From the NCBI RefSeq assembly GCF_003860565.1, contig NZ_CP034157.1:1116001-1180000 (forward strand): a DNA stretch of 64,000 nucleotides, given 5' to 3'. The translations under genes and the position numbers were made by a program. The stretch is from Cloacibacterium normanense (GTDB taxonomy: Bacteria > Bacteroidota > Bacteroidia > Flavobacteriales > Weeksellaceae). The notes below the pieces were generated by a model that saw only the letters and a list, made by a program, of their open reading frames with translations, ran no database searches and was not told where the DNA came from. This document shows, piece after piece, positions 1 through 64,000 of this stretch. The first letter of the stretch is position 1; every line of letters begins with the position of its first letter.

Positions 1-1
1 C

Positions 2-1042
2 TTTTACCGATTTTTACAGAATGCCAAGAATATCTATTTGCTTTACAATGCTCTCGGTTCTGGCATAAATACAGGAGAAAAAACGAGATTCATTACCCAG
101 ATTGAAATGGAATCTCAGCATAAAATAGAGCATATCATCATCGAAAACACTTCTGAACCGATTAATCAAGAACCGATTACGATTGAAAAAACACCTTCAG
201 TTCTTGAAAAATTAGAAGAATGGAAGCAGAAGGTTTCGCCGTCACATTTGGTAACCTATCTTTATAATCCTATTGATTTTTATTTGGATAAAATTCTCAA
301 CACCAGAGAAACCACAGAAATTGAAGAAGAGCTTTCTCAACGAAATTATGGAACTTTAGTTCATAATGCTTTAGAATATTTATACGAAAAAATAATAGGT
401 AAAATATTAAAAGTTAATGATTTAGAAAATTTACTTCAACAAGTAGATGAATCAATTGACAAAGCCATTGAAAGACTCAAACATCAACCAGAATTCTACG
501 AAAAAGGAATGAATTTCGTTCACAAACAAATTGCCAAAAGAGTAGTAGAATCTGTTTTGAATTATGATTTAGAGTTGGTTAAAAAAGGGAATGCGCTAGA
601 AATTGTAGCTTTAGAAAGAAAAATTGAGAATATTGCTTTTAAAATTGATGACAATAATGAAGTAACTTTCTATGGATTCATTGACCGAATAGATATTCTC
701 AACGGAACTTTAAGAATCATTGATTATAAAACTGCAAAGCCTAAAAACTTAAAAATCAAAATAGAAGAAGCTAAAATTGAAACACTTTTCTTTGAAGACA
801 AATACAAACAAGCGATGCAATTGTGTATGTATCAATACTGTATTTCACAAATGGATGAGTTTAAAAATCGTGAAATAGAAACGGGAATATGGAGTTTTGC
901 GGAAGTGAGTAACGGAGTACAGAACGTAGAATTTGTTAAAGGCAATTTTGAAGATTCTTTGGTTTCTGTGAAAAATTTAATTCTAGAAATTCTGAATCCA
1001 GAAGTTCCATTTACAGAAAAAGTTCATGAAAGTTGGAATTAA
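2..1042 (+). CDS. PD-(D/E)XK nuclease family protein (RecB/AddB-like), 3' part only
   Basis: This is the C-terminal part of a gene entering from the left edge; the frame is open from base 2 (upstream codons read FYRFLQNAKNIYL), so any start inside the window is artificial. Counting from the TTG at base 38, residues 68-83 resemble the S-x-L-x-x-Y...P-x-x-F segment that precedes RecB-type nuclease domains, GTLVHNALEYLY (105-116) matches the G-x-x-x-H motif, and GFIDRID (213-219) followed by IIDYKT (227-232) is the classic metal-binding PD-(D/E)XK core; QLCMYQYC fits the trailing Q-x-x-x-Y motif. Such domains end AddB-type or Bacteroidota helicase-nuclease proteins that process double-strand breaks. 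I infer that role from the motifs; the helicase-like part is outside the window. The gene ends in a repeat-rich spacer. Confidence 0.85.
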   Translation, partial: FYRFLQNAKNIYLLYNALGSGINTGEKTRFITQIEMESQHKIEHIIIENTSEPINQEPITIEKTPSVLEKLEEWKQKVSPSHLVTYLYNPIDFYLDKILNTRETTEIEEELSQRNYGTLVHNALEYLYEKIIGKILKVNDLENLLQQVDESIDKAIERLKHQPEFYEKGMNFVHKQIAKRVVESVLNYDLELVKKGNALEIVALERKIENIAFKIDDNNEVTFYGFIDRIDILNGTLRIIDYKTAKPKNLKIKIEEAKIETLFFEDKYKQAMQLCMYQYCISQMDEFKNREIETGIWSFAEVSNGVQNVEFVKGNFEDSLVSVKNLILEILNPEVPFTEKVHESWN

Positions 1043-1198
1043 ATTTCCCGCAGATTTCGCAGGTTTTATTCATCACTTTAGTCATTGATTCCATGAAATT
1101 TTCAATTTTCGAAGGAATCAAAACAATTTTGTAGAGATATCTAAAATTCTTTAAATTAAAGTTCTTAATCTGAAAATCATTATTTTACATTCTATGAA

Positions 1199-1348
1199 GG
1201 TTCCGAAGGAACCAAATATGTGTAGCAAACAAAGATTAAGAATTGTGGCGTTCCGTAGGAACGCAATGTAATAAAAAAGATAGCGTTCCTATGGAACGCA
1301 ACTCCTACATATATTATTGAATTACACACATTACGTTCCTATGGAACG
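1199..1348. repeat. Cluster of four GTTCC-nnn-GGAAC short palindromes
   Basis: The 327-bp spacer 1043-1369 holds no gene but has four short hairpins of one design. Stems of 6-7 bp (GGTTCC or GCGTTCC with its complement) close a three-base loop. They lie at 1199-1213 (loop GAA), 1248-1264 (GTA), 1283-1299 (TAT) and 1333-1348 (TAT). A similar unit sits at 9826-9841. Stem sequence is constant while the three loop bases vary. Confidence 0.85.
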
Positions 1349-1369
1349 ATAAATTTATTTATAAAATTT

Positions 1370-2629
1370 CTAAAAATTTTCCATATTTTTTTTAATCTCT
1401 GTTAAGAATTTCGAGGCAAGAGCACCATCTACAATTCTGTGATCATAGCTTAAAGACAAAGTCATCACCGATTGAGGCAATATTTTCTCTTCTTCGTTTT
1501 CTTCTATAATCCAAGCTCTTCTCAAAATATTTCCCAAAGCGAGAACTGCAACTTGTGGCCGAGAAATAATAGGCGTTCCGCATTCTGAACCGAACATTCC
1601 CGTGTTAGAAACCGTGAAAGTAGTATCTTGAATGTCATCTGGTTTTAGTTTTCCATTTTTGGCTCTGGTTCCGATTTCTGAAACTTGTTGAGCAATGTCT
1701 ACAACCGATAAATTCTGTGCATTTTTAATATTCGGAACGATGAGATTACCATCAGGAAGTGCAGCTGCAAAACCTAAATTGATGTTTTTCTTTTCTAACA
1801 ATTCTTCATTATTAAACCAAGAATTTAGAGTAGGATAGACCTTAATTGCATCTATCACGGCTTTCATAATCAAATGCGTATAGGTTAATTTAACCGCATT
1901 TTCTTGTAGAAATTTCTCCTTATTTTCTTCGCGATAAGCCACTAATTTCGTCACATTTACATCCATAAAAGTCGTAACATGAGGAATGCTTCGCCAAGAT
2001 TTTTCCATATTTTCAGCGATGAGTTTACGAATTTTAGAAAGTGGCTCCAACGTTTCACCGAGTTCTACTTTGAGTTGAAGTTTTTCTTCAATAAATGGAG
2101 TAGAAGTATTTTGTTTTCTTGGTTTTAAGAAATTTTCTACATCTTGTTTTCTAATTCTTCCGTTTTCACCAGTTCCATTGATTTTCTGCAAATCTTCTAA
2201 ACTCAATCCGTTTTCTGCAGCCATTTTTCTTACCACTGGAGAAAGAAAAGATACGAGTTCTGAGTTTCGAGGTGTGAGTTGAGTTTTGTCATTTTGAGCG
2301 GAATGTAATGGAGTCGAAAAATCTTTTAAAGATTCTTCATTACGCTTTGCTTCAATCAGAATGACACCCGAATTTTCTTCAACAGCATCATCCACTTCCA
2401 TGGTACAAATAGGAGTTCCTACAGAAACTTCTTCGCCTTCTTTTACGAGAATTTCTTTGAGCGTTCCTTCGTATTCTGAGAAAATTTCAGAATCTACTTT
2501 GTCGGTTCCAATTACGGCAAAAAGTTCATCACGTTTGATAAAATCTCCCGGTTTTTTCAGCCATTCTACAATTTTGGCTTCGGTAGTAGATTCTCCTATT
2601 TTAGGTAATGGTATGTTGATGGTTTTCAT
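1370..2629 (-). CDS. 2-oxoacid dehydrogenase E2 component (dihydrolipoyl acyltransferase)
   Basis: This 419-residue protein has E2 architecture: an N-terminal lipoyl domain (about 1-77) with the lipoylated lysine in GTDKVDSE (K44), a flexible linker, a peripheral-subunit-binding domain (about 127-168), and a C-terminal acyltransferase domain (about 190-417) ending in the catalytic DHRIVDG motif (H397, D401). It would move acyl groups from E1 to CoA in a 2-oxoacid dehydrogenase complex. The fused E1 at 50155-52584 and E3 at 48405-49793 are likely partners; the exact substrate (branched-chain 2-oxoacid versus 2-oxoglutarate or pyruvate) cannot be told from sequence alone. Residues 89-114 come from a 78-bp palindromic spacer repeat inserted in frame in the linker, an unusual feature. 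The gene is monocistronic by spacing. Confidence 0.9.
   Translation of the reverse strand: MKTINIPLPKIGESTTEAKIVEWLKKPGDFIKRDELFAVIGTDKVDSEIFSEYEGTLKEILVKEGEEVSVGTPICTMEVDDAVEENSGVILIEAKRNEESLKDFSTPLHSAQNDKTQLTPRNSELVSFLSPVVRKMAAENGLSLEDLQKINGTGENGRIRKQDVENFLKPRKQNTSTPFIEEKLQLKVELGETLEPLSKIRKLIAENMEKSWRSIPHVTTFMDVNVTKLVAYREENKEKFLQENAVKLTYTHLIMKAVIDAIKVYPTLNSWFNNEELLEKKNINLGFAAALPDGNLIVPNIKNAQNLSVVDIAQQVSEIGTRAKNGKLKPDDIQDTTFTVSNTGMFGSECGTPIISRPQVAVLALGNILRRAWIIEENEEEKILPQSVMTLSLSYDHRIVDGALASKFLTEIKKNMENF
2288..2365. repeat. 78-bp palindromic repeat inside the E2 coding sequence
   Basis: Ends GTCATTTTGA and TCAGAATGAC form a 10-bp inverted repeat with one mismatch. Inside are a second pair of arms (AGCG...GTAATG against CATTACGCT) and a central palindrome, AATCTTTTAAAGATT. 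The length is exactly 26 codons, and the minus-strand reading stays open through it (residues 89-114 of E2). A shorter relative of its TCTGAGCGGAGTCGAAGA core occurs in the spacer repeat at 2704-2813. Confidence 0.8.
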
Positions 2630-2703
2630 ATTTTAAACGCAAAGAGCGCAAAGAAATTTTTAAAATTCTTTATGTTTTTAAGTTCGCAAAGGCGTAAACT
2701 TAT

Positions 2704-2813
2704 CAAAAGTTTTCGCGTGAGCGATTGCAGTGCAAATCCTTTTATTTTGTCAGTCTGAGCGGAGTCGAAGACTGGAAAAATAAAAGATTGCAACGGAAAG
2801 CGCGACTTTTTTG
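2704..2813. repeat. Hairpin spacer repeat (superfamily copy 1)
   Basis: This long imperfect hairpin lies in the spacer between the acyl-CoA dehydrogenase and E2 genes. Outer arms CAAAAGTTTTCGCG (2704-2717) and CGCGACTTTTTTG (2801-2813) pair imperfectly. Inner arms CTTTTATTTT and AAAATAAAAG enclose a TGAGCGGAGTCGAAG core. It shares the ATCC-TTTT...AAAAGAT...CGGA-AGCG layout with repeats at 8116, 24201 and 30197. Confidence 0.6.
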
Positions 2814-2858
2814 CATGGCAATAGCAGTGGAAAAAAGGCACGCCAAAATCAAAAAAAA

Positions 2859-2891
2859 ACTTTGTCAAAGATTTAAAAGCTTTGACAAAGT
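2859..2891 (-). terminator. Intrinsic terminator after the acyl-CoA dehydrogenase gene
   Basis: A 12-bp stem, ACTTTGTCAAAG paired with CTTTGACAAAGT, has a 9-nt loop; on the minus strand it is followed by a run of nine T. It begins 8 bp past the stop at 2899. Confidence 0.85.
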
Positions 2892-2898
2892 ATAATTT

Positions 2899-4080
2899 TT
2901 ATGAAAATGCGTTGATTCCCGTAATATCAAGACCTGTGATGAGCAAGTGCACGTCTTCTGTACCTTCGTAAGTAATTACAGATTCTAAGTTGGCAGCGTG
3001 ACGCATCATTGGGAATTCTCCCATAATTCCCATTCCACCAAGAATTTGACGAGATTCTCTTGCTATGTTAATTGCCATTCTCACGTTATTTCGTTTTGCC
3101 ATAGAAATTTGAGCAGGAGTAGCTTTGTGGTCATTTTTCAAGGTTCCTAATCTCCAGCAAAGCAATTGAGCTTTTGTAATTTCTGTTAAAAATTCGGCTA
3201 ATTTTTTCTGTTGAAGTTGGAAACTTGCAATTGGTTTTCCAAACTGTGTTCTTTCTTTAGAATACTGAACAGCAGTGCAATAGCAATCTATCGCAGCACC
3301 AATTACGCCCCACGAAATTCCGTAACGTGCTGAATTTAAACAAGAAAGAGGACCTTTAAGACCTTCTACTTTTGGTAAAAGATTTTCTTTAGGAACTTTT
3401 ACGTTATTAAAAACCAATTCACCCGTTTTAGAAGCTCTCAAACTCCATTTATTGGTAGTTTCTGGAGTGGTAAAACCTTCGTAACCGCGTTCTACAATCA
3501 TTCCGCGAACTTTTCCGTCTTCACCTTTTGCCCAAACTACAGCAAGATCACAAAGTGGAGCATTAGTAATCCACATTTTAGCACCGTTAAGCAAATAATG
3601 ATCGCCCATATCTTTGTAATGCGTTTCCATTCCTCCTGGATTAGAACCGTGATTAGGCTCTGTTAAGCCAAATGCACCGATAAATTCACCAGAAGCCAAT
3701 TTTGGAAGATATTTGCGTTTTTGTTCTTCTGAACCAAACTCGAAAATAGGAAACATTACCAAAGAACTCTGAACAGAAGCCGCAGAACGAACCGCTGAAT
3801 CTCCTCGTTCTAACTCTTGCATAATTAATCCGTAAGAAATTTGGTCTAAACCAGCACCTCCATATTCTTCTGGAATATAAGGACCGAGAGCTCCAATTGC
3901 TCCTAATTCTTTCATGAGATTAGGAATGTCTTTATGATGTTGCGCTGCATCATCAATTTGAGGCATAATAAATGACTGAACCCAATCTCTTACAGAGTTT
4001 CTGATTAATATATGTTCTTCTGTAAGTAAATCATCAATTCCGAAATAATCTGGAATGCTATTTAAAGGATAGTATGACAT
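2899..4080 (-). CDS. Acyl-CoA dehydrogenase, glutaryl-CoA dehydrogenase-like
   Basis: This 393-residue flavoenzyme has the acyl-CoA dehydrogenase fold: an N-terminal helical domain (about 10-130), a beta domain with the FAD/substrate signature FGLTEPNHGSNPGG, and a C-terminal helical domain. The catalytic base is Glu372 in VITYEGTEDVH, the position and context (TYEGT) of glutaryl-CoA dehydrogenases. The YGISWGVIGAA and ILGGMGIMGE segments also fit that branch. It would oxidise glutaryl-CoA (lysine/tryptophan breakdown) or a related acyl-CoA, passing electrons to an ETF. Substrate assignment is from family resemblance only. It stands alone, with its own terminator at 2859-2891. Confidence 0.85.
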   Translation of the reverse strand: MSYYPLNSIPDYFGIDDLLTEEHILIRNSVRDWVQSFIMPQIDDAAQHHKDIPNLMKELGAIGALGPYIPEEYGGAGLDQISYGLIMQELERGDSAVRSAASVQSSLVMFPIFEFGSEEQKRKYLPKLASGEFIGAFGLTEPNHGSNPGGMETHYKDMGDHYLLNGAKMWITNAPLCDLAVVWAKGEDGKVRGMIVERGYEGFTTPETTNKWSLRASKTGELVFNNVKVPKENLLPKVEGLKGPLSCLNSARYGISWGVIGAAIDCYCTAVQYSKERTQFGKPIASFQLQQKKLAEFLTEITKAQLLCWRLGTLKNDHKATPAQISMAKRNNVRMAINIARESRQILGGMGIMGEFPMMRHAANLESVITYEGTEDVHLLITGLDITGINAFS

Positions 4081-4222
4081 TGCGTTTAAATTTTGCTAAA
4101 AATACGAGGATTTCGCATAGTATCAAAATACCCAATAGAAAAAGTAAACTGCAACTATTTGTAGAGAAAAAATTAAAAAATTCATCTAAAATAGAGTAGA
4201 ATAGCATTAAAAATTACTAACA

Positions 4223-4714
4223 TTATTTACATTTAACAGGCGATAAAACTCTTCCAGATTCAAAATCTACACTTTTATCATTCACAATAATCATAGTAGA
4301 ATCGTTCTTTTGTTTCAAAGCAGTAATTCCTTCGTAAAGTTTATTGTCTTTGGTCAAAAAGCGAACATCTATTAACGAATGCATTCCCTCAGAAAACATG
4401 TCGTAAGTTAATTTTAAGGTATCACCAGATTTTATACCATATACTTTTCCATTAGAACCATCTTTTTCAAAATTATCGTAACTCATTTTTCCTTTTACAG
4501 AATCTGTAGGATAAAGAGTGTAAGAAAGGTGCAAAGAATCTTTGCCTACCACAGAAAGATAACAAAATTGCAAAGTATCTTTTTTCGGCTCAAAAGTTTC
4601 TGTATAATTCTGGTGAATGGTATCTTCAGGAATTATGGTATATGAAGATGTTTCTTTTTTGTTACAAGAAATAAAAGAAATGCTTATCAAAAGAATAACT
4701 ACAAAATTTTTCAT
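4223..4714 (-). CDS. Hypothetical lipoprotein
   Basis: This 163-residue protein has a lipoprotein signal peptide: MKNF, a short hydrophobic stretch (VVILLISI) and a lipobox ending SFISC at about residues 13-17. The mature part is polar, rich in K, D, S and T, and probably beta-stranded. I recognise no domain. It is monocistronic, between the acyl-CoA dehydrogenase and alkB genes, and is predicted to be exported and lipid-anchored. The 181-bp spacer before it (4715-4895) shows nothing notable. Confidence 0.7.
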   Translation of the reverse strand: MKNFVVILLISISFISCNKKETSSYTIIPEDTIHQNYTETFEPKKDTLQFCYLSVVGKDSLHLSYTLYPTDSVKGKMSYDNFEKDGSNGKVYGIKSGDTLKLTYDMFSEGMHSLIDVRFLTKDNKLYEGITALKQKNDSTMIIVNDKSVDFESGRVLSPVKCK

Positions 4715-4895
4715 AATTTTTCTTGTAAAAGTATGGCGATAAACGATTTACAACTTTATAGAATTCTCATCAATGATTATAAACTTTCAATGGATTAAAA
4801 GAGATGAGAAGGTTAGGAAACTATAATTATATTGAAGTCGTAAAAAATACAATTTAACATAATATAAATTATAGGAATTAATTAGAATATTAAGT

Positions 4896-5477
4896 TTAAT
4901 TGTTTATAATTGTTCTGAATGTCAAATTTATTCTTGGCTCAATGATTTTAGCATTCGTATAAAGCTTGTGTTTCCAATAGATTTGGGTTTCATCTTTCAT
5001 GATGAGTAATGAGCCGTTCTCAAGCATTAGAAAAATTTCTTCTTTGCTAAAATTATGTTTGAAACCAAATTTTCTTTCCGCTCCGAAACTTACAGACGCA
5101 ATTGCAGAATGTTTCAAAATTTCTTTTTCGTTATCAGAATGCCAACTCATCGCTTCTGAACCATTGTGATAATAGTTCAATAAACACGCATTAAATTTTT
5201 CGCCTGAGATTTGTTCCACCTTAGATTTTATTTCTAAAATAAATTTTAACCATTTCTCAGCGATTTTAGTTTTACCCGAATATTTATAAAAAATTCCTTC
5301 ATCTCCTAAAAAAGCAACCTTTCTTTTGGTAATAATTTCTTTTCCAAAAATTTTAACTACATCATGTTGCCAATTGATTTCATTGAGCAATTTAACATAA
5401 TATATTTCACTTTGTTCTTCCGTGAAAATTTTTCCATAATAATATACAGTGCCGTCTTTTGGTAAAAGATTATTCAT
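4896..5477 (-). CDS. alkB: AlkB-like Fe(II)/2-oxoglutarate dioxygenase
   Basis: This 193-residue protein has the hallmarks of AlkB DNA-demethylating dioxygenases: the iron ligands H113 and D115 in WHSDNE, a distal His in WKH (H170), and the 2-oxoglutarate-binding R-x5-R of PRINLTFR (R182, R188). The N-Y-Y-x-N-G segment before the iron motif and the LLIM strand are typical. Such enzymes oxidatively remove methyl groups from 1-methyladenine and 3-methylcytosine; the size and NYYHNG pattern resemble the ALKBH2-like branch. It complements the 3-methyladenine glycosylase at 22047-22601. No ada-type partner is adjacent. The upstream spacer carries short ATTTCAG repeats (5485-5505). Confidence 0.9.
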   Translation of the reverse strand: MNNLLPKDGTVYYYGKIFTEEQSEIYYVKLLNEINWQHDVVKIFGKEIITKRKVAFLGDEGIFYKYSGKTKIAEKWLKFILEIKSKVEQISGEKFNACLLNYYHNGSEAMSWHSDNEKEILKHSAIASVSFGAERKFGFKHNFSKEEIFLMLENGSLLIMKDETQIYWKHKLYTNAKIIEPRINLTFRTIINN

Positions 5478-5573
5478 TTTTTAGATGTTAGATTTCAGAT
5501 TTCAGATGTGAGATTCTAGACTTTTTTTAAAATTACACATTTTTATCAAATTCAAGATTATTTCAAAAATAAA

Positions 5574-5597
5574 AAAAGACGCTTTTCAGCGTCTTTT
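5574..5597. terminator. Bidirectional intrinsic terminator
   Basis: A 10-bp stem, AAAAGACGCT paired with AGCGTCTTTT, closes a TTTC tetraloop. A-run and T-run flanks make it usable on both strands. It follows the S9 peptidase stop (5603) on the minus strand. Confidence 0.85.
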
Positions 5598-5602
5598 AAA
5601 AT

Positions 5603-8014
5603 CTATTTTTTTAAACATTTTTCTAAGAATTGGTCTTGTTCCCAAAGCAAATGTAAAATGTTTTCCTTAGCAACATAACCGTGAGCTTCTTTTGGTAAAA
5701 TCACCATTCTTACAGGTGCTCCCAAGTTTTTCAACGCTTGGAAATAACGCTCTGTTTGCAATGTAAACGTACCAGGATTGTTATCTGCTTCACCATGAAC
5801 CAAAAGCATTGGTTTTTTCATTTTATTGGCATTCATAAATGGTGACATTCCGTTGTAGATTTCTGGAACATCCCAATAATTACGCTGTTCACTTTGGAAA
5901 CCAAAAGGTGTTAAAGTTCTGTTATAAGCGCCACTTCTCGCAATTCCACACGCAAAATCATTAGAATGCGTCAATAAATTAGCCGTCATAAAAGCTCCAT
6001 AAGAATGTCCACCCACTGCTACTCTATTTCTATCGATATAACCTAATTGATCTACAGCATCAATTGCTGCTTTTCCATTCGCCACCAATTGCGGAATAAA
6101 AGTATCATTCGGTTCTGTAGTTCCTTCCCCAATAATTGGGAAACTTGCATCATCTAAAACCGCATAACCTTTAGTCACCCAATAAATAAACGAACCATAA
6201 CTTGGGAAAGTAAATTCATTTGGATTGGCAGTGTTTTGTCCAGCCGTGGCTTTATCTTTAAATTCTTCTGGATACGCCCAAACTAAAAGTGGCAATTTTG
6301 GTTTCTTTTTGAAATCATAATTTGCTGGTAGATAAAGCGTTCCTTTCAGCTCTACTCCATCGTTTCTTTTGTATTTAATGACTTCTTTATGAATAGTAGA
6401 AATACTCGCAAAAGGATTTGCAAACTGAGTTACCGCTTCTGCTTTGTTGTTTTTAATATTTCTTACAAAATAATTAGAATACTGATTTTTAGACTGTTGC
6501 GTCACTAAAACCGTTCCTTTATTGGCATCAATAATGTCAATAATATCTTCTTTTACTTTTGGTGTTTTAGAAGTGTATAATCTTTTGGTTTGGAAGTTTT
6601 TAAAATCAAATTCATCGATGAAAGGAAACTGACCATCCTTGGTAAAACCATCACCAATTAAGTGCGCTTTTCCGTTTTTGATGGAAATTACGTATTGTCC
6701 GAATTCATTTTTATCGGTTTGGAAATTTCCTGGATCCGCATAAACATCTTGATAATTTCTTTCGGCAATTTCTTTATTTTCTCCAGTTTTTGGATTTAGG
6801 AAATATGTTTTTTGTGAACGAGTATCATACCAAGAATCCATTACAACAGCATTTTCTTCATTCCCGAATTGAATTCCTGCAAATCTTTGTTTGGTTTTCA
6901 TTAAGGATTTTGGTTCAGCCGAAAAAGGTGCATCCCAAGTAAAAATTTCATCTCTAAATTCTGCTTTTTTACTTTGATCACCACCATCTAAAGCTTCTAC
7001 AAAATATAAACTTGCAGGTTTATCTGCTCTCCAAGACATATTTCTTTTTCCTGTTCTAACTGATGAAAAACCTTTTGGCATAATTTCATTCAACGGAACA
7101 TCATTTACGGTTTTTACTAAATTTCCTTGTAAATCAAAAACTTGAGCAGTCATCGGAAATCTAGAAAGCGGAACGATGTAAGAGAAAGGTTTTTTGATGG
7201 TAGAAATCATCACATAATTTCCGTCTGGCGAAAGTTGAATTCCTGCATAAATATCAGCAGATTTATAAGGAGTTTCTGCTCCATCAAGATTCATTTTTAC
7301 CAATTCTGCTCTGGTTAAAGTCTCGAAATTGGCTTCATCCATAGGATTTTTTAACAAATCTTGATACGTTCTGTTTTGTGAAACTTTTCCGTCTGCATTA
7401 GAAACAATTGGTCCAGTTGGAAGATTTTTCTTTTCATTTAATAGAGCTGGTCTGTTTGCTGGAAGTTTTCTTACGATTAATTCCTGAGAATTTTTAAGCC
7501 AAACAAACGGAGAACCCAAATTGGCATTAAGATTATCACTTGAGATTTTCTTAGCTGTTCTGGTTTCTAAATCTAAAATCCAAAGTTCTACTCCTTTTTC
7601 TGTAGTATTGGTAAAGGCTAATTTCTTTTCGTCTGGAGACCAAGAAAGATTGGTAATTTTAGGATTTTGAGGCAATCCAATTACTTGTGTTTCTTGCTTT
7701 TCGTTGAATTTTCTAACTTTTAAATTACTAATATACGTAACAGAACTCGAAATATTGGTTACAGGATTAACACGCAAACCTGCCAATTTCATTTCTTCTT
7801 GGTTAAGGTCGTCTAACGTTTTATAAGTAGGTCTGTAAGAAAAAACCATCCAGTCTTTTTTGCTGTTCATAGAAACAGAAGGTGTTCTTTGGAAATCAGC
7901 GAGTTGAAGAATTTCGGCGGAAGGTTTTTGGTAGGTTAAATTTTCTTGCGAAAATCCACAAATGGATAAGGCAAGAAATAAAACAGAAATTTTGATAGAT
8001 CTCATATTTTTCAA
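5603..8014 (-). CDS. Secreted S9 family prolyl oligopeptidase-type peptidase
   Basis: This 803-residue protein has a signal peptide (hydrophobic ISVLFLALSICGFSQ, cleavage near residue 22), a long N-terminal beta-propeller-like region (about 40-540) and a C-terminal alpha/beta-hydrolase domain. The catalytic triad is visible: S671 in GGHSYGAF, D744 in HGEADNNPG and H778 in EAHGY. This layout is typical of Bacteroidota S9 peptidases, including the glutamyl endopeptidase-like group. It would cleave short peptides in the periplasm or outside the cell. An internal Met at residue 4 (8005) is an alternative start that still leaves a good signal peptide. The gene ends at a strong hairpin terminator. 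Confidence 0.88.
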   Translation of the reverse strand: MKNMRSIKISVLFLALSICGFSQENLTYQKPSAEILQLADFQRTPSVSMNSKKDWMVFSYRPTYKTLDDLNQEEMKLAGLRVNPVTNISSSVTYISNLKVRKFNEKQETQVIGLPQNPKITNLSWSPDEKKLAFTNTTEKGVELWILDLETRTAKKISSDNLNANLGSPFVWLKNSQELIVRKLPANRPALLNEKKNLPTGPIVSNADGKVSQNRTYQDLLKNPMDEANFETLTRAELVKMNLDGAETPYKSADIYAGIQLSPDGNYVMISTIKKPFSYIVPLSRFPMTAQVFDLQGNLVKTVNDVPLNEIMPKGFSSVRTGKRNMSWRADKPASLYFVEALDGGDQSKKAEFRDEIFTWDAPFSAEPKSLMKTKQRFAGIQFGNEENAVVMDSWYDTRSQKTYFLNPKTGENKEIAERNYQDVYADPGNFQTDKNEFGQYVISIKNGKAHLIGDGFTKDGQFPFIDEFDFKNFQTKRLYTSKTPKVKEDIIDIIDANKGTVLVTQQSKNQYSNYFVRNIKNNKAEAVTQFANPFASISTIHKEVIKYKRNDGVELKGTLYLPANYDFKKKPKLPLLVWAYPEEFKDKATAGQNTANPNEFTFPSYGSFIYWVTKGYAVLDDASFPIIGEGTTEPNDTFIPQLVANGKAAIDAVDQLGYIDRNRVAVGGHSYGAFMTANLLTHSNDFACGIARSGAYNRTLTPFGFQSEQRNYWDVPEIYNGMSPFMNANKMKKPMLLVHGEADNNPGTFTLQTERYFQALKNLGAPVRMVILPKEAHGYVAKENILHLLWEQDQFLEKCLKK

Positions 8015-8115
8015 ATTATAGATTATAAATTTTAGATTCTAAATCTTAATGATTAGTGACTTTATTGAGGGGAAAGTTACAATTTTTCCTGAAATTTCTG
8101 AAGATTTCTGCATTT

Positions 8116-8204
8116 GCGCTAACGATGGAAGCGGCATCCTTTTTCTTTAGATTTGGAAAATGCTTTGGAAAGAAAAAGATATAGCGGACAGCGTGTTAAA
8201 GCGC
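8116..8204. repeat. Hairpin spacer repeat (superfamily copy 2)
   Basis: GCGC ends enclose an 89-bp imperfect hairpin. The 5' arm reads GCGCTAACGATGGAAGCGGC, the 3' arm includes ATAGCGGACAGCG, and the apical arms TTTTTCTTT and AAAGAAAAA pair with each other. The inverted copy at 24201-24301 has nearly the same outer arms but different, still complementary, apical arms. Confidence 0.8.
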
Positions 8205-8210
8205 CAAAAA

Positions 8211-8260
8211 ACACCCCGTCATTCAGAAAATCTGAATGCCACCCTTCTAAAAGAGGGGAA
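8211..8260. repeat. CACCCCGTC...GCCACCC spacer repeat, copy 1
   Basis: Conserved flanks CACCCCGTC and GCCACCC enclose a small hairpin (ATTCAGA, loop AAA, TCTGAAT), followed by a CCC-TTCT...AGAGGGG hairpin. The same composite lies in reverse orientation at 24100-24150, again next to a copy of the longer hairpin repeat. Confidence 0.8.
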
Positions 8261-8261
8261 C

Positions 8262-8284
8262 AAAAAAGACGCTAGAAGCGCCTT
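8262..8284 (-). terminator. Intrinsic terminator after the DoxX gene
   Basis: On the minus strand, AAGGCGCT pairs with AGCGTCTT (one G-T pair) around a 3-nt loop and is followed by six T. It lies immediately past the DoxX stop at 8290. Confidence 0.75.
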
Positions 8285-8289
8285 TGAAT

Positions 8290-8700
8290 TTATTTTCGAT
8301 TGATCATTCTGTCGATGGAAATACTTCCGGGACCTGCTACAAATATTAAAATGTAGTGGAATAAATAGAGCAATGCCATTTCTTGTTTGGCAAAAGGATC
8401 GTTTCCATGAACCACAAAAACCGCAACTAACATAGTGATAATGAGCGGAATAGAAACAAATCTCGTAAAAAGTCCTAAAATTAAGAAAAGTGAACAGAGA
8501 ACTTCTGCAAGTACGGCTAAAATAAGAGATGTTTTGGTACCGATTCCGAAGAAATTAATGAAATCATGACTTCCTCCGAGAAGTTGCATAAGTTTCGGAA
8601 ATCCATGAGTGAGCATTCCCAATCCTACAAAAATTCTAATGGCTAATAACGCCCAATCTAACAAGGTTTTGTTATAACCCGTTGTATTCAGATTCTTCAT
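8290..8700 (-). CDS. DoxX family membrane protein
   Basis: This 136-residue protein has four predicted membrane helices: LLDWALLAIRIFVGLGMLTH, an alanine/leucine-rich segment (SLILAVLAEVLCSLFLILG), IPLIITMLVAVFVVH and a C-terminal YLFHYILIFVAG. The R-I-x-V-G-L-x-x-L-x-H-G-x-P-K pattern near the start is typical of DoxX/DoxD-like proteins, which have been linked to thiosulfate:quinone reduction or oxidative-stress tolerance. The biochemical role of most bacterial members is unknown, and none is assigned here. It is a single-gene unit with its own terminator. Confidence 0.85.
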   Translation of the reverse strand: MKNLNTTGYNKTLLDWALLAIRIFVGLGMLTHGFPKLMQLLGGSHDFINFFGIGTKTSLILAVLAEVLCSLFLILGLFTRFVSIPLIITMLVAVFVVHGNDPFAKQEMALLYLFHYILIFVAGPGSISIDRMINRK

Positions 8701-8794
8701 TTTCTCTTTTTATTTAGACTCTCAAAAATAAAAAATAAATTTGAATAAAACATATTTAATCATTTTGAGATAATGATTTTTTTATGGAAGCTAA

Positions 8795-8821
8795 AAAACT
8801 CAACCGAAATGATTGAGTTTT
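8795..8821 (-). terminator. Intrinsic terminator after era
   Basis: AAAACTCAA pairs with TTGAGTTTT around a 9-nt loop, 5 bp past the era stop codon. On the minus strand it is followed by T-rich sequence. Confidence 0.7.
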
Positions 8822-8825
8822 AATA

Positions 8826-9701
8826 TTATCTGTAACCGAAATTTTTAAGGTCTCTTTCGTTTTTACGCCAGTCTTTTTTGACTTTTACAAAAAGATTAAG
8901 GTGAATTTTCTTAGAAAAGAATTTCTCTAAATCTATTCTGGCTTCTGTTCCCACTTTTTTGATGGCTTCACCTTTGTGACCGATGAGAATTCCTTTTTGG
9001 GTGTCTCTTTCTACGTAAATAATAGAGTCTATAAAGATAATTCCTTCTTTTTCTTTGAACATTTCTGTTACCACTTCTACAGAATATGGAATTTCTTTGT
9101 CGTAATTCAACAAGATTTTTTCTCTGATATTCTCATTTACGAAGAAACGTTCAGATTTATCTGTGTATTGGTCTTTGTCGTAGTAAGGTGGATTTTCTGG
9201 CAATAAAGCTTTTAATTTTGGCAAAATTAAATCGGTATTAAAACCTTCTAAAGCTGAAATCGGTAAAATTTCTGCTTTTTCAATTTTACTATGCCAATAC
9301 TCTACTTTTTCGAGCATTGCTTCTTGGTTAGACGCATCTATCTTATTGAGTAAAATAAGGACTGGAACTGGAATTTTGTTCAGTTTATCTACCAAAAATT
9401 CATTCGGTTCTTCTTTATCCGTAACATCTACAATGAACAAGAAAACGTCTGCATCTTGTAAAGAATCTTTTACAAAATCCATCATTTTTTCCTGTAATTC
9501 GTATTTAGGTTCTAGAACTCCTGGAGTATCAGAAAATACGATTTGTAGGTCTTCTTCATTATAAATCCCGAAAATACGGTGTCTTGTTGTCTGTGCTTTT
9601 TGGGTAACAATCGCTAATTTCTCGCCCATCAATTGATTTAGCAATGTAGATTTTCCTGCGTTTGGTTTCCCGACTATGTTTACAAATCCTGCTTTGTGCA
9701 T
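8826..9701 (-). CDS. era: GTPase Era
   Basis: This 291-residue GTPase has the Era order: G1 P-loop GKPNAGKS (11-18), G2 with TTRH (38-41), G3 DTPG (58-61), G4 NKID (about 119-122), and a C-terminal KH RNA-binding domain holding GILIGHKGEAIKKVG. Era binds the 3' end of 16S rRNA and helps mature the 30S subunit. The length is standard for the family. The gene stands as a single unit with a hairpin terminator just after its stop; the spacer upstream (9702-9889) carries two short palindromes. Confidence 0.96.
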   Translation of the reverse strand: MHKAGFVNIVGKPNAGKSTLLNQLMGEKLAIVTQKAQTTRHRIFGIYNEEDLQIVFSDTPGVLEPKYELQEKMMDFVKDSLQDADVFLFIVDVTDKEEPNEFLVDKLNKIPVPVLILLNKIDASNQEAMLEKVEYWHSKIEKAEILPISALEGFNTDLILPKLKALLPENPPYYDKDQYTDKSERFFVNENIREKILLNYDKEIPYSVEVVTEMFKEKEGIIFIDSIIYVERDTQKGILIGHKGEAIKKVGTEARIDLEKFFSKKIHLNLFVKVKKDWRKNERDLKNFGYR

Positions 9702-9800
9702 TTGTTTTACTTAAAATTAAAGGATTAAAAGATTTAAAATTTCTTTTTTGCAAAGGTAAGGAAAATAGAATTGGGAAATAATTAAAACGAAAAAATTGTC

Positions 9801-9841
9801 ATTCCCGAGGAATTTTTGAAACATTGCGTTCCTACGGAACG
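9801..9841. repeat. Two short palindromes of the GTTCC-nnn-GGAAC type
   Basis: ATTCC-CGA-GGAAT lies at 9801-9813 and GCGTTCC-TAC-GGAACG at 9826-9841, in the spacer between era and the methyltransferase gene. They match the design of the cluster at 1199-1348. Confidence 0.75.
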
Positions 9842-9889
9842 AGAATTATTTAAAAATTTCGAAAATTTACAATTTATAAGAATTTGAAA

Positions 9890-10654
9890 TTATTTCCTTA
9901 CAACAGGCAAAATTTCGTTTACATTTAATCCGAATCTTTTTTGTTCTTGTTCCGAAAATTTTTGAGAATAGAAATTAATATCTACTGAAAATCCTACTGA
10001 TTTTAACCTTTCAAAATAATCCATTCCATACCAACGAACATGATCGTATTGCCCGAAGTGTTTTTGTCTTTCTTTTGGGTCTGTAATGGTAAAATCTTCG
10101 TAGGTTTTTTCTAAAGAATTTTTCATGGGAACTTGCAAAATTCCCCAACCTCCTTTTTTCATCACTCTATAGAGTTCGCTCATCGCTTTTTTGTCATCTA
10201 TAATGTGTTCTAGAACGTGATTGCAGAAAATGACATCAAAACTTTCATCTTCAAAAGGCAAATCTAGAATGTCTGCTTTTACATCTACAATCGGCGAAAA
10301 CAAATCTGCAGAAGTATATTCTAAATTCTTCATTTTCTTGAATTTTCTCAAGAATTCTTGCTCTGGAGCAATGTGAAGCACTTTATAATTTTGAGTAAAA
10401 AAATCGGTTTCATTTTTTAGATACAACCACATTTGACGATGACGCTCTAAACTTAGAGTTCCGGGAGAAAGTGCATTTTCACGTTGTTTTCCGTAACCAT
10501 AAGGTAAAAACTTACGGTAGGATTTCCCGTCAATCGGGTCGGTAAATTTATTTCCTTTGAAAAAAAGATAGATTAAAGGGCGAAGAAAAATGCTTAGGTT
10601 GATAAGCATTGGTCTTGGAATTTTATTCAATAAAAATGATGCGAGTTTCTTCAT
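9890..10654 (-). CDS. Class I SAM-dependent methyltransferase
   Basis: This 254-residue protein carries a Methyltransf_11-like core: VLHIAPEQEFL (motif I region), a polar acidic turn LEYTSADLF, the ADILDLPFEDESFDVIFCNHVLEHI segment (motifs II-III, about 130-155) and VMKKGGWGILQVP. The short N-terminal region with LINLSIFLRPLIYLFFKG is hydrophobic and may associate with the membrane. APEQ in place of the usual glycine-rich E/D-x-G-x-G-x-G makes motif I atypical, a form I associate with a Bacteroidota subfamily. The substrate is unknown. It lies between map and era, each apparently transcribed separately. Confidence 0.85.
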   Translation of the reverse strand: MKKLASFLLNKIPRPMLINLSIFLRPLIYLFFKGNKFTDPIDGKSYRKFLPYGYGKQRENALSPGTLSLERHRQMWLYLKNETDFFTQNYKVLHIAPEQEFLRKFKKMKNLEYTSADLFSPIVDVKADILDLPFEDESFDVIFCNHVLEHIIDDKKAMSELYRVMKKGGWGILQVPMKNSLEKTYEDFTITDPKERQKHFGQYDHVRWYGMDYFERLKSVGFSVDINFYSQKFSEQEQKRFGLNVNEILPVVRK

Positions 10655-10727
10655 ATAATTTCTAAACCAAATTTAAAAAAATATTTTTCATTTTTTAAAA
10701 TAAATTTTGGAGGATCTATTCATAAAA

Positions 10728-10749
10728 AAAACGGACAAAAGCCCGTTTT
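10728..10749 (-). terminator. Intrinsic terminator after map
   Basis: On the minus strand, AAAACGGGC pairs with GTCCGTTTT around a TTTT loop (one G-T pair), followed by further T. It begins 17 bp past the map stop. Confidence 0.85.
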
Positions 10750-10766
10750 AATTGATATTCATTTTT

Positions 10767-11576
10767 CTAAAAATCCATAGTAAATGGTTCTTCTTCATTA
10801 CTGGTAATTCCTAATGCTTCGTAAATATATTTGAAGGTAGAAAGTAAAACTGGCTTTCCATTAATCACTGCTACATCATGTTCAAAATGTGCAGAAGGTG
10901 TTTTATCTAAAGAAGTTACTGTCCATCCATCTTTGTGGAATTTCACCTGATGCGTTCCCAGATTAACCATAGGTTCTATAGCGACAACTAAGCCGTCTTT
11001 GATGACTTTTCCGCTGCCTTTTCTTCCGTAATTAGGAACTTGAGGATCTTCGTGCATGGTTCTTCCCAAACCGTGACCTACCAATTCTCTTACCACTCCA
11101 TAACCATGTTTTTCGCAGTGCGTTTGAATAGCGTTTGAAATGTCCCCTATTCTTTTTCCACGAACGCATTGTTCTATACCTTTGTAAAGTGATTCTTTGG
11201 TTACTTGAAGTAATTTTTTGGTTTCTGGTGCAACTTCTCCCACTTCGAATGAATAAGCATGGTCACCATAAAAACCGTTCATGTAAACACCACAATCTAC
11301 AGAAAGAATGTCTCCTTCTTCCAACGGAATATCTTTTGGAATCCCATGAACTACCTCTTCATTGGGAGAAATACACAGGGAATTGGGGAAACCATACATT
11401 CCTAAAAATGCAGGTTCGCCACCATGATCTTTAATAAAATCATGAGCTAATTTATCTAAATGTAATGTGGTAACTCCTGGTTTAATTTCTGCTGCAATCA
11501 TTCCTAATGTTTTAGAAACGAGCTGAGCACTTTCACGCATTAAACGGAGTTCTTCAATTGTTTTAAGTATAATCAT
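10767..11576 (-). CDS. map: Methionine aminopeptidase, type I
   Basis: This 269-residue enzyme removes the initiator methionine from nascent proteins. The conserved set is visible: H78 in VVHGIP, metal ligands D94 (SVDCG) and D105 (YGDHA), the ligand His in GHGLGRTMHEDP, Glu in VVAIEPM, and the last Glu in FEHDVAV. It lacks the N-terminal extension of eukaryotic type I enzymes but has about 20 extra C-terminal residues beyond the catalytic core. A hairpin terminator follows. The gene is isolated from the ribosomal operon where map sits in some bacteria. Confidence 0.96.
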   Translation of the reverse strand: MIILKTIEELRLMRESAQLVSKTLGMIAAEIKPGVTTLHLDKLAHDFIKDHGGEPAFLGMYGFPNSLCISPNEEVVHGIPKDIPLEEGDILSVDCGVYMNGFYGDHAYSFEVGEVAPETKKLLQVTKESLYKGIEQCVRGKRIGDISNAIQTHCEKHGYGVVRELVGHGLGRTMHEDPQVPNYGRKGSGKVIKDGLVVAIEPMVNLGTHQVKFHKDGWTVTSLDKTPSAHFEHDVAVINGKPVLLSTFKYIYEALGITSNEEEPFTMDF

Positions 11577-11627
11577 TTTATTTAAAGAGCCATGGCAAAA
11601 GTAAAAAGAGCCATGTATTATTAATAT

Positions 11628-11975
11628 TTATAGTTTAGTATTGTTTATAATGGAAGCTAAAATATTTTTAAGTTCTTTACTCTCCTGTATAAGAGATTCT
11701 AACTGTTCATTTTCTGACCTTTCTAAAGCTTTAATTACTCTTAACCAATAATTAGACTCTCTAGCTTCTCGAAGAGATATTCTTACTTTATTTTTAAAAT
11801 CAGCTTTAGAAGATCCTGCTTGTGATTCTTCATAATTAGCACCAATTGAAGTAGACGATTTTGTTAACTGTAATTTTATTACATTATATTCAAAATCACG
11901 AGGTAAAGTTCTTAAGAAAATAATGCAGTTCACCCCAAATTTAAAAGTTCTATCTAACAGATTATTATTTTGCAT
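11628..11975 (-). CDS. Four helix bundle protein (S23/IVP family)
   Basis: This 115-residue helical protein belongs to the S23 family first found in intervening sequences of 23S rRNA genes. The diagnostic stretch TKSSTSIGANYEESQAG (about 51-67) is followed by KADFKNKVRISLREARESNYWLRVI. Members are now found as free genes in many Bacteroidota; a related protein, Avd, serves diversity-generating retroelements. No reverse transcriptase or variable repeat is nearby, so a retroelement role is not supported here. Function unknown. Confidence 0.88.
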   Translation of the reverse strand: MQNNNLLDRTFKFGVNCIIFLRTLPRDFEYNVIKLQLTKSSTSIGANYEESQAGSSKADFKNKVRISLREARESNYWLRVIKALERSENEQLESLIQESKELKNILASIINNTKL

Positions 11976-12028
11976 ACATTAGATTTTAAAACTTGTGTCT
12001 TTTTACTTTTTACTTGGATCTTTTACTT

Positions 12029-12460
12029 TTACCAAAATAAACCTCTTTTCTTTTCTTTTTTCATTTTAGAATAAGCTAAAACTTCGCCTCCTTCTACTCT
12101 GAATTCTATTCTTTCGGTGATGATGTTATAGATTTCTCCCCAACCAGGAAAACCGCCTAAGTTTCTATCATCTATAAATAAATCTGCATCTATTTTTCTG
12201 GATTGTGTTTCATCATCAAAGATTTCACCTTCGAAACTAGAGTTTACGGCGTAGAATTCTACTCCATTTTTTCTACAAAATTCTACGGCTTCTTCTAAAG
12301 ACTTGCCGTGTCTATAAGTCCAAAGAATTAATCGATATCCTTCGGATTGTAATTTTTTTAGGGTTTCGAAAGCGAAAATTTTTGGTTTTCCAATGGATGG
12401 ATAAGCATCTTCTACAATGGTTCCATCAAAGTCTATAGCGAGTTTTTTATTACTTAACAT
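12029..12460 (-). CDS. BT0820-like HAD superfamily phosphatase
   Basis: This 143-residue protein has the HAD catalytic motif DFDGT (D10, D12) near the N-terminus, a motif II threonine in LILWTYRHGK, and a motif IV-like LFIDDRNLGG. The short cap-less layout and the FPGWGEIY segment match the small BT0820-type family structurally known from Bacteroides. The substrate is unknown. It lies between the S23-family gene and the response regulator, apparently without operon coupling. Confidence 0.85.
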   Translation of the reverse strand: MLSNKKLAIDFDGTIVEDAYPSIGKPKIFAFETLKKLQSEGYRLILWTYRHGKSLEEAVEFCRKNGVEFYAVNSSFEGEIFDDETQSRKIDADLFIDDRNLGGFPGWGEIYNIITERIEFRVEGGEVLAYSKMKKEKKRGLFW

Positions 12461-12496
12461 TCTACTGATTTAGTTTTTGCAAATATAAGAAATAAA

Positions 12497-12521
12497 AAAA
12501 GGCTAATAAAATAAGCCTTTT
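12497..12521 (-). terminator. Intrinsic terminator after the response regulator gene
   Basis: AAAAGGCT pairs with AGCCTTTT around a 9-nt loop; the minus strand continues into a T run. It lies 8 bp past the stop at 12529. Confidence 0.8.
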
Positions 12522-12528
12522 AGAAATA

Positions 12529-13194
12529 TTAAATCCATTTATTTTTATAAGCCAGATTCATGACTTGACTTCTGGAATTAAGATGGAGTTTTTTATAAAT
12601 ATTATTCACGTGAGTTCTCACTGTATTAGGACTGATGAACAATTTATCTGCAATTTCGTGATGATTATACCCTTTTACCACTTCTCTTAGAATTTCCATT
12701 TCTCGGTCGCTTAATTGGTGGTCTATAATCGCATTCTGCATACTTGCAGTAGGTTTTGGCGTATCTCTAAGCAATTCCATTGCTCTTCTTGCAATGGCTG
12801 GACTCATAGGAATTCCATCAAACTGAACCACATTTTTCATGGCTTCTACTATGTTTATAGCTTTGTCTTCTTTGAGCAAATAACCACTGGCTCCAGCTTT
12901 AATGGCTTCGAAAATTTTATCATCATCTTCATAAATCGTTAAAACAATGTATTTAATTTCTGGAAATTTAATAGAAGCAGAAGCAATGGTAACAATACCA
13001 TCTAGAATAGGCATTTCTAAATCCATCAATACCACTTGAGGATAATCTTCTTTGGGAAGACTTTCTAATTTTTCAAAAAAATCTTCTCCATTGGTGGCTT
13101 CGAATACTAAAAATACGTCTTGATAGGGCGCTAATTTTTCTTTAATCGTAATTCTATTGATTTGATTATCATCTACTATTGCTACTTTTATCAT
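12529..13194 (-). CDS. NarL/LuxR-type response regulator
   Basis: This 221-residue two-domain regulator has an N-terminal receiver (1-125) with the acidic pair in VDDN (D8-D9), phospho-acceptor D58 in VVLMDLEMP, a conserved T in YIVLTIYED and K in LLKEDK. A C-terminal LuxR-type helix-turn-helix follows (about 153-221: LSDREMEIL, NHHEIADKLFISPNTVRTHV). It is encoded just downstream (66 bp) of a propeller histidine kinase gene and is almost certainly its cognate partner. Because that kinase is interrupted by an insertion sequence, this regulator may now be unphosphorylated or controlled by another donor. Confidence 0.93.
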   Translation of the reverse strand: MIKVAIVDDNQINRITIKEKLAPYQDVFLVFEATNGEDFFEKLESLPKEDYPQVVLMDLEMPILDGIVTIASASIKFPEIKYIVLTIYEDDDKIFEAIKAGASGYLLKEDKAINIVEAMKNVVQFDGIPMSPAIARRAMELLRDTPKPTASMQNAIIDHQLSDREMEILREVVKGYNHHEIADKLFISPNTVRTHVNNIYKKLHLNSRSQVMNLAYKNKWI

Positions 13195-13260
13195 GGCTTT
13201 TTAATGGTTTTACAATATATTTTTTTTGTTGTTTAAAATCAATACTACAAATTACGTATT

Positions 13261-14773
13261 TTACATTTCGTAAAGTTCTATAGTAGTACCAGATGAATCT
13301 GAATAAATATTAAGCTTAAATCCTAACTCTCTTGCTCTTTCTTTCATATTGATTAACCCATTACCATCTCTAAGATTATCAGGATTAAATCCATGCCCAT
13401 TATCTTTGATGTAAATGATGATCTTATTTTTTGAAATTACATTAATTTCTACTTTGTTAGCATGAGCATGTTTGTATACATTTTGAAGCGCTTCTTGAAT
13501 TATTCTGAAAATCCCACTTCCTGTAGTTGCATCAAATTTTCTGTTATTTTCTATTTCTTCTTCAAAAATGATTTTTATATCATCTGTTTGTAAAAATTTA
13601 AGTGCATAACTTTTAAAATTATCATAAAGCGCGATAAGATTGGTATCTTTATTTCCTAAAACCCAAATGGTTTGTCTCAGAAGAGCGAGTATTTTTTCGG
13701 CATCTAATCTTACATCATCATACGTTACAGCAGTTCCAATAGTATTTTCTGAATTTTTAATTTTATCAATTTTAGAAATTAAACTGGTAACATAAGCCCC
13801 AATATTATCATGTAAATCTCTACTGATTCTTTTTCTTTCGTTTTCTAATTGATGTTTAACTCTGAGTTGATTTAATCTCTTGATGTACTTTTTCTTATTG
13901 ATTTCGTTTACATAATTATATAAAAACAAACCAGCTAATAAAAGGGTAAAAACAATAAACCACCATCTTATATAGAAAGGTCCTAAAACGGTAAATTCTA
14001 TTTTATTTGGCATCACCTTTTCATAGCCATCTTCATTTACAGATTTTATTTGTAAGGAGTATTTTCCTTCATCTATGTGAGAAAATTTAAGTGTTCTTGG
14101 TTCTTTAAAGGGTTTCCAAGCATCATCATTAATTTTATAGAATAAAGAAGTTTTTCCCAACAAATTTTTATCTACTGATGAAAATACAAATTGTATATCA
14201 CGGTTATGGTCCTCAAAATAGATGTTGTCTTTAACATTAATTTCTTCTGCATCATGAAGAATTTTTGAAATTTCGGTGGATTTCACCATGGTATTCGGTA
14301 CAATTTTATCTAAATCAATGACTGTAATTTTATTTTTAGATACTACCGTAAGTTTATGATTAGAAGCTGAATAATCTCCTTTTAAAATCAAATCTTCATG
14401 ATTATCTAAAATTCTAATAGAACCTATAGGTTTTAAAATATTTTTGGTTTTCAACAATAAATCTTTGTCAGTCAACACCCAAATTCTATTTTTAACATCT
14501 CTAAAAATCAATCGTGTAAGATTCCCACTAAATCCTTCTTCTGCTTTAAAAGTTTTGACTATTTTATTGTCATACCATTGTGCAATTCCTTTTCTAGCAC
14601 CAATATAGACAGTATCTGTATCTGCAAAAACGGTCGTTACAAAATTACTGTGTAACCCATTTTTTTTATTGATATGACTTATAAAATTAAGCTTTTCATC
14701 GAGGATAGAAAGACCAGATTCATAAGAAACCATACCATAACCTTGTTTAATTTTAAAAAGATTCTCAATATTA
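13261..14773 (-). pseudogene. Histidine kinase, 3' fragment (interrupted by IS)
   Basis: This is the C-terminal part of a two-component propeller histidine kinase. It encodes a few propeller repeats, a Y_Y_Y-type domain (about 210-265 of the fragment), one membrane helix (WWFIVFTLLLAGLFLYNYV), a HisKA_3 dimerisation domain with the phospho-acceptor His in RISRDLHDNIGAY, and an HATPase domain with N box (QEALQNVYKHA) and G box (DNGHGFNP). The reading frame runs into the IS inverted repeat, giving a hybrid start GTG at 14799 whose first nine codons are IS sequence. Removing the IS and one ATTA copy joins this frame exactly to the fragment at 16201-17391, giving a product of about 899 residues. 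The fragment might still make a sensorless kinase, but no promoter or ribosome site is evident. Confidence 0.9.
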
Positions 14774-14817
14774 TGGACTGCCCCCAAAAAGTTAGACACT
14801 TTTTAGGGGTATTTTTT

Positions 14818-15342
14818 ATGGGAAAAAGTAAATATTCATTAGACTTTAAATTAAAAGCTATAAAGAGATATCACAAAGGGGATATTGGAACAGACGATTT
14901 AGGAAAACGCATTGGAGTTTGTGGTTCATTGGTTCGTAAATGGATAAAATTTTATGAACTTTATGGAGTTTCAGGACTTGTTCGGCTTTCCAATACGCAT
15001 TACACAAAAGATTTTAAATTAAAGATTTTATCAGTAATTGAGAAAGAGAATTTAAGTTTAAAAGAAGCGTCGAGAAGGTTTAATATTCCTGCGGAGTCCA
15101 GTATTCTTAGTTGGCAGCGTAATTACAAAAAAAATGGTATTTTAGGTTTAGAAAACAGACCCAAAGGAAGACCTAAAACCATGAGTAATTACAAGCGAAA
15201 AAAAAAGAAAACAGGCAAGCCCTTAACAAGGGAGGAAGAACTGTTGGAGAGGATTTATTATTTAGAAGCCCAGAACGCCATTTTAAAAAAGTTAGACGCC
15301 TTAATTCAGGAAAGGAAAAATCCAAAGCCATCGAAGAGTTAA
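14818..15342 (+). CDS. IS3 family transposase OrfA (helix-turn-helix)
   Basis: This 174-residue protein starts at the first ATG inside the element. It has two helix-turn-helix segments typical of IS150-type OrfA: FKLKAIKRYHKGDIGTDDL with its following helix (about 10-45), and FKLKILSVIEKENLSLKEASRRF (about 63-100). A basic linker (KRKKKKTGKP) and a coiled-coil leucine region (LLERIYYLEAQNAILKKL) near the C-terminus come next. It recognises the IS ends. The heptamer A-AAA-AAG at 15285-15291, in phase for a -1 shift, lies near the end and would give the OrfAB fusion transposase. Confidence 0.93.
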   Translation: MGKSKYSLDFKLKAIKRYHKGDIGTDDLGKRIGVCGSLVRKWIKFYELYGVSGLVRLSNTHYTKDFKLKILSVIEKENLSLKEASRRFNIPAESSILSWQRNYKKNGILGLENRPKGRPKTMSNYKRKKKKTGKPLTREEELLERIYYLEAQNAILKKLDALIQERKNPKPSKS

Positions 15343-15383
15343 GGCAGGACTTTGATTTAGCAGTACTACTGCATTGTACATCG

Positions 15384-16172
15384 ATGGCAAGAAGCAGTTT
15401 TTATTACTATCAAAAACGCTTTCAAATGAAAGATAAATATGCGGAAATAAAAGAAATGATTAAGCAGATTTATCATCGTCACAAAGGAAGGTTGGGCTAT
15501 AGAAGAATTACTTTGCTTTTGAAAGAAAAAGGAATTTTGATTAATCACAAAACTGTTTTACGACTTATGAAAATATTAGGTTTAAAGAGTATTATCCGAG
15601 TGAAGAAATATAAATCTTACAAGGGAGAGCAAGGGAAAATTGCGCCCAATGTTCTACAGAGGAATTTCAAATCGGACGCTCCTAATCAGAAATGGGCAAC
15701 CGATGTTACAGAGTTTAATGTATCGGGTAATAAACTTTACCTATCTCCAATCATCGATTTATTTAATGGTGAAATTGTCAGTTTTGACTTATCTGAAAGA
15801 CCTGTGTTTAGCCAAATCATCAGAATGCTAAAGAAATCATTCAGAAAAGTAAAATCTACACAGAACATCATTCTACATTCTGATCAAGGTTGGCAATATC
15901 AAATGAAACATTACCAAAACTTGTTAAAAGAAAAAGGTATTATTCAAAGTATGTCCCGAAAAGGAAACTGTTTGGACAATGCGGTGATAGAAAACTTTTT
16001 TGGAACGATAAAATCAGAAATGTTTTATACCAGAAAGTTTGGTTCCATTCAGGAACTTAAGATCGAAATAGTGAAGTACATTCACTATTACAACAATGAT
16101 AGAATAAGACTCAATCTCAAAGGAAAGAGTCCGGTACAGTACCGAACTCTTTCCTTTGAGAATATTGTTTAA
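15384..16172 (+). CDS. IS3 family transposase OrfB (DDE integrase domain)
   Basis: Counting from the ATG, this 262-residue protein is the catalytic half of an IS3 transposase. The frame is open from the slippery site at 15291, with codons reading KAIEELRQDFDLAVLLH before the ATG, so the native product is probably the -1 frameshift fusion. An HTH_21-like region (GYRRITLLLKEKGI) precedes the rve core with the DDE triad: D in WATDVTEF, D in LHSDQGWQY and E in VIENFFGTIKSE. The element looks intact and possibly active. Confidence 0.94.
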   Translation: MARSSFYYYQKRFQMKDKYAEIKEMIKQIYHRHKGRLGYRRITLLLKEKGILINHKTVLRLMKILGLKSIIRVKKYKSYKGEQGKIAPNVLQRNFKSDAPNQKWATDVTEFNVSGNKLYLSPIIDLFNGEIVSFDLSERPVFSQIIRMLKKSFRKVKSTQNIILHSDQGWQYQMKHYQNLLKEKGIIQSMSRKGNCLDNAVIENFFGTIKSEMFYTRKFGSIQELKIEIVKYIHYYNNDRIRLNLKGKSPVQYRTLSFENIV

Positions 16173-16197
16173 TTTTGTCTAAACTTTTGGGTGCAGT

Positions 16198-17391
16198 CTA
16201 ATTATTAAAAGGTTTATTTTGATATTTAGTCACGGAATTTCCATTCTTTACAAAAAAACCGCCTCCATAAGTGGTGAAAATAATCTGACTGTTGAATTTT
16301 AAAATCTTAGAAACACCAGCAGTAAAAGGAAATAAATTTATGAATTGCAATTGATTGCCATTCATTTTATAGGTTTCTAATCCAGCAAAAGAACCTAAAT
16401 AAAGAAAATCACCATCTAAATGGAAAGTAAGTGCATCTTTTCTAAGGAAAACTTTTGACAGTATTTTGTCATCTTGAATGACGTATAAAAAACCATCTGC
16501 AAAAATATATTGTTTATTTTGAAAAGTTAAAATCTGTCTCGCATTTATACTCTTATGATTGAAAGTTATTTTCGGGTTGTTATTACGAATGATAGAAATA
16601 CCACCTCCAAGTGTAGAAATAATCACATCATTCTTAGAAGTTTTTAAGATATGATTAATGCTGTTATTTCCCAGTCCATTTTTTTCGGAAAGCGTATCTA
16701 TAATTTTACCATTTTGCTTTATAAAAATGGTATTTTCTATTTTTTCTAATGTAAAACGATTAAGAACAATTTTATCATTTTGTAATAAAAAATCTCGATC
16801 AGCCAGTTTGATTTTTGAATTCTTTCCTTTAAGAAAAATACTATTTTGTTCAATGTGCAAAGGAATTAATGTCTTAACATTACTGATATCAATAGCATAA
16901 AACTTCTCCTGATTTGTTTTAGGATTTACTCCATTAATTAAGATATAATTGCTGTTATAATTAGAAATTTTGAAATCCCTCAATATCAAATTACCTAAAC
17001 TTGGATATTTTACTGTAATCCTTCTTTTATTGGTGTCAAAATAATATAATCCTCTTTCTGAAAGATAAATCAACAATCCATTTTTTTTATCTGAAATCGC
17101 TTTATTAATGTAGTTTCCAGGCATTCCATTATCTACATCTAGCGTAATCCATTCTCCATCTTGATAGGTAGCAAGACCTTTATCTGTTCCTAACCAAATC
17201 ACTCCATTTTGGTCTTCATTGGCATTAAAAACATAATTGCTAGGTAAGCCTTCTGTTTCGGTGATATTTTCAATAATTGAAGCCTCTTGAGAAAAAAGAA
17301 AGGAAGAAAATACAATAAGAAATAGGCCAACTACTTTTTTGTTTTTGGTAACAATAGATTTATAAAAAAAATTAGCCAACATATTGATCAT
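16198..17391 (-). pseudogene. Propeller histidine kinase, 5' fragment (interrupted by IS)
   Basis: This 397-residue fragment begins with a signal sequence (KKVVGLFLIVFSSFLFSQ) and continues into two-component-regulator propeller repeats, such as GLPSNYVFNANEDQNGVIWL followed by GTDKGLATY (about residues 48-75). It stops at a TAG formed by the terminal bases of the IS right end (16198-16200), directly after codons KPFNN. Excising the IS plus one target duplicate continues it in frame as I-E-N-L-F-K of the downstream fragment. The intact protein would have been a Bacteroidota sensor with a periplasmic propeller, one helix and a cytoplasmic HisKA_3 kinase. Confidence 0.9.
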
Positions 17392-17434
17392 TAGTTGGCT
17401 AAAGTTAATAAATTATTTTAAAAATTTGAAATTT

Positions 17435-18964
17435 TTAAGAGACTAAAACTTCTCCAGTCATAATTTCTGGAATTTCTACGCCCATTACTTTTAAAATAGA
17501 TGGCGCTACATCTCCTAATTTACCTGGTTTCAGATTCCAATTTTGGTCTTTATCCATTACAATTAGCGGAACCAGATTAGTAGAGTGTTGCGTGTTAGGA
17601 CTTCCATCAGGATTAATCATGTAATCAGAATTTCCGTGGTCTGCCAAAATGAAAACAGCATAACCATGTTCATAAGCTGTAGTTGCTACTGCTTCTATAC
17701 ATTTGTCTACCGCTTCGCAAGCTTTTACTGCTGCTTCGAAAACTCCAGTATGACCTACCATATCTGCATTAGCAAAATTTAAACAAATGAAATCTGCAGA
17801 TTCTTTTTCTAATTCTGGTAAAATAGCATCTCTAATATCAAAAGCAGACATTTCTGGTTTTAAATCATAGGTAGCAACATCTTTTGGACTCGGACAAAGC
17901 AATCTTCTCTCTCCTACATATTCTTTTTCTCTACCTCCAGAAAAGAAGAAAGTAACGTGAGGATATTTCTCTGTTTCAGCAATTCTGATTTGAGTTCTAC
18001 CTGCTCTTTCTAGAACTTCGCCCATTGTTTCTTGTAAAACTTCTTCATCAAAGATAACTTTTACATTTTGGAAACTTTCGTCATAATTGGTTAAAGTAAC
18101 ATAATAAAGATTCAATTTTTTCATTCCAAAATCTGGGAAGTCTTGTTGAGAAAGCACTTCTGTAATTTCTCTACCTCTGTCTGTTCTGAAATTGAAACAG
18201 AAAACCACATCATTTTCCTCAATTTTAGCAGTAGGAAGATTATTATTTTCTGAAACGATAATTGGTTTTAAAAACTCATCAGTAACTCCTTCTGCATAAG
18301 ATTTTTCAATCGCTTCTACAGGATTTTTGGTGATTTCTCCTACTCCATTTACCATTGCATCATAAGCTAATTTCACACGCTCCCATCTCTTATCTCTATC
18401 CATTGCGAAATATCTTCCTACTACAGTTGCTAATTTCCCAGTAGAGATTTTCATGTGATTTTGTAAATCTTCTATGAAACCTTTTCCAGACATAGGATCA
18501 CAGTCTCTACCGTCTGTAAATGCGTGTACGTAAACATTTTCTGTCAATCCAAATTCTTGAGCAGCAGTTAATAAACCTTTCAAGTGATTGATATGAGAGT
18601 GAACTCCACCATCTGAAACCAAACCGATAAAATGTACTTTTTTATGATTTAATTTCGCATATTCAAAAGCCATTTGAATTCCTGGCTCTAATCCTAGAGT
18701 ATTTTTTTCTACCGCCATATTCAGTTTTACCAAATTTTGGTAAACTACTCGTCCCGCTCCTAGATTCATGTGTCCAACTTCAGAATTTCCCATTTGTCCA
18801 GCTGGTAAACCTACTGCAAGTCCAGAAGCTTCTAGCGTGGTATGTGGAAATTTTGTATAACAAGAATCTATAAAAGGTGTGTTTGCTTGGTAAATTGCAG
18901 ACACTTTATTATCCGTTCCTAAACCCCATCCATCAAGAATGGCAAGTATTGCTTTTTTAGCCAT
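17435..18964 (-). CDS. gpmI: 2,3-bisphosphoglycerate-independent phosphoglycerate mutase
   Basis: This 509-residue enzyme interconverts 3- and 2-phosphoglycerate in glycolysis and gluconeogenesis. It matches the alkaline-phosphatase-superfamily iPGM: metal ligand D11 in ILDGWG, the phosphoserine nucleophile S61 in GQMGNSEVGHMNLGAGR, FTDGRDCDP, GRYFAMDRD, and C-terminal metal sites NFANADMVGHTG and LADHGNSD. The length is standard. It is divergent from the SUI1-family gene at 19124, and TAAATTTG, a good Bacteroidota -7 box, lies about 25 bp upstream of its start. Confidence 0.97.
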   Translation of the reverse strand: MAKKAILAILDGWGLGTDNKVSAIYQANTPFIDSCYTKFPHTTLEASGLAVGLPAGQMGNSEVGHMNLGAGRVVYQNLVKLNMAVEKNTLGLEPGIQMAFEYAKLNHKKVHFIGLVSDGGVHSHINHLKGLLTAAQEFGLTENVYVHAFTDGRDCDPMSGKGFIEDLQNHMKISTGKLATVVGRYFAMDRDKRWERVKLAYDAMVNGVGEITKNPVEAIEKSYAEGVTDEFLKPIIVSENNNLPTAKIEENDVVFCFNFRTDRGREITEVLSQQDFPDFGMKKLNLYYVTLTNYDESFQNVKVIFDEEVLQETMGEVLERAGRTQIRIAETEKYPHVTFFFSGGREKEYVGERRLLCPSPKDVATYDLKPEMSAFDIRDAILPELEKESADFICLNFANADMVGHTGVFEAAVKACEAVDKCIEAVATTAYEHGYAVFILADHGNSDYMINPDGSPNTQHSTNLVPLIVMDKDQNWNLKPGKLGDVAPSILKVMGVEIPEIMTGEVLVS

Positions 18965-19123
18965 TTTAGTATTTTTTTTAATGATGCAAATTTACGAAAT
19001 TTCTAGGCATAGAATAATTCTTTTTAAAGGCGATATTTATCAGTATTTAAAATATTTTAAAGATTAGTTTTTCTGTTGTCAGTTAATTTGTAACTTTACA
19101 CTCCTTTTTTTGAAAACAGTTAT

Positions 19124-19447
19124 ATGGATTTAAGAGACCAATTAAAAAACCTTTTCCCAGAACACGAGGAGCAAGATTTTGAAATGCCAGAAGAAAAATT
19201 TGAGCAGAAGAATCCTCTTATCTGTAAATTCGAAAAAAAAGGAAGAAATGGTAAGCCTGTAACTTTAATAGAAGGTTTCGAAGGAACAGAAGAAGAACTG
19301 AAACAAATTTCTAAAAAAATAAAAACCACTCTAGGAATTGGTGGCTCAGAGAAAGACGGAATCATCGTGATTCAAGGAGATAATCGTGATAAAATCATGA
19401 AAATTCTTCAAGATATGGGCTATAAAACCAAAAGAGTTGGAGGATAA
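19124..19447 (+). CDS. SUI1/eIF1-like translation initiation factor (YciH family)
   Basis: This 107-residue protein has a C-terminal SUI1 domain: an R-N-G-K-P-V-T-L-I-E-G-F strand (about 45-60), an extended EELKQISKKIKTTLGIGG helix-loop, and the IIVIQGDNRDKIMKILQDMGY end. The N-terminal 35 residues are acidic and presumably disordered. Bacterial homologues such as YciH are thought to tune start-site selection or act in stress; the specific role here is unknown. It is transcribed divergently from gpmI. Confidence 0.92.
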   Translation: MDLRDQLKNLFPEHEEQDFEMPEEKFEQKNPLICKFEKKGRNGKPVTLIEGFEGTEEELKQISKKIKTTLGIGGSEKDGIIVIQGDNRDKIMKILQDMGYKTKRVGG

Positions 19448-19448
19448 A

Positions 19449-19546
19449 TATGCAATCGGCAGTCGGCAATTAGCTTTCTGCAGAAAAAATAATTGTTAAA
19501 CAATTTGGCTGAATGCAGAGTGCTGAAAGCCGAAAGCAAAAAATAA
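19449..19546. repeat. Spacer with GGCAGTCGGCAAT / GCTGAAAGCCGAAAGC repeats
   Basis: The gap between the SUI1 and phosphorylase genes is filled by low-complexity spacer sequence (CGGCAGTCGGCAATTAGC, GCAGAGTGCTGAAAGCCG). The two halves are partly complementary (AGCTTTC and GAAAGC). No coding potential or terminator was seen. Confidence 0.5.
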
Positions 19547-19550
19547 AATT

Positions 19551-20405
19551 ATGTTGAATAAATTAGCTGCTTCAGAATTGGTTTTAAATCCAGACGGAAG
19601 CGTTTATCACCTTAATCTTCAACCAGAAGATATTGCAGAGAAAATTCTATTAGTAGGCGATCCAGACAGAGTGCCAAAAGTTTCTCAATATTTTGATACC
19701 ATCGAAATTCAAAAAAATAAAAGAGAATTCTACACGCATACTGGAACTTTAAGAGGAGAAAGAATTACGGTAATGTCTACCGGAATCGGTACAGAAAACA
19801 TCGATATCGTGATGAACGAACTGGATGCTTTGGTGAATATTGATTTAAAAGAAAAAGAATTCAAATCAGAACATACTGCGCTTCAATTATTCAGACTCGG
19901 AACTTGTGGTTCTGTAAATCCTGATGTGGAAGTAGATAACATGTTGGTTTCTCAAAACGTAGTTGGTTTAGATGGATTAATGCATTTTTACCAAGATTAT
20001 GAGTTCGAAAATGAGTTTTCTAGAAATTTCATGGAAAAATTCCCATACGAAAGAATTAAGCCAATGCTTTATTTCTCTGAATGGACAGAATCTCAGTACG
20101 ATTACTTCAAAGATGCTAAATACGTAGGAAATACTGCTACTTTCCCAGGTTTCTATGCTCCACAAGGAAGACAATTGCGTCTAAAAGCTGTAGATGATAA
20201 ATTTTTAGAAACACTTAATGAATTAGGCGTTACTAATTTCGAAATGGAAACTTCTGCGATTTATGGTTTGTCTAAACTTTTAGGACACAAAGCAGTTACC
20301 ATTAATAACGTTATTGCGAATAGAAGACGTGGAGAGTTTTCTGCAGACCATCATCAATCAGAAAAAAACATGATTGAATGGGTGTTAGAAAGAGTTATTA
20401 TATAA
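19551..20405 (+). CDS. Nucleoside phosphorylase (uridine phosphorylase-like)
   Basis: This 284-residue enzyme belongs to the PNP/UDP phosphorylase superfamily. LLVGDPDRVPKVSQYFD (about 34-50) is the conserved phosphate-binding start, followed by HTGTLRGERITVMSTGIGTENIDIVMNEL, and FEMETSAIYGLSKLLGHKAVTIN near the C-terminus carries the ribose-binding M-E-T motif. It would cleave nucleosides with phosphate for salvage; uridine specificity is suggested by overall resemblance but not proven. It ends at a strong bidirectional terminator shared with the convergent TPR-HTH gene. Confidence 0.88.
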   Translation: MLNKLAASELVLNPDGSVYHLNLQPEDIAEKILLVGDPDRVPKVSQYFDTIEIQKNKREFYTHTGTLRGERITVMSTGIGTENIDIVMNELDALVNIDLKEKEFKSEHTALQLFRLGTCGSVNPDVEVDNMLVSQNVVGLDGLMHFYQDYEFENEFSRNFMEKFPYERIKPMLYFSEWTESQYDYFKDAKYVGNTATFPGFYAPQGRQLRLKAVDDKFLETLNELGVTNFEMETSAIYGLSKLLGHKAVTINNVIANRRRGEFSADHHQSEKNMIEWVLERVII

Positions 20406-20428
20406 TTAAACATTTAACTTAAGAAATA

Positions 20429-20459
20429 AAAAAACCAGCTAATTTTTAGCTGGTTTTTT
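20429..20459. terminator. Bidirectional intrinsic terminator
   Basis: A 14-bp stem, AAAAAACCAGCTAA with TTAGCTGGTTTTTT, closes a 3-nt loop. It lies between the convergent phosphorylase and TPR-HTH genes. Confidence 0.9.
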
Positions 20460-20586
20460 CATCATTTGTGTTTTCTGTATTTAGTAAAATATAGTCCTTG
20501 AATGTTTTTGCAAAGATTGTTATTTTTAATACTCTCTTACAAAATTTATGATACTCATCACCTACTCTACTTCATAAAAAACTGAT

Positions 20587-22029
20587 TTACAAATTATTAA
20601 TAAACACATAAGTATCTACTTCCTTAGGAATATTTAATTTATTTCTAATTCTATACTTCTTGTTTTGTACTGTTCGGATTGACGTAAAGGTGTAATTCGC
20701 GATGTCTTTAGAAGAGAAATTGAGTTTTAATAACGCACAAAATTGTATTTCAGAGATAGAGATTTTAGGATTAATCTCTAAAATATTTTTTTCAAATTCT
20801 GGATATAAATCCAAAAATCTAGGGTAAAATTGAGGACTATTTTGCTGTGCCAATTCTATTACTTCTGAGTGTAAATCACTTATTTTATTTTCTAAATTTT
20901 CTATCTTTTTCTCTTTTTCAACTAGTTGTAATTCTATAATGCTCTTCTCTTTTTTCTTTTTACTGATTTTTCTCAAAGTATAAAAAATGAAAATCAAAAA
21001 AGATAAAGCCACCATTCCTATGATGATGATTAAAAAAGTTTTATTTCTATTTTCTTTTATGGCTTCTTCAGATTGTGCTTTTACTTCGTCTACAAAAGTT
21101 TTTACTCCACTTAATTTTTCTTCATTTTCAATCTTTAAATTTTCTAGATAGCGAAGTTTATATTTCTCATATTCCTTCTCATTGCCTAGATTATTATAAG
21201 AATCTTGCAAAAGTTCATAGATAGAAGTCATGTAAAAACCATCTTGTACTTTTTCATTAAGCTCTTCTGCTTTTTTAAGGTACATTACTGCTTTTTGGTG
21301 ATCTTTTTTTCGGTTATAGACCTCTCCTAAACCTGTATAATTGGCTACATTAATATTTTTAGCCTCTATTTTATCTTGAATTGCTAATGATTTTTTGAAA
21401 TAATGAGCAGCAGAATCTAAATCTACAGAAAGAAATTTCAAGCCGATGTTTCCGTTACCTTTCGCAAGTTGATTTTTTCTTTCTTCCAAATTTTTAATTT
21501 TTTCGTATTCGGGAATTGTTTTTTTTACATAAATTACAGCTACATCATGTTTTAAAATATGAGTATATAAATCAGATTGAAACTGATAATTATTGGCTCT
21601 AATCAAATTCTTATCTGGAAACTCATTATCATCTATAAATTGTTCTGCTTCTTTCAGCTTTTTTTCCGACTCATCATGTACTTGTAAAAAATTTAAAGTA
21701 ACTCCTAATCTATTTTTAGAAATGGCAATCAGTCTTATATTATTTGCCGCAATAGCTTTTTCTTCTAATTCTTTCGCGATTTTATAAGCTTTGTTGTATT
21801 CCGCTTTTGTAAAATAATAAAATGCTTTATTGTTCAGAACTTCTAATTGTGCATCTGCATTTTGCTGTAAAACAGCAGTTTTTTCTAGCGTTTTCAGTTC
21901 TTGGAAACCTCGTTCCATTTCGCTTTTCATCAACTTTTGGTTCTCTTTGATTTTCAATACCAAATCATTAGAATTTTGCCCAAAAGAAAATGAAAAAAAG
22001 AATAAAAAAATTAAAAAATAGCCTTTCAT
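20587..22029 (-). CDS. TPR-transmembrane-HTH regulator
   Basis: This 480-residue membrane regulator has a signal peptide or signal anchor (MKGYFLIFLFFFSFSFGQ), periplasmic TPR helices (about 25-300), one membrane helix (FLIIIIGMVALSFLIFIFYTL, about 330-350), a coiled-coil (EKSIIELQLVEKEKKIENLE) and a C-terminal LuxR/GerE-like helix-turn-helix (ISISEIQFCALLKLNFSSKD then IANYTFTSIRTVQNKKYRIR). Regulators of this shape are common in Bacteroidota, and their ligands are mostly unknown. The topology implies an outside signal passed directly to a DNA-binding domain. It shares layout, not HTH type, with the AraC-type pair at 53814-57593. It is followed on the same strand by no gene and shares a terminator with its convergent neighbour. 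Confidence 0.85.
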   Translation of the reverse strand: MKGYFLIFLFFFSFSFGQNSNDLVLKIKENQKLMKSEMERGFQELKTLEKTAVLQQNADAQLEVLNNKAFYYFTKAEYNKAYKIAKELEEKAIAANNIRLIAISKNRLGVTLNFLQVHDESEKKLKEAEQFIDDNEFPDKNLIRANNYQFQSDLYTHILKHDVAVIYVKKTIPEYEKIKNLEERKNQLAKGNGNIGLKFLSVDLDSAAHYFKKSLAIQDKIEAKNINVANYTGLGEVYNRKKDHQKAVMYLKKAEELNEKVQDGFYMTSIYELLQDSYNNLGNEKEYEKYKLRYLENLKIENEEKLSGVKTFVDEVKAQSEEAIKENRNKTFLIIIIGMVALSFLIFIFYTLRKISKKKKEKSIIELQLVEKEKKIENLENKISDLHSEVIELAQQNSPQFYPRFLDLYPEFEKNILEINPKISISEIQFCALLKLNFSSKDIANYTFTSIRTVQNKKYRIRNKLNIPKEVDTYVFINNL

Positions 22030-22046
22030 TAGATTTATTTAGATTT

Positions 22047-22601
22047 TCACTTTACAAAACAGTCTTCTACGTGATCATTCACCATTTCTGTGGCTTGCAT
22101 ATGTGCATAAACTACGGTAGAACCCATAAATTTAAAACCCCGTTTCTTTAAGTCTTTGGCAAGAGCATCAGAAATTTCGGTAGTTGCAGGAACTTCTTTC
22201 AAGGTTTTAGGACGATTGATAATCGGTTCATGATTTACAAAACCCCAAATATATTTACTGAAAGAACCAAATTCCTTTTGAACTTCGATAAATTTTTGAG
22301 CATTATTAATCGTGGCGAGAATTTTCAGCCTATTCCTTATAATTCCAGTATTTTGGATGAGTTCTTCAACTTTCTCCTCAGGATACTGTGCGATTTTTTG
22401 ATAATCAAAATGATCAAAAGCCGCTCTGAAGTTCTCTCTTTTGGCTAAAATGGTGTACCAACTTAAACCAGCCTGAAAACTCTCTAAAATCAGAAATTCA
22501 AAAATTGTTTCATCATCATAAATAGGTTTTCCCCATTCTTCATCATGATAATTTCGATACAAATCGTCTTTTTCGCACCATGCACATCTTGTTATTTCCA
22601 T
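22047..22601 (-). CDS. tag: DNA-3-methyladenine glycosylase I
   Basis: This 184-residue enzyme excises 3-methyladenine. It matches the Tag family: RCAWCEKDDLYRNYHDEEWG (about 4-24) contains the zinc-binding Cys and the E-W-G motif, followed by FEFLILESFQAGLSWYTIL with its catalytic-pocket residues, and VNDHVEDCF at the C-terminus supplies further zinc ligands (H, C). It lies 17 bp upstream of the TPR-HTH gene on the same strand and may be co-transcribed with it. It complements AlkB at 4896-5477 in alkylation repair. Confidence 0.95.
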   Translation of the reverse strand: MEITRCAWCEKDDLYRNYHDEEWGKPIYDDETIFEFLILESFQAGLSWYTILAKRENFRAAFDHFDYQKIAQYPEEKVEELIQNTGIIRNRLKILATINNAQKFIEVQKEFGSFSKYIWGFVNHEPIINRPKTLKEVPATTEISDALAKDLKKRGFKFMGSTVVYAHMQATEMVNDHVEDCFVK

Positions 22602-22692
22602 ATTATAGATAGTATTGATAATTAATATTTTACGTTAAAAAATTTAATAAAACTTTATCAATTGATTAACAAAATCTTTTGAAATTAGTATG

Positions 22693-22817
22693 TAAATTTG
22701 TAATGTAAATAATAAAAAACTAGGTAAAGATACAACCTTCCTAATAATAGTTATTCATAAAAAATCAAATTTTTGTTGCAAAGAACCTCTGAAAAATTCA
22801 GAGGTTCTTTATTTTTT
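22693..22817 (+). ncRNA. Candidate small RNA ending at an orphan terminator
   Basis: The 305-bp gene-free region 22602-22906 has a strong plus-strand terminator at 22780-22817: a 14-bp stem (AAAGAACCTCTGAA with TTCAGAGGTTCTTT), AAA loop, then a T-rich tail. No upstream plus-strand gene exists, since tag runs the other way. A perfect -7 box, TAAATTTG, lies at 22693-22700, but I found no clear -33 box. Together they suggest a transcript of about 110 nt; the product is unverified. Confidence 0.4.
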
Positions 22818-22906
22818 AACGATATAACAAATCTTCATAATTCTGTAAGAACTGCCGTGTTTAATACTTCTACATTTGCTTTACTAACCAATCAAAATAT
22901 ATTATT

Positions 22907-23185
22907 ATGGATACGAAGAAACCATTAGACAATGCTTCTGATAGATTAGAAGAAGCAAGAGACAGAACAGTTAACTCTGTAGAAAATACAGCAGAAAACA
23001 TGTCAGAAAGAGCAGAAAATTTCGCAGATGATGTAAAAGATACTGCAGAAAATGCTTGGGAAAAAACCAAAGATGTTGCCAATGACATTTGGGAGAAAAC
23101 CAAAGATGTCGCTGAAAACGTTAAGGATAAAACCGAAGACATGATAGACGATGTAAAAGACGAATACAGAGACAGAACCCATTAA
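22907..23185 (+). CDS. Small LEA/apolipoprotein-like helical repeat protein
   Basis: This 92-residue, highly charged, cysteine-free protein is built of roughly 11-residue amphipathic repeats (ENTAENMSERAENF, DVKDTAENAWEKTKD, VANDIWEKTKD, VAENVKDKTEDM). The pattern resembles LEA group 3 and YtxH-associated stress proteins, which are unstructured until drying or membrane contact. No signal peptide is present. The function is inferred only from composition. A strong terminator follows. A long open frame on the opposite strand is a by-product of the repeats. Confidence 0.75.
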   Translation: MDTKKPLDNASDRLEEARDRTVNSVENTAENMSERAENFADDVKDTAENAWEKTKDVANDIWEKTKDVAENVKDKTEDMIDDVKDEYRDRTH

Positions 23186-23208
23186 TTTTTATTCATCATT
23201 TTGATCTA

Positions 23209-23236
23209 GAATCCCGAATTTTTCGGGATTCTTTTA
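23209..23236 (+). terminator. Intrinsic terminator
   Basis: GAATCCCGAA pairs with TTCGGGATTC around a TTT loop and is followed by TTTT, 24 bp past the small helical-protein gene. Confidence 0.88.
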
Positions 23237-23280
23237 TGCTATAAGCAATATTTTTATAAATTTGCCTAAAATAAATTATT

Positions 23281-24087
23281 ATGTACGGATTACTTAAAGG
23301 TAAAAAAGGAATTATTTTCGGCGCGCTTAATGATCAATCTATCGCTTGGAAAGTAGCAGAACGTTGTCATGAAGAAGGTGCAGAATTTATCCTTTCAAAC
23401 GCTCCTATAGCAATGAGAATGGGCGAAATAGATACTTTAGCACAAAAAACTAATTCAGAAGTAATTGGCGCAGATGCTACTTCTATGGAAGATTTAGGAA
23501 AACTTTTTGATGCAGCTATCGCTAAATTTGGTAAAATAGATTTCATCCTTCACTCTATAGGAATGTCTGTAAACGTAAGAAAAGGCAAACATTATACAGA
23601 TATTAATTATGATTGGTTAGAAAAAGGTTGGGATGTTTCTGCAGTTTCTTTCCACAAAGTAATGAAAACCGCTTGGGAAAAAGATTGTATGAATGAGTGG
23701 GGTTCTATCCTAGCACTTACTTACATCGCTGCTCAAAGAACTTTCCCAGATTACAATGATATGGGAGATAACAAATCTTACCTAGAATCTATCGCAAGAT
23801 CTTTCGGTTATTATTGGGGAGAGAAAAAAGTAAGAGTGAATACCATTTCTCAATCTCCTACCGTAACTACAGCAGGTTCTGGTGTAAAAGGTTTTGGCGG
23901 ATTTATGGGATTTGCAGAAGATATGTCTCCTCTAGGAAACGCTACTGCACTAGATTGTGCTAATTATTGTGTAGCCATGTTCTCAGATCTTACCAGAAAG
24001 GTAACCATGCAAAATCTATTTAATGATGGTGGTTTCAGCAACACTGGAGTTTCTCAAAAAGTAGTAGATAAATACACTGGAGAATAA
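23281..24087 (+). CDS. fabI: Enoyl-[acyl-carrier-protein] reductase (NADH)
   Basis: This 268-residue short-chain-dehydrogenase-type enzyme performs the last reduction of fatty acid elongation. FabI features are visible: the divergent NAD-binding GALNDQSIAW segment (14-23), HSIGM, the conserved Tyr pair Y148 (LTYIAA) and Y158 with K165 (DYNDMGDNK), and a substrate-loop segment SQSPTVTTAGSG in place of the E. coli S-A-G-P-I-R-T-L-A-A-S-G. A -7 box TAAATTTG sits at 23257-23264. It is probably essential. Its terminator (24162-24198) is separated from the stop by an inserted spacer repeat. Confidence 0.95.
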   Translation: MYGLLKGKKGIIFGALNDQSIAWKVAERCHEEGAEFILSNAPIAMRMGEIDTLAQKTNSEVIGADATSMEDLGKLFDAAIAKFGKIDFILHSIGMSVNVRKGKHYTDINYDWLEKGWDVSAVSFHKVMKTAWEKDCMNEWGSILALTYIAAQRTFPDYNDMGDNKSYLESIARSFGYYWGEKKVRVNTISQSPTVTTAGSGVKGFGGFMGFAEDMSPLGNATALDCANYCVAMFSDLTRKVTMQNLFNDGGFSNTGVSQKVVDKYTGE

Positions 24088-24099
24088 ATTTACTCAATT

Positions 24100-24150
24100 C
24101 CCCTCTTTTAGAGGGGTGGCAAAATTTTTAATTAAAAATTTTGACGGGGT
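24100..24150. repeat. CACCCCGTC...GCCACCC spacer repeat, copy 2 (inverted)
   Basis: CCCCTCT-TTT-AGAGGGG forms one hairpin, and AAAATTTT...AAAATTTT at 24121-24142 is a perfect 22-bp palindrome, between flanks GGGGTGGC and GACGGGGTG. The flanks are the reverse complement of those at 8211-8260, while the palindrome differs. It lies between the fabI stop and the fabI terminator. Confidence 0.8.
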
Positions 24151-24161
24151 GTACTAAATAC

Positions 24162-24198
24162 AAAATCCATTCAGCTCTTAGTTGAATGGATTTTTTTA
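24162..24198 (+). terminator. Intrinsic terminator after fabI
   Basis: AAAATCCATTCA pairs with TGAATGGATTTT around a 9-nt loop and continues into a T run. Confidence 0.85.
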
Positions 24199-24200
24199 TG

Positions 24201-24301
24201 GCGCTTTAACACGCTGTCCGCTATATCTTTTTTAAATTTTCTCCAAACTTATTTTCCGAGGCAAAAAATTTAAAAAAGGATGCCGCTTCCATCGTTAGCG
24301 C
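24201..24301. repeat. Hairpin spacer repeat (superfamily copy 3, inverted)
   Basis: This GCGC-bounded 101-bp hairpin has outer arms that are the reverse complement of the 8116-8204 copy (GCGCTTTAACACGCTGTCCG and GGATGCCGCTTCCATCG). The apical arms TTTTTTAAATTTT and AAAATTTAAAAAA differ from that copy yet pair with each other. Confidence 0.8.
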
Positions 24302-24352
24302 GGTGAACGCAGATAAGAAAATTTAGTTATATTTGGAAAAAACTTCTCTACA

Positions 24353-27304
24353 ATGAATTACCACAAAATTCTACTTTCTACCGCTATTTTAGCATTTTCT
24401 TTTCATCATGCGCAAAACCTTAAACTCAATACTACTTCTCCCGAAGAACGCTGGAAAGGTTATGAACAAAGAAAAAAATTAGAAGAAAATTCTATTCTCA
24501 AAAATTTAGAATTCAGAAATGTAGGTCCTACTACAATGAGTGGTAGAGTTACAGATATAGATGCCAATCCAGAAAATCCTACAGAATTTTATGTAGCGTT
24601 TGCTTCAGGTGGATTGTGGTATACTCAAAATAACGGAACCACTTTCACTCCTATTTTCGACAGAGAAGCCGTAATGACAATAGGCGACATTTACGTAGAT
24701 TGGAAAACCAAAACCATTTTCATAGGAACTGGCGAAAACAACTCTTCTCGTTCTTCTTATTCAGGAATGGGCATTTATAAAAGTACAGATCAAGGAAAAA
24801 CTTGGCAAAATCTAGGCTTAAAAGACACGCATCACATTGGCAGAATTGTAGTAAATCCCGAAAACAATAATGAAATTTGGGTTGCAGCAGTTGGTCATTT
24901 ATATTCACCAAACGCAGAAAGAGGCGTTTTCAAAACCAATGACGGTGGTAAAACTTGGAAAAAAACGCTTTCGGCTGACCAAAATTCTGGAGCAATTGAT
25001 TTAGCCATAAATCCACAAAACCCAAAAGAAGTTTATGCTACACTTTGGTACAAAGAACGTAAAGCTTGGAAATTTGTAGAAAGTGGCGCTTCATCTGGAA
25101 TTTTTAAATCCAATGATGGTGGTGAATCTTGGCAAAAAATTTCAACCAAAGATTCTGGATTTCCAGCAGATGAAAATGTAGGAAGAATCGGACTTTCGAT
25201 TTTCCCGAAAAATCCAAATATTATTTACGCGATTGTTGACAATCAAAAAACAAGACCTGCTTCAACTACAAAAGAAGAAAAAACTGAAAAATCTTTGGAC
25301 AAAGCCAAAATGCAAAAAATCACCAAAGAAGAATTCTTGGCTTTAGATGATAAAACGGTTAATGAATACCTTGATGGAGAACGTTTCCCAGAAAGATACA
25401 CCTCTGAAAACCTTAAAAAATCGCTTAGAGAAAATAAAATCACGGTAAAAGATATTTTCAACTATACACACAATGGAAATGATGATTTATTCAACATAGA
25501 AATTGAAGGTGCAGAAGTTTACCGTTCTGATGATGCAGGAAAATCTTGGAAAAAAACCAACGAAAAAAATCTAGACGGATTATATTACACTTATGGTTAT
25601 TATTTCGGGCAAATTTGGGTTTCGCCAACCAATCCAGATAAGGTAATCATTGCAGGCGTTCCGATTTTGGTTTCAGAAAATGGCGGAAAATCATTCAAAT
25701 CGATAGATTCTCCAAATGTTCACGCAGACCACCATTCTATTTGGTTTAATCCAAAAAATGACAATCATTTTATCAATGGAAATGACGGCGGAATCAATAT
25801 TTCTTACGACAATGGGAATTCTTACATTCATTGCAATTCATTGCCGGTTTCACAGTTTTATTCGGTAGATTATGATTTAGAAAAACCTTACAATGTTTAT
25901 GGAGGAATGCAAGATAATGGTGTTTGGTTTGGCCCATCAAGCAATAAATTTGATTATAAAAAAGGAAAATTTGACAATAGCGATAATTTCAAATTTCTAT
26001 TAGGAGGAGACGGAATGCAAGTGCGAGTAGATTTCAGAGATAATGCAACTTTATACACAGGTTTTCAGTTTGGGAATTATTTTAGAATTAACAGAAAAAC
26101 CAACGAAAGAAAATATCTAGAAGTTCCGAGAGAAATTGGCGAAAATCCACTTCGTTTCAATTGGGAAGCACCTTTCCAGATTTCTCGTCATAATCAAGAC
26201 ATCGTTTATTTTGGTTCGCAAAGCGTTTACAGAAGTATGGACAAAGGCGAAACTTGGCAAAAAATTTCTGGAGATTTAACTAGAAATACTAAGCAAGAAA
26301 ATGTGCCTTATTCTACCCTTTCAACAATAGAAGAAAGTCCGAAAAAATTCGGATTAATCTATGCAGGAAGTGATGATGGATTGGTAAATGTAACCAAAGA
26401 CGGTGAAAATTCTTGGCAAAAAATAGGCGACTTCCCAGGATTTTGGGTTTCTATGGTACAACCTTCTTCTTTCTCAGAATCTAGAGTTTATTTGAGTTTA
26501 AATGCATACAGAGAAGACGATTTCCGTGCATTGCTTTACATTTCTGATGATTTCGGGAAAACTTGGAAGAAAATTGGCGAAGATTTACCTTCAGAACCTA
26601 TTAATGTCATCAGAGAAGATCACACCAACGAAAATCTATTGTATGTAGGAACTGATAATGGATTGTACATTTCTCTAGACCGAGGAAAAACATTTATGTC
26701 TGCCAATAATGCTACACTTCCAAACGTTGCTGTTCACGATTTAAAAGTTCATCACAGAGATAATGAATTGATTGTAGCAACTCACGGAAGAAGTATCTAC
26801 ATTGCCGATGTGAAGAAATTACAAAAATTAACACCAGAAAATCTAGCTAAAAATTTAATGGTTTATGATATAGAAAGTGTTAATTTCAAAGAAAATTGGG
26901 GTAAATCTTACAATAATTTCACGGAAATTGAAAAGCAGAATTTCCCAATAGAATTTTACACTAAAAATGCTGGAAACGTTATTGTCAAAATCATCAATGC
27001 TCAAAATGAAACCGTAAAAACTATTAATCAAACTGCTGACAAAGGATTTAATACCATCAGTTATGATTTAACGGTAAATGCAAGTGAAAAGTCTAAAAAA
27101 GCAGATGATGGCAATGTTTACATCACTCCAGGAAAATATACAGTAGAAATTTCTATCAATGGATTTACGGAAAAGAAATCGCTGGAAGTGAAAGAAAGAC
27201 CTAAATCTAAAAGCAAAAGAGTAACCGAAGTTCCGCAAGGAACAATGTCTCCAGGAGAATTTAAAAAATGGAGAAAAGAAGTTGGTTTCAAAAAACAATT
27301 ATAA
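24353..27304 (+). CDS. Large secreted BNR/sortilin-like propeller protein
   Basis: This 983-residue protein has a signal peptide (ILLSTAILAFSFHHAQ, cleavage near residue 21) and repeated BNR or Asp-box motifs: S-x-D-x-G-x-T-W types such as STDQGKTWQ, TNDGGKTWK, SNDGGESWQ, SDDAGKSWK, SMDKGETWQ and SDDFGKTWK, spread over about residues 140-780. These form sortilin/VPS10-type beta-propellers. The C-terminal part (about 830-983) has a beta-rich segment and a basic tail. A perfect -7 box (TATATTTG) lies about 27 bp upstream of the ATG. Homologues are annotated as BNR-repeat glycosyl hydrolases, but no catalytic residues can be assigned, so the substrate is unknown. It is convergent with an M28 peptidase. 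Confidence 0.87.
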   Translation: MNYHKILLSTAILAFSFHHAQNLKLNTTSPEERWKGYEQRKKLEENSILKNLEFRNVGPTTMSGRVTDIDANPENPTEFYVAFASGGLWYTQNNGTTFTPIFDREAVMTIGDIYVDWKTKTIFIGTGENNSSRSSYSGMGIYKSTDQGKTWQNLGLKDTHHIGRIVVNPENNNEIWVAAVGHLYSPNAERGVFKTNDGGKTWKKTLSADQNSGAIDLAINPQNPKEVYATLWYKERKAWKFVESGASSGIFKSNDGGESWQKISTKDSGFPADENVGRIGLSIFPKNPNIIYAIVDNQKTRPASTTKEEKTEKSLDKAKMQKITKEEFLALDDKTVNEYLDGERFPERYTSENLKKSLRENKITVKDIFNYTHNGNDDLFNIEIEGAEVYRSDDAGKSWKKTNEKNLDGLYYTYGYYFGQIWVSPTNPDKVIIAGVPILVSENGGKSFKSIDSPNVHADHHSIWFNPKNDNHFINGNDGGINISYDNGNSYIHCNSLPVSQFYSVDYDLEKPYNVYGGMQDNGVWFGPSSNKFDYKKGKFDNSDNFKFLLGGDGMQVRVDFRDNATLYTGFQFGNYFRINRKTNERKYLEVPREIGENPLRFNWEAPFQISRHNQDIVYFGSQSVYRSMDKGETWQKISGDLTRNTKQENVPYSTLSTIEESPKKFGLIYAGSDDGLVNVTKDGENSWQKIGDFPGFWVSMVQPSSFSESRVYLSLNAYREDDFRALLYISDDFGKTWKKIGEDLPSEPINVIREDHTNENLLYVGTDNGLYISLDRGKTFMSANNATLPNVAVHDLKVHHRDNELIVATHGRSIYIADVKKLQKLTPENLAKNLMVYDIESVNFKENWGKSYNNFTEIEKQNFPIEFYTKNAGNVIVKIINAQNETVKTINQTADKGFNTISYDLTVNASEKSKKADDGNVYITPGKYTVEISINGFTEKKSLEVKERPKSKSKRVTEVPQGTMSPGEFKKWRKEVGFKKQL

Positions 27305-27309
27305 TTTAA

Positions 27310-27458
27310 AACGCAAAGAATTTTAAAAAAAATATCTCTTTTAGTGAGCAAAGCTTATTCCGTAAACGGAATTGATTAAGCGAACGCTTCAAGAGTGAAT
27401 TTATTCACTTTCTTTGCTTTCTTAAAATTATTATAAAGTAATAAATAATCTCTGCGTT
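27310..27458. repeat. Inverted-repeat-bounded spacer
   Basis: AACGCAAAGA (27310-27319) and TCTCTGCGTT (27449-27458) form 10-bp ends with one mismatch around 129 bp, including an inner hairpin ATTCCGT-AA-ACGGAAT. A similar AACGCAAAGA end starts the spacer at about 2636. No coding potential was seen. Confidence 0.55.
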
Positions 27459-27474
27459 AAAAAGTTAACACAAA

Positions 27475-27501
27475 AAAAGTCCCGAAAATTTCGGGACTTT
27501 T
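27475..27501. terminator. Bidirectional intrinsic terminator
   Basis: AAAAGTCCCGAAA pairs with TTTCGGGACTTTT around a minimal loop, with A and T runs on either side. It ends 3 bp from the stop of the M28 peptidase gene (27505). Confidence 0.88.
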
Positions 27502-27504
27502 CTA

Positions 27505-28845
27505 TTATTTTACACTTGGAATTACGATGAGACTTTCGTTTCCTGAACTGTTTACCGCTTGTACTGCAAAGAAATAATTGTCTTTAGAATATGGCAGTTT
27601 CATAGAATTTTCTTTGGTGAAAAATTTCTTTTGCCAAGTAGAAGAATCGGTTTCACGCATAAGAACGTAATAACCTGCAACTTCTCCATTTTTTGGTTTT
27701 TCCCAATGAATGGTCGTGAAATTGGTCAATTCTTTTACATCCATTTTCACATTTTCTGGTTTAGAAGGAGATTTTGCCAAATTTGCCAAAACAGAAACAT
27801 TTACCCCAACATTTTTCTTGAAATATTCAAAATCCATAAATTCTGGTAAATCTCCAAATTGTTTCCCGTTTTCTTTTCTAATATCTTGATGTTGATGGTC
27901 GTAATTTTCATTGAATTCAGTTAATCTTACCGCTGAAAAACCTTGGTTTACAAATGAAGTATGGTCGCCACCACGAAGAAATCTATCGTTTCTGTAAATG
28001 AGTTTCACTTCTAAATTATCTACATAACGCTCTCCAATTTCCTTAATGTATCTTGCCAACTGTCTGGCTTCTCCATCATTTTCTAAGCCTAAATTTCTAA
28101 TTCCTTGCGCTTTTTTATCCAAATCAAATTGTGGTAAACCTTCAGAAAAAACTCTTAACTGATTGGCATTAATTAAATTGGTTTCGCTAGTTAAATTATT
28201 CCCAATCATATCATTATTCAGCAAAGCTTCTAATTGCCAATTTTCATTTTTTGCCTTTTCTGCAAGCATTTTAGCACCTAACAAACCTTGTTCTTCGCCA
28301 GAAAACGCCACAAAAACTATAGTTGCAGGAAATTTTGATTGGCTCAAAATTCTAGCAGATTCTATTACAGCACCTACTCCGCTTCCGTCATCATTGGCTC
28401 CAGGTGCGAAATCTTTGGCATTCATCACATCAGAAACTCTGGAATCAAGATGTCCGCCAATCATAAAAATTCTTTTATCATTGGGATCAGTTCCACGCAA
28501 AACAGCAATAGCATTTCCTAAATCTGTTGGCTGATTGATTCGTTTTCCATCTGGTTGAATGGTTTGATTTTGTAGGAAAACTTCCATTCTTCCATCAGCA
28601 TTTTTAGCATAATTTCTAAATTTAGAAAGCACCCAATTTCTAGCAGCTCCAATTCCTTTTTTGGCATCAGTCGTAGAACTCATCGTATGACGAGTACCAA
28701 AACTTACTAATTTATTGATATGAGATTTTAGAGAATCTGCGCTTACTTGCGACACGTAATTCGCTATTTCTGCATCTCTGGAAACGGTTTTTTGCGCTGT
28801 GAAAGCAGCAGGAATAAGAAATAAAGAGAATATTAATTTTTTCAT
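27505..28845 (-). CDS. Secreted M28 family aminopeptidase with fibronectin type III-like tail
   Basis: This 446-residue protein has a signal peptide (MKKLIFSLFLIPAAFTAQ). The M28 zinc site is visible: His in GGHLDSR, bridging Asp in PGANDDGSG, catalytic Glu pair in FSGEEQGLLG and Asp in LLNNDMIGN. The final 80 residues (KPENVKMDVKELTNFTTIHW...GYYVLMRETDSSTW) look like a fibronectin type III domain. It would release N-terminal amino acids from peptides outside the cytoplasm. It is related to, but distinct from, the M28 peptidase at 45835-47199. It stands as a single transcription unit with a hairpin terminator. Confidence 0.9.
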   Translation of the reverse strand: MKKLIFSLFLIPAAFTAQKTVSRDAEIANYVSQVSADSLKSHINKLVSFGTRHTMSSTTDAKKGIGAARNWVLSKFRNYAKNADGRMEVFLQNQTIQPDGKRINQPTDLGNAIAVLRGTDPNDKRIFMIGGHLDSRVSDVMNAKDFAPGANDDGSGVGAVIESARILSQSKFPATIVFVAFSGEEQGLLGAKMLAEKAKNENWQLEALLNNDMIGNNLTSETNLINANQLRVFSEGLPQFDLDKKAQGIRNLGLENDGEARQLARYIKEIGERYVDNLEVKLIYRNDRFLRGGDHTSFVNQGFSAVRLTEFNENYDHQHQDIRKENGKQFGDLPEFMDFEYFKKNVGVNVSVLANLAKSPSKPENVKMDVKELTNFTTIHWEKPKNGEVAGYYVLMRETDSSTWQKKFFTKENSMKLPYSKDNYFFAVQAVNSSGNESLIVIPSVK

Positions 28846-28872
28846 ATTTATTGAATGAATTTGATGATTTTA

Positions 28873-29904
28873 CTATTTCAATTTCAAAATTTCATTACAA
28901 AAATTATCTACTACTGCACCATAAGTAGCCCAAGAAGTGATAATCCTGATAGCAGATTTCTCTGAATCAATTTTTTTCCAAACATAAAAATCAAATTGCT
29001 CTGAAAGTTTCTCAATTTGAGAATTTTCTAAAATTGGGAAAATCTGATTGGTGTCTGTCTCGGCTAAAAAATCCGCCCCAATTTCTTGGAAAGCTTCTTT
29101 TATTTTTTCGGCTTGAAGATTGGCATGTTTGGCTAAATCCCAATATAAATCGTCTTTCATCAACTCTTGAAACTGAATTCCGAGTAATCTTCCTTTCGCG
29201 AGCATTGCCCCTTTTTGCTTGATATGAAACCCGAATTCTTCTTGCAGATTTTGTCTGTTTATAATGATTGCTTCACCTAATAAAGCTCCGTTTTTGGTTC
29301 CGCCAAGATAAAAAACATCTGTAAACTTCGCTACATCTTCTAGCGTTACATCATTGCTTTCTGCCGTTAAAGCGTGTCCTAATCTGGCACCATCCATAAA
29401 TAAATATAGATTTTTTTCTTTGCAAAAATTTGATAAATCTTCCAATTCTTTTTTGGTATAAATCGTTCCAATTTCTGTAGAATTAGAAATATAAACCAAC
29501 TTTTGTTTTAATTGATGAGGAACATTGGTATGAACATCTAACACTTTCTGAATATCTTCTGGTTTCAGTTTTCCATCGGAAGTTTCTACCCCATGAACTT
29601 TGTGACCTGTTGCTTCTATGGCTCCTGCCTCGTTGGTGAAAATATGACCAGTAGTTGCAGAAACTACACTTTCGTGAGGTCTTAGAATTGCTGAAATCAC
29701 CAATAAATTCGCTTGAGTTCCTCCACTTACAAAATGAACTTTAGAATGTGGAGATTTAGATTTTTCTAGAATGAGTTTTTCTGCTTCTGCACAATAATCA
29801 TCTAAACCATAACCATTTTGTTGAGAGGAATTGGTACGTAGTAACGCTTCTAAAATACTGGGATGACAACCTTCTGAATAGTCGTTTTTAAAAGAATATT
29901 TCAT
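28873..29904 (-). CDS. Threonine aldolase / beta-eliminating lyase family enzyme
   Basis: This 343-residue PLP enzyme has the low-specificity threonine aldolase pattern: FKNDYSEGCHPSIL at the start, FVSGGTQANLLV (cofactor phosphate loop), YISNSTEIGTIY, FMDGARLGHAL (PLP-contacting Asp and Arg) and the Schiff-base lysine in YLGGTKNGALLGE. It would split threonine or allo-threonine into glycine and acetaldehyde. A role in threonine-to-glycine supply is consistent with serC/serA elsewhere in the window. It lies 27 bp upstream of the M28 gene on the same strand, so co-transcription is possible. Confidence 0.9.
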   Translation of the reverse strand: MKYSFKNDYSEGCHPSILEALLRTNSSQQNGYGLDDYCAEAEKLILEKSKSPHSKVHFVSGGTQANLLVISAILRPHESVVSATTGHIFTNEAGAIEATGHKVHGVETSDGKLKPEDIQKVLDVHTNVPHQLKQKLVYISNSTEIGTIYTKKELEDLSNFCKEKNLYLFMDGARLGHALTAESNDVTLEDVAKFTDVFYLGGTKNGALLGEAIIINRQNLQEEFGFHIKQKGAMLAKGRLLGIQFQELMKDDLYWDLAKHANLQAEKIKEAFQEIGADFLAETDTNQIFPILENSQIEKLSEQFDFYVWKKIDSEKSAIRIITSWATYGAVVDNFCNEILKLK

Positions 29905-29970
29905 AGGACTAAATTAAGGAAAAAGTGCAAGATTGTTAAAACTTACAATATTAATTTTAAAATTAACATG

Positions 29971-29994
29971 TTCTTTTGTCTTGAAACAAAAGAA
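29971..29994. repeat. Hairpin in spacer upstream of rpoD
   Basis: TTCTTTTGT pairs with ACAAAAGAA around a CTTGAA loop, followed by AACCAAAAATTCAAGAC, which repeats the CTTGAA element in inverted form. This spacer motif recurs in Flavobacteriia in my recollection; no gene is seen in 29905-30388. Confidence 0.5.
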
Positions 29995-30196
29995 CCAAAA
30001 ATTCAAGACTGGAAACTCGGCTAAAATTTTAAATAATTTTCTAAAATTTCCAAAACTCGTCCCTAGCTTTTTCCTTACTTACTCAAACAGTGGAAATTTC
30101 TTTACAAAAATTTTTCAAAATTTTCAAACGCCTCCGTTTCCTAGGTCATAAAAATCGAAAAACTTAATTGAAAAAGTTTAATAAAATACGGAAACT

Positions 30197-30294
30197 GCGC
30201 CCCAGATTGAGCCATTGTTGGAGCTCATCTCAAAGAATAGGGAAATTAGGATTGGCTTTTGAGATAGCGACTGGCGAAAGCTGGAAATGGCGCC
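30197..30294. repeat. Hairpin spacer repeat (superfamily copy 4)
   Basis: GCGCC ends with GGCGC. Apical arms ATCTCAAAG (30227-30235) and CTTTTGAGAT (30256-30265) pair. The right arm carries ATAGCGACTGGCGAAAGC, similar to the ATAGCGGACAGCG arm at 8116-8204. It is the main structured part of the 484-bp gene-free region 29905-30388. Confidence 0.65.
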
Positions 30295-30388
30295 CGAATT
30301 ATTTGCTTTTTCTATAAAATTTAGCTATTTTTTCATTATTTTCAATAAAGTGTGTAACCTTTTCGTTATAATGAACGTATAATAAGAT

Positions 30389-31255
30389 ATGAGACAGTTA
30401 AAAATTACAAAACAGGTTACCAATAGAGAAACCGCTTCCCTTGACAAATATTTGCAAGAAATTGGTAAAGTAGAACTCATCACAGCAGACGAAGAAGTAG
30501 AACTCGCTCAAAGAATCCGTAACGGAGATAGAGCTGCTCTAGAAAAGTTGATTAAAGCCAACTTGCGTTTCGTGGTGTCTGTATCAAAACAATATCAAAA
30601 CCAAGGATTATCTCTTCCTGACCTTATTAATGAAGGAAACCTTGGCCTTATGAAAGCTGCTAAAAGATATGACGAAACCAGAGGTTTCAAATTTATTTCT
30701 TATGCAGTTTGGTGGATTAGACAATCTATCTTACAAGCTCTTGCAGAGCAATCTAGAATTGTAAGATTACCTTTGAACAAAATTGGTTCAATCAATAAAA
30801 TCAACAAAGCTTACGCACACTTAGAACAAGAAAACGAAAGACCACCTTCACCAGAAGAATTGGCAGAAGTTCTAGATATGAGCGAAGAAGATATTAAAGA
30901 ATCTATGAAAAACTCTGGTCGTCACTTATCTATGGACGCACCATTAGTAGAAGGAGAAGATTCTAACTTGTATGACGTTTTACGTTCTGGTGAATCTCCA
31001 AGTCCAGATAAAGACTTAATGCTAGAATCTCTACAAATCGAGATTGAAAGAGCTTTACAAACGCTTACGCCAAGAGAAGCAGATTTGGTAAGATTATATT
31101 TCGGATTAAACGGAAAACATCCTATGACTCTAGAAGAAATAGGTGAAACTTTCGACTTAACGAGAGAAAGAGTAAGACAGATTAAAGAAAAAGCAATTAA
31201 GAGATTGAAACACAACTCTAGAAGCAAAATCTTGAAGTCTTACCTTGGTAAATAA
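30389..31255 (+). CDS. rpoD: Primary RNA polymerase sigma factor (sigma-70 family)
   Basis: This 288-residue housekeeping sigma factor lacks the long acidic region 1 and non-conserved insert of proteobacterial RpoD, as usual in Bacteroidota. Region 1.2 ([20 protein letters not shown]) is followed by region 2 ([36 protein letters not shown]), region 3 ([11 protein letters not shown]) and region 4 ([35 protein letters not shown]). It directs recognition of promoters such as the TTTG/TAnnTTTG sites before ndk and the small lipoprotein gene. It starts at the first ATG; a terminator at 31272-31300 ends its unit. Confidence 0.95.
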
Positions 31256-31271
31256 AAAATTCTTAAATTAG

Positions 31272-31300
31272 AGCAAAGTTTTCGGGCTTTGCTTTTTTTT
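31272..31300 (+). terminator. Intrinsic terminator after rpoD
   Basis: AGCAAAG pairs with CTTTGCT around an 8-nt loop, then a run of eight T that ends directly before the ATG of the next gene at 31301. Confidence 0.85.
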
Positions 31301-32098
31301 ATGATTAAAAGATTTACAAATAGTGAAATTCCTAAAACTCTTTATAAATATAGAGATTGGAGCAATAATTATCACCAAGATTTAATTAGAAAGAGAGAAA
31401 TTTACATAACTAACCCTTCAGATTTCAATGATCCTTTTGAAAATATCCCAATTAGATGGGATTTAATATCTGAAGAAGAATGTGATAATCAGCATTATGA
31501 AATTTTCAAATATATTTTTAAAGACAAATCAGAACAAGAAATAAGAAAAATTGCTAAAGAAATTACCAATTCAAAAATTTTATTGCATCCCAGTAAATTG
31601 AGTATTGAAAATCCAAATCAAATTGAAGATTGGAATAATAAAATTGGAATTTTGTCTTTATCAGAAGAATGTGACAATATTTTAATGTGGTCTCATTATG
31701 CTAAAAATCACACTGGTTTTGTTTTAGGGTTTGATACTAATTTATTTTTGAATAATAGTGATTTTGATTATATTGAAAATGTAAAATATTGTACGGGATA
31801 TCCTATTATTAAAAGTATTGGAGAAAACGATGATTTTTATAAAAAATTTTTTCATAAATCAAATGATTGGCAATATGAAAAAGAATGGAGATTATCTAAG
31901 AATCATATAAAGGATAGATTATATGTAATTCCAAAAGAAGCAATTACAGAACTGATTATTGGCTGTAAAATGAACAATAAAACAAAATCTGAAATTGTAG
32001 ATATTGCTAAAAATAGTCTTGGATCAAATTTAAAAATTTATCAAGCAAAAAAAGACATTGAAAATTTTAAATTAAATATAAATCTTATTGAAAATTAA
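31301..32098 (+). CDS. DUF2971 domain protein
   Basis: This 265-residue protein matches DUF2971: LYKYRDW near the N-terminus, REIYITNPSDFNDPFE (about 34-49), the conserved CDNILMWSHYAKNHTGFVLGFD block (about 125-147) and YEKEWRL (about 188-194). The domain's biochemical function is unknown; members occur patchily and often near mobile or defence-linked genes. I chose ATG 31301 over an upstream TTG inside the T run of the terminator. Its TAA overlaps the ATG of rpe (TAATG). Its codon use is more AT-rich than rpoD and rpe on either side, which suggests insertion between two conserved neighbours. Confidence 0.85.
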   Translation: MIKRFTNSEIPKTLYKYRDWSNNYHQDLIRKREIYITNPSDFNDPFENIPIRWDLISEEECDNQHYEIFKYIFKDKSEQEIRKIAKEITNSKILLHPSKLSIENPNQIEDWNNKIGILSLSEECDNILMWSHYAKNHTGFVLGFDTNLFLNNSDFDYIENVKYCTGYPIIKSIGENDDFYKKFFHKSNDWQYEKEWRLSKNHIKDRLYVIPKEAITELIIGCKMNNKTKSEIVDIAKNSLGSNLKIYQAKKDIENFKLNINLIEN

Positions 32099-32748
32099 TG
32101 AAAACAAAACTTATTGCACCTTCAGTTTTATCTGCAGATTTTGGGAATTTACAGCGTGATATAGAAATGATTAACGGCAGTCAAGCCGATTGGTTTCACG
32201 TAGACGTGATGGACGGAAGATTCGTTCCGAATATTTCTTTTGGTTTCCCAGTAATGAAAGCGATTCAGGAACACGCTAAAAAATTTGTAGATGTGCATCT
32301 TATGATTGTAGAGCCAGAAAAATATGTAGAAGAATTCATCAATTACGGCGCAGACTTGGTTTCTGTACATTATGAAGCGTGTACACATCTTCACAGAACC
32401 ATTAATTTAATTCAAGATAAAGGTGCAAAAGCCGGTGTAGTCCTTAATCCTTCTACTCCAGTTTGGGTATTAGAAGATATTATTACCGAAGTAGATTTGG
32501 TTTTATTAATGAGCGTAAATCCTGGTTTTGGTGGACAAAAATTCATAGAAAACACTTACAAAAAAATCAGAGAAACCAAAGAATTGATTCTGGAGAATAA
32601 TTCTACAGCGCTCATCGAAATAGACGGCGGCGTAAATACCGAAAACGCTCCAAAACTCTTCGAAGCAGGTGCAGATGTTTTGGTGGCAGGAAATGCTGTT
32701 TTTGCCAGTGAAAATCCAGAAAGAACAATTGAACTGTTAAAAGTTTAA
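32098..32748 (+). CDS. rpe: Ribulose-phosphate 3-epimerase
   Basis: This 216-residue TIM-barrel enzyme interconverts ribulose-5-phosphate and xylulose-5-phosphate in the pentose phosphate pathway. The motifs are complete: APSVLSADF at the first strand, WFHVDVMDGRFVPNISFG with metal-binding H and D, VDVHLMI, LLMSVNPGFGGQKF, and IEIDGGVN near the end. The length is typical. Its start overlaps the DUF2971 stop codon, so it may be translationally coupled to that gene. Confidence 0.96.
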   Translation: MKTKLIAPSVLSADFGNLQRDIEMINGSQADWFHVDVMDGRFVPNISFGFPVMKAIQEHAKKFVDVHLMIVEPEKYVEEFINYGADLVSVHYEACTHLHRTINLIQDKGAKAGVVLNPSTPVWVLEDIITEVDLVLLMSVNPGFGGQKFIENTYKKIRETKELILENNSTALIEIDGGVNTENAPKLFEAGADVLVAGNAVFASENPERTIELLKV

Positions 32749-32776
32749 TTTCAAAAAAAAACTAATCACCATTATC

Positions 32777-33049
32777 ATGAAAAATGAAAAATCTTTTTTC
32801 GAAACCATTATTGATGCTATTTCTTGGTTGAAAATAGTTGCATCACCAACTATTTTAGGAATTGGAATTGGCTTTGCGTGTCAATATTACTTGAATAGTG
32901 ATTTCCTTTTTGGATTTTTTGTCATAGCAGGAATTGTTTTAGGAATTTATTGGGCTAATAAAGTTTCTAAGAAATATGGAGCAACAGATTTTATTTCAAA
33001 AGTAGATGCTTCACCAGACATAGATGAATATGTAAAAGATAAAAAATAA
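32777..33049 (+). CDS. Small membrane protein
   Basis: This 90-residue protein has two likely membrane helices (about 18-36, WLKIVASPTILGIGIGFAC, and about 45-62, GFFVIAGIVLGIYWANKV) and a polar C-terminal tail ending in DEYVKDKK. No family is recognised. It lies 28 bp after rpe on the same strand and is probably part of that unit, which ends at the adjacent terminator. Confidence 0.7.
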   Translation: MKNEKSFFETIIDAISWLKIVASPTILGIGIGFACQYYLNSDFLFGFFVIAGIVLGIYWANKVSKKYGATDFISKVDASPDIDEYVKDKK

Positions 33050-33050
33050 A

Positions 33051-33080
33051 AAGTTCGAGAAAATTCTCGAACTTTTTTTA
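33051..33080. terminator. Bidirectional intrinsic terminator
   Basis: AAGTTCGAGAA pairs with TTCTCGAACTT around a 2-nt loop, flanked by A and T runs. It serves the rpe unit and the convergent ndk gene. Confidence 0.88.
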
Positions 33081-33104
33081 TAAATTTTGGGTAAAACTAT
33101 TTGA

Positions 33105-33524
33105 TTAGAAAATTTCTCTTCCAGAAAAATGGAATTGTGCTTCAATTAGAGCATTTTCATCAGAATCTGAACCATGAACTGCATTTTCGCCAACGCTTCT
33201 TGCAAACATCTTTCTAATGGTTCCTTCTGCCGCGTCTGCAGGATTGGTAGCACCGATTAGTTTTCTGAAATCTTCTACTGCATTTTCTTTTTCTAAAACC
33301 GCAGCTACGATTGGTCCAGAAGACATAAATTCTACTAATTCTCCGTAGAAAGGTCTTTCTGCATGCACTTCATAGAATTTTTTAGCATCTGCAACTGTTA
33401 ATTGAGTTAATTTTAATGCTTTGAATGTAAATCCAGCTTCTGCAATTTTCCCTAAAATTGCTCCAATGTGCCCATCTGCAACTGCATCTGGCTTAATCAT
33501 TGTAAATGTAATGTTACCTGACAT
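33105..33524 (-). CDS. ndk: Nucleoside diphosphate kinase
   Basis: This 139-residue enzyme transfers phosphate between nucleoside tri- and diphosphates. It starts [10 protein letters not shown] (conserved K11-P12 region) and has [23 protein letters not shown], and the phospho-histidine in NAVHGSDS (H117). The length is normal. It has a textbook Bacteroidota promoter: TTTG, 19 nt, TACATTTG (33548-33578 on the minus strand). Confidence 0.97.
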
Positions 33525-33547
33525 AATTTTTTTTAAAATATTTTTTG

Positions 33548-33578
33548 CAAATGTAAGATTTTTTTGTACTTTTGCAAA
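33548..33578 (-). promoter_or_regulatory. Bacteroidota-type promoter of ndk
   Basis: On the minus strand, TTTG (-33) is followed after 19 nt by TACATTTG (-7), matching the primary-sigma consensus of this phylum. The ATG lies 24 bp beyond the -7 box. Confidence 0.8.
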
Positions 33579-33610
33579 GGAAACTTATTTCAAAGAGAGC
33601 CATTTTCTTT

Positions 33611-33626
33611 TGGCACGTTATTTGCA
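33611..33626 (+). promoter_or_regulatory. Sigma-54-type promoter (-24/-12)
   Basis: TGGCACGTTATTTGCA fits the sigma-54 consensus TGGCACG-N4-TTGCA at every fixed position, with the GG and GC pairs at the required spacing. A transcript would start near 33637, run plus-strand, and meet the terminator at 33680-33705 before dtxR. Whether this genome encodes RpoN cannot be seen here. Confidence 0.6.
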
Positions 33627-33679
33627 ATATTAATAACGATTCTCATGTTTAATTTGAGTTTTCATGGTTATTAGTTTTT

Positions 33680-33705
33680 ACCTCCAAGCAATTGGAGGTT
33701 TTTTT
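33680..33705 (+). terminator. Intrinsic terminator or attenuator upstream of dtxR
   Basis: ACCTCCAA pairs with TTGGAGGT around a GCAA tetraloop, then seven T. No plus-strand gene lies upstream: ndk is divergent. It would end a transcript of about 70 nt from the sigma-54-like promoter, or attenuate dtxR. A nine-codon frame (33645-33674, MFNLSFHGY) ends just before it. Confidence 0.7.
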
Positions 33706-33751
33706 ATGTAAAAATAAAATGTTAGATTTGAAAAATATTACATCTAACAAC

Positions 33752-34402
33752 ATGAATTCCCTTACCGAAGAAAACTATTTAAAAGCCATTTTCCATCTAT
33801 TAGATTCTGAAAATCAGGTTACTGTAAATGAACTAAGCAAATTTTTACAAATCAAAATGCCTTCTGTAAACAGCATGATGAAAAAATTTGCAGATAAAAA
33901 TTGGGTTATCTACGAGACTTATAAACCAATAAAAGTTACAGAATTGGGCAGAAAAGAAGCGGCAATAGTGGTAAGAAAACACCGATTAACAGAAATGTTT
34001 TTGGTTGAAAAAATGGGATTCGGTTGGGAAAATGTACACGAAATTGCAGAACAATTAGAACATGTTCACTCTGAAGATTTTTTTGACAAGATGGATGAAA
34101 TCCTGAATTTTCCAAAAGTAGATCCTCATGGTGAACCTATTCCAGATAAAGATGGTATCATTATCACTCAAAATCTTAAAAAACTAAGTGAGTGTAAAAT
34201 CAATGAAACGGTAATTCTTACTTCTGTGACTATTTCTACAGATGATTTCCTGAATTACCTCAACCAGAGAAATTTAGCTTTAGGTGCAGAAATTTTAATT
34301 AAAAATATAGAGAAATTTGATGGTTCTATGCAGATAGATTTTTCAGATAGAACAGAAGTTCTCAGCAAGATGGTTTGTGAGAAACTATTGGTAAAAAAAT
34401 AA
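33752..34402 (+). CDS. DtxR/MntR family metal-dependent transcriptional regulator
   Basis: This 216-residue regulator has an N-terminal winged helix (LTEENYLKAIFHLLD; VNELSKFLQIKMPSVNSMMKKF), the metal-binding and dimerisation domain (RKHRLTEMFLVEKMGFGWENVHEIAEQLEHVHSED, with conserved H, E and C/M-type ligands), and a C-terminal FeoA/SH3-like region (about 140-215). It would repress iron or manganese uptake genes when metal is bound. I chose ATG 33752 (MNSLTEENYL), matching family starts; ATGs upstream (33719) would add an atypical extension. Its stop codon overlaps the first base pairs of its own terminator stem, which is split by IS copy 2. Confidence 0.88.
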   Translation: MNSLTEENYLKAIFHLLDSENQVTVNELSKFLQIKMPSVNSMMKKFADKNWVIYETYKPIKVTELGRKEAAIVVRKHRLTEMFLVEKMGFGWENVHEIAEQLEHVHSEDFFDKMDEILNFPKVDPHGEPIPDKDGIIITQNLKKLSECKINETVILTSVTISTDDFLNYLNQRNLALGAEILIKNIEKFDGSMQIDFSDRTEVLSKMVCEKLLVKK

Positions 34403-34457
34403 ATCCCGAATTTTGGACTGCCCCCAAAAAGTTAGACACTTTTTAGGGGCATTTTTT

Positions 34458-34982
34458 ATGGGAAAAAGTAAATATTCAGTAGACTTTAAATTAAAAGCTA
34501 TAAAGAGATATCACAAAGGGGACATTGGAACAGACGATTTAGGAAAACGCATTGGAGTTTGTGGTTCCTTGGTTCGTAAATGGATAAAATTTTATGAACT
34601 TTATGGAGTTTCAGGACTTGTTCGGCTTTCCAATACGCATTACACAAAAGATTTTAAATTAAAGATTTTATCAGTAATTGAGAAAGAGAATTTAAGTTTA
34701 AAAGAAGCGTCGAGAAGGTTTAATATTCCTGCGGAGTCCAGTATTCTTAGTTGGCAGCGTAATTACAAAAAAAATGGTATTTTAGGTTTAGAAAACAGAC
34801 CCAGAGGAAGACCTAAAACCATGAGTAATTACAAGCGAAAAAAAAAGAAAACAGGCAAACCCTTAACAAGGGAGGAAAAACTGTTGGAGAGGATTTATTA
34901 TTTAGAAGCCGAGAACGCCATTTTAAAAAAGTTAGACGCCTTAATTCAGGAAAGGAAAAATCCAAAGCCATCGAAGAGTTAA
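34458..34982 (+). CDS. IS3 family transposase OrfA, copy 2
   Basis: This 174-residue protein is nearly identical to OrfA at 14818-15342, with four substitutions visible in the translation: S8V, K134R (RPRGRPK), E160K and Q168E. The same slippery heptamer, A-AAA-AAG at 34925-34931, lies in phase for a -1 shift. Function as for copy 1. Confidence 0.93.
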   Translation: MGKSKYSVDFKLKAIKRYHKGDIGTDDLGKRIGVCGSLVRKWIKFYELYGVSGLVRLSNTHYTKDFKLKILSVIEKENLSLKEASRRFNIPAESSILSWQRNYKKNGILGLENRPRGRPKTMSNYKRKKKKTGKPLTREEKLLERIYYLEAENAILKKLDALIQERKNPKPSKS

Positions 34983-35023
34983 GGCAGGACTTTGATTTAG
35001 CAGTACTGCTGCATTGTACATCG

Positions 35024-35812
35024 ATGGCAAGAAGCAGTTTTTATTACTATCAAAAACGCTTTCAAATGAAAGATAAATATGCGGAAATAAAAGAAATGAT
35101 TAATCAGATTTATCATCGTCACAAAGGAAGGTTGGGCTATAGAAGAATTACTTTGCTTTTGAAAGAAAAAGGAATTTTGATTAATCACAAAACTGTTTTA
35201 CGACTTATGAAAACATTAGGATTAAAGAGTATTATCCGAGTGAAGAAATATAAATCTTACAAGGGAGAGCAAGGGAAAATTGCGCCCAATGTTCTACAGA
35301 GGAATTTCAAATCGGACACTCCTAATCAGAAATGGGCAACCGATGTTACAGAGTTTAATGTATCGGGTAATAAACTTTACCTATCTCCAATCATCGATTT
35401 ATTTAATGGTGAAATTGTCAGTTTTGACTTATCTGAAAGACCTGTGTTTAGCCAAATCATCAGAATGCTAAAGAAATCATTCAGAAAAGTAAAATCTACA
35501 CAAAACATCATTCTACATTCTGATCAAGGTTGGCAATATCAAATGAAACATTACCAAAACTTGTTAAAAGAAAAAGGTATTATTCAAAGTATGTCCCGAA
35601 AAGGAAACTGTTTGGACAATGCGGTGATAGAAAACTTTTTTGGAACGATAAAATCAGAAATGTTTTATACCAGAAAGTTTGGTTCCATTCAGGAACTTAA
35701 GATCGAAATAGTGAAGTACATTCACTATTACAACAATGATAGAATAAGACTCAATCTCAAAGGAAAGAGTCCGGTACAGTACCGAACTCTTTCCTTTGAG
35801 AATATTGTTTAA
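35024..35812 (+). CDS. IS3 family transposase OrfB, copy 2
   Basis: This 262-residue DDE integrase-domain protein is almost identical to OrfB of copy 1 (differences K27N, I64T and A95T). All three acidic catalytic residues are kept, so this copy also looks functional. The open frame extends back to the slippery site at 34931. Confidence 0.93.
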   Translation: MARSSFYYYQKRFQMKDKYAEIKEMINQIYHRHKGRLGYRRITLLLKEKGILINHKTVLRLMKTLGLKSIIRVKKYKSYKGEQGKIAPNVLQRNFKSDTPNQKWATDVTEFNVSGNKLYLSPIIDLFNGEIVSFDLSERPVFSQIIRMLKKSFRKVKSTQNIILHSDQGWQYQMKHYQNLLKEKGIIQSMSRKGNCLDNAVIENFFGTIKSEMFYTRKFGSIQELKIEIVKYIHYYNNDRIRLNLKGKSPVQYRTLSFENIV

Positions 35813-35878
35813 TTTTGTCTAAACTTTTGGGTGCAGTCTATTTCTTCGGGATTTTATTTTTATGTATTGAAATATCAA

Positions 35879-37267
35879 TTATTTTCCAGCTTTTAGAGCA
35901 GCTTCTACTGCTTTCATTTCTTGGAATTTAGCATCATTATGTGAAGTTTGATATAAACCTTTTAATAAAGATACAATTTCTAGATCTTTAGGATTAAGAG
36001 AATAAATTTTCTCTGCATAAGGAATAGCCTTGCTTAATTTAGCTCTTCTTTCACCTAATAATTTATTGAATACATCCATTTTTTTTGCTTTTCTAGCAGC
36101 GTCAATAGCTTCTATTGCTTTATCATCTCCATTTACATAGATATTGAATACCATACCTTGTAGAGCTTCTACATAGTTAGGGTCTATTTCTAAAGATTTT
36201 TTGAAATATCCTTCTGCTTCAGCTAATTTACTTGGATCTTTACTTGCTAAAACTCCTAAATTATACCAAGAAACTTTATCGTTAGGATTTTTGGCAACTT
36301 GGTCTTTTAAGTTAGCCATGAATTGATCCATTTTCCCTGATTTGTAGTAAACCGTACCTTGTTGTTCTGTTAATTTGCTACTTTTTGGAAATTTCACCAA
36401 ACCTTTTTCAATCAATGCTAAAGCTGAGTCATAGTTTTGGTTTTCAATTTCTAAAGCTACAGCTGTTTCAAATAATTCTTGTTCAACACTTGGAGTGTTT
36501 TCTGTTTTAAAATCAGTATAATCTCCGGTTGCACCCATTTTCTTGTAAATTTCAAAAGTATTTTTATCAAGATTTTCTACCTGACCAGTCTTTTTATTTT
36601 TGGCTTTGTATTCAGTTTTTACACCGGTGTAACCTTCATTGATTAATTCATTATAAACTCTTGCAGCTTCTACATTTTTTTGACCTTGAGCATAAGATAC
36701 ACCAGCATAATATTTATATAGTTTATCTTCACTACCTGCTGCTGCTAAAAGATTATTTACTTCTAAGAATTTTTGACCTGCTAGTTCATGGTTTTTTGCG
36801 TTATAAGCAGCCATAGCTTCTTCATTAGCTTTAGTCAAAAGTGGATTGATCTTTGCTCCAAGATTTCCTACAAGTGTAGGTGCGTAAGTTTCTTCCTTAA
36901 GATTAGCCACTCCAGAAGCATCTGCTGCTTCTTTTCCTACATAATACACTTTTTGTTTTTCTGCATTTTTACCTACATAAATTTTAGTTTTGCCTAATGC
37001 AGAAATATGAGCTAAAACAGAAGCTCCTTCAGAAACTTTACCTGAATTTAAAAGTCCAAGACCTTTAGCATAATAATATTGTTCTAAAATGGTAGGCTCT
37101 AAAAGGTAAGTTTTTCCACCTAAAATTGCATCTGCAGCACCAATCTGTGTATTTGCTGTAGCAGTATCATTTGCTTCGATTGCTTTGAAAGCAGCTGAAA
37201 TTTCTTTTTTTTGTCCAAATGAAAAACCACAGGCAATAACTGCTGCACTTAAAATTATTTTTTTCAT
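35879..37267 (-). CDS. Exported tetratricopeptide repeat protein
   Basis: This 462-residue protein has a signal peptide (MKKIILSAAVIACGFSFGQ) and alanine-rich TPR helices across about residues 150-440, clearest at WYNLGVLASKDPSKLAEAEGYFKKSLEIDPNYVEALQGM. It is likely a periplasmic scaffold; partners are unknown. It lies downstream of gyrA but a hairpin terminator separates them, so it probably has its own promoter. On its 3' side the shared terminator with dtxR is disrupted by IS copy 2. Confidence 0.88.
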   Translation of the reverse strand: MKKIILSAAVIACGFSFGQKKEISAAFKAIEANDTATANTQIGAADAILGGKTYLLEPTILEQYYYAKGLGLLNSGKVSEGASVLAHISALGKTKIYVGKNAEKQKVYYVGKEAADASGVANLKEETYAPTLVGNLGAKINPLLTKANEEAMAAYNAKNHELAGQKFLEVNNLLAAAGSEDKLYKYYAGVSYAQGQKNVEAARVYNELINEGYTGVKTEYKAKNKKTGQVENLDKNTFEIYKKMGATGDYTDFKTENTPSVEQELFETAVALEIENQNYDSALALIEKGLVKFPKSSKLTEQQGTVYYKSGKMDQFMANLKDQVAKNPNDKVSWYNLGVLASKDPSKLAEAEGYFKKSLEIDPNYVEALQGMVFNIYVNGDDKAIEAIDAARKAKKMDVFNKLLGERRAKLSKAIPYAEKIYSLNPKDLEIVSLLKGLYQTSHNDAKFQEMKAVEAALKAGK

Positions 37268-37286
37268 AATGTAAAAATTAAATTTT

Positions 37287-37314
37287 TAAAAAAGGACAAG
37301 TTTATGGCTTGTCC
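37287..37314 (-). terminator. Intrinsic terminator after gyrA
   Basis: On the minus strand, GGACAAG pairs with CTTGTCC around a 7-nt loop, followed by seven T. It lies 12 bp past the gyrA stop. Confidence 0.85.
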
Positions 37315-37325
37315 TCAATATAATA

Positions 37326-39887
37326 CTATTCTTCTTCGTTCTTATTTAATGTATCTTCTTGAGATTCAAGAGGAGCTTGATTCTGAGTTTCTTCGTCGTT
37401 ATTCTCTACTGTCTCTTCAGTTTCTTCTTCTACTTCTTTGTCCATCATCACTTTTGCAACAGCAGCAATCTCATCATTATTTTTCAAGTTAATCATTCTT
37501 ACTCCTTGAGTATTTCTACCCATTACTCTTAGGTCGTCCATTCCCATTCTGATGGCAACTCCAGATTTGTTGATAATCATCAAACCATCTTCATCTGTAA
37601 CTGACTGAATCGCAATAAGATTTCCTGTTTTATCGGTAATATTAAGTGTGATTACTCCTTTTCCTCCTCTATTGGTAATTCTATAATCTTCTACTGCGGT
37701 ACGTTTACCATATCCCTTCTCCGAAACGACCAATACCGTTTCATTCTCGATATCATTTACCACAATCATGCCAATTACTTCATCTCCATCAGATAAATCT
37801 ACACCACGAACTCCAATAGAACTTCTACCAACTGCTCTTACTTTTTCTTCTGGGAACCTGATACATTTACCACCTTTAGTCGCAATCATGATTTCAGAAG
37901 TTCCTGTAGTTAATTTAGCTTCTAATAATTGGTCATCTTCTCTAATTTCAATAGCATTAATACCATTTACTCTAGGTCTAGAATATTGCTCAAGAGAAGT
38001 TTTCTTGATAATACCATTTTTAGTTACCATTACTACATACATAGAATTTACATAATCTACATCTTTTAGATCATTGGTTCTGATGTACGCTCTGATTTTA
38101 TCATCTGGTTCTATGTTAATTAAATTCTGAACTGCTCTTCCTTTCGCTGTTTTAGAACCTTCAGGAATTTCGAAAACCCTTAACCAGAAACATTTTCCTT
38201 TTTCGGTAAAGAACATCATGTATTGGTGATTAGTCGCCGAAACAATGTATTCTAAGAAATCTGCATCTCTAGTGGTAGCGGCTTTATTACCAACTCCACC
38301 TCTACTTTGAACTTTATATTCAGAAAGTGGTGTTCTCTTAATGTAACCAGCATGAGAAATTGTAAGAACTACTTTTTCGTCTGGAATTAAGTCTTCGATA
38401 GACATTTCTCCACCTGAGTAATCTATTTCTGAACGTCTTTCGTCACCGTATTTTTCTTTAACTTCTAGCAATTCATCTTTGATGATTTGATATCTTCTAG
38501 GTTCGTTAGAAAGAATGTCTTCTAAATCTTTAATTAAAGCCATAATTTCTTCATATTCAGCTCTAATTTTGTCAAGCTCCATTCCTGTTAAACGAGCAAG
38601 ACGTAAATCTAGAATCGCTTGAGCTTGAATTTCAGAAAGTTCAAATTCTGCAATTAATCCTTCTTTTGCTTCTTGTGGATTTGCAGAATGACGAATAATG
38701 GCAATGGCTTTATCAAGAGATTCTTGCGAACCAATTACCTTCATAAAACCTTCTAAAATATGCGCTCTTTCTTTCGCTTTTTTCAGCTCATATTCTGTTC
38801 TTCTCACAATCACTTCGTGACGGTGGTCTACGAAATGATGAATAATATCTTTAAGATTTAATTGTTCTGGTCTACCATGAACTAAAGCGATATTATTAAC
38901 AGAGAAAGAAGTTTGTAAAGCAGTATATTTATACAATAAGTTAAGAACAACATTTGGAATCGCGTCATTCTTTAATTCATAAACTACCCTAAGACCGTTT
39001 CTGTCTGACTCGTCTCTAATTTCATAAATTCCAGGAATTTTTTCATCTTTTACCAATTCTGCAGTTCTGGCAATCATCTCTGCTTTATTCACTTGGTAAG
39101 GAATTTCGGTAACGATGATGGCATTTCTATTGCCTATTTCCTCAAAACTTACTTTAGCACGAAGAACAATTCTTCCTCTTCCTGTATGGAAAGCATCTCT
39201 TACCCCTTCATAACCATAAATAATACCACCAGTTGGGAAATCTGGAGCAATGATATGCTTCATCAATTCATCTATGGTGATTTCTCTATTGTCAATATAA
39301 GCACAGATAGCATCTACAGCTTCAGATAAATTGTGAGGCGCCATGTTGGTAGCCATACCTACAGCAATCCCCGAAGTTCCGTTTACTAAAAGATTAGGAA
39401 TTTTGGTAGGAAGAACTTTTGGCTCAGTTAATGAATCATCAAAGTTATTCTGAAAATCTACCGTTTCTTTATCTAAATCAGAAAGAATTTCGTCTGAAAT
39501 TTTCTTTAATCTCGCTTCGGTGTAACGCATTGCAGCTGGTGGATCTCCGTCCATAGAACCGAAGTTACCTTGACCATCTACTTGCGGATAACGCAAACTC
39601 CATGGTTGCGCCATTCTCACCATCGCATCATAAACTGAAGAATCTCCATGAGGGTGATATTTACCTAAAACATCCCCTACAATTCTTGCAGATTTTAAAT
39701 ATTTTCTGTTCGAAAAAACGCCCAAACCATACATCCCGTATAAAACTCTTCTGTGAACAGGTTTTAAGCCGTCTCTTACATCTGGTAACGCTCTGGAAAC
39801 AATTACCGACATTGAGTAATCAATGTAAGAGGATTTCATTTCATCAACGATGTTGATAGGAATTAGTCTTTCTCCTTCTTTATGCAT
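37326..39887 (-). CDS. gyrA: DNA gyrase subunit A
   Basis: This 853-residue breakage-reunion subunit introduces negative supercoils with GyrB. Numbering matches E. coli closely at the N-terminus: [10 protein letters not shown] places S83 and D87 as quinolone-sensitive residues, and the catalytic tyrosine is Y122 in [10 protein letters not shown]. The C-terminal beta-pinwheel is present, with the GyrA-box-like segment [10 protein letters not shown] (Q-R-G-G-x-G form), followed by an unusually acidic tail ([16 protein letters not shown]). It has its own promoter and terminator. Confidence 0.97.
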
Positions 39888-39924
39888 ACTTTATATTTTA
39901 ATTATTTGAAAATCAGACTTATAA

Positions 39925-39953
39925 CAAAATAAACTGATTCCTAAATTTTTCAA
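39925..39953 (-). promoter_or_regulatory. Probable gyrA promoter
   Basis: On the minus strand, TTG is followed after 19 nt by TATTTTG, a near match to the TAnnTTTG box. The gyrA ATG lies about 37 bp downstream. Confidence 0.55.
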
Positions 39954-40040
39954 TTTTAAATAACGCACGAATATACGAAAAAATGCCGAAAAAAGTGATG
40001 GAAATTCACAATTTGTTATCCACAAATAAGCTAATATTTA

Positions 40041-40412
40041 TCATTTTTTGAAAACAAAATAAACCGCCAAAACCAAACAGATAAAAGCCGCTAAATGATT
40101 CCATTTAAACGATTCATTTTTAAAGAAAAATACTGCAAATACGGTAAAAACAACCAGCGTAACTACTTCTTGTATAATTTTCAACTGAAACAAGGTAAAA
40201 GGACCTCCATTTTCTCTAAAACCAATTCTATTGGCAGGAACTTGAAAGATGTACTCAAACAAGGCAAATCCCCAACTGATTAGAATAACCGACCAAATAA
40301 CAGATTTTTTCACCCAACCCCATTCTTGGAATTTGAGATGACCATACCAAGCAAACGTCATAAAAATATTAGAAATCAATAAAAGTAGAACGGTAAGAAT
40401 TCCTTTTGTCAT
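40041..40412 (-). CDS. DUF486 family membrane protein
   Basis: This 123-residue protein from ATG 40412 (MTKGILTVLL) has four predicted membrane helices and the DUF486 pattern: NIFMTFAWYGHLKF, SWGFALFEYIFQVPANRIG (the conserved P-A-N-R-I-G block, about 67-72) and a hydrophobic C-terminus AAFICLVLAVYFVFKK. Function is unknown; small-multidrug-resistance-like folds have been suggested for the family. Codons upstream of 40412 overlap the divergent DUF4286 gene leader and are unlikely to be translated. Confidence 0.85.
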   Translation of the reverse strand: MTKGILTVLLLLISNIFMTFAWYGHLKFQEWGWVKKSVIWSVILISWGFALFEYIFQVPANRIGFRENGGPFTLFQLKIIQEVVTLVVFTVFAVFFFKNESFKWNHLAAFICLVLAVYFVFKK

Positions 40413-40453
40413 TTTTGAGTATTTTTGCAAAACAATTTCCAAAAATAAGAAAA

Positions 40454-40768
40454 ATGAGCATTTTAAGCATAACATTCCACACCGTAGATAGCCAATTGCA
40501 GACTTGGGAACAGTATTTTGAGAATGAATTGATAACTTTAGTTGAAAACTTTATAGACGTAGAAAAATACATTCTTTCTGAAATAAATACCGAAATGCTT
40601 ACCGAAGGCAAGAACACTAACCTCCTTCTCATCTTCGAAAGTAATGAAAAAAGACAAGAATTCACAGAAACTGAGCTCTACAACCTTTCTGAAATAATCG
40701 CCCGAAAATTCGGGGAAAATGTGATGATTTTCAAAACAGAATTAAACGAAAAAAAATCCAGATTTTAA
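40454..40768 (+). CDS. DUF4286-like small protein
   Basis: This 104-residue cytoplasmic protein starts at ATG 40454 (MSILSITFHTVD); an extension upstream would run into the divergent DUF486 leader and lacks family support. The pattern WEQYFENELITLVENFIDVEKYILSEI followed by TNLLLIFESNEKRQEF resembles DUF4286, a short alpha/beta family of unknown function. Its stop codon lies in the loop of its own terminator hairpin. Confidence 0.7.
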   Translation: MSILSITFHTVDSQLQTWEQYFENELITLVENFIDVEKYILSEINTEMLTEGKNTNLLLIFESNEKRQEFTETELYNLSEIIARKFGENVMIFKTELNEKKSRF

Positions 40769-40784
40769 ATAATCTGGATTTTAT
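40753..40784. terminator. Terminator overlapping the DUF4286 stop codon
   Basis: AAAATCCAGATT (40753-40764) pairs with AATCTGGATTTT (40771-40782). The TAA stop (40766-40768) is in the 6-nt loop. It lies between convergent genes and has A and T flanks, so it may work on both strands. Confidence 0.85.
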
Positions 40785-40815
40785 TTTAGTTTTTATCAAT
40801 ATATAATATTAACAT

Positions 40816-41853
40816 TTATACAACGCTCAAAAATTGCATCGTATCAATATTATCTGCATAAGTATTGAGACTAGGATTTTGCGCTTCCCCAAAGTTTACA
40901 GAATTTTCTATCCCCAATTCTGGTTTTGCTACCACACACTGAATATTTGATTCATTTTCCACGAGAAAAGCATGAACTTCTTCTACACTTTCGTATCTGC
41001 TGAAATTAAGCACAGAAAGCGGCGAAAATAGTGCGCTATCTTCTTTGAGCATTACAAAATTATTATCCCAAAAATTCTCTTGATTCAAGAGATAAACTGC
41101 TTTGTTATAATCATAGTTATTGGCATATTTATGATGATTAATTACGTCTTTGAAACCTAAAAAGTTTTCAAAAAGTCTGCTTAATTCATAATCTTTAGGG
41201 ATAAGAAGTCTCGTTACATTTCTACAACCTAAACCAAAATATCTGAAAATATCTTCTGCCAATAATTGCAATTCTTCATCAGTTTCATCTCCTTTAATTA
41301 CAGCCACAGAAGTTCTGTTTTTTCTAATAATAGACAAAGCATCTTTAAAATAATATTCTAAATATCTCGCTGTATTATTACTTCCTGTAGCAATTACCGC
41401 ATCATATTCTGTCAATCTTTCTACGATTTGAAATTCTAAATTCCACTCAGAAAATTCACCCCATTTTTTCAAAAAGAAAGGCAAAAGAAGTCTGTCTTTA
41501 GAAGAAAGCTTAATCAACGGAATATGATTGCTTAGAATCACACACATCACATCATGAAAGCCTACTAAAGGAATATTCCCCGCCAAAATCAATCCTACTT
41601 TTTTAGATAGTTGAGAAACCTGATATTCTGCAAGCCAATTTTTTATATTTTCTTCGGTTAAAATATCTGCCCAATTTTTAAAACAAAACCTTATGTTTTC
41701 TTGAGTAAACCAAGGGTTTTCTACCTCGCTTCGTCTCATTAATGCAGCTAGTTCTTCCTCATCATGAGTATAATCAATTTCTGATTTTTGTAAAAATTGT
41801 TGAAGATAATGTCCTAATTTACTTAAACCCTGTATTTTGAGATCTTGTTTCAT
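40816..41853 (-). CDS. Acyl-CoA reductase (LuxC-like)
   Basis: This 345-residue protein matches the LuxC/acyl-CoA reductase family: LILAGNIPLVGFHDVMCV (about 88-105), IKLSSKDRLLLP, AVIATGSNNTARYLEYYF (nucleotide-binding region) and the probable catalytic Cys in FGLGCRNVTRLLIP (about 212-225). Such enzymes reduce acyl-CoA to aldehyde with NADPH. No lux genes are adjacent, so a role in luminescence is not implied. It is transcribed divergently from a ferredoxin gene, a possible but unproven electron link. Confidence 0.88.
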   Translation of the reverse strand: MKQDLKIQGLSKLGHYLQQFLQKSEIDYTHDEEELAALMRRSEVENPWFTQENIRFCFKNWADILTEENIKNWLAEYQVSQLSKKVGLILAGNIPLVGFHDVMCVILSNHIPLIKLSSKDRLLLPFFLKKWGEFSEWNLEFQIVERLTEYDAVIATGSNNTARYLEYYFKDALSIIRKNRTSVAVIKGDETDEELQLLAEDIFRYFGLGCRNVTRLLIPKDYELSRLFENFLGFKDVINHHKYANNYDYNKAVYLLNQENFWDNNFVMLKEDSALFSPLSVLNFSRYESVEEVHAFLVENESNIQCVVAKPELGIENSVNFGEAQNPSLNTYADNIDTMQFLSVV

Positions 41854-41989
41854 TTTATTTATTTAATCCTATTATTTTTGCACTTATTATTAAAAATTAC
41901 CTCAAAAAAGATAAGTTTTACCATGCAAAACTTTTCCAAATCAACTGAAATTTACTAATTTTGTGCAAATTTAAAAAAAATACCTAGCA

Positions 41990-42340
41990 ATGGCTATTAT
42001 AATAACAGACGAATGTATTAATTGTGGAGCTTGCGAACCAGAATGCCCTAATAATGCGATTTATGAAGGAGCTGTAGATTGGAAAGCTTCGGACGGAACC
42101 AGTTTAAAAGGAACAGTAACTTTGAAATCAGGTTTAACAATGGATGCTAATGCGCCTCAAAGACCTGTAAGTGATGATGTTTACTACATTGTTCCAGATA
42201 AGTGCACCGAATGTAAAGGTTTCCACGAAGAACCACAATGCGCAGCGGTTTGTCCGGTAGACTGTTGTGTCCCAGATGACAACCATGTAGAAACAGACGC
42301 AGAACTTTTAGGTAAAAAAGCATTTTTACACGGCGAATAA
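41990..42340 (+). CDS. 4Fe-4S dicluster ferredoxin
   Basis: This 116-residue electron carrier has two cluster motifs: CINCGACEPECPNNAIYEG (about 9-27), and CTECKGFHEEPQCAAVCPVD with the eight-residue insertion between the second and third Cys (about 68-87), typical of the YfhL/Fdx type. A central loop of about 40 residues separates them. A -7 box TAATTTTG lies at 41956-41963, 26 bp before the ATG. The redox partner is unknown. A hairpin terminator follows. Confidence 0.92.
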   Translation: MAIIITDECINCGACEPECPNNAIYEGAVDWKASDGTSLKGTVTLKSGLTMDANAPQRPVSDDVYYIVPDKCTECKGFHEEPQCAAVCPVDCCVPDDNHVETDAELLGKKAFLHGE

Positions 42341-42347
42341 AAATTAA

Positions 42348-42383
42348 AAAAATCCCGCTTCATTCTGCATGAGCGGGATTTTT
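42348..42383 (+). terminator. Intrinsic terminator after the ferredoxin gene
   Basis: AAAAATCCCGCT pairs with AGCGGGATTTTT around a 12-nt loop, 7 bp past the stop. Confidence 0.85.
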
Positions 42384-42419
42384 AGTTTCAATAAATTTAC
42401 AATCAATCTCAATAAAAAT

Positions 42420-43475
42420 ATGAAAAAACATAATTTCAGTGCAGGACCTTGCATTCTCCCTCAAGAAGTTTTCCAAAAATCAGCAGAAGCGATTTTAGAC
42501 TTTAACGGAATGGGACTTTCAATTTTAGAAATATCTCACCGTAGCAAAGACTTTATCGCAGTAATGGATGAAGCCAGAGCCATCGTAAAAAGATTAATGA
42601 ATCTTAATGATGACTACGAAGTATTATTTTTAGGTGGTGGCGCAAGTTTACAATTTGCGATGGTTCCTTTTAACTTGATGAAAGAAAACGGTAAAGCTGC
42701 TTATTTAGATTCTGGAAACTGGGCTGCTAATGCAATTAAAGAAGCCAAAAAATTAGGAGCAGTAGATGTAATCGGTTCTTCTAAGGAAGAAAATTACTCT
42801 TTCATTCCAAAAATTGAAGAAGTAGGTGCAGAATATGATTATTTCCACTGCACTTCTAACAATACCATTTATGGAACTCAAATCAAAGATTTTCCAAAAG
42901 CCAATACGTTAATGGTTTCTGACATGAGTTCGGATATTTTCTCTAGAATGATAGACTATTCTAAATTTGACCTAATCTATGCGGGTGCTCAAAAAAATAT
43001 GGGACCAGCTGGAACGACTCTAGTGGTGGTAAAAAAAGAAATTCTAGGAAAATCAGGAAGAGTTATTCCTTCATACTTAGATTACGCTCAACATGTAGCG
43101 AAAGAATCTATGTTTAATACGCCGCCAGTTTTTGCAGTTTATGCTTCACTTCTTACCCTACAATGGTTAGAAAATAATGGCGGAATAGCTGCTGCAGAAG
43201 AAAGAAATATTGCTAAAGCGAAACTTCTTTACGATGAAATAGACAGAAATCCATTATTTGAATGTTTCTGCGTTCCAGAAGATAGAAGTTTAATGAATGT
43301 TTCATTCAAAATTACAGATGAATCTAAAAAAGAAGCTTTTGATAACGCTTGGAAAGCTGCTGGAATCAACGGATTAAATGGACACAGAAGTTTAGGTGGT
43401 TACAGAGCAAGTCTTTACAATGCATTACCAATAGAAAGCGTACAGGTTTTGGTAGATGTTATGAAATCTATTTAA
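42420..43475 (+). CDS. serC: Phosphoserine aminotransferase
   Basis: This 351-residue PLP enzyme converts 3-phosphohydroxypyruvate to phosphoserine. The start at ATG 42420 (MKKHNFSAGPC) matches the family N-terminus; earlier codons would lie in the terminator. Visible motifs are FSAGPCILPQEVF, SILEISHRSKDF, LFLGGGASLQFAMVP, SDMSSDIFSR and the Schiff-base Lys in YAGAQKNMGPAGTTLVVV (about 196-213). serA follows after 15 bp, giving a serC-serA-DUF1015 unit of the kind seen in many Bacteroidota. Confidence 0.96.
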   Translation: MKKHNFSAGPCILPQEVFQKSAEAILDFNGMGLSILEISHRSKDFIAVMDEARAIVKRLMNLNDDYEVLFLGGGASLQFAMVPFNLMKENGKAAYLDSGNWAANAIKEAKKLGAVDVIGSSKEENYSFIPKIEEVGAEYDYFHCTSNNTIYGTQIKDFPKANTLMVSDMSSDIFSRMIDYSKFDLIYAGAQKNMGPAGTTLVVVKKEILGKSGRVIPSYLDYAQHVAKESMFNTPPVFAVYASLLTLQWLENNGGIAAAEERNIAKAKLLYDEIDRNPLFECFCVPEDRSLMNVSFKITDESKKEAFDNAWKAAGINGLNGHRSLGGYRASLYNALPIESVQVLVDVMKSI

Positions 43476-43490
43476 AATCTAAAGAAAAAT

Positions 43491-44450
43491 ATGAAAATTT
43501 TAGCAAACGACGGTATTTCAACTTCGGGCGAGAATCTTTTAAAAGAAGCCGGACTAGAAATTTTAGACAATAGAGTTTCTCAGGAACACCTCATTCCTTT
43601 TATCAATGAAAATCAAGTTGAAGTTTTATTGGTTAAAAACGCTACACAAGTAACCAAAGAACTTATAGACGCTTGTCCAAGTTTGAAAATCATAGGAAAA
43701 GGTGGCGAATCAATGGATAATATAGATGTAGAATTCGCCAAATCAAAAGGAATTCATGTCATTAATACTCCAAACGCTTTTGCTAAATCAGTAGCCGAAT
43801 TGGTTTTTGCGCATTTTCTGACTTTGATTAGATTTTTGCACGATTCTAATAGAAATATGCCTTTAGAAGGTGATACTAAATTTGCATTCCTCAAAAAATC
43901 TTACGAAAAAGCAACAGAACTTTCAGGCAAAACGCTAGGAATCATCGGTTTTGGTAACATCGGAAAAGAAGTTGCCAAAATAGGAATTGGTCTTGGAATG
44001 AAAATTATTTTCTACACCAGAAAACCTAAAACAGATACCGTTTCTTTAGAATTTTTTGATGGAAGAACTATGGATTTTGAATTCACTTCTATTCAAGATA
44101 TGGAAACGTTTCTAAAAGAAGCAGATTTCATCAGCATCAATACATCAGAAACTAGTGAATACATTATAGATACGCCAGAATTTGAAATGATGAAAGATGG
44201 CGTTTTCATTGTAAATACTGCAAAAGGCGGTGTAATCAATGAAGTAACACTCATAGATTACATAGAAAATAAAAAAGTTGCAGGAGCTGCTCTAGATGTT
44301 TTCGAAACCGAACCAAAACCAGAAATTCAGATTCTGATGAATCCTTCGCTTTCGCTTTCTCCGCATGTTGGTGGAAGCACTTTAGAAGCCCAAGAAAGAA
44401 TAGGAACAGAATTAGCACAACAAATTATTGACTTACAAAAACTTATATAA
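43491..44450 (+). CDS. serA: D-3-phosphoglycerate dehydrogenase (short form)
   Basis: This 319-residue NAD-dependent 2-hydroxyacid dehydrogenase catalyses the first serine-synthesis step. The NAD motif GIIGFGNIGKEVAKIGIGLGM (about 147-166) and catalytic-region motifs (GKGGESMDNID, VNTAKGGVINE, SPHVGGSTLEAQERIG with the catalytic His) are present. It lacks the C-terminal ACT domain of long SerA, so serine feedback through ACT is not expected. It lies 15 bp after serC. Confidence 0.92.
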   Translation: MKILANDGISTSGENLLKEAGLEILDNRVSQEHLIPFINENQVEVLLVKNATQVTKELIDACPSLKIIGKGGESMDNIDVEFAKSKGIHVINTPNAFAKSVAELVFAHFLTLIRFLHDSNRNMPLEGDTKFAFLKKSYEKATELSGKTLGIIGFGNIGKEVAKIGIGLGMKIIFYTRKPKTDTVSLEFFDGRTMDFEFTSIQDMETFLKEADFISINTSETSEYIIDTPEFEMMKDGVFIVNTAKGGVINEVTLIDYIENKKVAGAALDVFETEPKPEIQILMNPSLSLSPHVGGSTLEAQERIGTELAQQIIDLQKLI

Positions 44451-44524
44451 TTTAAAAATTTATTATATTCGCAAAATTTAAAAAATTAAACTATATAAAA
44501 CCTCAAATTAATTAAACGTAGAAC

Positions 44525-45775
44525 ATGCCAGTTTTTAAACCATTTAGAGGAGTTAGACCGCACCCTGATTATATTGATAAATTCCCAACTCATCCTTTGG
44601 ATAATTTTACGCAGGAAGAAATCAATAAAAAAGCGACGGAAGACTCTTCTTACATACAGATGATTAAACCATATGTATGCAGCAAATCGAAAGATGTTGA
44701 TAGAAATCTACGAAAAGTAAGAAGCAATTACGAAGAAATGTTGGGCGACAATAAACTTCTTCAAGACAGCTCTTCTTATTATTTGTATGAGCAAATTTTA
44801 CCCAATAAATCTGTTTTCAGAGGCTTATTAGGATTAGCTAGTGTAGAAGATTTCTGGAACGGAAAAATCAAAAAACATGAATCTACCCTTACCTATAAAA
44901 AAGAAAAACTCGCTCATTTCTTAGAGAAAGTTTCACTTCAAGCAGAACCAGTTCTTCTTACCTATCAAGCTAATTCTAAGATAGAATTACTGATGAATCA
45001 CGAAGAAAAAAATGTTCCCATCATTAATCATACAGACGAAACTGGAGTAAGACACAAAGTGTGGAGAATAGACAATCGTCTAAAACTTCAGCAATTTAAA
45101 GAAGTAATAGACCAAATTGATTCTTTTTATGTAGCAGATGGTCACCACAGAATAGCTTCTGCAGCTTTATATGCTCAAAAACACAAAGAAAAAAACAAAA
45201 GACATAATGGCAATGAACCTTATAATTTTGTTTTCAGCTTTATTGTTTCTAGTCAATCGATTAAAATTAATGACTATAACAGAGTTGTAAAAGATTTAAA
45301 CGGAAATTCTGAAGAAGAATTTTTACAAAAACTATCAGAGAACTTCCTTATCCACGAAAAAGGTGAAAACGCTTACTATCCTTCACAGAAATTCCACATT
45401 TCTATGTATTTAGGCGGTAAATTTTATTCACTGCACGTAAAACATAATCTCAGAGATTTAGACCAAGGATTAGATAATGTAGACCATCATTTATTAGACA
45501 AATACATCTTCAAACCTATTCTCGGAATTAACGATTATGAGGAAGAAGAAAATAGCAAAATGAATTTTGTAAAAGGAAATTCTAATATTGAAGGCATCAT
45601 CAAGCTTAAAGAACAAGTAGATTCTGGCGACTATTCTGTTGGCTTTGGATTGTTCCCAGTAAGTTTTAATGATATTACCAAACTGGCGAATCAGAATTTA
45701 CAAATGCCTCCAAAATGTACTTACATAGAGCCAAAATTGGTTACTGCACTGTTAATGTACGACATGGATTGGTAA
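44525..45775 (+). CDS. DUF1015 family protein
   Basis: This 416-residue protein has the DUF1015 start MPVFKPFRGVRPHPDYI and blocks SSSYYLYEQ, HESTLTYKKEKLAHFL, and FYVADGHHRIASAALYA (about 201-217). Members are typically found after serC/serA, as here (74 bp gap), and are suspected to act in serine or phosphoserine metabolism. The precise reaction is not stated here because I cannot derive it from sequence. The ADGHHR motif resembles ParB-type serine kinase nucleotidase motifs (SerK-like). Confidence 0.85.
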   Translation: MPVFKPFRGVRPHPDYIDKFPTHPLDNFTQEEINKKATEDSSYIQMIKPYVCSKSKDVDRNLRKVRSNYEEMLGDNKLLQDSSSYYLYEQILPNKSVFRGLLGLASVEDFWNGKIKKHESTLTYKKEKLAHFLEKVSLQAEPVLLTYQANSKIELLMNHEEKNVPIINHTDETGVRHKVWRIDNRLKLQQFKEVIDQIDSFYVADGHHRIASAALYAQKHKEKNKRHNGNEPYNFVFSFIVSSQSIKINDYNRVVKDLNGNSEEEFLQKLSENFLIHEKGENAYYPSQKFHISMYLGGKFYSLHVKHNLRDLDQGLDNVDHHLLDKYIFKPILGINDYEEEENSKMNFVKGNSNIEGIIKLKEQVDSGDYSVGFGLFPVSFNDITKLANQNLQMPPKCTYIEPKLVTALLMYDMDW

Positions 45776-45781
45776 TTTTTC

Positions 45782-45811
45782 TTGATTTATTACAAAAAAA
45801 TAGTACTTTTA
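45782..45811 (+). promoter_or_regulatory. Possible promoter of the M28 peptidase gene
   Basis: TTG at 45782-45784, 19 nt, then TACTTTTA (45804-45811), one mismatch from TAnnTTTG, 24 bp before the ATG. Confidence 0.4.
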
Positions 45812-45834
45812 GATTTCCAAAAAGAAATCAGAAC

Positions 45835-47199
45835 ATGAAGAAACTACTTTACATACTTCCGCTCTTTTTGGGCGGATTTTTTTGGTCTCAAAATTTCAAA
45901 CAAGATTCTCTTCAATTCAAGAAAATTTCAGACGAAATTTTGGTCAATGGTAAATCTTATGAAGACTTAAGAGAATTAACCAAAGATATTGGCAATAGAT
46001 TATCCGGAAGCAGTAATTACGAAAAATCTGCAGACTGGGCGATGAAAAAACTGCTAGAAGCTGGTGCAGACCAAGTTTGGTTTCAACCTGTAATGGTAAA
46101 CGTATGGACTCGTGGTGATGAATCTTTAAAATTAAGAGTAAATCACGGAAAATGGAAAGAAGTAAAAATGCTTTCTTTAGGCAATTCCGAGGGAACCAAA
46201 GGTAAAGATTTGGAAGGCGAAGTAATTTTAGTAAAAACTTTAGAAGATTTCGAAAAATTACCAGATTACGCTGTAAAAGATAAAATTGTGTTTTTCAACT
46301 GTGCCTTTAAACAAGAGTTTGTGGTAACCGGACAAGCTTATGGAGATGCTGGAAAATACAGAAGAGTTACTCCATCTGAAGTAGCAAAAAAAGGCGGAAA
46401 AGCGGTAATTATTCGTTCACTTACTTCTTCTTTTGACGATGTTCCTCACACTGGCTCTACTCGTTACGAAGATGGAATTCCTAAAATTCCTGCGATAGCC
46501 ATCGGTGCAGAATCTGCGGATTATTTAGAAGAAATTTTACTCAAAAAACAAAAAGTTCAAGCCGTTCTCAATTCTAATTGCGGAATGAATGGACAAATGA
46601 TGACCAAATCTGTCATTGGCGAAATCAAAGGAAAATCAGACGAAAAAGTAATTGTAGTGGGCGCACATCTTGATTCTTGGGATGTAGGGGAAGGCGCTCA
46701 TGATGATGGTGCTGGAATTGTTCAAAGTATTGAAGTGCTGAGAACTTTCAAAAATTTAAAACTCAAAAATAATCATACCATAAGAGTTGTTTGTTTTGCC
46801 AATGAAGAAAATGGTGTAAGAGGCGGCAGAACGTACATGGAAACGGTAAAAAAATCTGAAGAACCACACATTTTTGCCCTAGAAAGTGACAGTGGAGGTT
46901 TTACACCGAGAAGTTTTAGCTTAGGAATGCATCCTGATAAAGCCAAATCTATGAAATCTTGGGAAAAACTTTTTAACCCATACGGAATTTATGAATTTGC
47001 AGGAGATCATTCTGGCGTAGACATAGAACCTCTGAGAGAACTTAAAATTCCTGCATCTGGATTGGTAACAGATTCACAAAGATATTTTGACATTCATCAT
47101 ACTCCAGAAGATACTTTCGAAAAAGTAAATCGCAGAGAATTATTGTTGGGAGCTGTGGTTATGACACAACTTATTTACATGGTTGATAAAAATTGGTAA
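45835..47199 (+). CDS. Secreted M28 family peptidase (carboxypeptidase Q-like)
   Basis: This 454-residue protein starts at ATG 45835 with a signal peptide (MKKLLYILPLFLGGFFWSQ); longer frames overlap the DUF1015 end and lack a signal. It has a PA-type insert (about 120-250, YEDGIPKIPAIAIG) and an M28 zinc site: VGAHLDSWDVGEGAHDDGAG, FANEENGVRGG, ESDSGG and HHTPEDTF. These match the glutamate-carboxypeptidase-like M28 branch. It would digest peptides outside the cytoplasm. Its TAA overlaps the ATG of the next gene. Confidence 0.9.
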   Translation: MKKLLYILPLFLGGFFWSQNFKQDSLQFKKISDEILVNGKSYEDLRELTKDIGNRLSGSSNYEKSADWAMKKLLEAGADQVWFQPVMVNVWTRGDESLKLRVNHGKWKEVKMLSLGNSEGTKGKDLEGEVILVKTLEDFEKLPDYAVKDKIVFFNCAFKQEFVVTGQAYGDAGKYRRVTPSEVAKKGGKAVIIRSLTSSFDDVPHTGSTRYEDGIPKIPAIAIGAESADYLEEILLKKQKVQAVLNSNCGMNGQMMTKSVIGEIKGKSDEKVIVVGAHLDSWDVGEGAHDDGAGIVQSIEVLRTFKNLKLKNNHTIRVVCFANEENGVRGGRTYMETVKKSEEPHIFALESDSGGFTPRSFSLGMHPDKAKSMKSWEKLFNPYGIYEFAGDHSGVDIEPLRELKIPASGLVTDSQRYFDIHHTPEDTFEKVNRRELLLGAVVMTQLIYMVDKNW

Positions 47200-47552
47200 T
47201 GAAAAGACCTCCGTTTTACAAAAGTGTTTATTATGCTTTCAAAGGACTTTTTTGGATGCTAAAAACCGAAAGAAACTTTCAGTTAGAAGTTTTAGCACTT
47301 GTTATTAATTTATTTTTAATGGTTTATTTCCAATTAAACTCTACAGACGCTGTTTTAATTTTTATCGTTTGTTTTTTGGTTCTCATTGCAGAAATCATCA
47401 ATACAGCCATTGAAAAAATTTGTGATTTCATAGAACCACATTTCAATGAAAAAATAGGTTTAATCAAAGATTTAGCAGCAGCAAGTGTAGTAACGGCTAC
47501 TCTACTTTCCTTAATTACAGGAGTTTTAGTCTATTCGAAATATGTTTTTTAG
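47199..47552 (+). CDS. dgkA: Diacylglycerol/undecaprenol kinase
   Basis: This 117-residue integral membrane kinase has three helices (about 30-48, 52-72 and 95-115) and the family motif LIAEIINTAIEKICDFIE (about 65-82), holding the metal-binding Glu and Asn. Gram-negative homologues phosphorylate diacylglycerol, Gram-positive ones undecaprenol; the substrate here is unclear. It starts with a TAATG overlap to the M28 gene, so translation is probably coupled, and ends 6 bp from the convergent patatin gene. Confidence 0.9.
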   Translation: MKRPPFYKSVYYAFKGLFWMLKTERNFQLEVLALVINLFLMVYFQLNSTDAVLIFIVCFLVLIAEIINTAIEKICDFIEPHFNEKIGLIKDLAAASVVTATLLSLITGVLVYSKYVF

Positions 47553-47558
47553 AAAAAA

Positions 47559-48326
47559 TTAAAAATTTTCGGGGAAAGTTTTTACGGCTTCGTCGTAACC
47601 CAATTTAAAGATTTCGTTCATTCTGGCTTTATTGCTCTCGAACATTCCATAATTGGATAATTCTTTGGGAGAGATAAACCAATCGCAATCTTTGAATTTA
47701 TAGTTTTCTACACTATGACTCAGCAATTCATAAGCTCTGGTAGAAACTGCTTTGATACTATTGAGTTGTTTGCCTTCAATGTCTTGAAGTGGCGAAACAT
47801 ATACTCCAATTAGTTTTTCACATTTCTCTCTGATGAGATTTGAAGGAAAATTATTCAAAATTCCGCCATCACTCAACAACATTCCATCTTTTTGGAACGG
47901 ACTGGTCAAACCTGGAACCGAACATGAAGCTATAATCGCATCAAGCAAATAAGTGTCTCCATCAAAAACATGCGTAACGCCTTGAACCAAATCAGTCGCA
48001 GTAATGAGCAATTCTAATTTTAAATCTTTAATCTTAATTTCTCCAATAATGGGTTTCAAGTACAATCTAAAAACTTCAGAATTGATAAATCCTGGTTTAG
48101 TAAGCGTAAAATGTTTCCAATTGAAAAAATAAACCGATTTAAAAAAATCTAAAATCTCATCAGGAGATTTTCCAAAAGAATACAATCCGCCAACAATTGC
48201 ACCAGCACTGGTTCCTGAAATGACTTCTGGAAAAATATTTTTTTCTTCTAAAAATTTCAGTGCACCAGCTTCTGCAATTCCCTTAGTTCCACCACCTGAA
48301 AGTACTAACCCGATTTCTTTCTTCAT
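47559..48326 (-). CDS. Patatin-like phospholipase family protein
   Basis: This 255-residue protein from ATG 48326 (MKKEIGLVLSGG) has the oxyanion-hole GGGTKG, the nucleophile Ser in GTSAGAIVGG (about residue 40) and the catalytic Asp in SDGGILNNFP. It resembles RssA/YchK-type cytoplasmic patatins, with no signal peptide. It probably hydrolyses acyl esters of phospholipids. Codons upstream of 48326 fall in the terminator of lpdA's strand context and are unlikely to be translated. Confidence 0.9.
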   Translation of the reverse strand: MKKEIGLVLSGGGTKGIAEAGALKFLEEKNIFPEVISGTSAGAIVGGLYSFGKSPDEILDFFKSVYFFNWKHFTLTKPGFINSEVFRLYLKPIIGEIKIKDLKLELLITATDLVQGVTHVFDGDTYLLDAIIASCSVPGLTSPFQKDGMLLSDGGILNNFPSNLIREKCEKLIGVYVSPLQDIEGKQLNSIKAVSTRAYELLSHSVENYKFKDCDWFISPKELSNYGMFESNKARMNEIFKLGYDEAVKTFPENF

Positions 48327-48356
48327 ATTATTATTAGTTTCATTTGTTAAAATTAA

Positions 48357-48385
48357 AAAAACCACAGCAAAAACTGTGGTTTTTT
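48357..48385. terminator. Intrinsic terminator after lpdA
   Basis: AAAACCACAG pairs with CTGTGGTTTT around a CAAAAA loop, with T-rich flanks on both strands. It sits between lpdA and the patatin gene. Confidence 0.85.
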
Positions 48386-48404
48386 TGTATTTATTACATA
48401 AATA

Positions 48405-49793
48405 TTAGATGTGAATCACTTCTCCGTAAGCTGCAGCTACAGCTTCCATAATTGCTTCAGAAACAGTTGGATGTGGGTGAATAGATTTGATAATTTCGTG
48501 ACCAGTAGTTTCTAATTTTCTAGCAACCACCGCTTCTGCAACCATATCTGTAACACCGTCACCAATCATATGGCAACCTAACCATTCTCCGTATTTTGCA
48601 TCAAAAATTACTTTGATGAAACCATCTGTATTACCATTTGCGGTAGCTTTACCAGATGCTGAAAGTGGGAATTTACCAACTTTAATTTCGTATCCTTTTT
48701 CTTTAGCTTGTTTTTCAGTTAAACCAACAGATGCAATTTCTGGATGACAGTAAGTACAACCAGGAATATTTCCGTAGTCAATTGTTTCTACGTGCATTCC
48801 TTTGATTTTCTCTACACAAGTAATTCCTTCTGCTGAAGCTACATGAGCCAAAGCTTGAGTAGGAATAATGTCACCAATTGCATAATAACCAGGAACAGAA
48901 GTTTGGTACCATTCATTTACCAAAACTCTACCCTTGTCTGTAGCAATTCCTACTTCTTCAAGTCCAATGTTTTCAATATTTGCAGCAATACCCACCGCTG
49001 AAAGTAGAATATCTGCTTCTAGTGTAATGTTTCCATCTTTGGTTTTCACATTGGCTTTAACACCATTTCCAGAAGTATCTACAGATTCTACAGATGCATT
49101 GGTCATGATATCAATACCAGATTTTTTAAGAGATTTTTCTAAATGTTTAGAAATTTCTTCATCTTCTACAGGAACAATATTTGGCATAAATTCTACAATC
49201 GTCACTTTAGTTCCCATTGTATTATAAAAATCTGCAAACTCTACTCCGATTGCTCCAGAACCTACTACAATCATAGATTTCGGTTGAGTAGGCAATGACA
49301 GAGCTTGTCTGTAACCAATTACTTTTACTCCATCTTGTGGAAGATTTGGCAATTCTCTAGAACGAGCTCCAGTTGCAATGATAATATGATTTGCCGAATA
49401 TTCAGAAACTTTTCCTTCTTTATCTGTTACTGAAACTTTTTTGCCTTTTTGAACTTTGGCAGTTCCCATGATAACGTCAATTTTATTCTTCTTCATCAAG
49501 AAAGAAATTCCACCACTCATTTTAGTAGCAACTCCTCTACTTCTAGCAATTACATTAGGAAAATCAAAACTTCCCTCTACTTTATTAAGACCGTAATCTT
49601 CGGCGTGTTTTATATAGTTAAAGACTTGAGCAGACTTCAGTAATGCTTTGGTAGGAATACACCCCCAGTTTAAACAAATACCACCTAGATTTTCTTTTTC
49701 TATGATAGCAGTTTTAAAACCTAATTGTGATGCTCTAATTGCGGTTACGTAACCACCAGGTCCAGAACCTATAACAATAATATCGTAATTCAT
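48405..49793 (-). CDS. lpdA: Dihydrolipoyl dehydrogenase (E3)
   Basis: This 462-residue flavoprotein reoxidises dihydrolipoamide for 2-oxoacid dehydrogenase complexes. It has the FAD motif VIGSGPGGYVTAIRA, the redox disulfide C40/C45 in GGICLNWGCIP, the NAD-binding VVGSGAIGVEFADF, ATGARSRELP, AIGD near the C-terminal FAD site, and the active-site His-Glu pair in HPHPTVSEAIMEA (H441, E446). It lies 121 bp past a small lipoprotein gene and the fused E1 gene on the same strand. Confidence 0.96.
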   Translation of the reverse strand: MNYDIIVIGSGPGGYVTAIRASQLGFKTAIIEKENLGGICLNWGCIPTKALLKSAQVFNYIKHAEDYGLNKVEGSFDFPNVIARSRGVATKMSGGISFLMKKNKIDVIMGTAKVQKGKKVSVTDKEGKVSEYSANHIIIATGARSRELPNLPQDGVKVIGYRQALSLPTQPKSMIVVGSGAIGVEFADFYNTMGTKVTIVEFMPNIVPVEDEEISKHLEKSLKKSGIDIMTNASVESVDTSGNGVKANVKTKDGNITLEADILLSAVGIAANIENIGLEEVGIATDKGRVLVNEWYQTSVPGYYAIGDIIPTQALAHVASAEGITCVEKIKGMHVETIDYGNIPGCTYCHPEIASVGLTEKQAKEKGYEIKVGKFPLSASGKATANGNTDGFIKVIFDAKYGEWLGCHMIGDGVTDMVAEAVVARKLETTGHEIIKSIHPHPTVSEAIMEAVAAAYGEVIHI

Positions 49794-49878
49794 TTCGAGA
49801 TTAAATTTTTGCGAATTTACGGAATTTTTCAGAAAATTCGGCTTTTACTATGATATAAATATGATTTTTTAAATAAAA

Positions 49879-49903
49879 AAACAACTCCTAATTAGAGTTG
49901 TTT
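49879..49903 (-). terminator. Intrinsic terminator after the small lipoprotein gene
   Basis: AAACAACTC pairs with GAGTTGTTT around a 7-nt loop; the minus strand then runs into T. It separates the lpdA gene from the E1-lipoprotein pair. Confidence 0.8.
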
Positions 49904-49914
49904 CTTTATTTAAC

Positions 49915-50151
49915 TTAATAAACTTCTTGTACTTTTATATTCGGGCAGTTTTTCTCTATCCAAGCGGCATCAAATTCTTTGATTTCTCTTCTTTGTCCTT
50001 TGTAAATGTAGTATTCATTAGGCGTTTCTGAGTTTCCATCAATCACTTTTGGCATTTTATTGATGATTTTTTCTTCTGGGCAATCTTGGATTTTTGCCAC
50101 AGCACAACTCGAAAGAGTAAAAGCCGCAATGATAAAAAATAAAATTTTCAT
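49915..50151 (-). CDS. Small lipoprotein
   Basis: This 78-residue protein has a lipoprotein signal (MKILFFIIAAFTLSSC, Cys16) and a short mature part with CPEEK and YYIYKGQRREIKEFD. A second cysteine pair (C24, C69) might form a disulfide. It begins 3 bp past the E1 stop on the same strand and is probably co-transcribed with it. No family is recognised. Confidence 0.7.
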   Translation of the reverse strand: MKILFFIIAAFTLSSCAVAKIQDCPEEKIINKMPKVIDGNSETPNEYYIYKGQRREIKEFDAAWIEKNCPNIKVQEVY

Positions 50152-50154
50152 TTT

Positions 50155-52584
50155 TTAAATTTTTGGAAATTGAGAAGGGTTCGCTTCATGAAAAACTGCA
50201 TATATTTTCTCAACCATATCATCTACAGAAGGTTTTGAGAAATAATCTCCATCACTTGCATAAGCTGGTCTGTGATCATTTGCTGCAATCGTTAACGGAG
50301 CCGAATCCAAATATCTGAATGCTTTTTGTTTTTCTACAATTTGCTGAAGAATAAATGCAGAGGTTCCGCCTTCTACGTCTTCGTCTATAATCACTAAACG
50401 ATTGGTTTTCTTCACGCTTTCAGCAATTTCATGTGAAATATCAAATGGTATTAAAGACTGAATATCAATAACTTCCGCAGAAATTCCTAATTTTTCTAAT
50501 TCTTCGGCAGCTTCCATTACCAATCTCCAAGTAGAACCATACGTTACTAGAGTAACATCTTTTCCTTCTTTAGTTACTTCTATTTTACCAACCGGAACGG
50601 TGAATTCACCTAAATTATCTGGTTGTTTTTCTTTTAATCTATAACCATTAAGACATTCTACAATAATTGCTGGTTCATCACTCTGAAGCATCGTGTTATA
50701 AAAACCTGCTGCTTTAGTTAAATTCCTAGGAACCAAAACATTCACCCCTTTTACTAGGTTAATAATTCCCGCCATTGGTGAACCAGAATGCCAAATTCCT
50801 TCTAATCTATGACCACGAGTTCTGATGATAACTGGAGCTTTTTGTCCACCTTTTGTTCTGTAATGAAGTGTTGCCAAATCATCACTAATTCCTTGTAAAC
50901 AATACAAAATATAGTCTAAATACTGAATTTCTGCAATCGGACGAAGTCCACGCATCGCCATACCAATTCCTTGTCCCAAAATTGTAGCTTCTCTAATACC
51001 AGTATCTGCAACTCTTACTTTTCCGTATTTCTCTTGAAGTCCTTCTAAACCTTGGTTTACATCACCAATATTCCCTGCATCTTCACCGAAAACCAAAGTT
51101 TCAGGATATTTTTCAAAGATTTTATCAAAATTATTTCTTACCACTACTCTTCCATCTACCATTTCAGAATTTTCTGAGTAAACTGGTTTTACTTCTTTTA
51201 CATTGGTAGATTTCCATTCAGATTCTGAATACAAGTGTGAAGAATAATTATCTTTTTCTTGCGCTAAAAGCTGTTGATATTTAGAAGCAAGCCATTGTCT
51301 TTCAGTAGATTGATGAGTTCTAGTCAAAAGCAAAACTTTTCTCATCAAACTGAATACATCCTTTTTAGCATAAGAAATCAATGCACCGAATTTTTGCAGT
51401 TCTGCTTCTACTTCGCTATTCTGAGATTTTAGATTCTCTACTAACGGAAGTACTTCATTTTTAAGAATTTCTATAGAATTTCTATAATTTTCCCAAGCTT
51501 TTTTCTGACCGTCTTTTGCAATTTTTTTCGCTTCTTTTTCTAAATTTTCAAGTTCTTCTACTGTTGCTAAAATTTCTTCTTTTCCTTCAATTTCTATAGA
51601 ATAATTAAGAATCCATTCTTTAAATTTTTCTAAGCCGTCGAAATCTGCTTCCCATTTCAATCTATCTTCAGATTTATACCTTTCGTGAGAACCAGAAGTA
51701 GAGTGACCTTGTGGTTGAGTTACCTCTGTCACGTGAATTACCACAGGAACAGATTCTGTTCTTGCAAAATGTTCGGCTCTAGCATAAGCGTCTAGAAGTG
51801 CAGGATAATCCCAAGCTTTTACTTGAATAATTTCGCAACCTTCTGTTTTTCCTTCTTTTCTTTGGAAACCAGAAAGCATTTCTGCCATGTCTTCTTTTGC
51901 TCTTTGGTCATGAGTAGGAACAGAAATTCCGTAACCATCATCCCAAATTGATAAAATCATAGGAACTTGTAAAGCACAAGCAGCGTTCAAAGTTTCCCAG
52001 AAATGACCTTCTGCAGAAGACGCATCACCGATGGTTCCGAAAGCAACCTCGTTTCCATTATTGCTGAATTTCTCTGAACCGTGAAACTTAACTGATTTGT
52101 AAACCTTAGAAGCTTGAGCCAAACCTAGAAGTCTAGGCAGTTGTCCTGCAGTTGGAGAAATATCAGATGATATATTTTTAATTTGAGTTAAATCTTTCCA
52201 AGTTCCATCTTCATTTAAACTGCGTGTTGCAAAGTGACCATTCATTTGTCTACCAGCTGAAGCAGGTTCTCTTTCTACAGAAGTATCTGCATACAATTGT
52301 GCAAAGAAACTCTCTACTGATAAACCTCCAACTGCTAATGCGAAAGTTTGGTCTCTGTAATAGCCACTTCTAAAATCTCCATTTCTAAAAACTTTTGCCA
52401 TGGCTAATTGTGGTAATTCTTTACCATCACCTACAATCCCGAACTTAGCTTTACCTGTTAAAACTTCTCTTCTTGCTATATAAGACATTTCACGAGAAAT
52501 TCTACCTAGTTTATAGTCTGCTAATATTTGATTCTTAAAATCTTGAAAAGAAACTGTTTGTGTTTCGATATAAGTAGTTTGCAT
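50155..52584 (-). CDS. Fused alpha/beta E1 of a 2-oxoacid dehydrogenase
   Basis: This 809-residue protein joins E1-alpha and E1-beta in one chain, as is common in Bacteroidota. The alpha part (about 30-340) has YYRDQTFALAVGG, the thiamine-diphosphate motif GDASSAEGHFWETLNAA with IWDDGYGIS, and a phosphorylation-loop-like SGSHERYKS. The beta part (about 460-809) has FGEDAGNIG, GIREATILGQGIGMAMRGLRPIAEIQYLDY and the C-terminal transketolase domain (VTYGS). It would decarboxylate a 2-oxoacid and transfer the acyl group to E2 lipoate; branched-chain substrates are most likely. A -7 box TATCTTTG lies about 21 bp upstream of the ATG. Confidence 0.92.
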   Translation of the reverse strand: MQTTYIETQTVSFQDFKNQILADYKLGRISREMSYIARREVLTGKAKFGIVGDGKELPQLAMAKVFRNGDFRSGYYRDQTFALAVGGLSVESFFAQLYADTSVEREPASAGRQMNGHFATRSLNEDGTWKDLTQIKNISSDISPTAGQLPRLLGLAQASKVYKSVKFHGSEKFSNNGNEVAFGTIGDASSAEGHFWETLNAACALQVPMILSIWDDGYGISVPTHDQRAKEDMAEMLSGFQRKEGKTEGCEIIQVKAWDYPALLDAYARAEHFARTESVPVVIHVTEVTQPQGHSTSGSHERYKSEDRLKWEADFDGLEKFKEWILNYSIEIEGKEEILATVEELENLEKEAKKIAKDGQKKAWENYRNSIEILKNEVLPLVENLKSQNSEVEAELQKFGALISYAKKDVFSLMRKVLLLTRTHQSTERQWLASKYQQLLAQEKDNYSSHLYSESEWKSTNVKEVKPVYSENSEMVDGRVVVRNNFDKIFEKYPETLVFGEDAGNIGDVNQGLEGLQEKYGKVRVADTGIREATILGQGIGMAMRGLRPIAEIQYLDYILYCLQGISDDLATLHYRTKGGQKAPVIIRTRGHRLEGIWHSGSPMAGIINLVKGVNVLVPRNLTKAAGFYNTMLQSDEPAIIVECLNGYRLKEKQPDNLGEFTVPVGKIEVTKEGKDVTLVTYGSTWRLVMEAAEELEKLGISAEVIDIQSLIPFDISHEIAESVKKTNRLVIIDEDVEGGTSAFILQQIVEKQKAFRYLDSAPLTIAANDHRPAYASDGDYFSKPSVDDMVEKIYAVFHEANPSQFPKI

Positions 52585-52750
52585 ATCTTGGATAAGGATT
52601 TTTACAAAGATAATAAAATTATGGAATTGATAAAATAAATTGATTTTTTTGATTATTTTTCAATTACAAAACAAAACACAATATTTCTAGTGAAATACTG
52701 TGTTAAGCTCAACTTAATTAATATGAATGTATGAATAATTGTGATGATGT

Positions 52751-52850
52751 CTTTAAAAAATCTCCTCCGCTGCTCTGAGAACAAGCAGCGAAAGGAGAAA
52801 ACACAAACGATGAAAAAAAATTTTATTTTACTTTTATTAGATTTATTTTA
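52751..52850. repeat. Hairpin/3'-UTR repeat, unit R1
   Basis: On the minus strand this unit follows the small-protein gene at 52859-53080: an AT-rich leader, TTTCATCGTTTGTGTTTT, then a hairpin (52762-52796) and a run of six T. It therefore acts as that gene's terminator. About 90 percent of its bases match R2 and R3. Confidence 0.85.
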
Positions 52851-52858
52851 GCTGAATA

Positions 52859-53080
52859 TTACTTATTAAGAAATCTTAATGCTTCTTCTTCATTATGTAA
52901 AACTACTGTAGTCTTATTTTCATTACTATTTCTTAATTTTCTTTTATTTTGTATAATTTCTAAAATCTCAATGTCATTTTTACTCAAAACATCATCAGAT
53001 TTTTCTGAACTATTAGATTGTTTAAATGATAATACTGCGATTGAAGCCAATGCTAACAATATTGGTGTAAATTTTTTCAT
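52859..53080 (-). CDS. Small secreted protein P1
   Basis: This 73-residue protein has a signal peptide (MKKFTPILLALASIAVLSF) without a lipobox Cys. Its mature part holds a core, L-S-K-N-D-I-E-I-L-E-I-I-Q-N-K-R, that is paralogous to P2 at 53414-53629 (L-S-N-E-D-V-T-T-L-K-I-I-Q-K-N-R). The C-terminus is polar (NEEEALRFLNK). No known family is recognised. It is followed by hairpin unit R1. The pair of paralogues beside two duplicated membrane regulators suggests a common function, possibly a signal or regulated surface protein, but this is inference. Confidence 0.65.
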   Translation of the reverse strand: MKKFTPILLALASIAVLSFKQSNSSEKSDDVLSKNDIEILEIIQNKRKLRNSNENKTTVVLHNEEEALRFLNK

Positions 53081-53188
53081 AACAGTAAATTTTTAAATTA
53101 ATATTTTAAATTTCTTAAGATTAAAATATGTTTAAGAATATAAACAAAGTAAATCTTAGATATTCCTTTAAATTGTATTTTAAAATTT

Positions 53189-53290
53189 CTTTAAAAATCT
53201 CCTTCGCTGCTACGAAAACAAACAGCGAAAGGAGAAAACACAAACGATGAAAAAAAATTTTATTTTACTTTTTATAAATATTATTTTAAA
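53189..53290. repeat. Hairpin/3'-UTR repeat, unit R2 (no gene attached)
   Basis: This unit has the same sequence as R1 and R3: hairpin arms CTCCTTCGCTG (53199-53209) and CAGCGAAAGGAG (53223-53234), plus the AAAACACAAACGATGAAAAA flank. Unlike R1 and R3, no small-protein gene precedes it on the minus strand. It lies in the 333-bp gene-free stretch 53081-53413. Confidence 0.85.
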
Positions 53291-53317
53291 TCTTTCAAAA
53301 AATTTAAATAAAAAATT

Positions 53318-53420
53318 CTTCAAAAATCTCTTTCGCTGTTCTGAGAACAAACAGCGAAAAGAGAAAACACAAACGATGAAAAAAATTTTATCTTACTTTT
53401 TTATTAGATTTATTTATTTT
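53318..53420. repeat. Hairpin/3'-UTR repeat, unit R3
   Basis: Arms CTCTTTCGCTG (53328-53338) and CAGCGAAAAGAG (53352-53363) match those of R1 and R2, with a compensating change (C-to-T in the left arm, G-to-A in the right) that keeps pairing. On the minus strand it follows, and slightly overlaps, the end of the gene for P2 and serves as its terminator. Confidence 0.85.
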
Positions 53421-53629
53421 GGTGGCTTAACCACATCATCAAATTCTGATAAACTTGATTGAGTATCTATGCTGAAAGTTTTTACAGACGCGGTATCTCT
53501 AATATTTCTATTTTTTTGAATAATCTTTAGAGTTGTAACATCTTCATTACTTAAAATATTATCATTTTGTCTACATGAAACAAATAAAACACTTAATACT
53601 CCAATAGAAAAAAGAACTGTTTTTTTCAT
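53414..53629 (-). CDS. Small lipoprotein P2
   Basis: This 71-residue protein has a lipoprotein signal with lipobox LFVSC (Cys19) and a core paralogous to P1. The tail is acidic and serine-rich, ending FDDVVKPPK. It has one of the best promoters in the window (TTTG, 17 nt, TACATTTG) and a leader of only about 10 nt. It is transcribed divergently from the TPR-AraC regulator at 53814 across 184 bp, the usual layout for a regulator and its target. No known family is recognised. Confidence 0.65.
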   Translation of the reverse strand: MKKTVLFSIGVLSVLFVSCRQNDNILSNEDVTTLKIIQKNRNIRDTASVKTFSIDTQSSLSEFDDVVKPPK

Positions 53630-53643
53630 AACTAATTTTTTTA

Positions 53644-53672
53644 CAAATGTATCGTGAAAGTTTATCTACAAA
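53644..53672 (-). promoter_or_regulatory. Bacteroidota-type promoter of P2
   Basis: On the minus strand, TTTG (53672-53669), 17 nt, then TACATTTG (53651-53644). A second TTTG four bases upstream gives a 21-nt spacing alternative. The ATG is 15 bp past the -7 box. Confidence 0.75.
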
Positions 53673-53813
53673 CAAATTTTTCAACTGTCATTTCATAAAG
53701 AATTACTGTTGTTTTATAAAAATTATGATAAATTTTAGAAAAAATAACAGTATTATTGTAAAATTAATTTTTGAAGTCAAAAAAAATAATTTGATTAAAT
53801 TAATCAACTTGCT

Positions 53814-55601
53814 ATGAATCAACGTTTTAATATAAAAATATTATTTTTTACAATTCTTTTTTTTTCAGTTAATACTTTTAGTCAAAATATTAATTTAGAA
53901 AGAATGGATAATGAAGAAATTGAAAAAATAATTGATAGTTTATATTATTCAAACCCAGATGAAGGAATTAAAATTGTTAAATTTTACATAAAGAAATCCA
54001 AAAAAGAAAACAGTAATGAATCCTTATATATAGCCTACAGATATGCTAGTAAATTTTATCCAGTTCCAATAAACTTTAAATATACTGACAGCGCTCTCAT
54101 TGCAAGTAAAAGAACTGAAAATAAAACTTTAATTACTGACGCATATCTTAATAAAGGTGTTATTCTAATGGATGAGTCTTTATATCAGAAGGCGCTTGAT
54201 AATATATTAATAGCAAATAAATACTCTTTAGAACTCAATGATAATTATATAATAAATAAAACCACATATTTTATTGCTCAAAATAAAATCTACCTCGGCT
54301 TACATGAAGATGCAAACAAAGAATTAGTAAATTGTTATAACTATTTTAAAGTTAATCTTAATAAAAAAGTATTAAACGAAGACTACAAAACATATTATAT
54401 ATTTTCTCTTATGAGTTTAATAGATTCTAATACAAGAATTGGAAAACATCAAGAAAATATATCTCTATTAGAGGAAGCATACGATTTTATTTATAAAAAT
54501 AATTTTGAACATTTAAAACCATATTTTATTTCATCAGAAGGCACTGAAGCATTTTATAATGCAAACTATAATTTAGCAATTAAAAAACTTTCAGAAGCAA
54601 TTAGATTATATAATGACCAATGGCCACATTTAAATGATATTTTTTACATTGGCCTTTCAAATTGGAAACTTGGGAAAAGAGATGTAGCAGTTAAATATTT
54701 TGAGGAAATTGATAAAGAATATGACAAGTCAAAAAAATTAAATCCTGAATTTAGACCAGCATATGAACTATTAATTAAGTATAATGACTCCATTGGTAAT
54801 AGAGATAAGCAATTAAAATATATCAATACCTTAATGTCTCTTGATAAAAATTATGAAAAAAATTATAAGTACCTATTCTCTAAGATTAATAAAGAATATG
54901 ATACTCATAAACTCATAAATGAAAAGAACAAAATTGAAAGTTCTCTAAAAAATCAAAGAACTATAATTAGTTCAATATTATTAATAACCATCCTTGCATC
55001 ATTATTCTATTGGAATCGTTATAACTCTTTACAAAAAAAATATAAAGAAAAATTTGAAGAAATTATTTCACAGAAAAATATTTTAGAAAAAATAGAGACT
55101 CTTGCAGAAGTAGAATCAAAACAGGAAGATGATCTAAATCCAAAAACTCTTAACATAACTGACAAAATAAAAATTACCGCTCCAAAAAATTCTTCTGAAC
55201 TAGAATTTTACAACAAAATACCTGGTCTCAATCCTATTTTAGTTCAAAATATTTTGCAACAACTAGAAAAATTCGAAGAAGAACTTAGGTTTACTGATAA
55301 TCAGATGTCATTGAGACTTTTAAGTGAAGAATTTAACACCAATATACCTTATCTTTCTAAAATCATTAATGTGTACAAAGGAAAGAATTTTAACTATTAT
55401 ATTAATGATCTAAGAATCGACTACATTATAGAACTACTGAAAAATGATGCTACCTATTTAAACTATGATATCAAAAATCTAGCATCTCTAGCAGGCTTTA
55501 CGAATGCGGTAAACTTCTCTGACAATTTCCAAAGAAAATTTGAGATTAAACCTTCATACTTCATTAAAATGATGAAGGAAAATATTAAAACACATTCTTA
55601 A
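53814..55601 (+). CDS. TPR-transmembrane-AraC regulator A
   Basis: This 595-residue regulator has a signal sequence (ILFFTILFFSVNTFSQ), a periplasmic TPR array (about 30-370; clear repeats near AYLNKGVILMDESLYQKALDNI and FYIGLSNWKLGKRDVAVKYF), one membrane helix (IISSILLITILASLFYW, about 383-399), a coiled-coil linker and a C-terminal AraC-type double HTH (about 495-592: LLSEEFNTNIPYLSKIINVYKG and IKNLASLAGFTNAVNFSDNF). The topology suggests that an outside ligand, perhaps a peptide, is read by TPRs and passed to DNA. It is paralogous to regulator B, and its last 68 bp match B almost exactly. It is divergent from P2. Confidence 0.85.
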   Translation: MNQRFNIKILFFTILFFSVNTFSQNINLERMDNEEIEKIIDSLYYSNPDEGIKIVKFYIKKSKKENSNESLYIAYRYASKFYPVPINFKYTDSALIASKRTENKTLITDAYLNKGVILMDESLYQKALDNILIANKYSLELNDNYIINKTTYFIAQNKIYLGLHEDANKELVNCYNYFKVNLNKKVLNEDYKTYYIFSLMSLIDSNTRIGKHQENISLLEEAYDFIYKNNFEHLKPYFISSEGTEAFYNANYNLAIKKLSEAIRLYNDQWPHLNDIFYIGLSNWKLGKRDVAVKYFEEIDKEYDKSKKLNPEFRPAYELLIKYNDSIGNRDKQLKYINTLMSLDKNYEKNYKYLFSKINKEYDTHKLINEKNKIESSLKNQRTIISSILLITILASLFYWNRYNSLQKKYKEKFEEIISQKNILEKIETLAEVESKQEDDLNPKTLNITDKIKITAPKNSSELEFYNKIPGLNPILVQNILQQLEKFEEELRFTDNQMSLRLLSEEFNTNIPYLSKIINVYKGKNFNYYINDLRIDYIIELLKNDATYLNYDIKNLASLAGFTNAVNFSDNFQRKFEIKPSYFIKMMKENIKTHS

Positions 55602-55661
55602 AAACATCTAAATAAAAAAACTTCAACATTTTCATGTTGAAGTCCCCTTTGAAGAAGAACT

Positions 55662-55690
55662 TTACTATTCTAAATAGTAATGTTTTTTTT
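55662..55690 (+). terminator. Terminator region after regulator A
   Basis: TTACTATT pairs with AATAGTAA around CTA, followed by eight T. A second hairpin, CTTCAACAT with ATGTTGAAG around TTTC, lies just upstream at 55621-55642. Confidence 0.75.
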
Positions 55691-55865
55691 GGTCATTAAA
55701 TCTTACCTCTTTTTATCGTGTTTTAAGATGAAACAAAACTACTCTTTTCATTATTTTCTTACTAAAAACTGAACTCGGAATTCATAAAAATCAACCGGGA
55801 TTTTTTGAAAAAATATCATATTTCTTATTTCAATTTTTTGTTTTATCATTGTAGAAAAGTGAAAA

Positions 55866-57593
55866 TTGAAAGCAAAAATCAATAACTACCTAATAATCAA
55901 AAACTTAGTTTTTATAATTCTATTTTTTCTCCAAATACCAACAAACGCTCAAGGAAAAAAAATAGAAAATTTATCTTTTTTACAATTAGAACATAAAATT
56001 GATAGTTTAGTTTATAACAATGCTAATGCATCGCCATTAATCCAATTTTACATCAAAAAATCCAAGAAAGAAAATAATTTAAAAGCATTAGTTTATGCCT
56101 ACAGATATGCCAGTCAAAATCCTTCTGAAAAATATAAAGTCAAGTATTCTGATAGTGCTATATTAGTTGCTAAAAAAATAAATGATAATTCTATACTAGC
56201 AGAAGCATACATTAATAAATCTACTCTACTTATTGCAAAAAACCAACACGATGTTGCTTCTAATTATCTAATGCTTGCTAACAGAATTGCAGAAAAAACA
56301 AATGATAATTATTTAAAATATCAAACAATTTATTCTATTGCTCAAAATTATTTGTATTTAGGTCGATTATCTGATGCCAAAAAGGAATATGAAAAATGTG
56401 TAAATTTCTTTTCTGTAAATCTTGATAAATCGCAGACCTACGGGAAAAATTATGAAATGATGTTTATGTACTCTTTAATCAATTTGATTGACATCAACTC
56501 AAAATTAAATCAATTTTCTGATAATGAAATATTATTAAAAAAAGCTTTTCAATATATTAAAGAAAACAAATCTAATTTTTATTATGCATATTTTATTTCT
56601 TGCGAAGGAACCAACGCTTATTTTCTTAAAAATTATTTTTTGGCTATAGAAAAATTGAAGAAGGCTCAAACTTTATACCAAGATAGTTGGCCTCACTACA
56701 CAGAAATTTTTTACATAGGAATGTCCTATTGGCAATTAGGAAACAAAAAAGAAGCCGTAAAATATTTTGAAAAATTAGATAAGGAATATTATATAGGAAT
56801 AAATAGAAATCCTCAATATAGACCTGCTTACGAATTACTTATAGAATACTACGCTTCTAAAAATAACACAGATAAGCAACTCGAATACATTAACAAATTA
56901 ATGTCTTTGGATAAATCTTATGAAAAGAACTACAAATATCTTTTTGCCAAAATTCATAAAGAATATGATACTCAAAAGCTTATTGAAGAGAAAAATAATA
57001 TTGAAAACAGCTTAAAAATTCATCAATATCTCACGCTTTTTGTAATCATTATAAGTATAGTATTGATTTCTTTTTCTACTTATAAATATTTCCAAATACA
57101 AAGGAGATATAAAGAACGTTTTGAACAAATAATTTCACAAAAAAAAACAGAAATCGAGAAAATCCCAGATACAATTGTTGAAGAGGATAAAACTTTAACT
57201 CCAAAAATCGCGGGACTTAGTGAATCAACCATTACATATATTCTAGAACAGTTAGAAATTTTCGAAAAAGAACAACAATTTCTAGACTATAAAATCACTC
57301 AAAAATTACTCAGCGAAAAACTGGGAACCAATCCAACTTATCTATCTAAAATTATTAATGTTTATAAAGAGAAAAACTTTAGTAATTATCTCAATGACTT
57401 AAGGTTAGAATATGTTGTAGAATTGCTCAAAACAGAACATAAATACTTGAATAGAGACATCAAAGAATTGGCAAATATTGCAGGATTTACAAATGCTGAG
57501 GCATTTTCGGATAATTTCCAAAGAAAATTTGAGATTAAACCTTCGTACTTCATTAAAATGATGAAGGAAAATATTAAAACTTCCTCTCTATAA
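55866..57593 (+). CDS. TPR-transmembrane-AraC regulator B
   Basis: This 575-residue paralogue of regulator A has the same order: signal sequence (NLVFIILFFLQIPTNAQ), TPR array (about 30-365), membrane helix (YLTLFVIIISIVLISFSTYKYF, about 380-400), coiled-coil, and AraC-type HTH (LLSEKLGTNPTYLSKIINVYKE, then IKELANIAGFTNAEAFSDNF). The only usable start is TTG 55866: an in-frame stop lies immediately upstream, and the next Met is deep in the TPR region. Its 3' end overlaps the convergent polyprenyl synthetase gene by 20 bp. No small-protein gene accompanies it directly; the P1/P2 block lies on the far side of regulator A. Confidence 0.82.
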   Translation: MKAKINNYLIIKNLVFIILFFLQIPTNAQGKKIENLSFLQLEHKIDSLVYNNANASPLIQFYIKKSKKENNLKALVYAYRYASQNPSEKYKVKYSDSAILVAKKINDNSILAEAYINKSTLLIAKNQHDVASNYLMLANRIAEKTNDNYLKYQTIYSIAQNYLYLGRLSDAKKEYEKCVNFFSVNLDKSQTYGKNYEMMFMYSLINLIDINSKLNQFSDNEILLKKAFQYIKENKSNFYYAYFISCEGTNAYFLKNYFLAIEKLKKAQTLYQDSWPHYTEIFYIGMSYWQLGNKKEAVKYFEKLDKEYYIGINRNPQYRPAYELLIEYYASKNNTDKQLEYINKLMSLDKSYEKNYKYLFAKIHKEYDTQKLIEEKNNIENSLKIHQYLTLFVIIISIVLISFSTYKYFQIQRRYKERFEQIISQKKTEIEKIPDTIVEEDKTLTPKIAGLSESTITYILEQLEIFEKEQQFLDYKITQKLLSEKLGTNPTYLSKIINVYKEKNFSNYLNDLRLEYVVELLKTEHKYLNRDIKELANIAGFTNAEAFSDNFQRKFEIKPSYFIKMMKENIKTSSL

Positions 57594-58551
57594 CGTAATC
57601 AAGCATCAAATTAAGAGAATGTTTCGCGTCAGAATCAGGGAATTCTGCAAGGATATTTTTTGCTTTTTGCTGAAAATCTTTCATTACACCAATTGCATAA
57701 TCCAGTCCACCAGATTTTTTCACAAATTCTATCAGCTCTTTTACGCGTTTTTGGTCGTTATTATATCTTTTTATAGTATTGAAATAGTACTTTCTATCAG
57801 CTTCATTCGCCGTTTTCAAAGTATGAATAAGCGGCAAAGTCATCTTTTGCTCTTTTATGTCAATCCCAACTGGTTTTCCAATAATATTTTTAGAAAGATA
57901 ATCAAACAAATCGTCTTTGATTTGGAACGCCATTCCTGTATAAGTACCGAAATCTTGCATTTTTTTGGCTAAAACTTCATCAGCACCATTAGACAAAACG
58001 CCCACTTCGCAACAAGCTGCAATAAGTGTAGCCGTTTTTTGACGAATAATTTCATAGTAAACGTCTTCTGTAATGTCTAATTTTCTGGCTTTTTCTAATT
58101 GAAGCAACTCTCCTTCAGACATTTCTCTGATGGTTCTAGAAATAACAGCCAATAAATCAAAATCTTTATTATCTGTAGAAAGTAAAACCGATTTAGATAG
58201 TAAATAATCACCCACCAAAACCGCAATTTTATTTTTCCATAAAGCATTGATAGAAAAGAAATTACGACGTTTGAAACTTTCGTCTACTACGTCATCATGA
58301 ACCAAAGTAGCAGTATGAATCAACTCAATCATAGAAGCGCCACGAAACGTCTTTTCATTTACATTTCCTACCAATTGAGCGGTAAGAAATACAAACATTG
58401 GTCGCATTTGCTTTCCTTTGGTGGTTACAATAAAACGAGTAACTTTATCAAGCAAAGGAACTCTGCTTTGCATAGATTCATAAAACTTTTGTTCAAAAAG
58501 TTTCATTTCTTCGTTAATCGGCTTCTTGATTTCTTCTACGATGTTTGACAC
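57574..58551 (-). CDS. Polyprenyl diphosphate synthase
   Basis: This 325-residue enzyme extends an allylic diphosphate with isopentenyl units. It has both aspartate-rich motifs: the first, LVHDDVVDES (about 86-95), and the second, QIKDDLFDY (about 215-223), plus TTKGKQMRPM near the N-terminus. I chose the GTG at 58551 (reading VSNIVEEIKKPINEEMKLF), which matches the usual family start; longer frames add an atypical 15 residues. Product length is not predictable with confidence, though an octaprenyl-type quinone side chain is common. The gene overlaps regulator B on the other strand at its end. Confidence 0.88.
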   Translation of the reverse strand: MSNIVEEIKKPINEEMKLFEQKFYESMQSRVPLLDKVTRFIVTTKGKQMRPMFVFLTAQLVGNVNEKTFRGASMIELIHTATLVHDDVVDESFKRRNFFSINALWKNKIAVLVGDYLLSKSVLLSTDNKDFDLLAVISRTIREMSEGELLQLEKARKLDITEDVYYEIIRQKTATLIAACCEVGVLSNGADEVLAKKMQDFGTYTGMAFQIKDDLFDYLSKNIIGKPVGIDIKEQKMTLPLIHTLKTANEADRKYYFNTIKRYNNDQKRVKELIEFVKKSGGLDYAIGVMKDFQQKAKNILAEFPDSDAKHSLNLMLDYVIERKF

Positions 58552-58648
58552 GCTATAAATTGAATGATTATTGACAATAATTATAAATTCATACAAATAT
58601 AATTAATTAAAACTATACTTACATAATCCGTTGAATGCAATAAAAAAA

Positions 58649-59506
58649 TTATTTTAACTTTTCGAAAGGAATAAAATACAAACGCTGTTTTACACTGAAA
58701 ATAAACTTAGAAAAATCTTCATTAGAAATATAAATTCCATCTTTATTCACTGCAATTCCTTCTACTTGCCCCACCGAAAGAAAAGAGCCTAACTTATACT
58801 TTTTCAATGGTTTAGAGAAAAATAATCCTTCAGAATTTCCCTCAAAAATCATCAAATACACTTTCGCTTTTCTAGTGTAACCTACCACATATAATTTCCC
58901 TTGAAAATAAGCAGCATCTGTAATGACAAATCCTGTATGAAAAGACTCCAAATTCACAATTGATTGATTTTCTGATTTTTGTAAGTCAATAGTATAATGA
59001 GAAATATTTTTAGAACTCCATTCTTTCGAAAAAACATGAACTTTTTCATTAAGGAAAATCATGGCTTCTGCATCAAAATTATGAGAAAGATATCGTATGG
59101 AAAAATCGTCTTGTGCAGAATAATTAAAGGAATTTTTAGAATAATTTCCCTGAAAATCAGTTTTATAAATAGCTAAATCTTTTCTACTTCCAGCATTATT
59201 CCCAAAATCGCCTATATAAAAATCTTCATCATCACTGGTAATCGCTTCCCAATCTTTATTCGGAAAATTAATTTTCAGTTTTGATAAAATTTTACCAGAA
59301 ATTTTATCAATTTCAAAAATTTCATTGGTATTTCCGCCATCGTTTAAAGTATAGAGTTTATCTTTAAGAAAAGTAAGACCAGATGTTTCTTTCAAAGAAT
59401 CTGATAACGTGGCAATTTTGTATTTCCTAAGAGCTAACTTTTCTGTTTTTTGAGAAAAAGAAAAAAGAAAACTAAAAAATAGAAAAACAAGAATGAATTT
59501 TTTCAT
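58649..59506 (-). CDS. Secreted beta-propeller-like hypothetical protein
   Basis: This 285-residue protein has a signal peptide (FILVFLFFSFLFSFSQ) and a mature part of repeated short strands with propeller-like motifs: SGLTFLKDKLYTLNDGGNTNEIFEI, WEAITSDDEDFYIGDFGNN, and VGQVEGIAVNKDGIYISNED. It resembles NHL/SMP-30-type or phytase-like propellers, but no catalytic set can be assigned. I chose ATG 59506, just before the rlmN stop; the two genes lie 5 bp apart on the same strand and probably form one unit. Confidence 0.7.
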   Translation of the reverse strand: MKKFILVFLFFSFLFSFSQKTEKLALRKYKIATLSDSLKETSGLTFLKDKLYTLNDGGNTNEIFEIDKISGKILSKLKINFPNKDWEAITSDDEDFYIGDFGNNAGSRKDLAIYKTDFQGNYSKNSFNYSAQDDFSIRYLSHNFDAEAMIFLNEKVHVFSKEWSSKNISHYTIDLQKSENQSIVNLESFHTGFVITDAAYFQGKLYVVGYTRKAKVYLMIFEGNSEGLFFSKPLKKYKLGSFLSVGQVEGIAVNKDGIYISNEDFSKFIFSVKQRLYFIPFEKLK

Positions 59507-59511
59507 AGAGT

Positions 59512-60549
59512 TTATTCTCCAGAATTTTTGTTGGCCAATTGTCCACAAGCTGCGTCAATATCTCCACCTCTACTTCTTCTCACCAAAGCTGTAATCCCCG
59601 CTTTTTCTAACTCACGAACATATTTTTCTTCGGCTTCTACACTTCTATGGTCGAATTTTCCTTCACCAATTGGATTATATTGAATCAAATTCACTTTACA
59701 AGGAACTTGTTTACAATATTTTATCAAAGCTTTTATATCTTCGTCGCCATCATTAATTCCTTTCCAAACACAATATTCAAAGGTGATTCTACTTCCAGTT
59801 TTATCATACCAATATTGCATCGCTTCCATAATTTCTGTTAACGGAAATTTTGTGGAAAAAGGCATAATTTCATTTCTTTTATGCTCTATTGCTGAGTGAA
59901 GAGAAAGCGCTAATTTGACTTTCAAATTTTCATCAGCAAGCATTTTCATCATTTTTGGAATTCCAGAAGTAGAAACGGTAATTCTTCGTGCAGACATTCC
60001 CAAACCGTCTTCTTGGGTAATTTTTCTGATGGCATCTACTACGTTTTTATAGTTCATCATAGGTTCTCCCATTCCCATAAAAACGATGTTTGACAAAGGT
60101 CTATCAAAATATAGTTTGCTCTGTTTATCAATCAAAGCAACTTGGTCTACAATTTCGGCAACTTCTAGATTTCTCATCCTTTTTAGTTTTGCCGTTGCAC
60201 AAAATTCACAGTTCAAACTACAACCTACTTGCGAAGAAACACAAGCAGTAGTTCTAGATTCTGTAGGAATGAGAACAGATTCTACCAAAAGACCGTCATG
60301 AAGTTTTACTCCATTTTTGATGGTTCCATCTTTAGATTTTTGCAATAAATCCACAGAAATTGGATTGATGGTGAATTCTTGAGAAATTTTTTCTCTCAAC
60401 TCTTTAGAAAGGTTGGTCATTTCATCTATAGAATGAAGATTTTTAGACCATAACCAATCATAAACCTGTTTCGCACGAAAAGGTTTTTCGCCAAGAGTGA
60501 CAAAATATTCTTTGAGCTGTTCTAAACTTAATGTTCTGATATCTTTCAT
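59512..60549 (-). CDS. rlmN: 23S rRNA (adenine-2503-C2)-methyltransferase
   Basis: This 345-residue radical-SAM enzyme methylates A2503 of 23S rRNA and A37 of some tRNAs. It has the 4Fe-4S motif CVSSQVGCSLNCEFC (C-x3-C-x2-C), the N-terminal LSLEQLKEYF and KPFRAKQVYDWLW segments, and conserved Cys near the C-terminus (AACGQL). I chose ATG 60549 (MKDIRTLSLEQL): the 21 codons before it come from an inverted repeat (60559-60622) and are not conserved. It lies between queA and a secreted protein gene on the same strand. Confidence 0.95.
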   Translation of the reverse strand: MKDIRTLSLEQLKEYFVTLGEKPFRAKQVYDWLWSKNLHSIDEMTNLSKELREKISQEFTINPISVDLLQKSKDGTIKNGVKLHDGLLVESVLIPTESRTTACVSSQVGCSLNCEFCATAKLKRMRNLEVAEIVDQVALIDKQSKLYFDRPLSNIVFMGMGEPMMNYKNVVDAIRKITQEDGLGMSARRITVSTSGIPKMMKMLADENLKVKLALSLHSAIEHKRNEIMPFSTKFPLTEIMEAMQYWYDKTGSRITFEYCVWKGINDGDEDIKALIKYCKQVPCKVNLIQYNPIGEGKFDHRSVEAEEKYVRELEKAGITALVRRSRGGDIDAACGQLANKNSGE

Positions 60550-60558
60550 ATAAAAAAG

Positions 60559-60622
60559 TCTCGCAGATTCAGCAAATTTAGCAGATTTTAATTCATCTGC
60601 AATATCAGCCAAATCTGCGAGA
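60559..60622. repeat. Inverted repeat between queA and rlmN
   Basis: TCTCGCAGATT (60559-60569) and AATCTGCGAGA (60612-60622) are perfect 11-bp inverted ends around a short spacer with further GCAGATT units. It is translatable and produces a false N-terminal extension of RlmN. Confidence 0.75.
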
Positions 60623-60642
60623 AAATTATTTTAAAATTAATC

Positions 60643-61692
60643 TTACAAAATCAACATTGCGTCTCCGTAAGAATAGAATTTATATTCATTTTTCACGGCT
60701 TCTTCATAAGCGTGCATGATAAAATCTGTTCCTGCAAAAGCTGCAATCATCATAATTAATGTAGATTTTGGCGTGTGGAAATTGGTAATCATAGCGTTTG
60801 CTACCCCAAAATCATAAGGTGGATAAATAAATTTATTGGTCCAACCTTGGTAAGCAGAAATCTTTTTGTTAGAAGAAACAGAAGTTTCTAATGCTCTCAT
60901 TGTAGTAGTTCCTACAGCACAAATTCTTCTATTTTCATCAGCTGCTTTGTTGATAATATCAGCAGTTTTTTCGTCGATAATTGCTTCTTCACACTCCATT
61001 TTGTGCTTAGAAAGATCTTCTACTTCGATTGGGTTAAATGTTCCTAAACCTACGTGAAGTGTAACTTCTGCAAAGTTAATTCCTTTGATTTCTAGACGCT
61101 TCATTAAGTGCTTAGAAAAGTGTAAACCTGCAGTTGGAGCAGCTACTGCACCTTCTATTTTAGCATAAATCGTTTGGTAACGTTCTGCATCTTCTGGTTC
61201 TACTTCTCTTTTGATGTATTTAGGAAGTGGAGTTTCTCCCAATTCTTTTAATTTAGCACGAAATTCTTCATAAGAACCGTCAAATAAAAATCTTAGCGTT
61301 CTACCTCTAGATGTAGTATTATCAATTACTTCTGCAACCAAAGATTCATCTTCTGTAAAGAAAAGTTTGTTTCCAATTCTAATTTTACGAGCTGGATCTA
61401 CTAATACGTCCCAAACTCTGGTTTCTTTATCAAGTTCTCTTAATAAGAAAACTTCGATTTTAGCACCAGTTTTTTCTTTATTTCCGTATAGTCTAGCTGG
61501 GAAAACTTTGGTATTGTTAAAGATAAATAAATCGTCTTCGTTAAAATAATCGATTACGTCTTTAAATAGTTTATGTTCAATGGTTTGTGTCTTTCTGTCA
61601 AGAACCATTAATCTTGCTTCGTCTCTGTGTTCTGAAGGGTGTTCTGCCAACAAATGTTCTGGCAAGTGAAAATTGAAATCAGATGTTTTCAT
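60643..61692 (-). CDS. queA: S-adenosylmethionine:tRNA ribosyltransferase-isomerase
   Basis: This 349-residue enzyme makes epoxyqueuosine in tRNA by transferring the ribosyl moiety of SAM. Conserved QueA blocks are present: [23 protein letters not shown] at the N-terminus, [49 protein letters not shown], and [12 protein letters not shown]. The length is standard. It lies upstream of rlmN on the same strand, 93 bp away, and the two may share transcription. Confidence 0.95.
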
Positions 61693-61788
61693 AAAATTTA
61701 CGGATTTTATTTAAATTTTTTAAGCCTGCAAATATACGATATGAAAACAGGGGTTGTCAAGTGTTTTGGGAAGTATTTTGAAAAAACA

Positions 61789-62421
61789 CTAGTTAAATTT
61801 CAGATTAAGAGCTATTTCTTCACAGTCATCAAACTCAAATAGAAATTTATATCCATTTTTGTAATCTACTTCAGCATATAAAATCCAAAAATTATTTCCA
61901 TTTAATCTTTCCTTTAAAGAATCGTATATTTTTTTATGAATAATTTGACCTAAATCCATAAACCTAATTTCAATCATTGGAGTTTTTGATTTATATAATT
62001 TAAATTTCACTTCTAAATTTGTTTTTTTAGAATCATCATTTACAAAACATTGAACTAGGAACTCATCTTCTGCTAATTCTTTTATTATTATTTTTCCAAT
62101 TTCTTTTTCACTATAACTGTAATCAAAAGTTTTCTTATCTAAATAAGAATAATATGGTTTTTCACTGTTTATACGTTGTAAAGCAATAACCTCTTTTAAA
62201 GAATTATCAGTTATATAGTAATAAGAATCATCATTTCTTTGATTCATATAATAATTATTGTTGCTAGAATTAAAATAAATATAACTTTTCCATGAATTTT
62301 TATTTCCAATTTTTGGACTAATTCTAGTGGAATTACTAACACATTTTTTATCAAATTGATACTCTTGAGAAAAAACAAATAAAGAAAATAGTAAAACGAA
62401 AGAAAGAAATAATTTTTTCAT
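61789..62421 (-). CDS. Hypothetical exported protein
   Basis: This 210-residue protein has a signal peptide (LFLSFVLLFSLFVFSQ) and an asparagine- and lysine-rich, probably beta-stranded mature part. No domain is recognised. Its ATG overlaps the TGA of the preceding DNA glycosylase gene (ATGA), so translation is likely coupled despite the unrelated roles. Its AT content is high, like other accessory genes here. Confidence 0.6.
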   Translation of the reverse strand: MKKLFLSFVLLFSLFVFSQEYQFDKKCVSNSTRISPKIGNKNSWKSYIYFNSSNNNYYMNQRNDDSYYYITDNSLKEVIALQRINSEKPYYSYLDKKTFDYSYSEKEIGKIIIKELAEDEFLVQCFVNDDSKKTNLEVKFKLYKSKTPMIEIRFMDLGQIIHKKIYDSLKERLNGNNFWILYAEVDYKNGYKFLFEFDDCEEIALNLKFN

Positions 62422-62909
62422 GGTAAATAGTTTTTAATTTTTTGCCAAGATAATAATTTTTCTTCATACCTCAAACTTGCATGAGCAGGGCTTGTAGAAG
62501 GTAAAACAATAATTGGCAGATGAAATTCTTTTAGTAAAATTTTCTGTAAATTTTTGTAAGATTTTTGTCCGTTACAGAAAATAGCTTTTATATTTGGGAA
62601 ATTCTGTAACAACTCTCCTATTTTGTTCGCTTCTTCATTTCTTATTTCAGAATCTAGACTACCTTTTCTTTCGCAAGTTTCTATTATGTCCCAAAGTGCA
62701 ACGTGGTATTTTTCTAAAATTTTAATTCTTTCAGAGTAATCGGTAGTAAAATCTTCATTAAAAATTTCACAAATAATTTTCCAAAATTTGTTTTGAGGAT
62801 GCGCGTAATATTGTTGCATTTCCAAAGATTTAACTCCTGGAATAGAGCCCAAAATCAGAATTTTTGATTCGTTATCAATGATTGGTGGAAATGAGGATAT
62901 TTTTTGCAT
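62418..62909 (-). CDS. DNA-deoxyinosine glycosylase-like (uracil-DNA glycosylase superfamily)
   Basis: This 163-residue protein from ATG 62909 (MQKISSFPPII) has the family 6 uracil-DNA-glycosylase-superfamily pattern: ILILGSIPGVKSLEMQQYYAHPQNKFW (about 17-43), ALWDIIETCERKGSLDS, and the C-terminal LPSTSPAHASL block with a His. Hypoxanthine-specific members remove deaminated adenine. I chose 62909 over a longer frame whose extra codons come from a GGCTAAAGCC spacer repeat. It overlaps the next gene by 4 bp. Confidence 0.82.
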   Translation of the reverse strand: MQKISSFPPIIDNESKILILGSIPGVKSLEMQQYYAHPQNKFWKIICEIFNEDFTTDYSERIKILEKYHVALWDIIETCERKGSLDSEIRNEEANKIGELLQNFPNIKAIFCNGQKSYKNLQKILLKEFHLPIIVLPSTSPAHASLRYEEKLLSWQKIKNYLP

Positions 62910-62956
62910 TTTAAAATAAGTTTCGGCTAAAGCCAACTCAAATATACAAAAAAAGA

Positions 62957-62980
62957 AAAACGGGCTAAAGCCCGTTTCTA
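62957..62980 (-). terminator. Intrinsic terminator after the S9 peptidase gene
   Basis: AAACGGGC pairs with GCCCGTTT around a TAAA loop; on the minus strand it runs into a T-rich tail. A related GGCTAAAGCC unit lies 30 bp away at 62924-62933. Confidence 0.8.
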
Positions 62981-63009
62981 TTGATAAAATAAAAATCTAT
63001 TTCTGATTT

Positions 63010-64000
63010 CTACAAAGTTTCTTTCAACCAATCGAAGAATTCTCTTTGCCAAACTAGACCGTTTTGAGGATGTAAAACCCAGTGGTTTTCATTAGGGAAA
63101 TAAAGGAATTTGGTTTTCAGACCTTTCATTTTTGCTGCTTGAAAAGCTTCCTGACCTTGTTCATAACCTACTCTGAAATCCAGACCTCCTTGAATCACCA
63201 TAATTGGCTTATTCCATTGGTCTACAAAATTGATTGGGTTAAAATCTGTATACGCTTTTGGTAAAGGTTTTTCCCAAGGCGAACCTAAATCCCAATTGGC
63301 AAACCATAATTCTTCGGTAGTTCCGTACCAAGATTTCATATCAAACAATCCGTCATGAGCAATAAACGTTTTGAATCTATTTTCGTGAACTCCTGCCAAC
63401 ATGAAAACGCTGTAACCACCGTAACTTGCGCCAACTGCAGCCATTCTATCACCATCTACATAAGGTAAAGTTTTTGCAAAATCTGCCGCTGCTAAATAAT
63501 CTCTGATTGGTTGTCCTCCCCAATCTTTAGAAATATCTTCATTCCATTTGGTTCCCCAACCTGGCATTCCTCTTCTATTTGGCGCAACTACGATGTAATC
63601 ATTTGCAGCCATTAAAGCGAAATTCCAACGCGTAGAGAAAAATTGAGTTAAAGCAGATTGCGGACCTCCTTGACAATATAAAAGTGTAGGATATTTCTTA
63701 TTTGGGTCAAAATTCGGTGGATAATGGAACCAAACTCCCATTTCTTTACCATCTGAAGTTTTCACCATTTTCAGTTCAGATTTTCCTTGAGATAATTTAG
63801 CGTAAGTATCTTTATTTATAGAAGTTAGCTGTAACATACTTCCGTCTTTTACATTAACTTTAAATAAATCTGCATTATGATTAATATCTGTTCTGGTTAC
63901 CAAAATATTTCCGCTTTGGAAGGCAATAATTTCATTCACATCAAAATTACCACCAGAAATTTGCTTCACTTTCCCATCTAAACCGATGTAGAAAAGCTGT
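63010..64000 (-). CDS. S9 family peptidase, C-terminal part (window edge)
   Basis: This is the C-terminal alpha/beta-hydrolase part of an S9 peptidase; the frame is open to the right edge (upstream codons read QLFYIGLDGKV), so the start is outside the window. The catalytic Ser is in VGASYGGYSVF, Asp in QGGLDFRVG and His in NENHWVLHP; LYCQGGPQSAL and NRRGMPGWG are typical oxyanion-region segments. It resembles acylaminoacyl-peptidase or DPP5-like members. It differs clearly from the S9 peptidase at 5603-8014. Confidence 0.9.
   Translation of the reverse strand, partial: QLFYIGLDGKVKQISGGNFDVNEIIAFQSGNILVTRTDINHNADLFKVNVKDGSMLQLTSINKDTYAKLSQGKSELKMVKTSDGKEMGVWFHYPPNFDPNKKYPTLLYCQGGPQSALTQFFSTRWNFALMAANDYIVVAPNRRGMPGWGTKWNEDISKDWGGQPIRDYLAAADFAKTLPYVDGDRMAAVGASYGGYSVFMLAGVHENRFKTFIAHDGLFDMKSWYGTTEELWFANWDLGSPWEKPLPKAYTDFNPINFVDQWNKPIMVIQGGLDFRVGYEQGQEAFQAAKMKGLKTKFLYFPNENHWVLHPQNGLVWQREFFDWLKETL

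Follow-up and report, generated by a model that had tools for sequence, protein, structure and literature searches.

A conserved small lipoprotein gene paired with a membrane-anchored TPR-AraC regulator in Cloacibacterium normanense: a candidate sensing loop

Introduction

Membrane regulators that join tetratricopeptide repeats (TPRs) to a helix-turn-helix (HTH) domain are common in Bacteroidota, and their ligands are mostly unknown. Two such regulators, here termed RegA and RegB, lie beside genes for two small proteins, P1 and P2, in the genome of Cloacibacterium normanense, which comprises 2.76 Mb in one contig. This arrangement raises the question of whether the small proteins are targets of the neighboring regulators, ligands of them, or both. 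We addressed this question by analyzing the locus, its counterparts in related genomes, and the predicted structures of its products. All positions refer to the window, the stretch of 64,000 nucleotides of this genome that was analyzed.

Gene content of the locus

The following features were identified at the locus:

52733-52849, minus strand: hairpin repeat copy 1, terminator-like, after P1
52859-53080, minus strand: P1, 73 aa, a paralogue of P2 without Cys and without tail
53170-53286, minus strand: hairpin repeat copy 2, terminator-like, between P2 and P1
53299-53415, minus strand: hairpin repeat copy 3, terminator-like, after P2
53414-53629, minus strand: P2, a small lipoprotein of 71 aa and the standard partner, assigned by open reading frame, lipobox, tail and family alignment
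53417-53440, minus strand: C-terminal tail DDVVKPPK of P2, both prolines of which are invariant in a 25-sequence alignment
53573-53584, minus strand: lipobox FVSC of P2, with Cys19 as the predicted lipidated residue
53814-55601, plus strand: RegA, 595 aa, with signal peptide, TPR array, membrane helix and AraC-type HTH
55620-55643, plus strand: hairpin after RegA, a possible terminator
55866-57593, plus strand: RegB, 575 aa, TTG start, a tandem paralogue of RegA

The original prediction, made from the DNA letters, described two paralogous proteins of about 70 residues and two paralogous regulators with a signal sequence, a TPR array, a membrane helix and an AraC HTH, and both descriptions were borne out. 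The kinship of P1 and P2 was evident from BLASTP (E 4e-07 for the pair) and from a P2-type profile that was built without P1 and recovered it in its own genome at E 1.4e-7. RegA and RegB share 48% identity, and hydropathy predicted an N-terminal signal stretch and a single membrane helix near residues 383-403 in each of them. RegB exceeded the Pfam cut-offs for HTH_18 (41.5 bits vs 33.6) and for TPR models; RegA fell just under the HTH_18 cut-off (33.4 vs 33.6 bits) and also under that for TPR, its architecture being visible in an AlphaFold2 model described below.

The two small proteins had been treated alike as secreted partners of the regulators, and the analysis sets them apart. P2 carries, as bacterial lipoproteins do, a signal peptide with a lipobox Cys, and in P1 this Cys is missing. 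Because P1 has Phe at the position of this Cys and a different C-terminus from which the conserved tail is absent, P2 alone is the standard member. P1 was present in five of the seven genomes of the genus and is under purifying selection, dN being much smaller than dS among the compared pairs; its dS was lower than that of RegA in each comparison (0.074 for P1 and 0.516 for RegA between this genome and the congener G002). The tandem regulators number two or three in same-genus genomes, and RegB lacks a dedicated P gene. We conclude that P1 and RegB are genus-level paralogues and that only P2 acts as a standard partner.

Three repeats of approximately 117 nt, each with a terminator-like hairpin, lie 3' of the P genes. 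All three full copies are confined to the locus, and the seven other matches measured 23-35 nt; the repeats are therefore interpreted as local terminator duplications, and a mobile or dispersed element was rejected. No Rfam family reached its gathering score over positions 52500-58000. A 2-oxoacid dehydrogenase E1 gene adjoins the locus in nine of ten near loci (L124-L133), which points to vertical inheritance.

The P family

Three elements are common to the P-type lipoproteins: a lipobox, a linker that varies, and a Pro-Pro tail (KPPK in P2; DPPVKDGxxW in relatives). Alignment of 25 distinct P proteins, with identical ones counted once and one extra P gene of genome G003 included, revealed that the invariant columns were S-C-R and two Pro residues near the end. 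Variants that have lost the Cys, namely those of L132, L145 and one gene of L133, keep the tail. No Pfam or NCBIfam family matched a P protein over its cut-off: for the PG1828 family lipoprotein (NF050142, cut-off 50 bits), P2 scored 25.2 and four relatives scored 15.4-24.2 or were not listed, and for the Phr family (TIGR04429, cut-off 25 bits), P1 scored 17.1 over its signal-peptide part only. P2 was predicted to be largely unstructured (mean pLDDT 61.9, a low-confidence model from the 25-sequence alignment), and this low model confidence is in keeping with a flexible display linker.

Association of P genes with the regulators

The proximity of P homologues to this regulator type was examined in both directions. 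A search of 148 genomes of the bacterial family with the P2 sequence alone returned 30 loci, and a regulator homologue lay beside the match in 26 of them. It was absent at L048, L055, L057 and L059; three of these four matches, when checked by length, were longer lipoproteins of 139-190 aa. All 25 distinct P genes are divergent from the regulator, 23 of them across gaps of 174-297 nt and two across gaps (532 and 568 nt) that hinge on the regulator start codon chosen. A P profile was then run against 393 genomes of the order; of 16 additional full-length matches among those listed, 15 were likewise divergent from a regulator. These 16 were picked by eye as reaching profile position 74 at least and lying outside the regulator loci already collected; shorter profile matches, which mostly hit the lipoprotein leader of longer proteins, were left out. 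The exception, L290, belongs to a different family; the regulator-type match there is weak (39 bits) and shares the orientation of the P match. The opposite outcome, P homologues mostly without regulators, was named in the original prediction as the one that would speak against it, and it was sought and not found among the matches listed.

For the forward count, 80 regulators of the bacterial family were taken roughly by their similarity to RegA, after removal of split duplicates and of most of those closest to RegA, which had been collected before. L178, which is cut by a contig end, was excluded from these 80. A P-type gene occupied the divergent slot in 63 of the 79 testable regulators, 58 being assigned by script with a check by eye and five (L129, L131, L175, L200 and L201), overlooked or put aside by the script, by eye. 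Because the divergent slot alone was scanned, orientation is fixed by construction in this count, and the evidence for orientation is that of the 25 distinct P genes and the 16 further profile matches. Six of the 63 are atypical: the tail is altered or lost in L142, L160, L169 (where it is probably frameshifted) and L191, and the Cys is lost in L132 and L145.

The 16 regulators without a P gene are those of L138, L154, L158, L161, L167, L171, L173, L176, L179, L182, L183, L184, L188, L190, L194 and L199. Other small exported-looking open reading frames occur at L173 and L176, and small membrane proteins at L167 and L179.

An automatic rule blind to the tail found a small lipoprotein in 57 of 78 divergent slots, 52 of them with the tail. 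Applied to the rest of the same loci, the rule found six small lipoproteins, none with the tail, corresponding to 0.006 expected per slot. The two-way association and this excess rule out chance or artefact as the source of the pairing, and the association persists clade-wide. Several P-regulator pairs with different tails occur within single genomes, for example three each in G014, G126 and G058.

In some clades a MauE-type gene accompanies P on its side of the locus; a CSCGG motif was found at 18 of 80 loci, and L003 gave a MauE Pfam match.

Partner types across the regulator tree

Regulators of this type are also found beside other partners. In one genus of another family (f3), presumably Flavobacterium, 11 regulators are divergent from a lipoprotein of 201-246 aa that has no evident P tail and is most often followed by a small membrane protein. 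Other regulators adjoin double-glycine-leader peptides, some together with a subtilase or another exported enzyme (S8 at L222), and this group takes in four of the family's 16 regulators without a P gene (L176, L182, L194 and L199). Partner type tracks the regulator tree, the seven labels requiring 16 changes vs a shuffled mean of 53.0 (0 of 200 shuffles as low) on a FastTree phylogeny of 109 regulators that was labeled by eye and in which near-copies favor such clustering. The two tail classes are separated by one change on this tree. A search of the phylum, scoring at most four candidates per genome at E <= 1e-40, yielded regulator matches in 24 of 296 genomes.

Promoter and operator-like repeats between P2 and RegA

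P2 and RegA are divergent genes separated by 184 nt, in which the following elements were located:

53644-53676, minus strand: P2 promoter, consisting of TACATTTG at 53644-53651 and TTTG at 53673-53676 with a 21-nt spacer
53684-53699, plus strand: half-site 1, ACTGTCATTTCATAAA
53705-53720, plus strand: half-site 2, ACTGTTGTTTTATAAA, 21 bp from half-site 1
53747-53762, plus strand: half-site 3, ACAGTATTATTGTAAA, 42 bp beyond half-site 2 and nearer to RegA

The promoter consensus of the phylum is TTTG/TAnnTTTG. A very good promoter had been predicted at P2, and its two boxes, 21 nt apart, were found aligned across 18 near loci. In these loci, which represent several genera, the gap aligns as a whole: the P promoter boxes are followed by half-sites of the form ACnGTnnTTTnnTAAA 21 bp apart and by a third half-site 42 bp further on. 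In a second clade, all 12 of the 12 loci share another element, GAATTAGGACGT....ATTTC..AAT, which occupies the equivalent position, upstream of a promoter-like box before P.

We compared the mean best repeat score of the gaps with that of shuffled sequences. In the 18 near loci, the score was 13.17 vs 10.49 at offset 21 and 14.06 vs 10.34 at offset 42, and in 51 far loci it was 13.57 vs 10.96 at offset 22; each value lay above all 200 shuffles. Weaker signals that also exceeded all shuffles were obtained at offset 22 in the near set (12.22 vs 10.46) and at offset 21 in the far set (11.78 vs 10.94). The score was not raised at offset 44.

The alignments in which half-sites were counted had also supplied the half-site model, and the search patterns likewise came from these loci, so that only the uniqueness of the matches is informative. 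In the C. normanense genome, the half-site pair matched once without mismatch and at three other places with 3 mismatches, against two for a reversed control pattern. The second-clade element had one exact match in each of 12 genomes, always at the P-regulator gap, and 12 further matches with 3 mismatches vs 17 for the control. The near-clade form had one match in 10 of 14 genomes and none in G002, G005, G006 and G066. A broad regulon was rejected on these counts.

We read the gap repeats as a putative AraC-type operator, as direct repeats beside a promoter are the arrangement of AraC/XylS operators. Conserved direct repeats against the P promoter, together with one close match per genome, indicate that P is very probably the dedicated target of its regulator. 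The proposal that the small proteins are ligands or targets is thus supported in its second half; the first half is considered below.

Structure of RegA and covariation with the P tail

The AlphaFold2 model of RegA (mean pLDDT 86.7, pTM 0.63) comprises a helical-repeat array at approximately residues 33-361, a long helix after it and, at the C-terminus, the HTH domain. After 963 chains were re-aligned, the best matches of the TPR array were APPBP2 with a C-degron (Z 25.4) and LGN (Z 25.0); NprR-NprX (4gpk) gave Z 22.9 with rmsd 5.8 over 320 aligned residues (RegA residues 29-372), and phage Rap with its pheromone gave Z 22.6. Most of the top matches hold peptides in their groove, a likeness to be read with the facts that TPR folds are generic, that the matched PDB set was rich in peptide-bound TPRs and had no negative control, and that a shared fold is not a shared function. 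Sequence profiles against solved structures did not find the whole architecture; its HTH and TPR parts matched separately, and RapJ was found by profile at E 3e-6.

Pairwise distances among P proteins were compared with those among their regulators. The correlation was higher for the tail (r 0.78) than for the leader (0.61) and the linker (0.56). Partial Mantel analysis of 60 pairs revealed that the link with the TPR domain was not specific to the tail (tail 0.26, leader 0.27, linker 0.28). In the same analysis, the tail retained a partial correlation of 0.15 with the HTH domain.

Discussion

Starting from the paired genes, their association and the conserved operator-like repeats, which are nearly unique in a genome, we propose a closed loop in which RegA drives P2 and the P2 tail is read by the TPR groove of RegA, an account to which we incline with slight preference. 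RegA would be held in the inner membrane, with the TPR array predicted to be periplasmic and the AraC-type HTH cytoplasmic. As suggested by a strong phylogenetic footprint, it would bind the direct-repeat half-sites in the gap, drive P2 from the adjoining promoter, and probably also control its own gene through half-site 3; the direction of regulation is part of this proposal. After export and lipidation, P2 would present its Pro-Pro tail on a disordered linker; the tail would dock in the TPR groove and so inform the P2 promoter of how much P2 is present, where it is or how it has been processed. That the tail may be the ligand of RegA, the other half of the original prediction, is suggested by the topology, the conserved tail and the peptide-binding-type TPR fold, and the coevolution analysis showed no preference for the TPR domain. 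In relatives, several loops stand side by side with different tails and operators, and these loops are probably insulated from one another.

Several observations speak against this loop. The P-less regulators (16 of 79), the six atypical members among the other 63 and the clade with a larger lipoprotein do not follow the pattern, P1 has neither Cys nor tail, and RegB stands without a dedicated P gene. Should P be the sole target, its cellular role would be left unexplained.

Three other accounts of the locus were weighed. The first, which we regard as rather unlikely though a serious competitor, is that P is an output only, the TPR array sensing another periplasmic cue (a protein, a peptide or damage) and the tail acting on a separate client. 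Pairs of a regulator gene and its target gene are common, the operator and promoter evidence concerns target status alone, the partial Mantel analysis does not favor the TPR domain, and the MauE-type gene on the P side in some clades resembles an output operon. However, each regulator clade keeps its tail, which changes class a single time across the tree, even as the linker diverges. P is also very small, its chain is predicted to be unstructured, and both partners are predicted to lie outside the cytoplasm.

According to the second account, P is the precursor of a pheromone. Its tail is cut off by a protease, exits and enters the periplasm of neighboring cells through the outer membrane, where the TPR array reads it, and each pair serves as a private quorum-sensing channel. 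The layout agrees with that of RRNPP pairs, in which a propeptide gene lies beside a TPR receptor gene, as given in an excerpt of PMC10075063. The several pairs with different tails per genome, the exported-type proteases of the double-glycine-leader clade and the retention of the tail by Cys-less variants would also fit. The lipobox is nevertheless kept in most P genes and would tether the protein rather than release it, and no constant protease gene lies beside P, which makes this account improbable. The third account is a sensor of lipoprotein trafficking: P would normally travel to the outer membrane or the cell surface and, on failure of this transport, would remain near the inner membrane, meet the TPR array and trigger a response, in the manner of NlpE-Cpx or RcsF-Rcs. 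Some agreement is found in the acidic residues that many P proteins have behind the lipidated Cys, like the surface-lipoprotein export signals of the phylum. This account is highly improbable, because one close operator match per genome leaves no stress regulon visible and a general stress sensor would hardly come as several distinct pairs in one genome.

The proposed P2-RegA loop resembles known systems in part. It shares with the RRNPP(A) systems of Firmicutes (Rap-Phr, NprR-NprX, PlcR, PrgX and AimR) a small exported propeptide-type gene next to the gene for a TPR receptor, the presence of paralogous pairs in a single genome and, in the RegA model, a ligand-binding-type TPR domain with a fold similar to that of NprR and Rap. 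RRNPP(A) receptors are cytoplasmic without a membrane helix and have an N-terminal cro/xre-type HTH or none, whereas RegA and RegB have a predicted signal stretch and membrane helix, which would place the TPR array in the periplasm, and their AraC-type HTH_18 domain is C-terminal. The partner is a lipoprotein with a conserved tail, the pairs are divergent and occur in Bacteroidota, and no re-import step would be needed.

ToxR-ToxS and TcpP-TcpH are membrane-tethered one-component regulators with a small periplasmic partner. They have in common with RegA a periplasmic sensor, one membrane helix, a cytoplasmic DNA-binding domain and an exported partner next door; RegA differs in its TPR sensor and AraC-type HTH, and P2 in being a predicted disordered lipoprotein whose own promoter bears the operator-like site. 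The C-terminal HTH_18 and the direct-repeat half-sites 21-22 bp apart are shared with AraC/XylS regulators, from which RegA differs in the fusion of the HTH to a signal peptide, a TPR array and a membrane helix. In an excerpt of PMC10352776, genes for TPR-domain proteins are noted within two RiPP clusters predicted in Bacteroidales, and regulation of the pheromone type is cited from other bacteria. Sister regulators adjoin double-glycine-leader peptides like those loci, whereas the P partners are lipoproteins with a Pro-Pro tail, a kind of partner not described in that excerpt. The claim that the sensing module is undescribed agrees with a search of open-access PMC full text in which no description of the P-regulator pair was found.

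We tentatively extend the loop to a large class, a reading that may well prove too broad: a kind of peptide-receptor signaling in Bacteroidota in which TPR-AraC membrane receptors would each read the C-terminal tail of their own small lipoprotein, sister clades would read a double-glycine-leader peptide or a larger lipoprotein, the partner gene would be the dedicated target, and several insulated loops, each having its own tail and operator, would operate in one genome. A regulator clade whose partner, tail and operator can be read from the genome offers candidate triples of receptor, ligand and operator by the hundred, and genomes that hold different tails lend themselves to swap experiments. 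If the tail is not the ligand, what the locus defines is a class of small lipoproteins, each presumably controlled by a one-component regulator dedicated to it. If it is the ligand, peptide-TPR signaling would extend from the cytoplasm of Firmicutes to the Gram-negative periplasm, and if the class reading is true, Bacteroidota would possess a Gram-negative counterpart of RRNPP in which peptide import is unnecessary.

Genes adjoining related regulators

Double-glycine-leader peptides adjoined sister regulators, the homologues of RegA and RegB, at loci L028, L176, L182, L199, L220-L224, and L232, and a gene encoding a subtilase or another exported enzyme followed at several of these loci. At L210-L219 and L231, all from one genus (probably Flavobacterium) outside the family of Cloacibacterium, an unrelated-looking lipoprotein of 201-246 aa was divergent from the regulator, and a membrane protein of approximately 80 aa was often located behind it. 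The single example of this lipoprotein that was scanned yielded no significant Pfam match. At L013 (G003:C1:291285-293696), an open frame of 830 residues matched the entire regulator and subsequently regulator residues 343-593 again; the arrangement suggests a regulator that possibly carries the membrane-HTH module in duplicate.

Relatives of P2 and their neighbors

At L003, L021, L208, and L228, the relative of the lipoprotein gene P2 was followed by a Cys-containing ORF of 56-60 aa and then by a MauE-type gene. These ORFs shared the motif CxTGxxCPxSGxWE..MPDYCG, and no family match was obtained for this type. L003 additionally carried an RteC-type gene 3' of the regulator. The P2 relatives at L132, L133, and L145 retained the Pro-Pro tail and had lost the lipobox Cys; at L133, the Cys-less gene adjoined a Cys-bearing copy.

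Features of the Cloacibacterium window

49915-50151: small-lipoprotein-like ORF (SSCA) of 78 aa, after the 2-oxoacid dehydrogenase gene
52733-53415: repeat of approximately 117 nt in three copies, each with a terminator-like hairpin
52859-53080: P1, the Cys-less, tail-less paralogue of P2

The 78-aa ORF matched no family above the cut-off. Full-length copies of the repeat were confined to the P1/P2 locus, and only short cores occurred elsewhere in the genome. Across five genomes of the genus Cloacibacterium, P1 exhibited almost no variation, and its synonymous divergence was far lower than that of RegA. This near-invariance may reflect high expression, recent exchange, or strong constraint.
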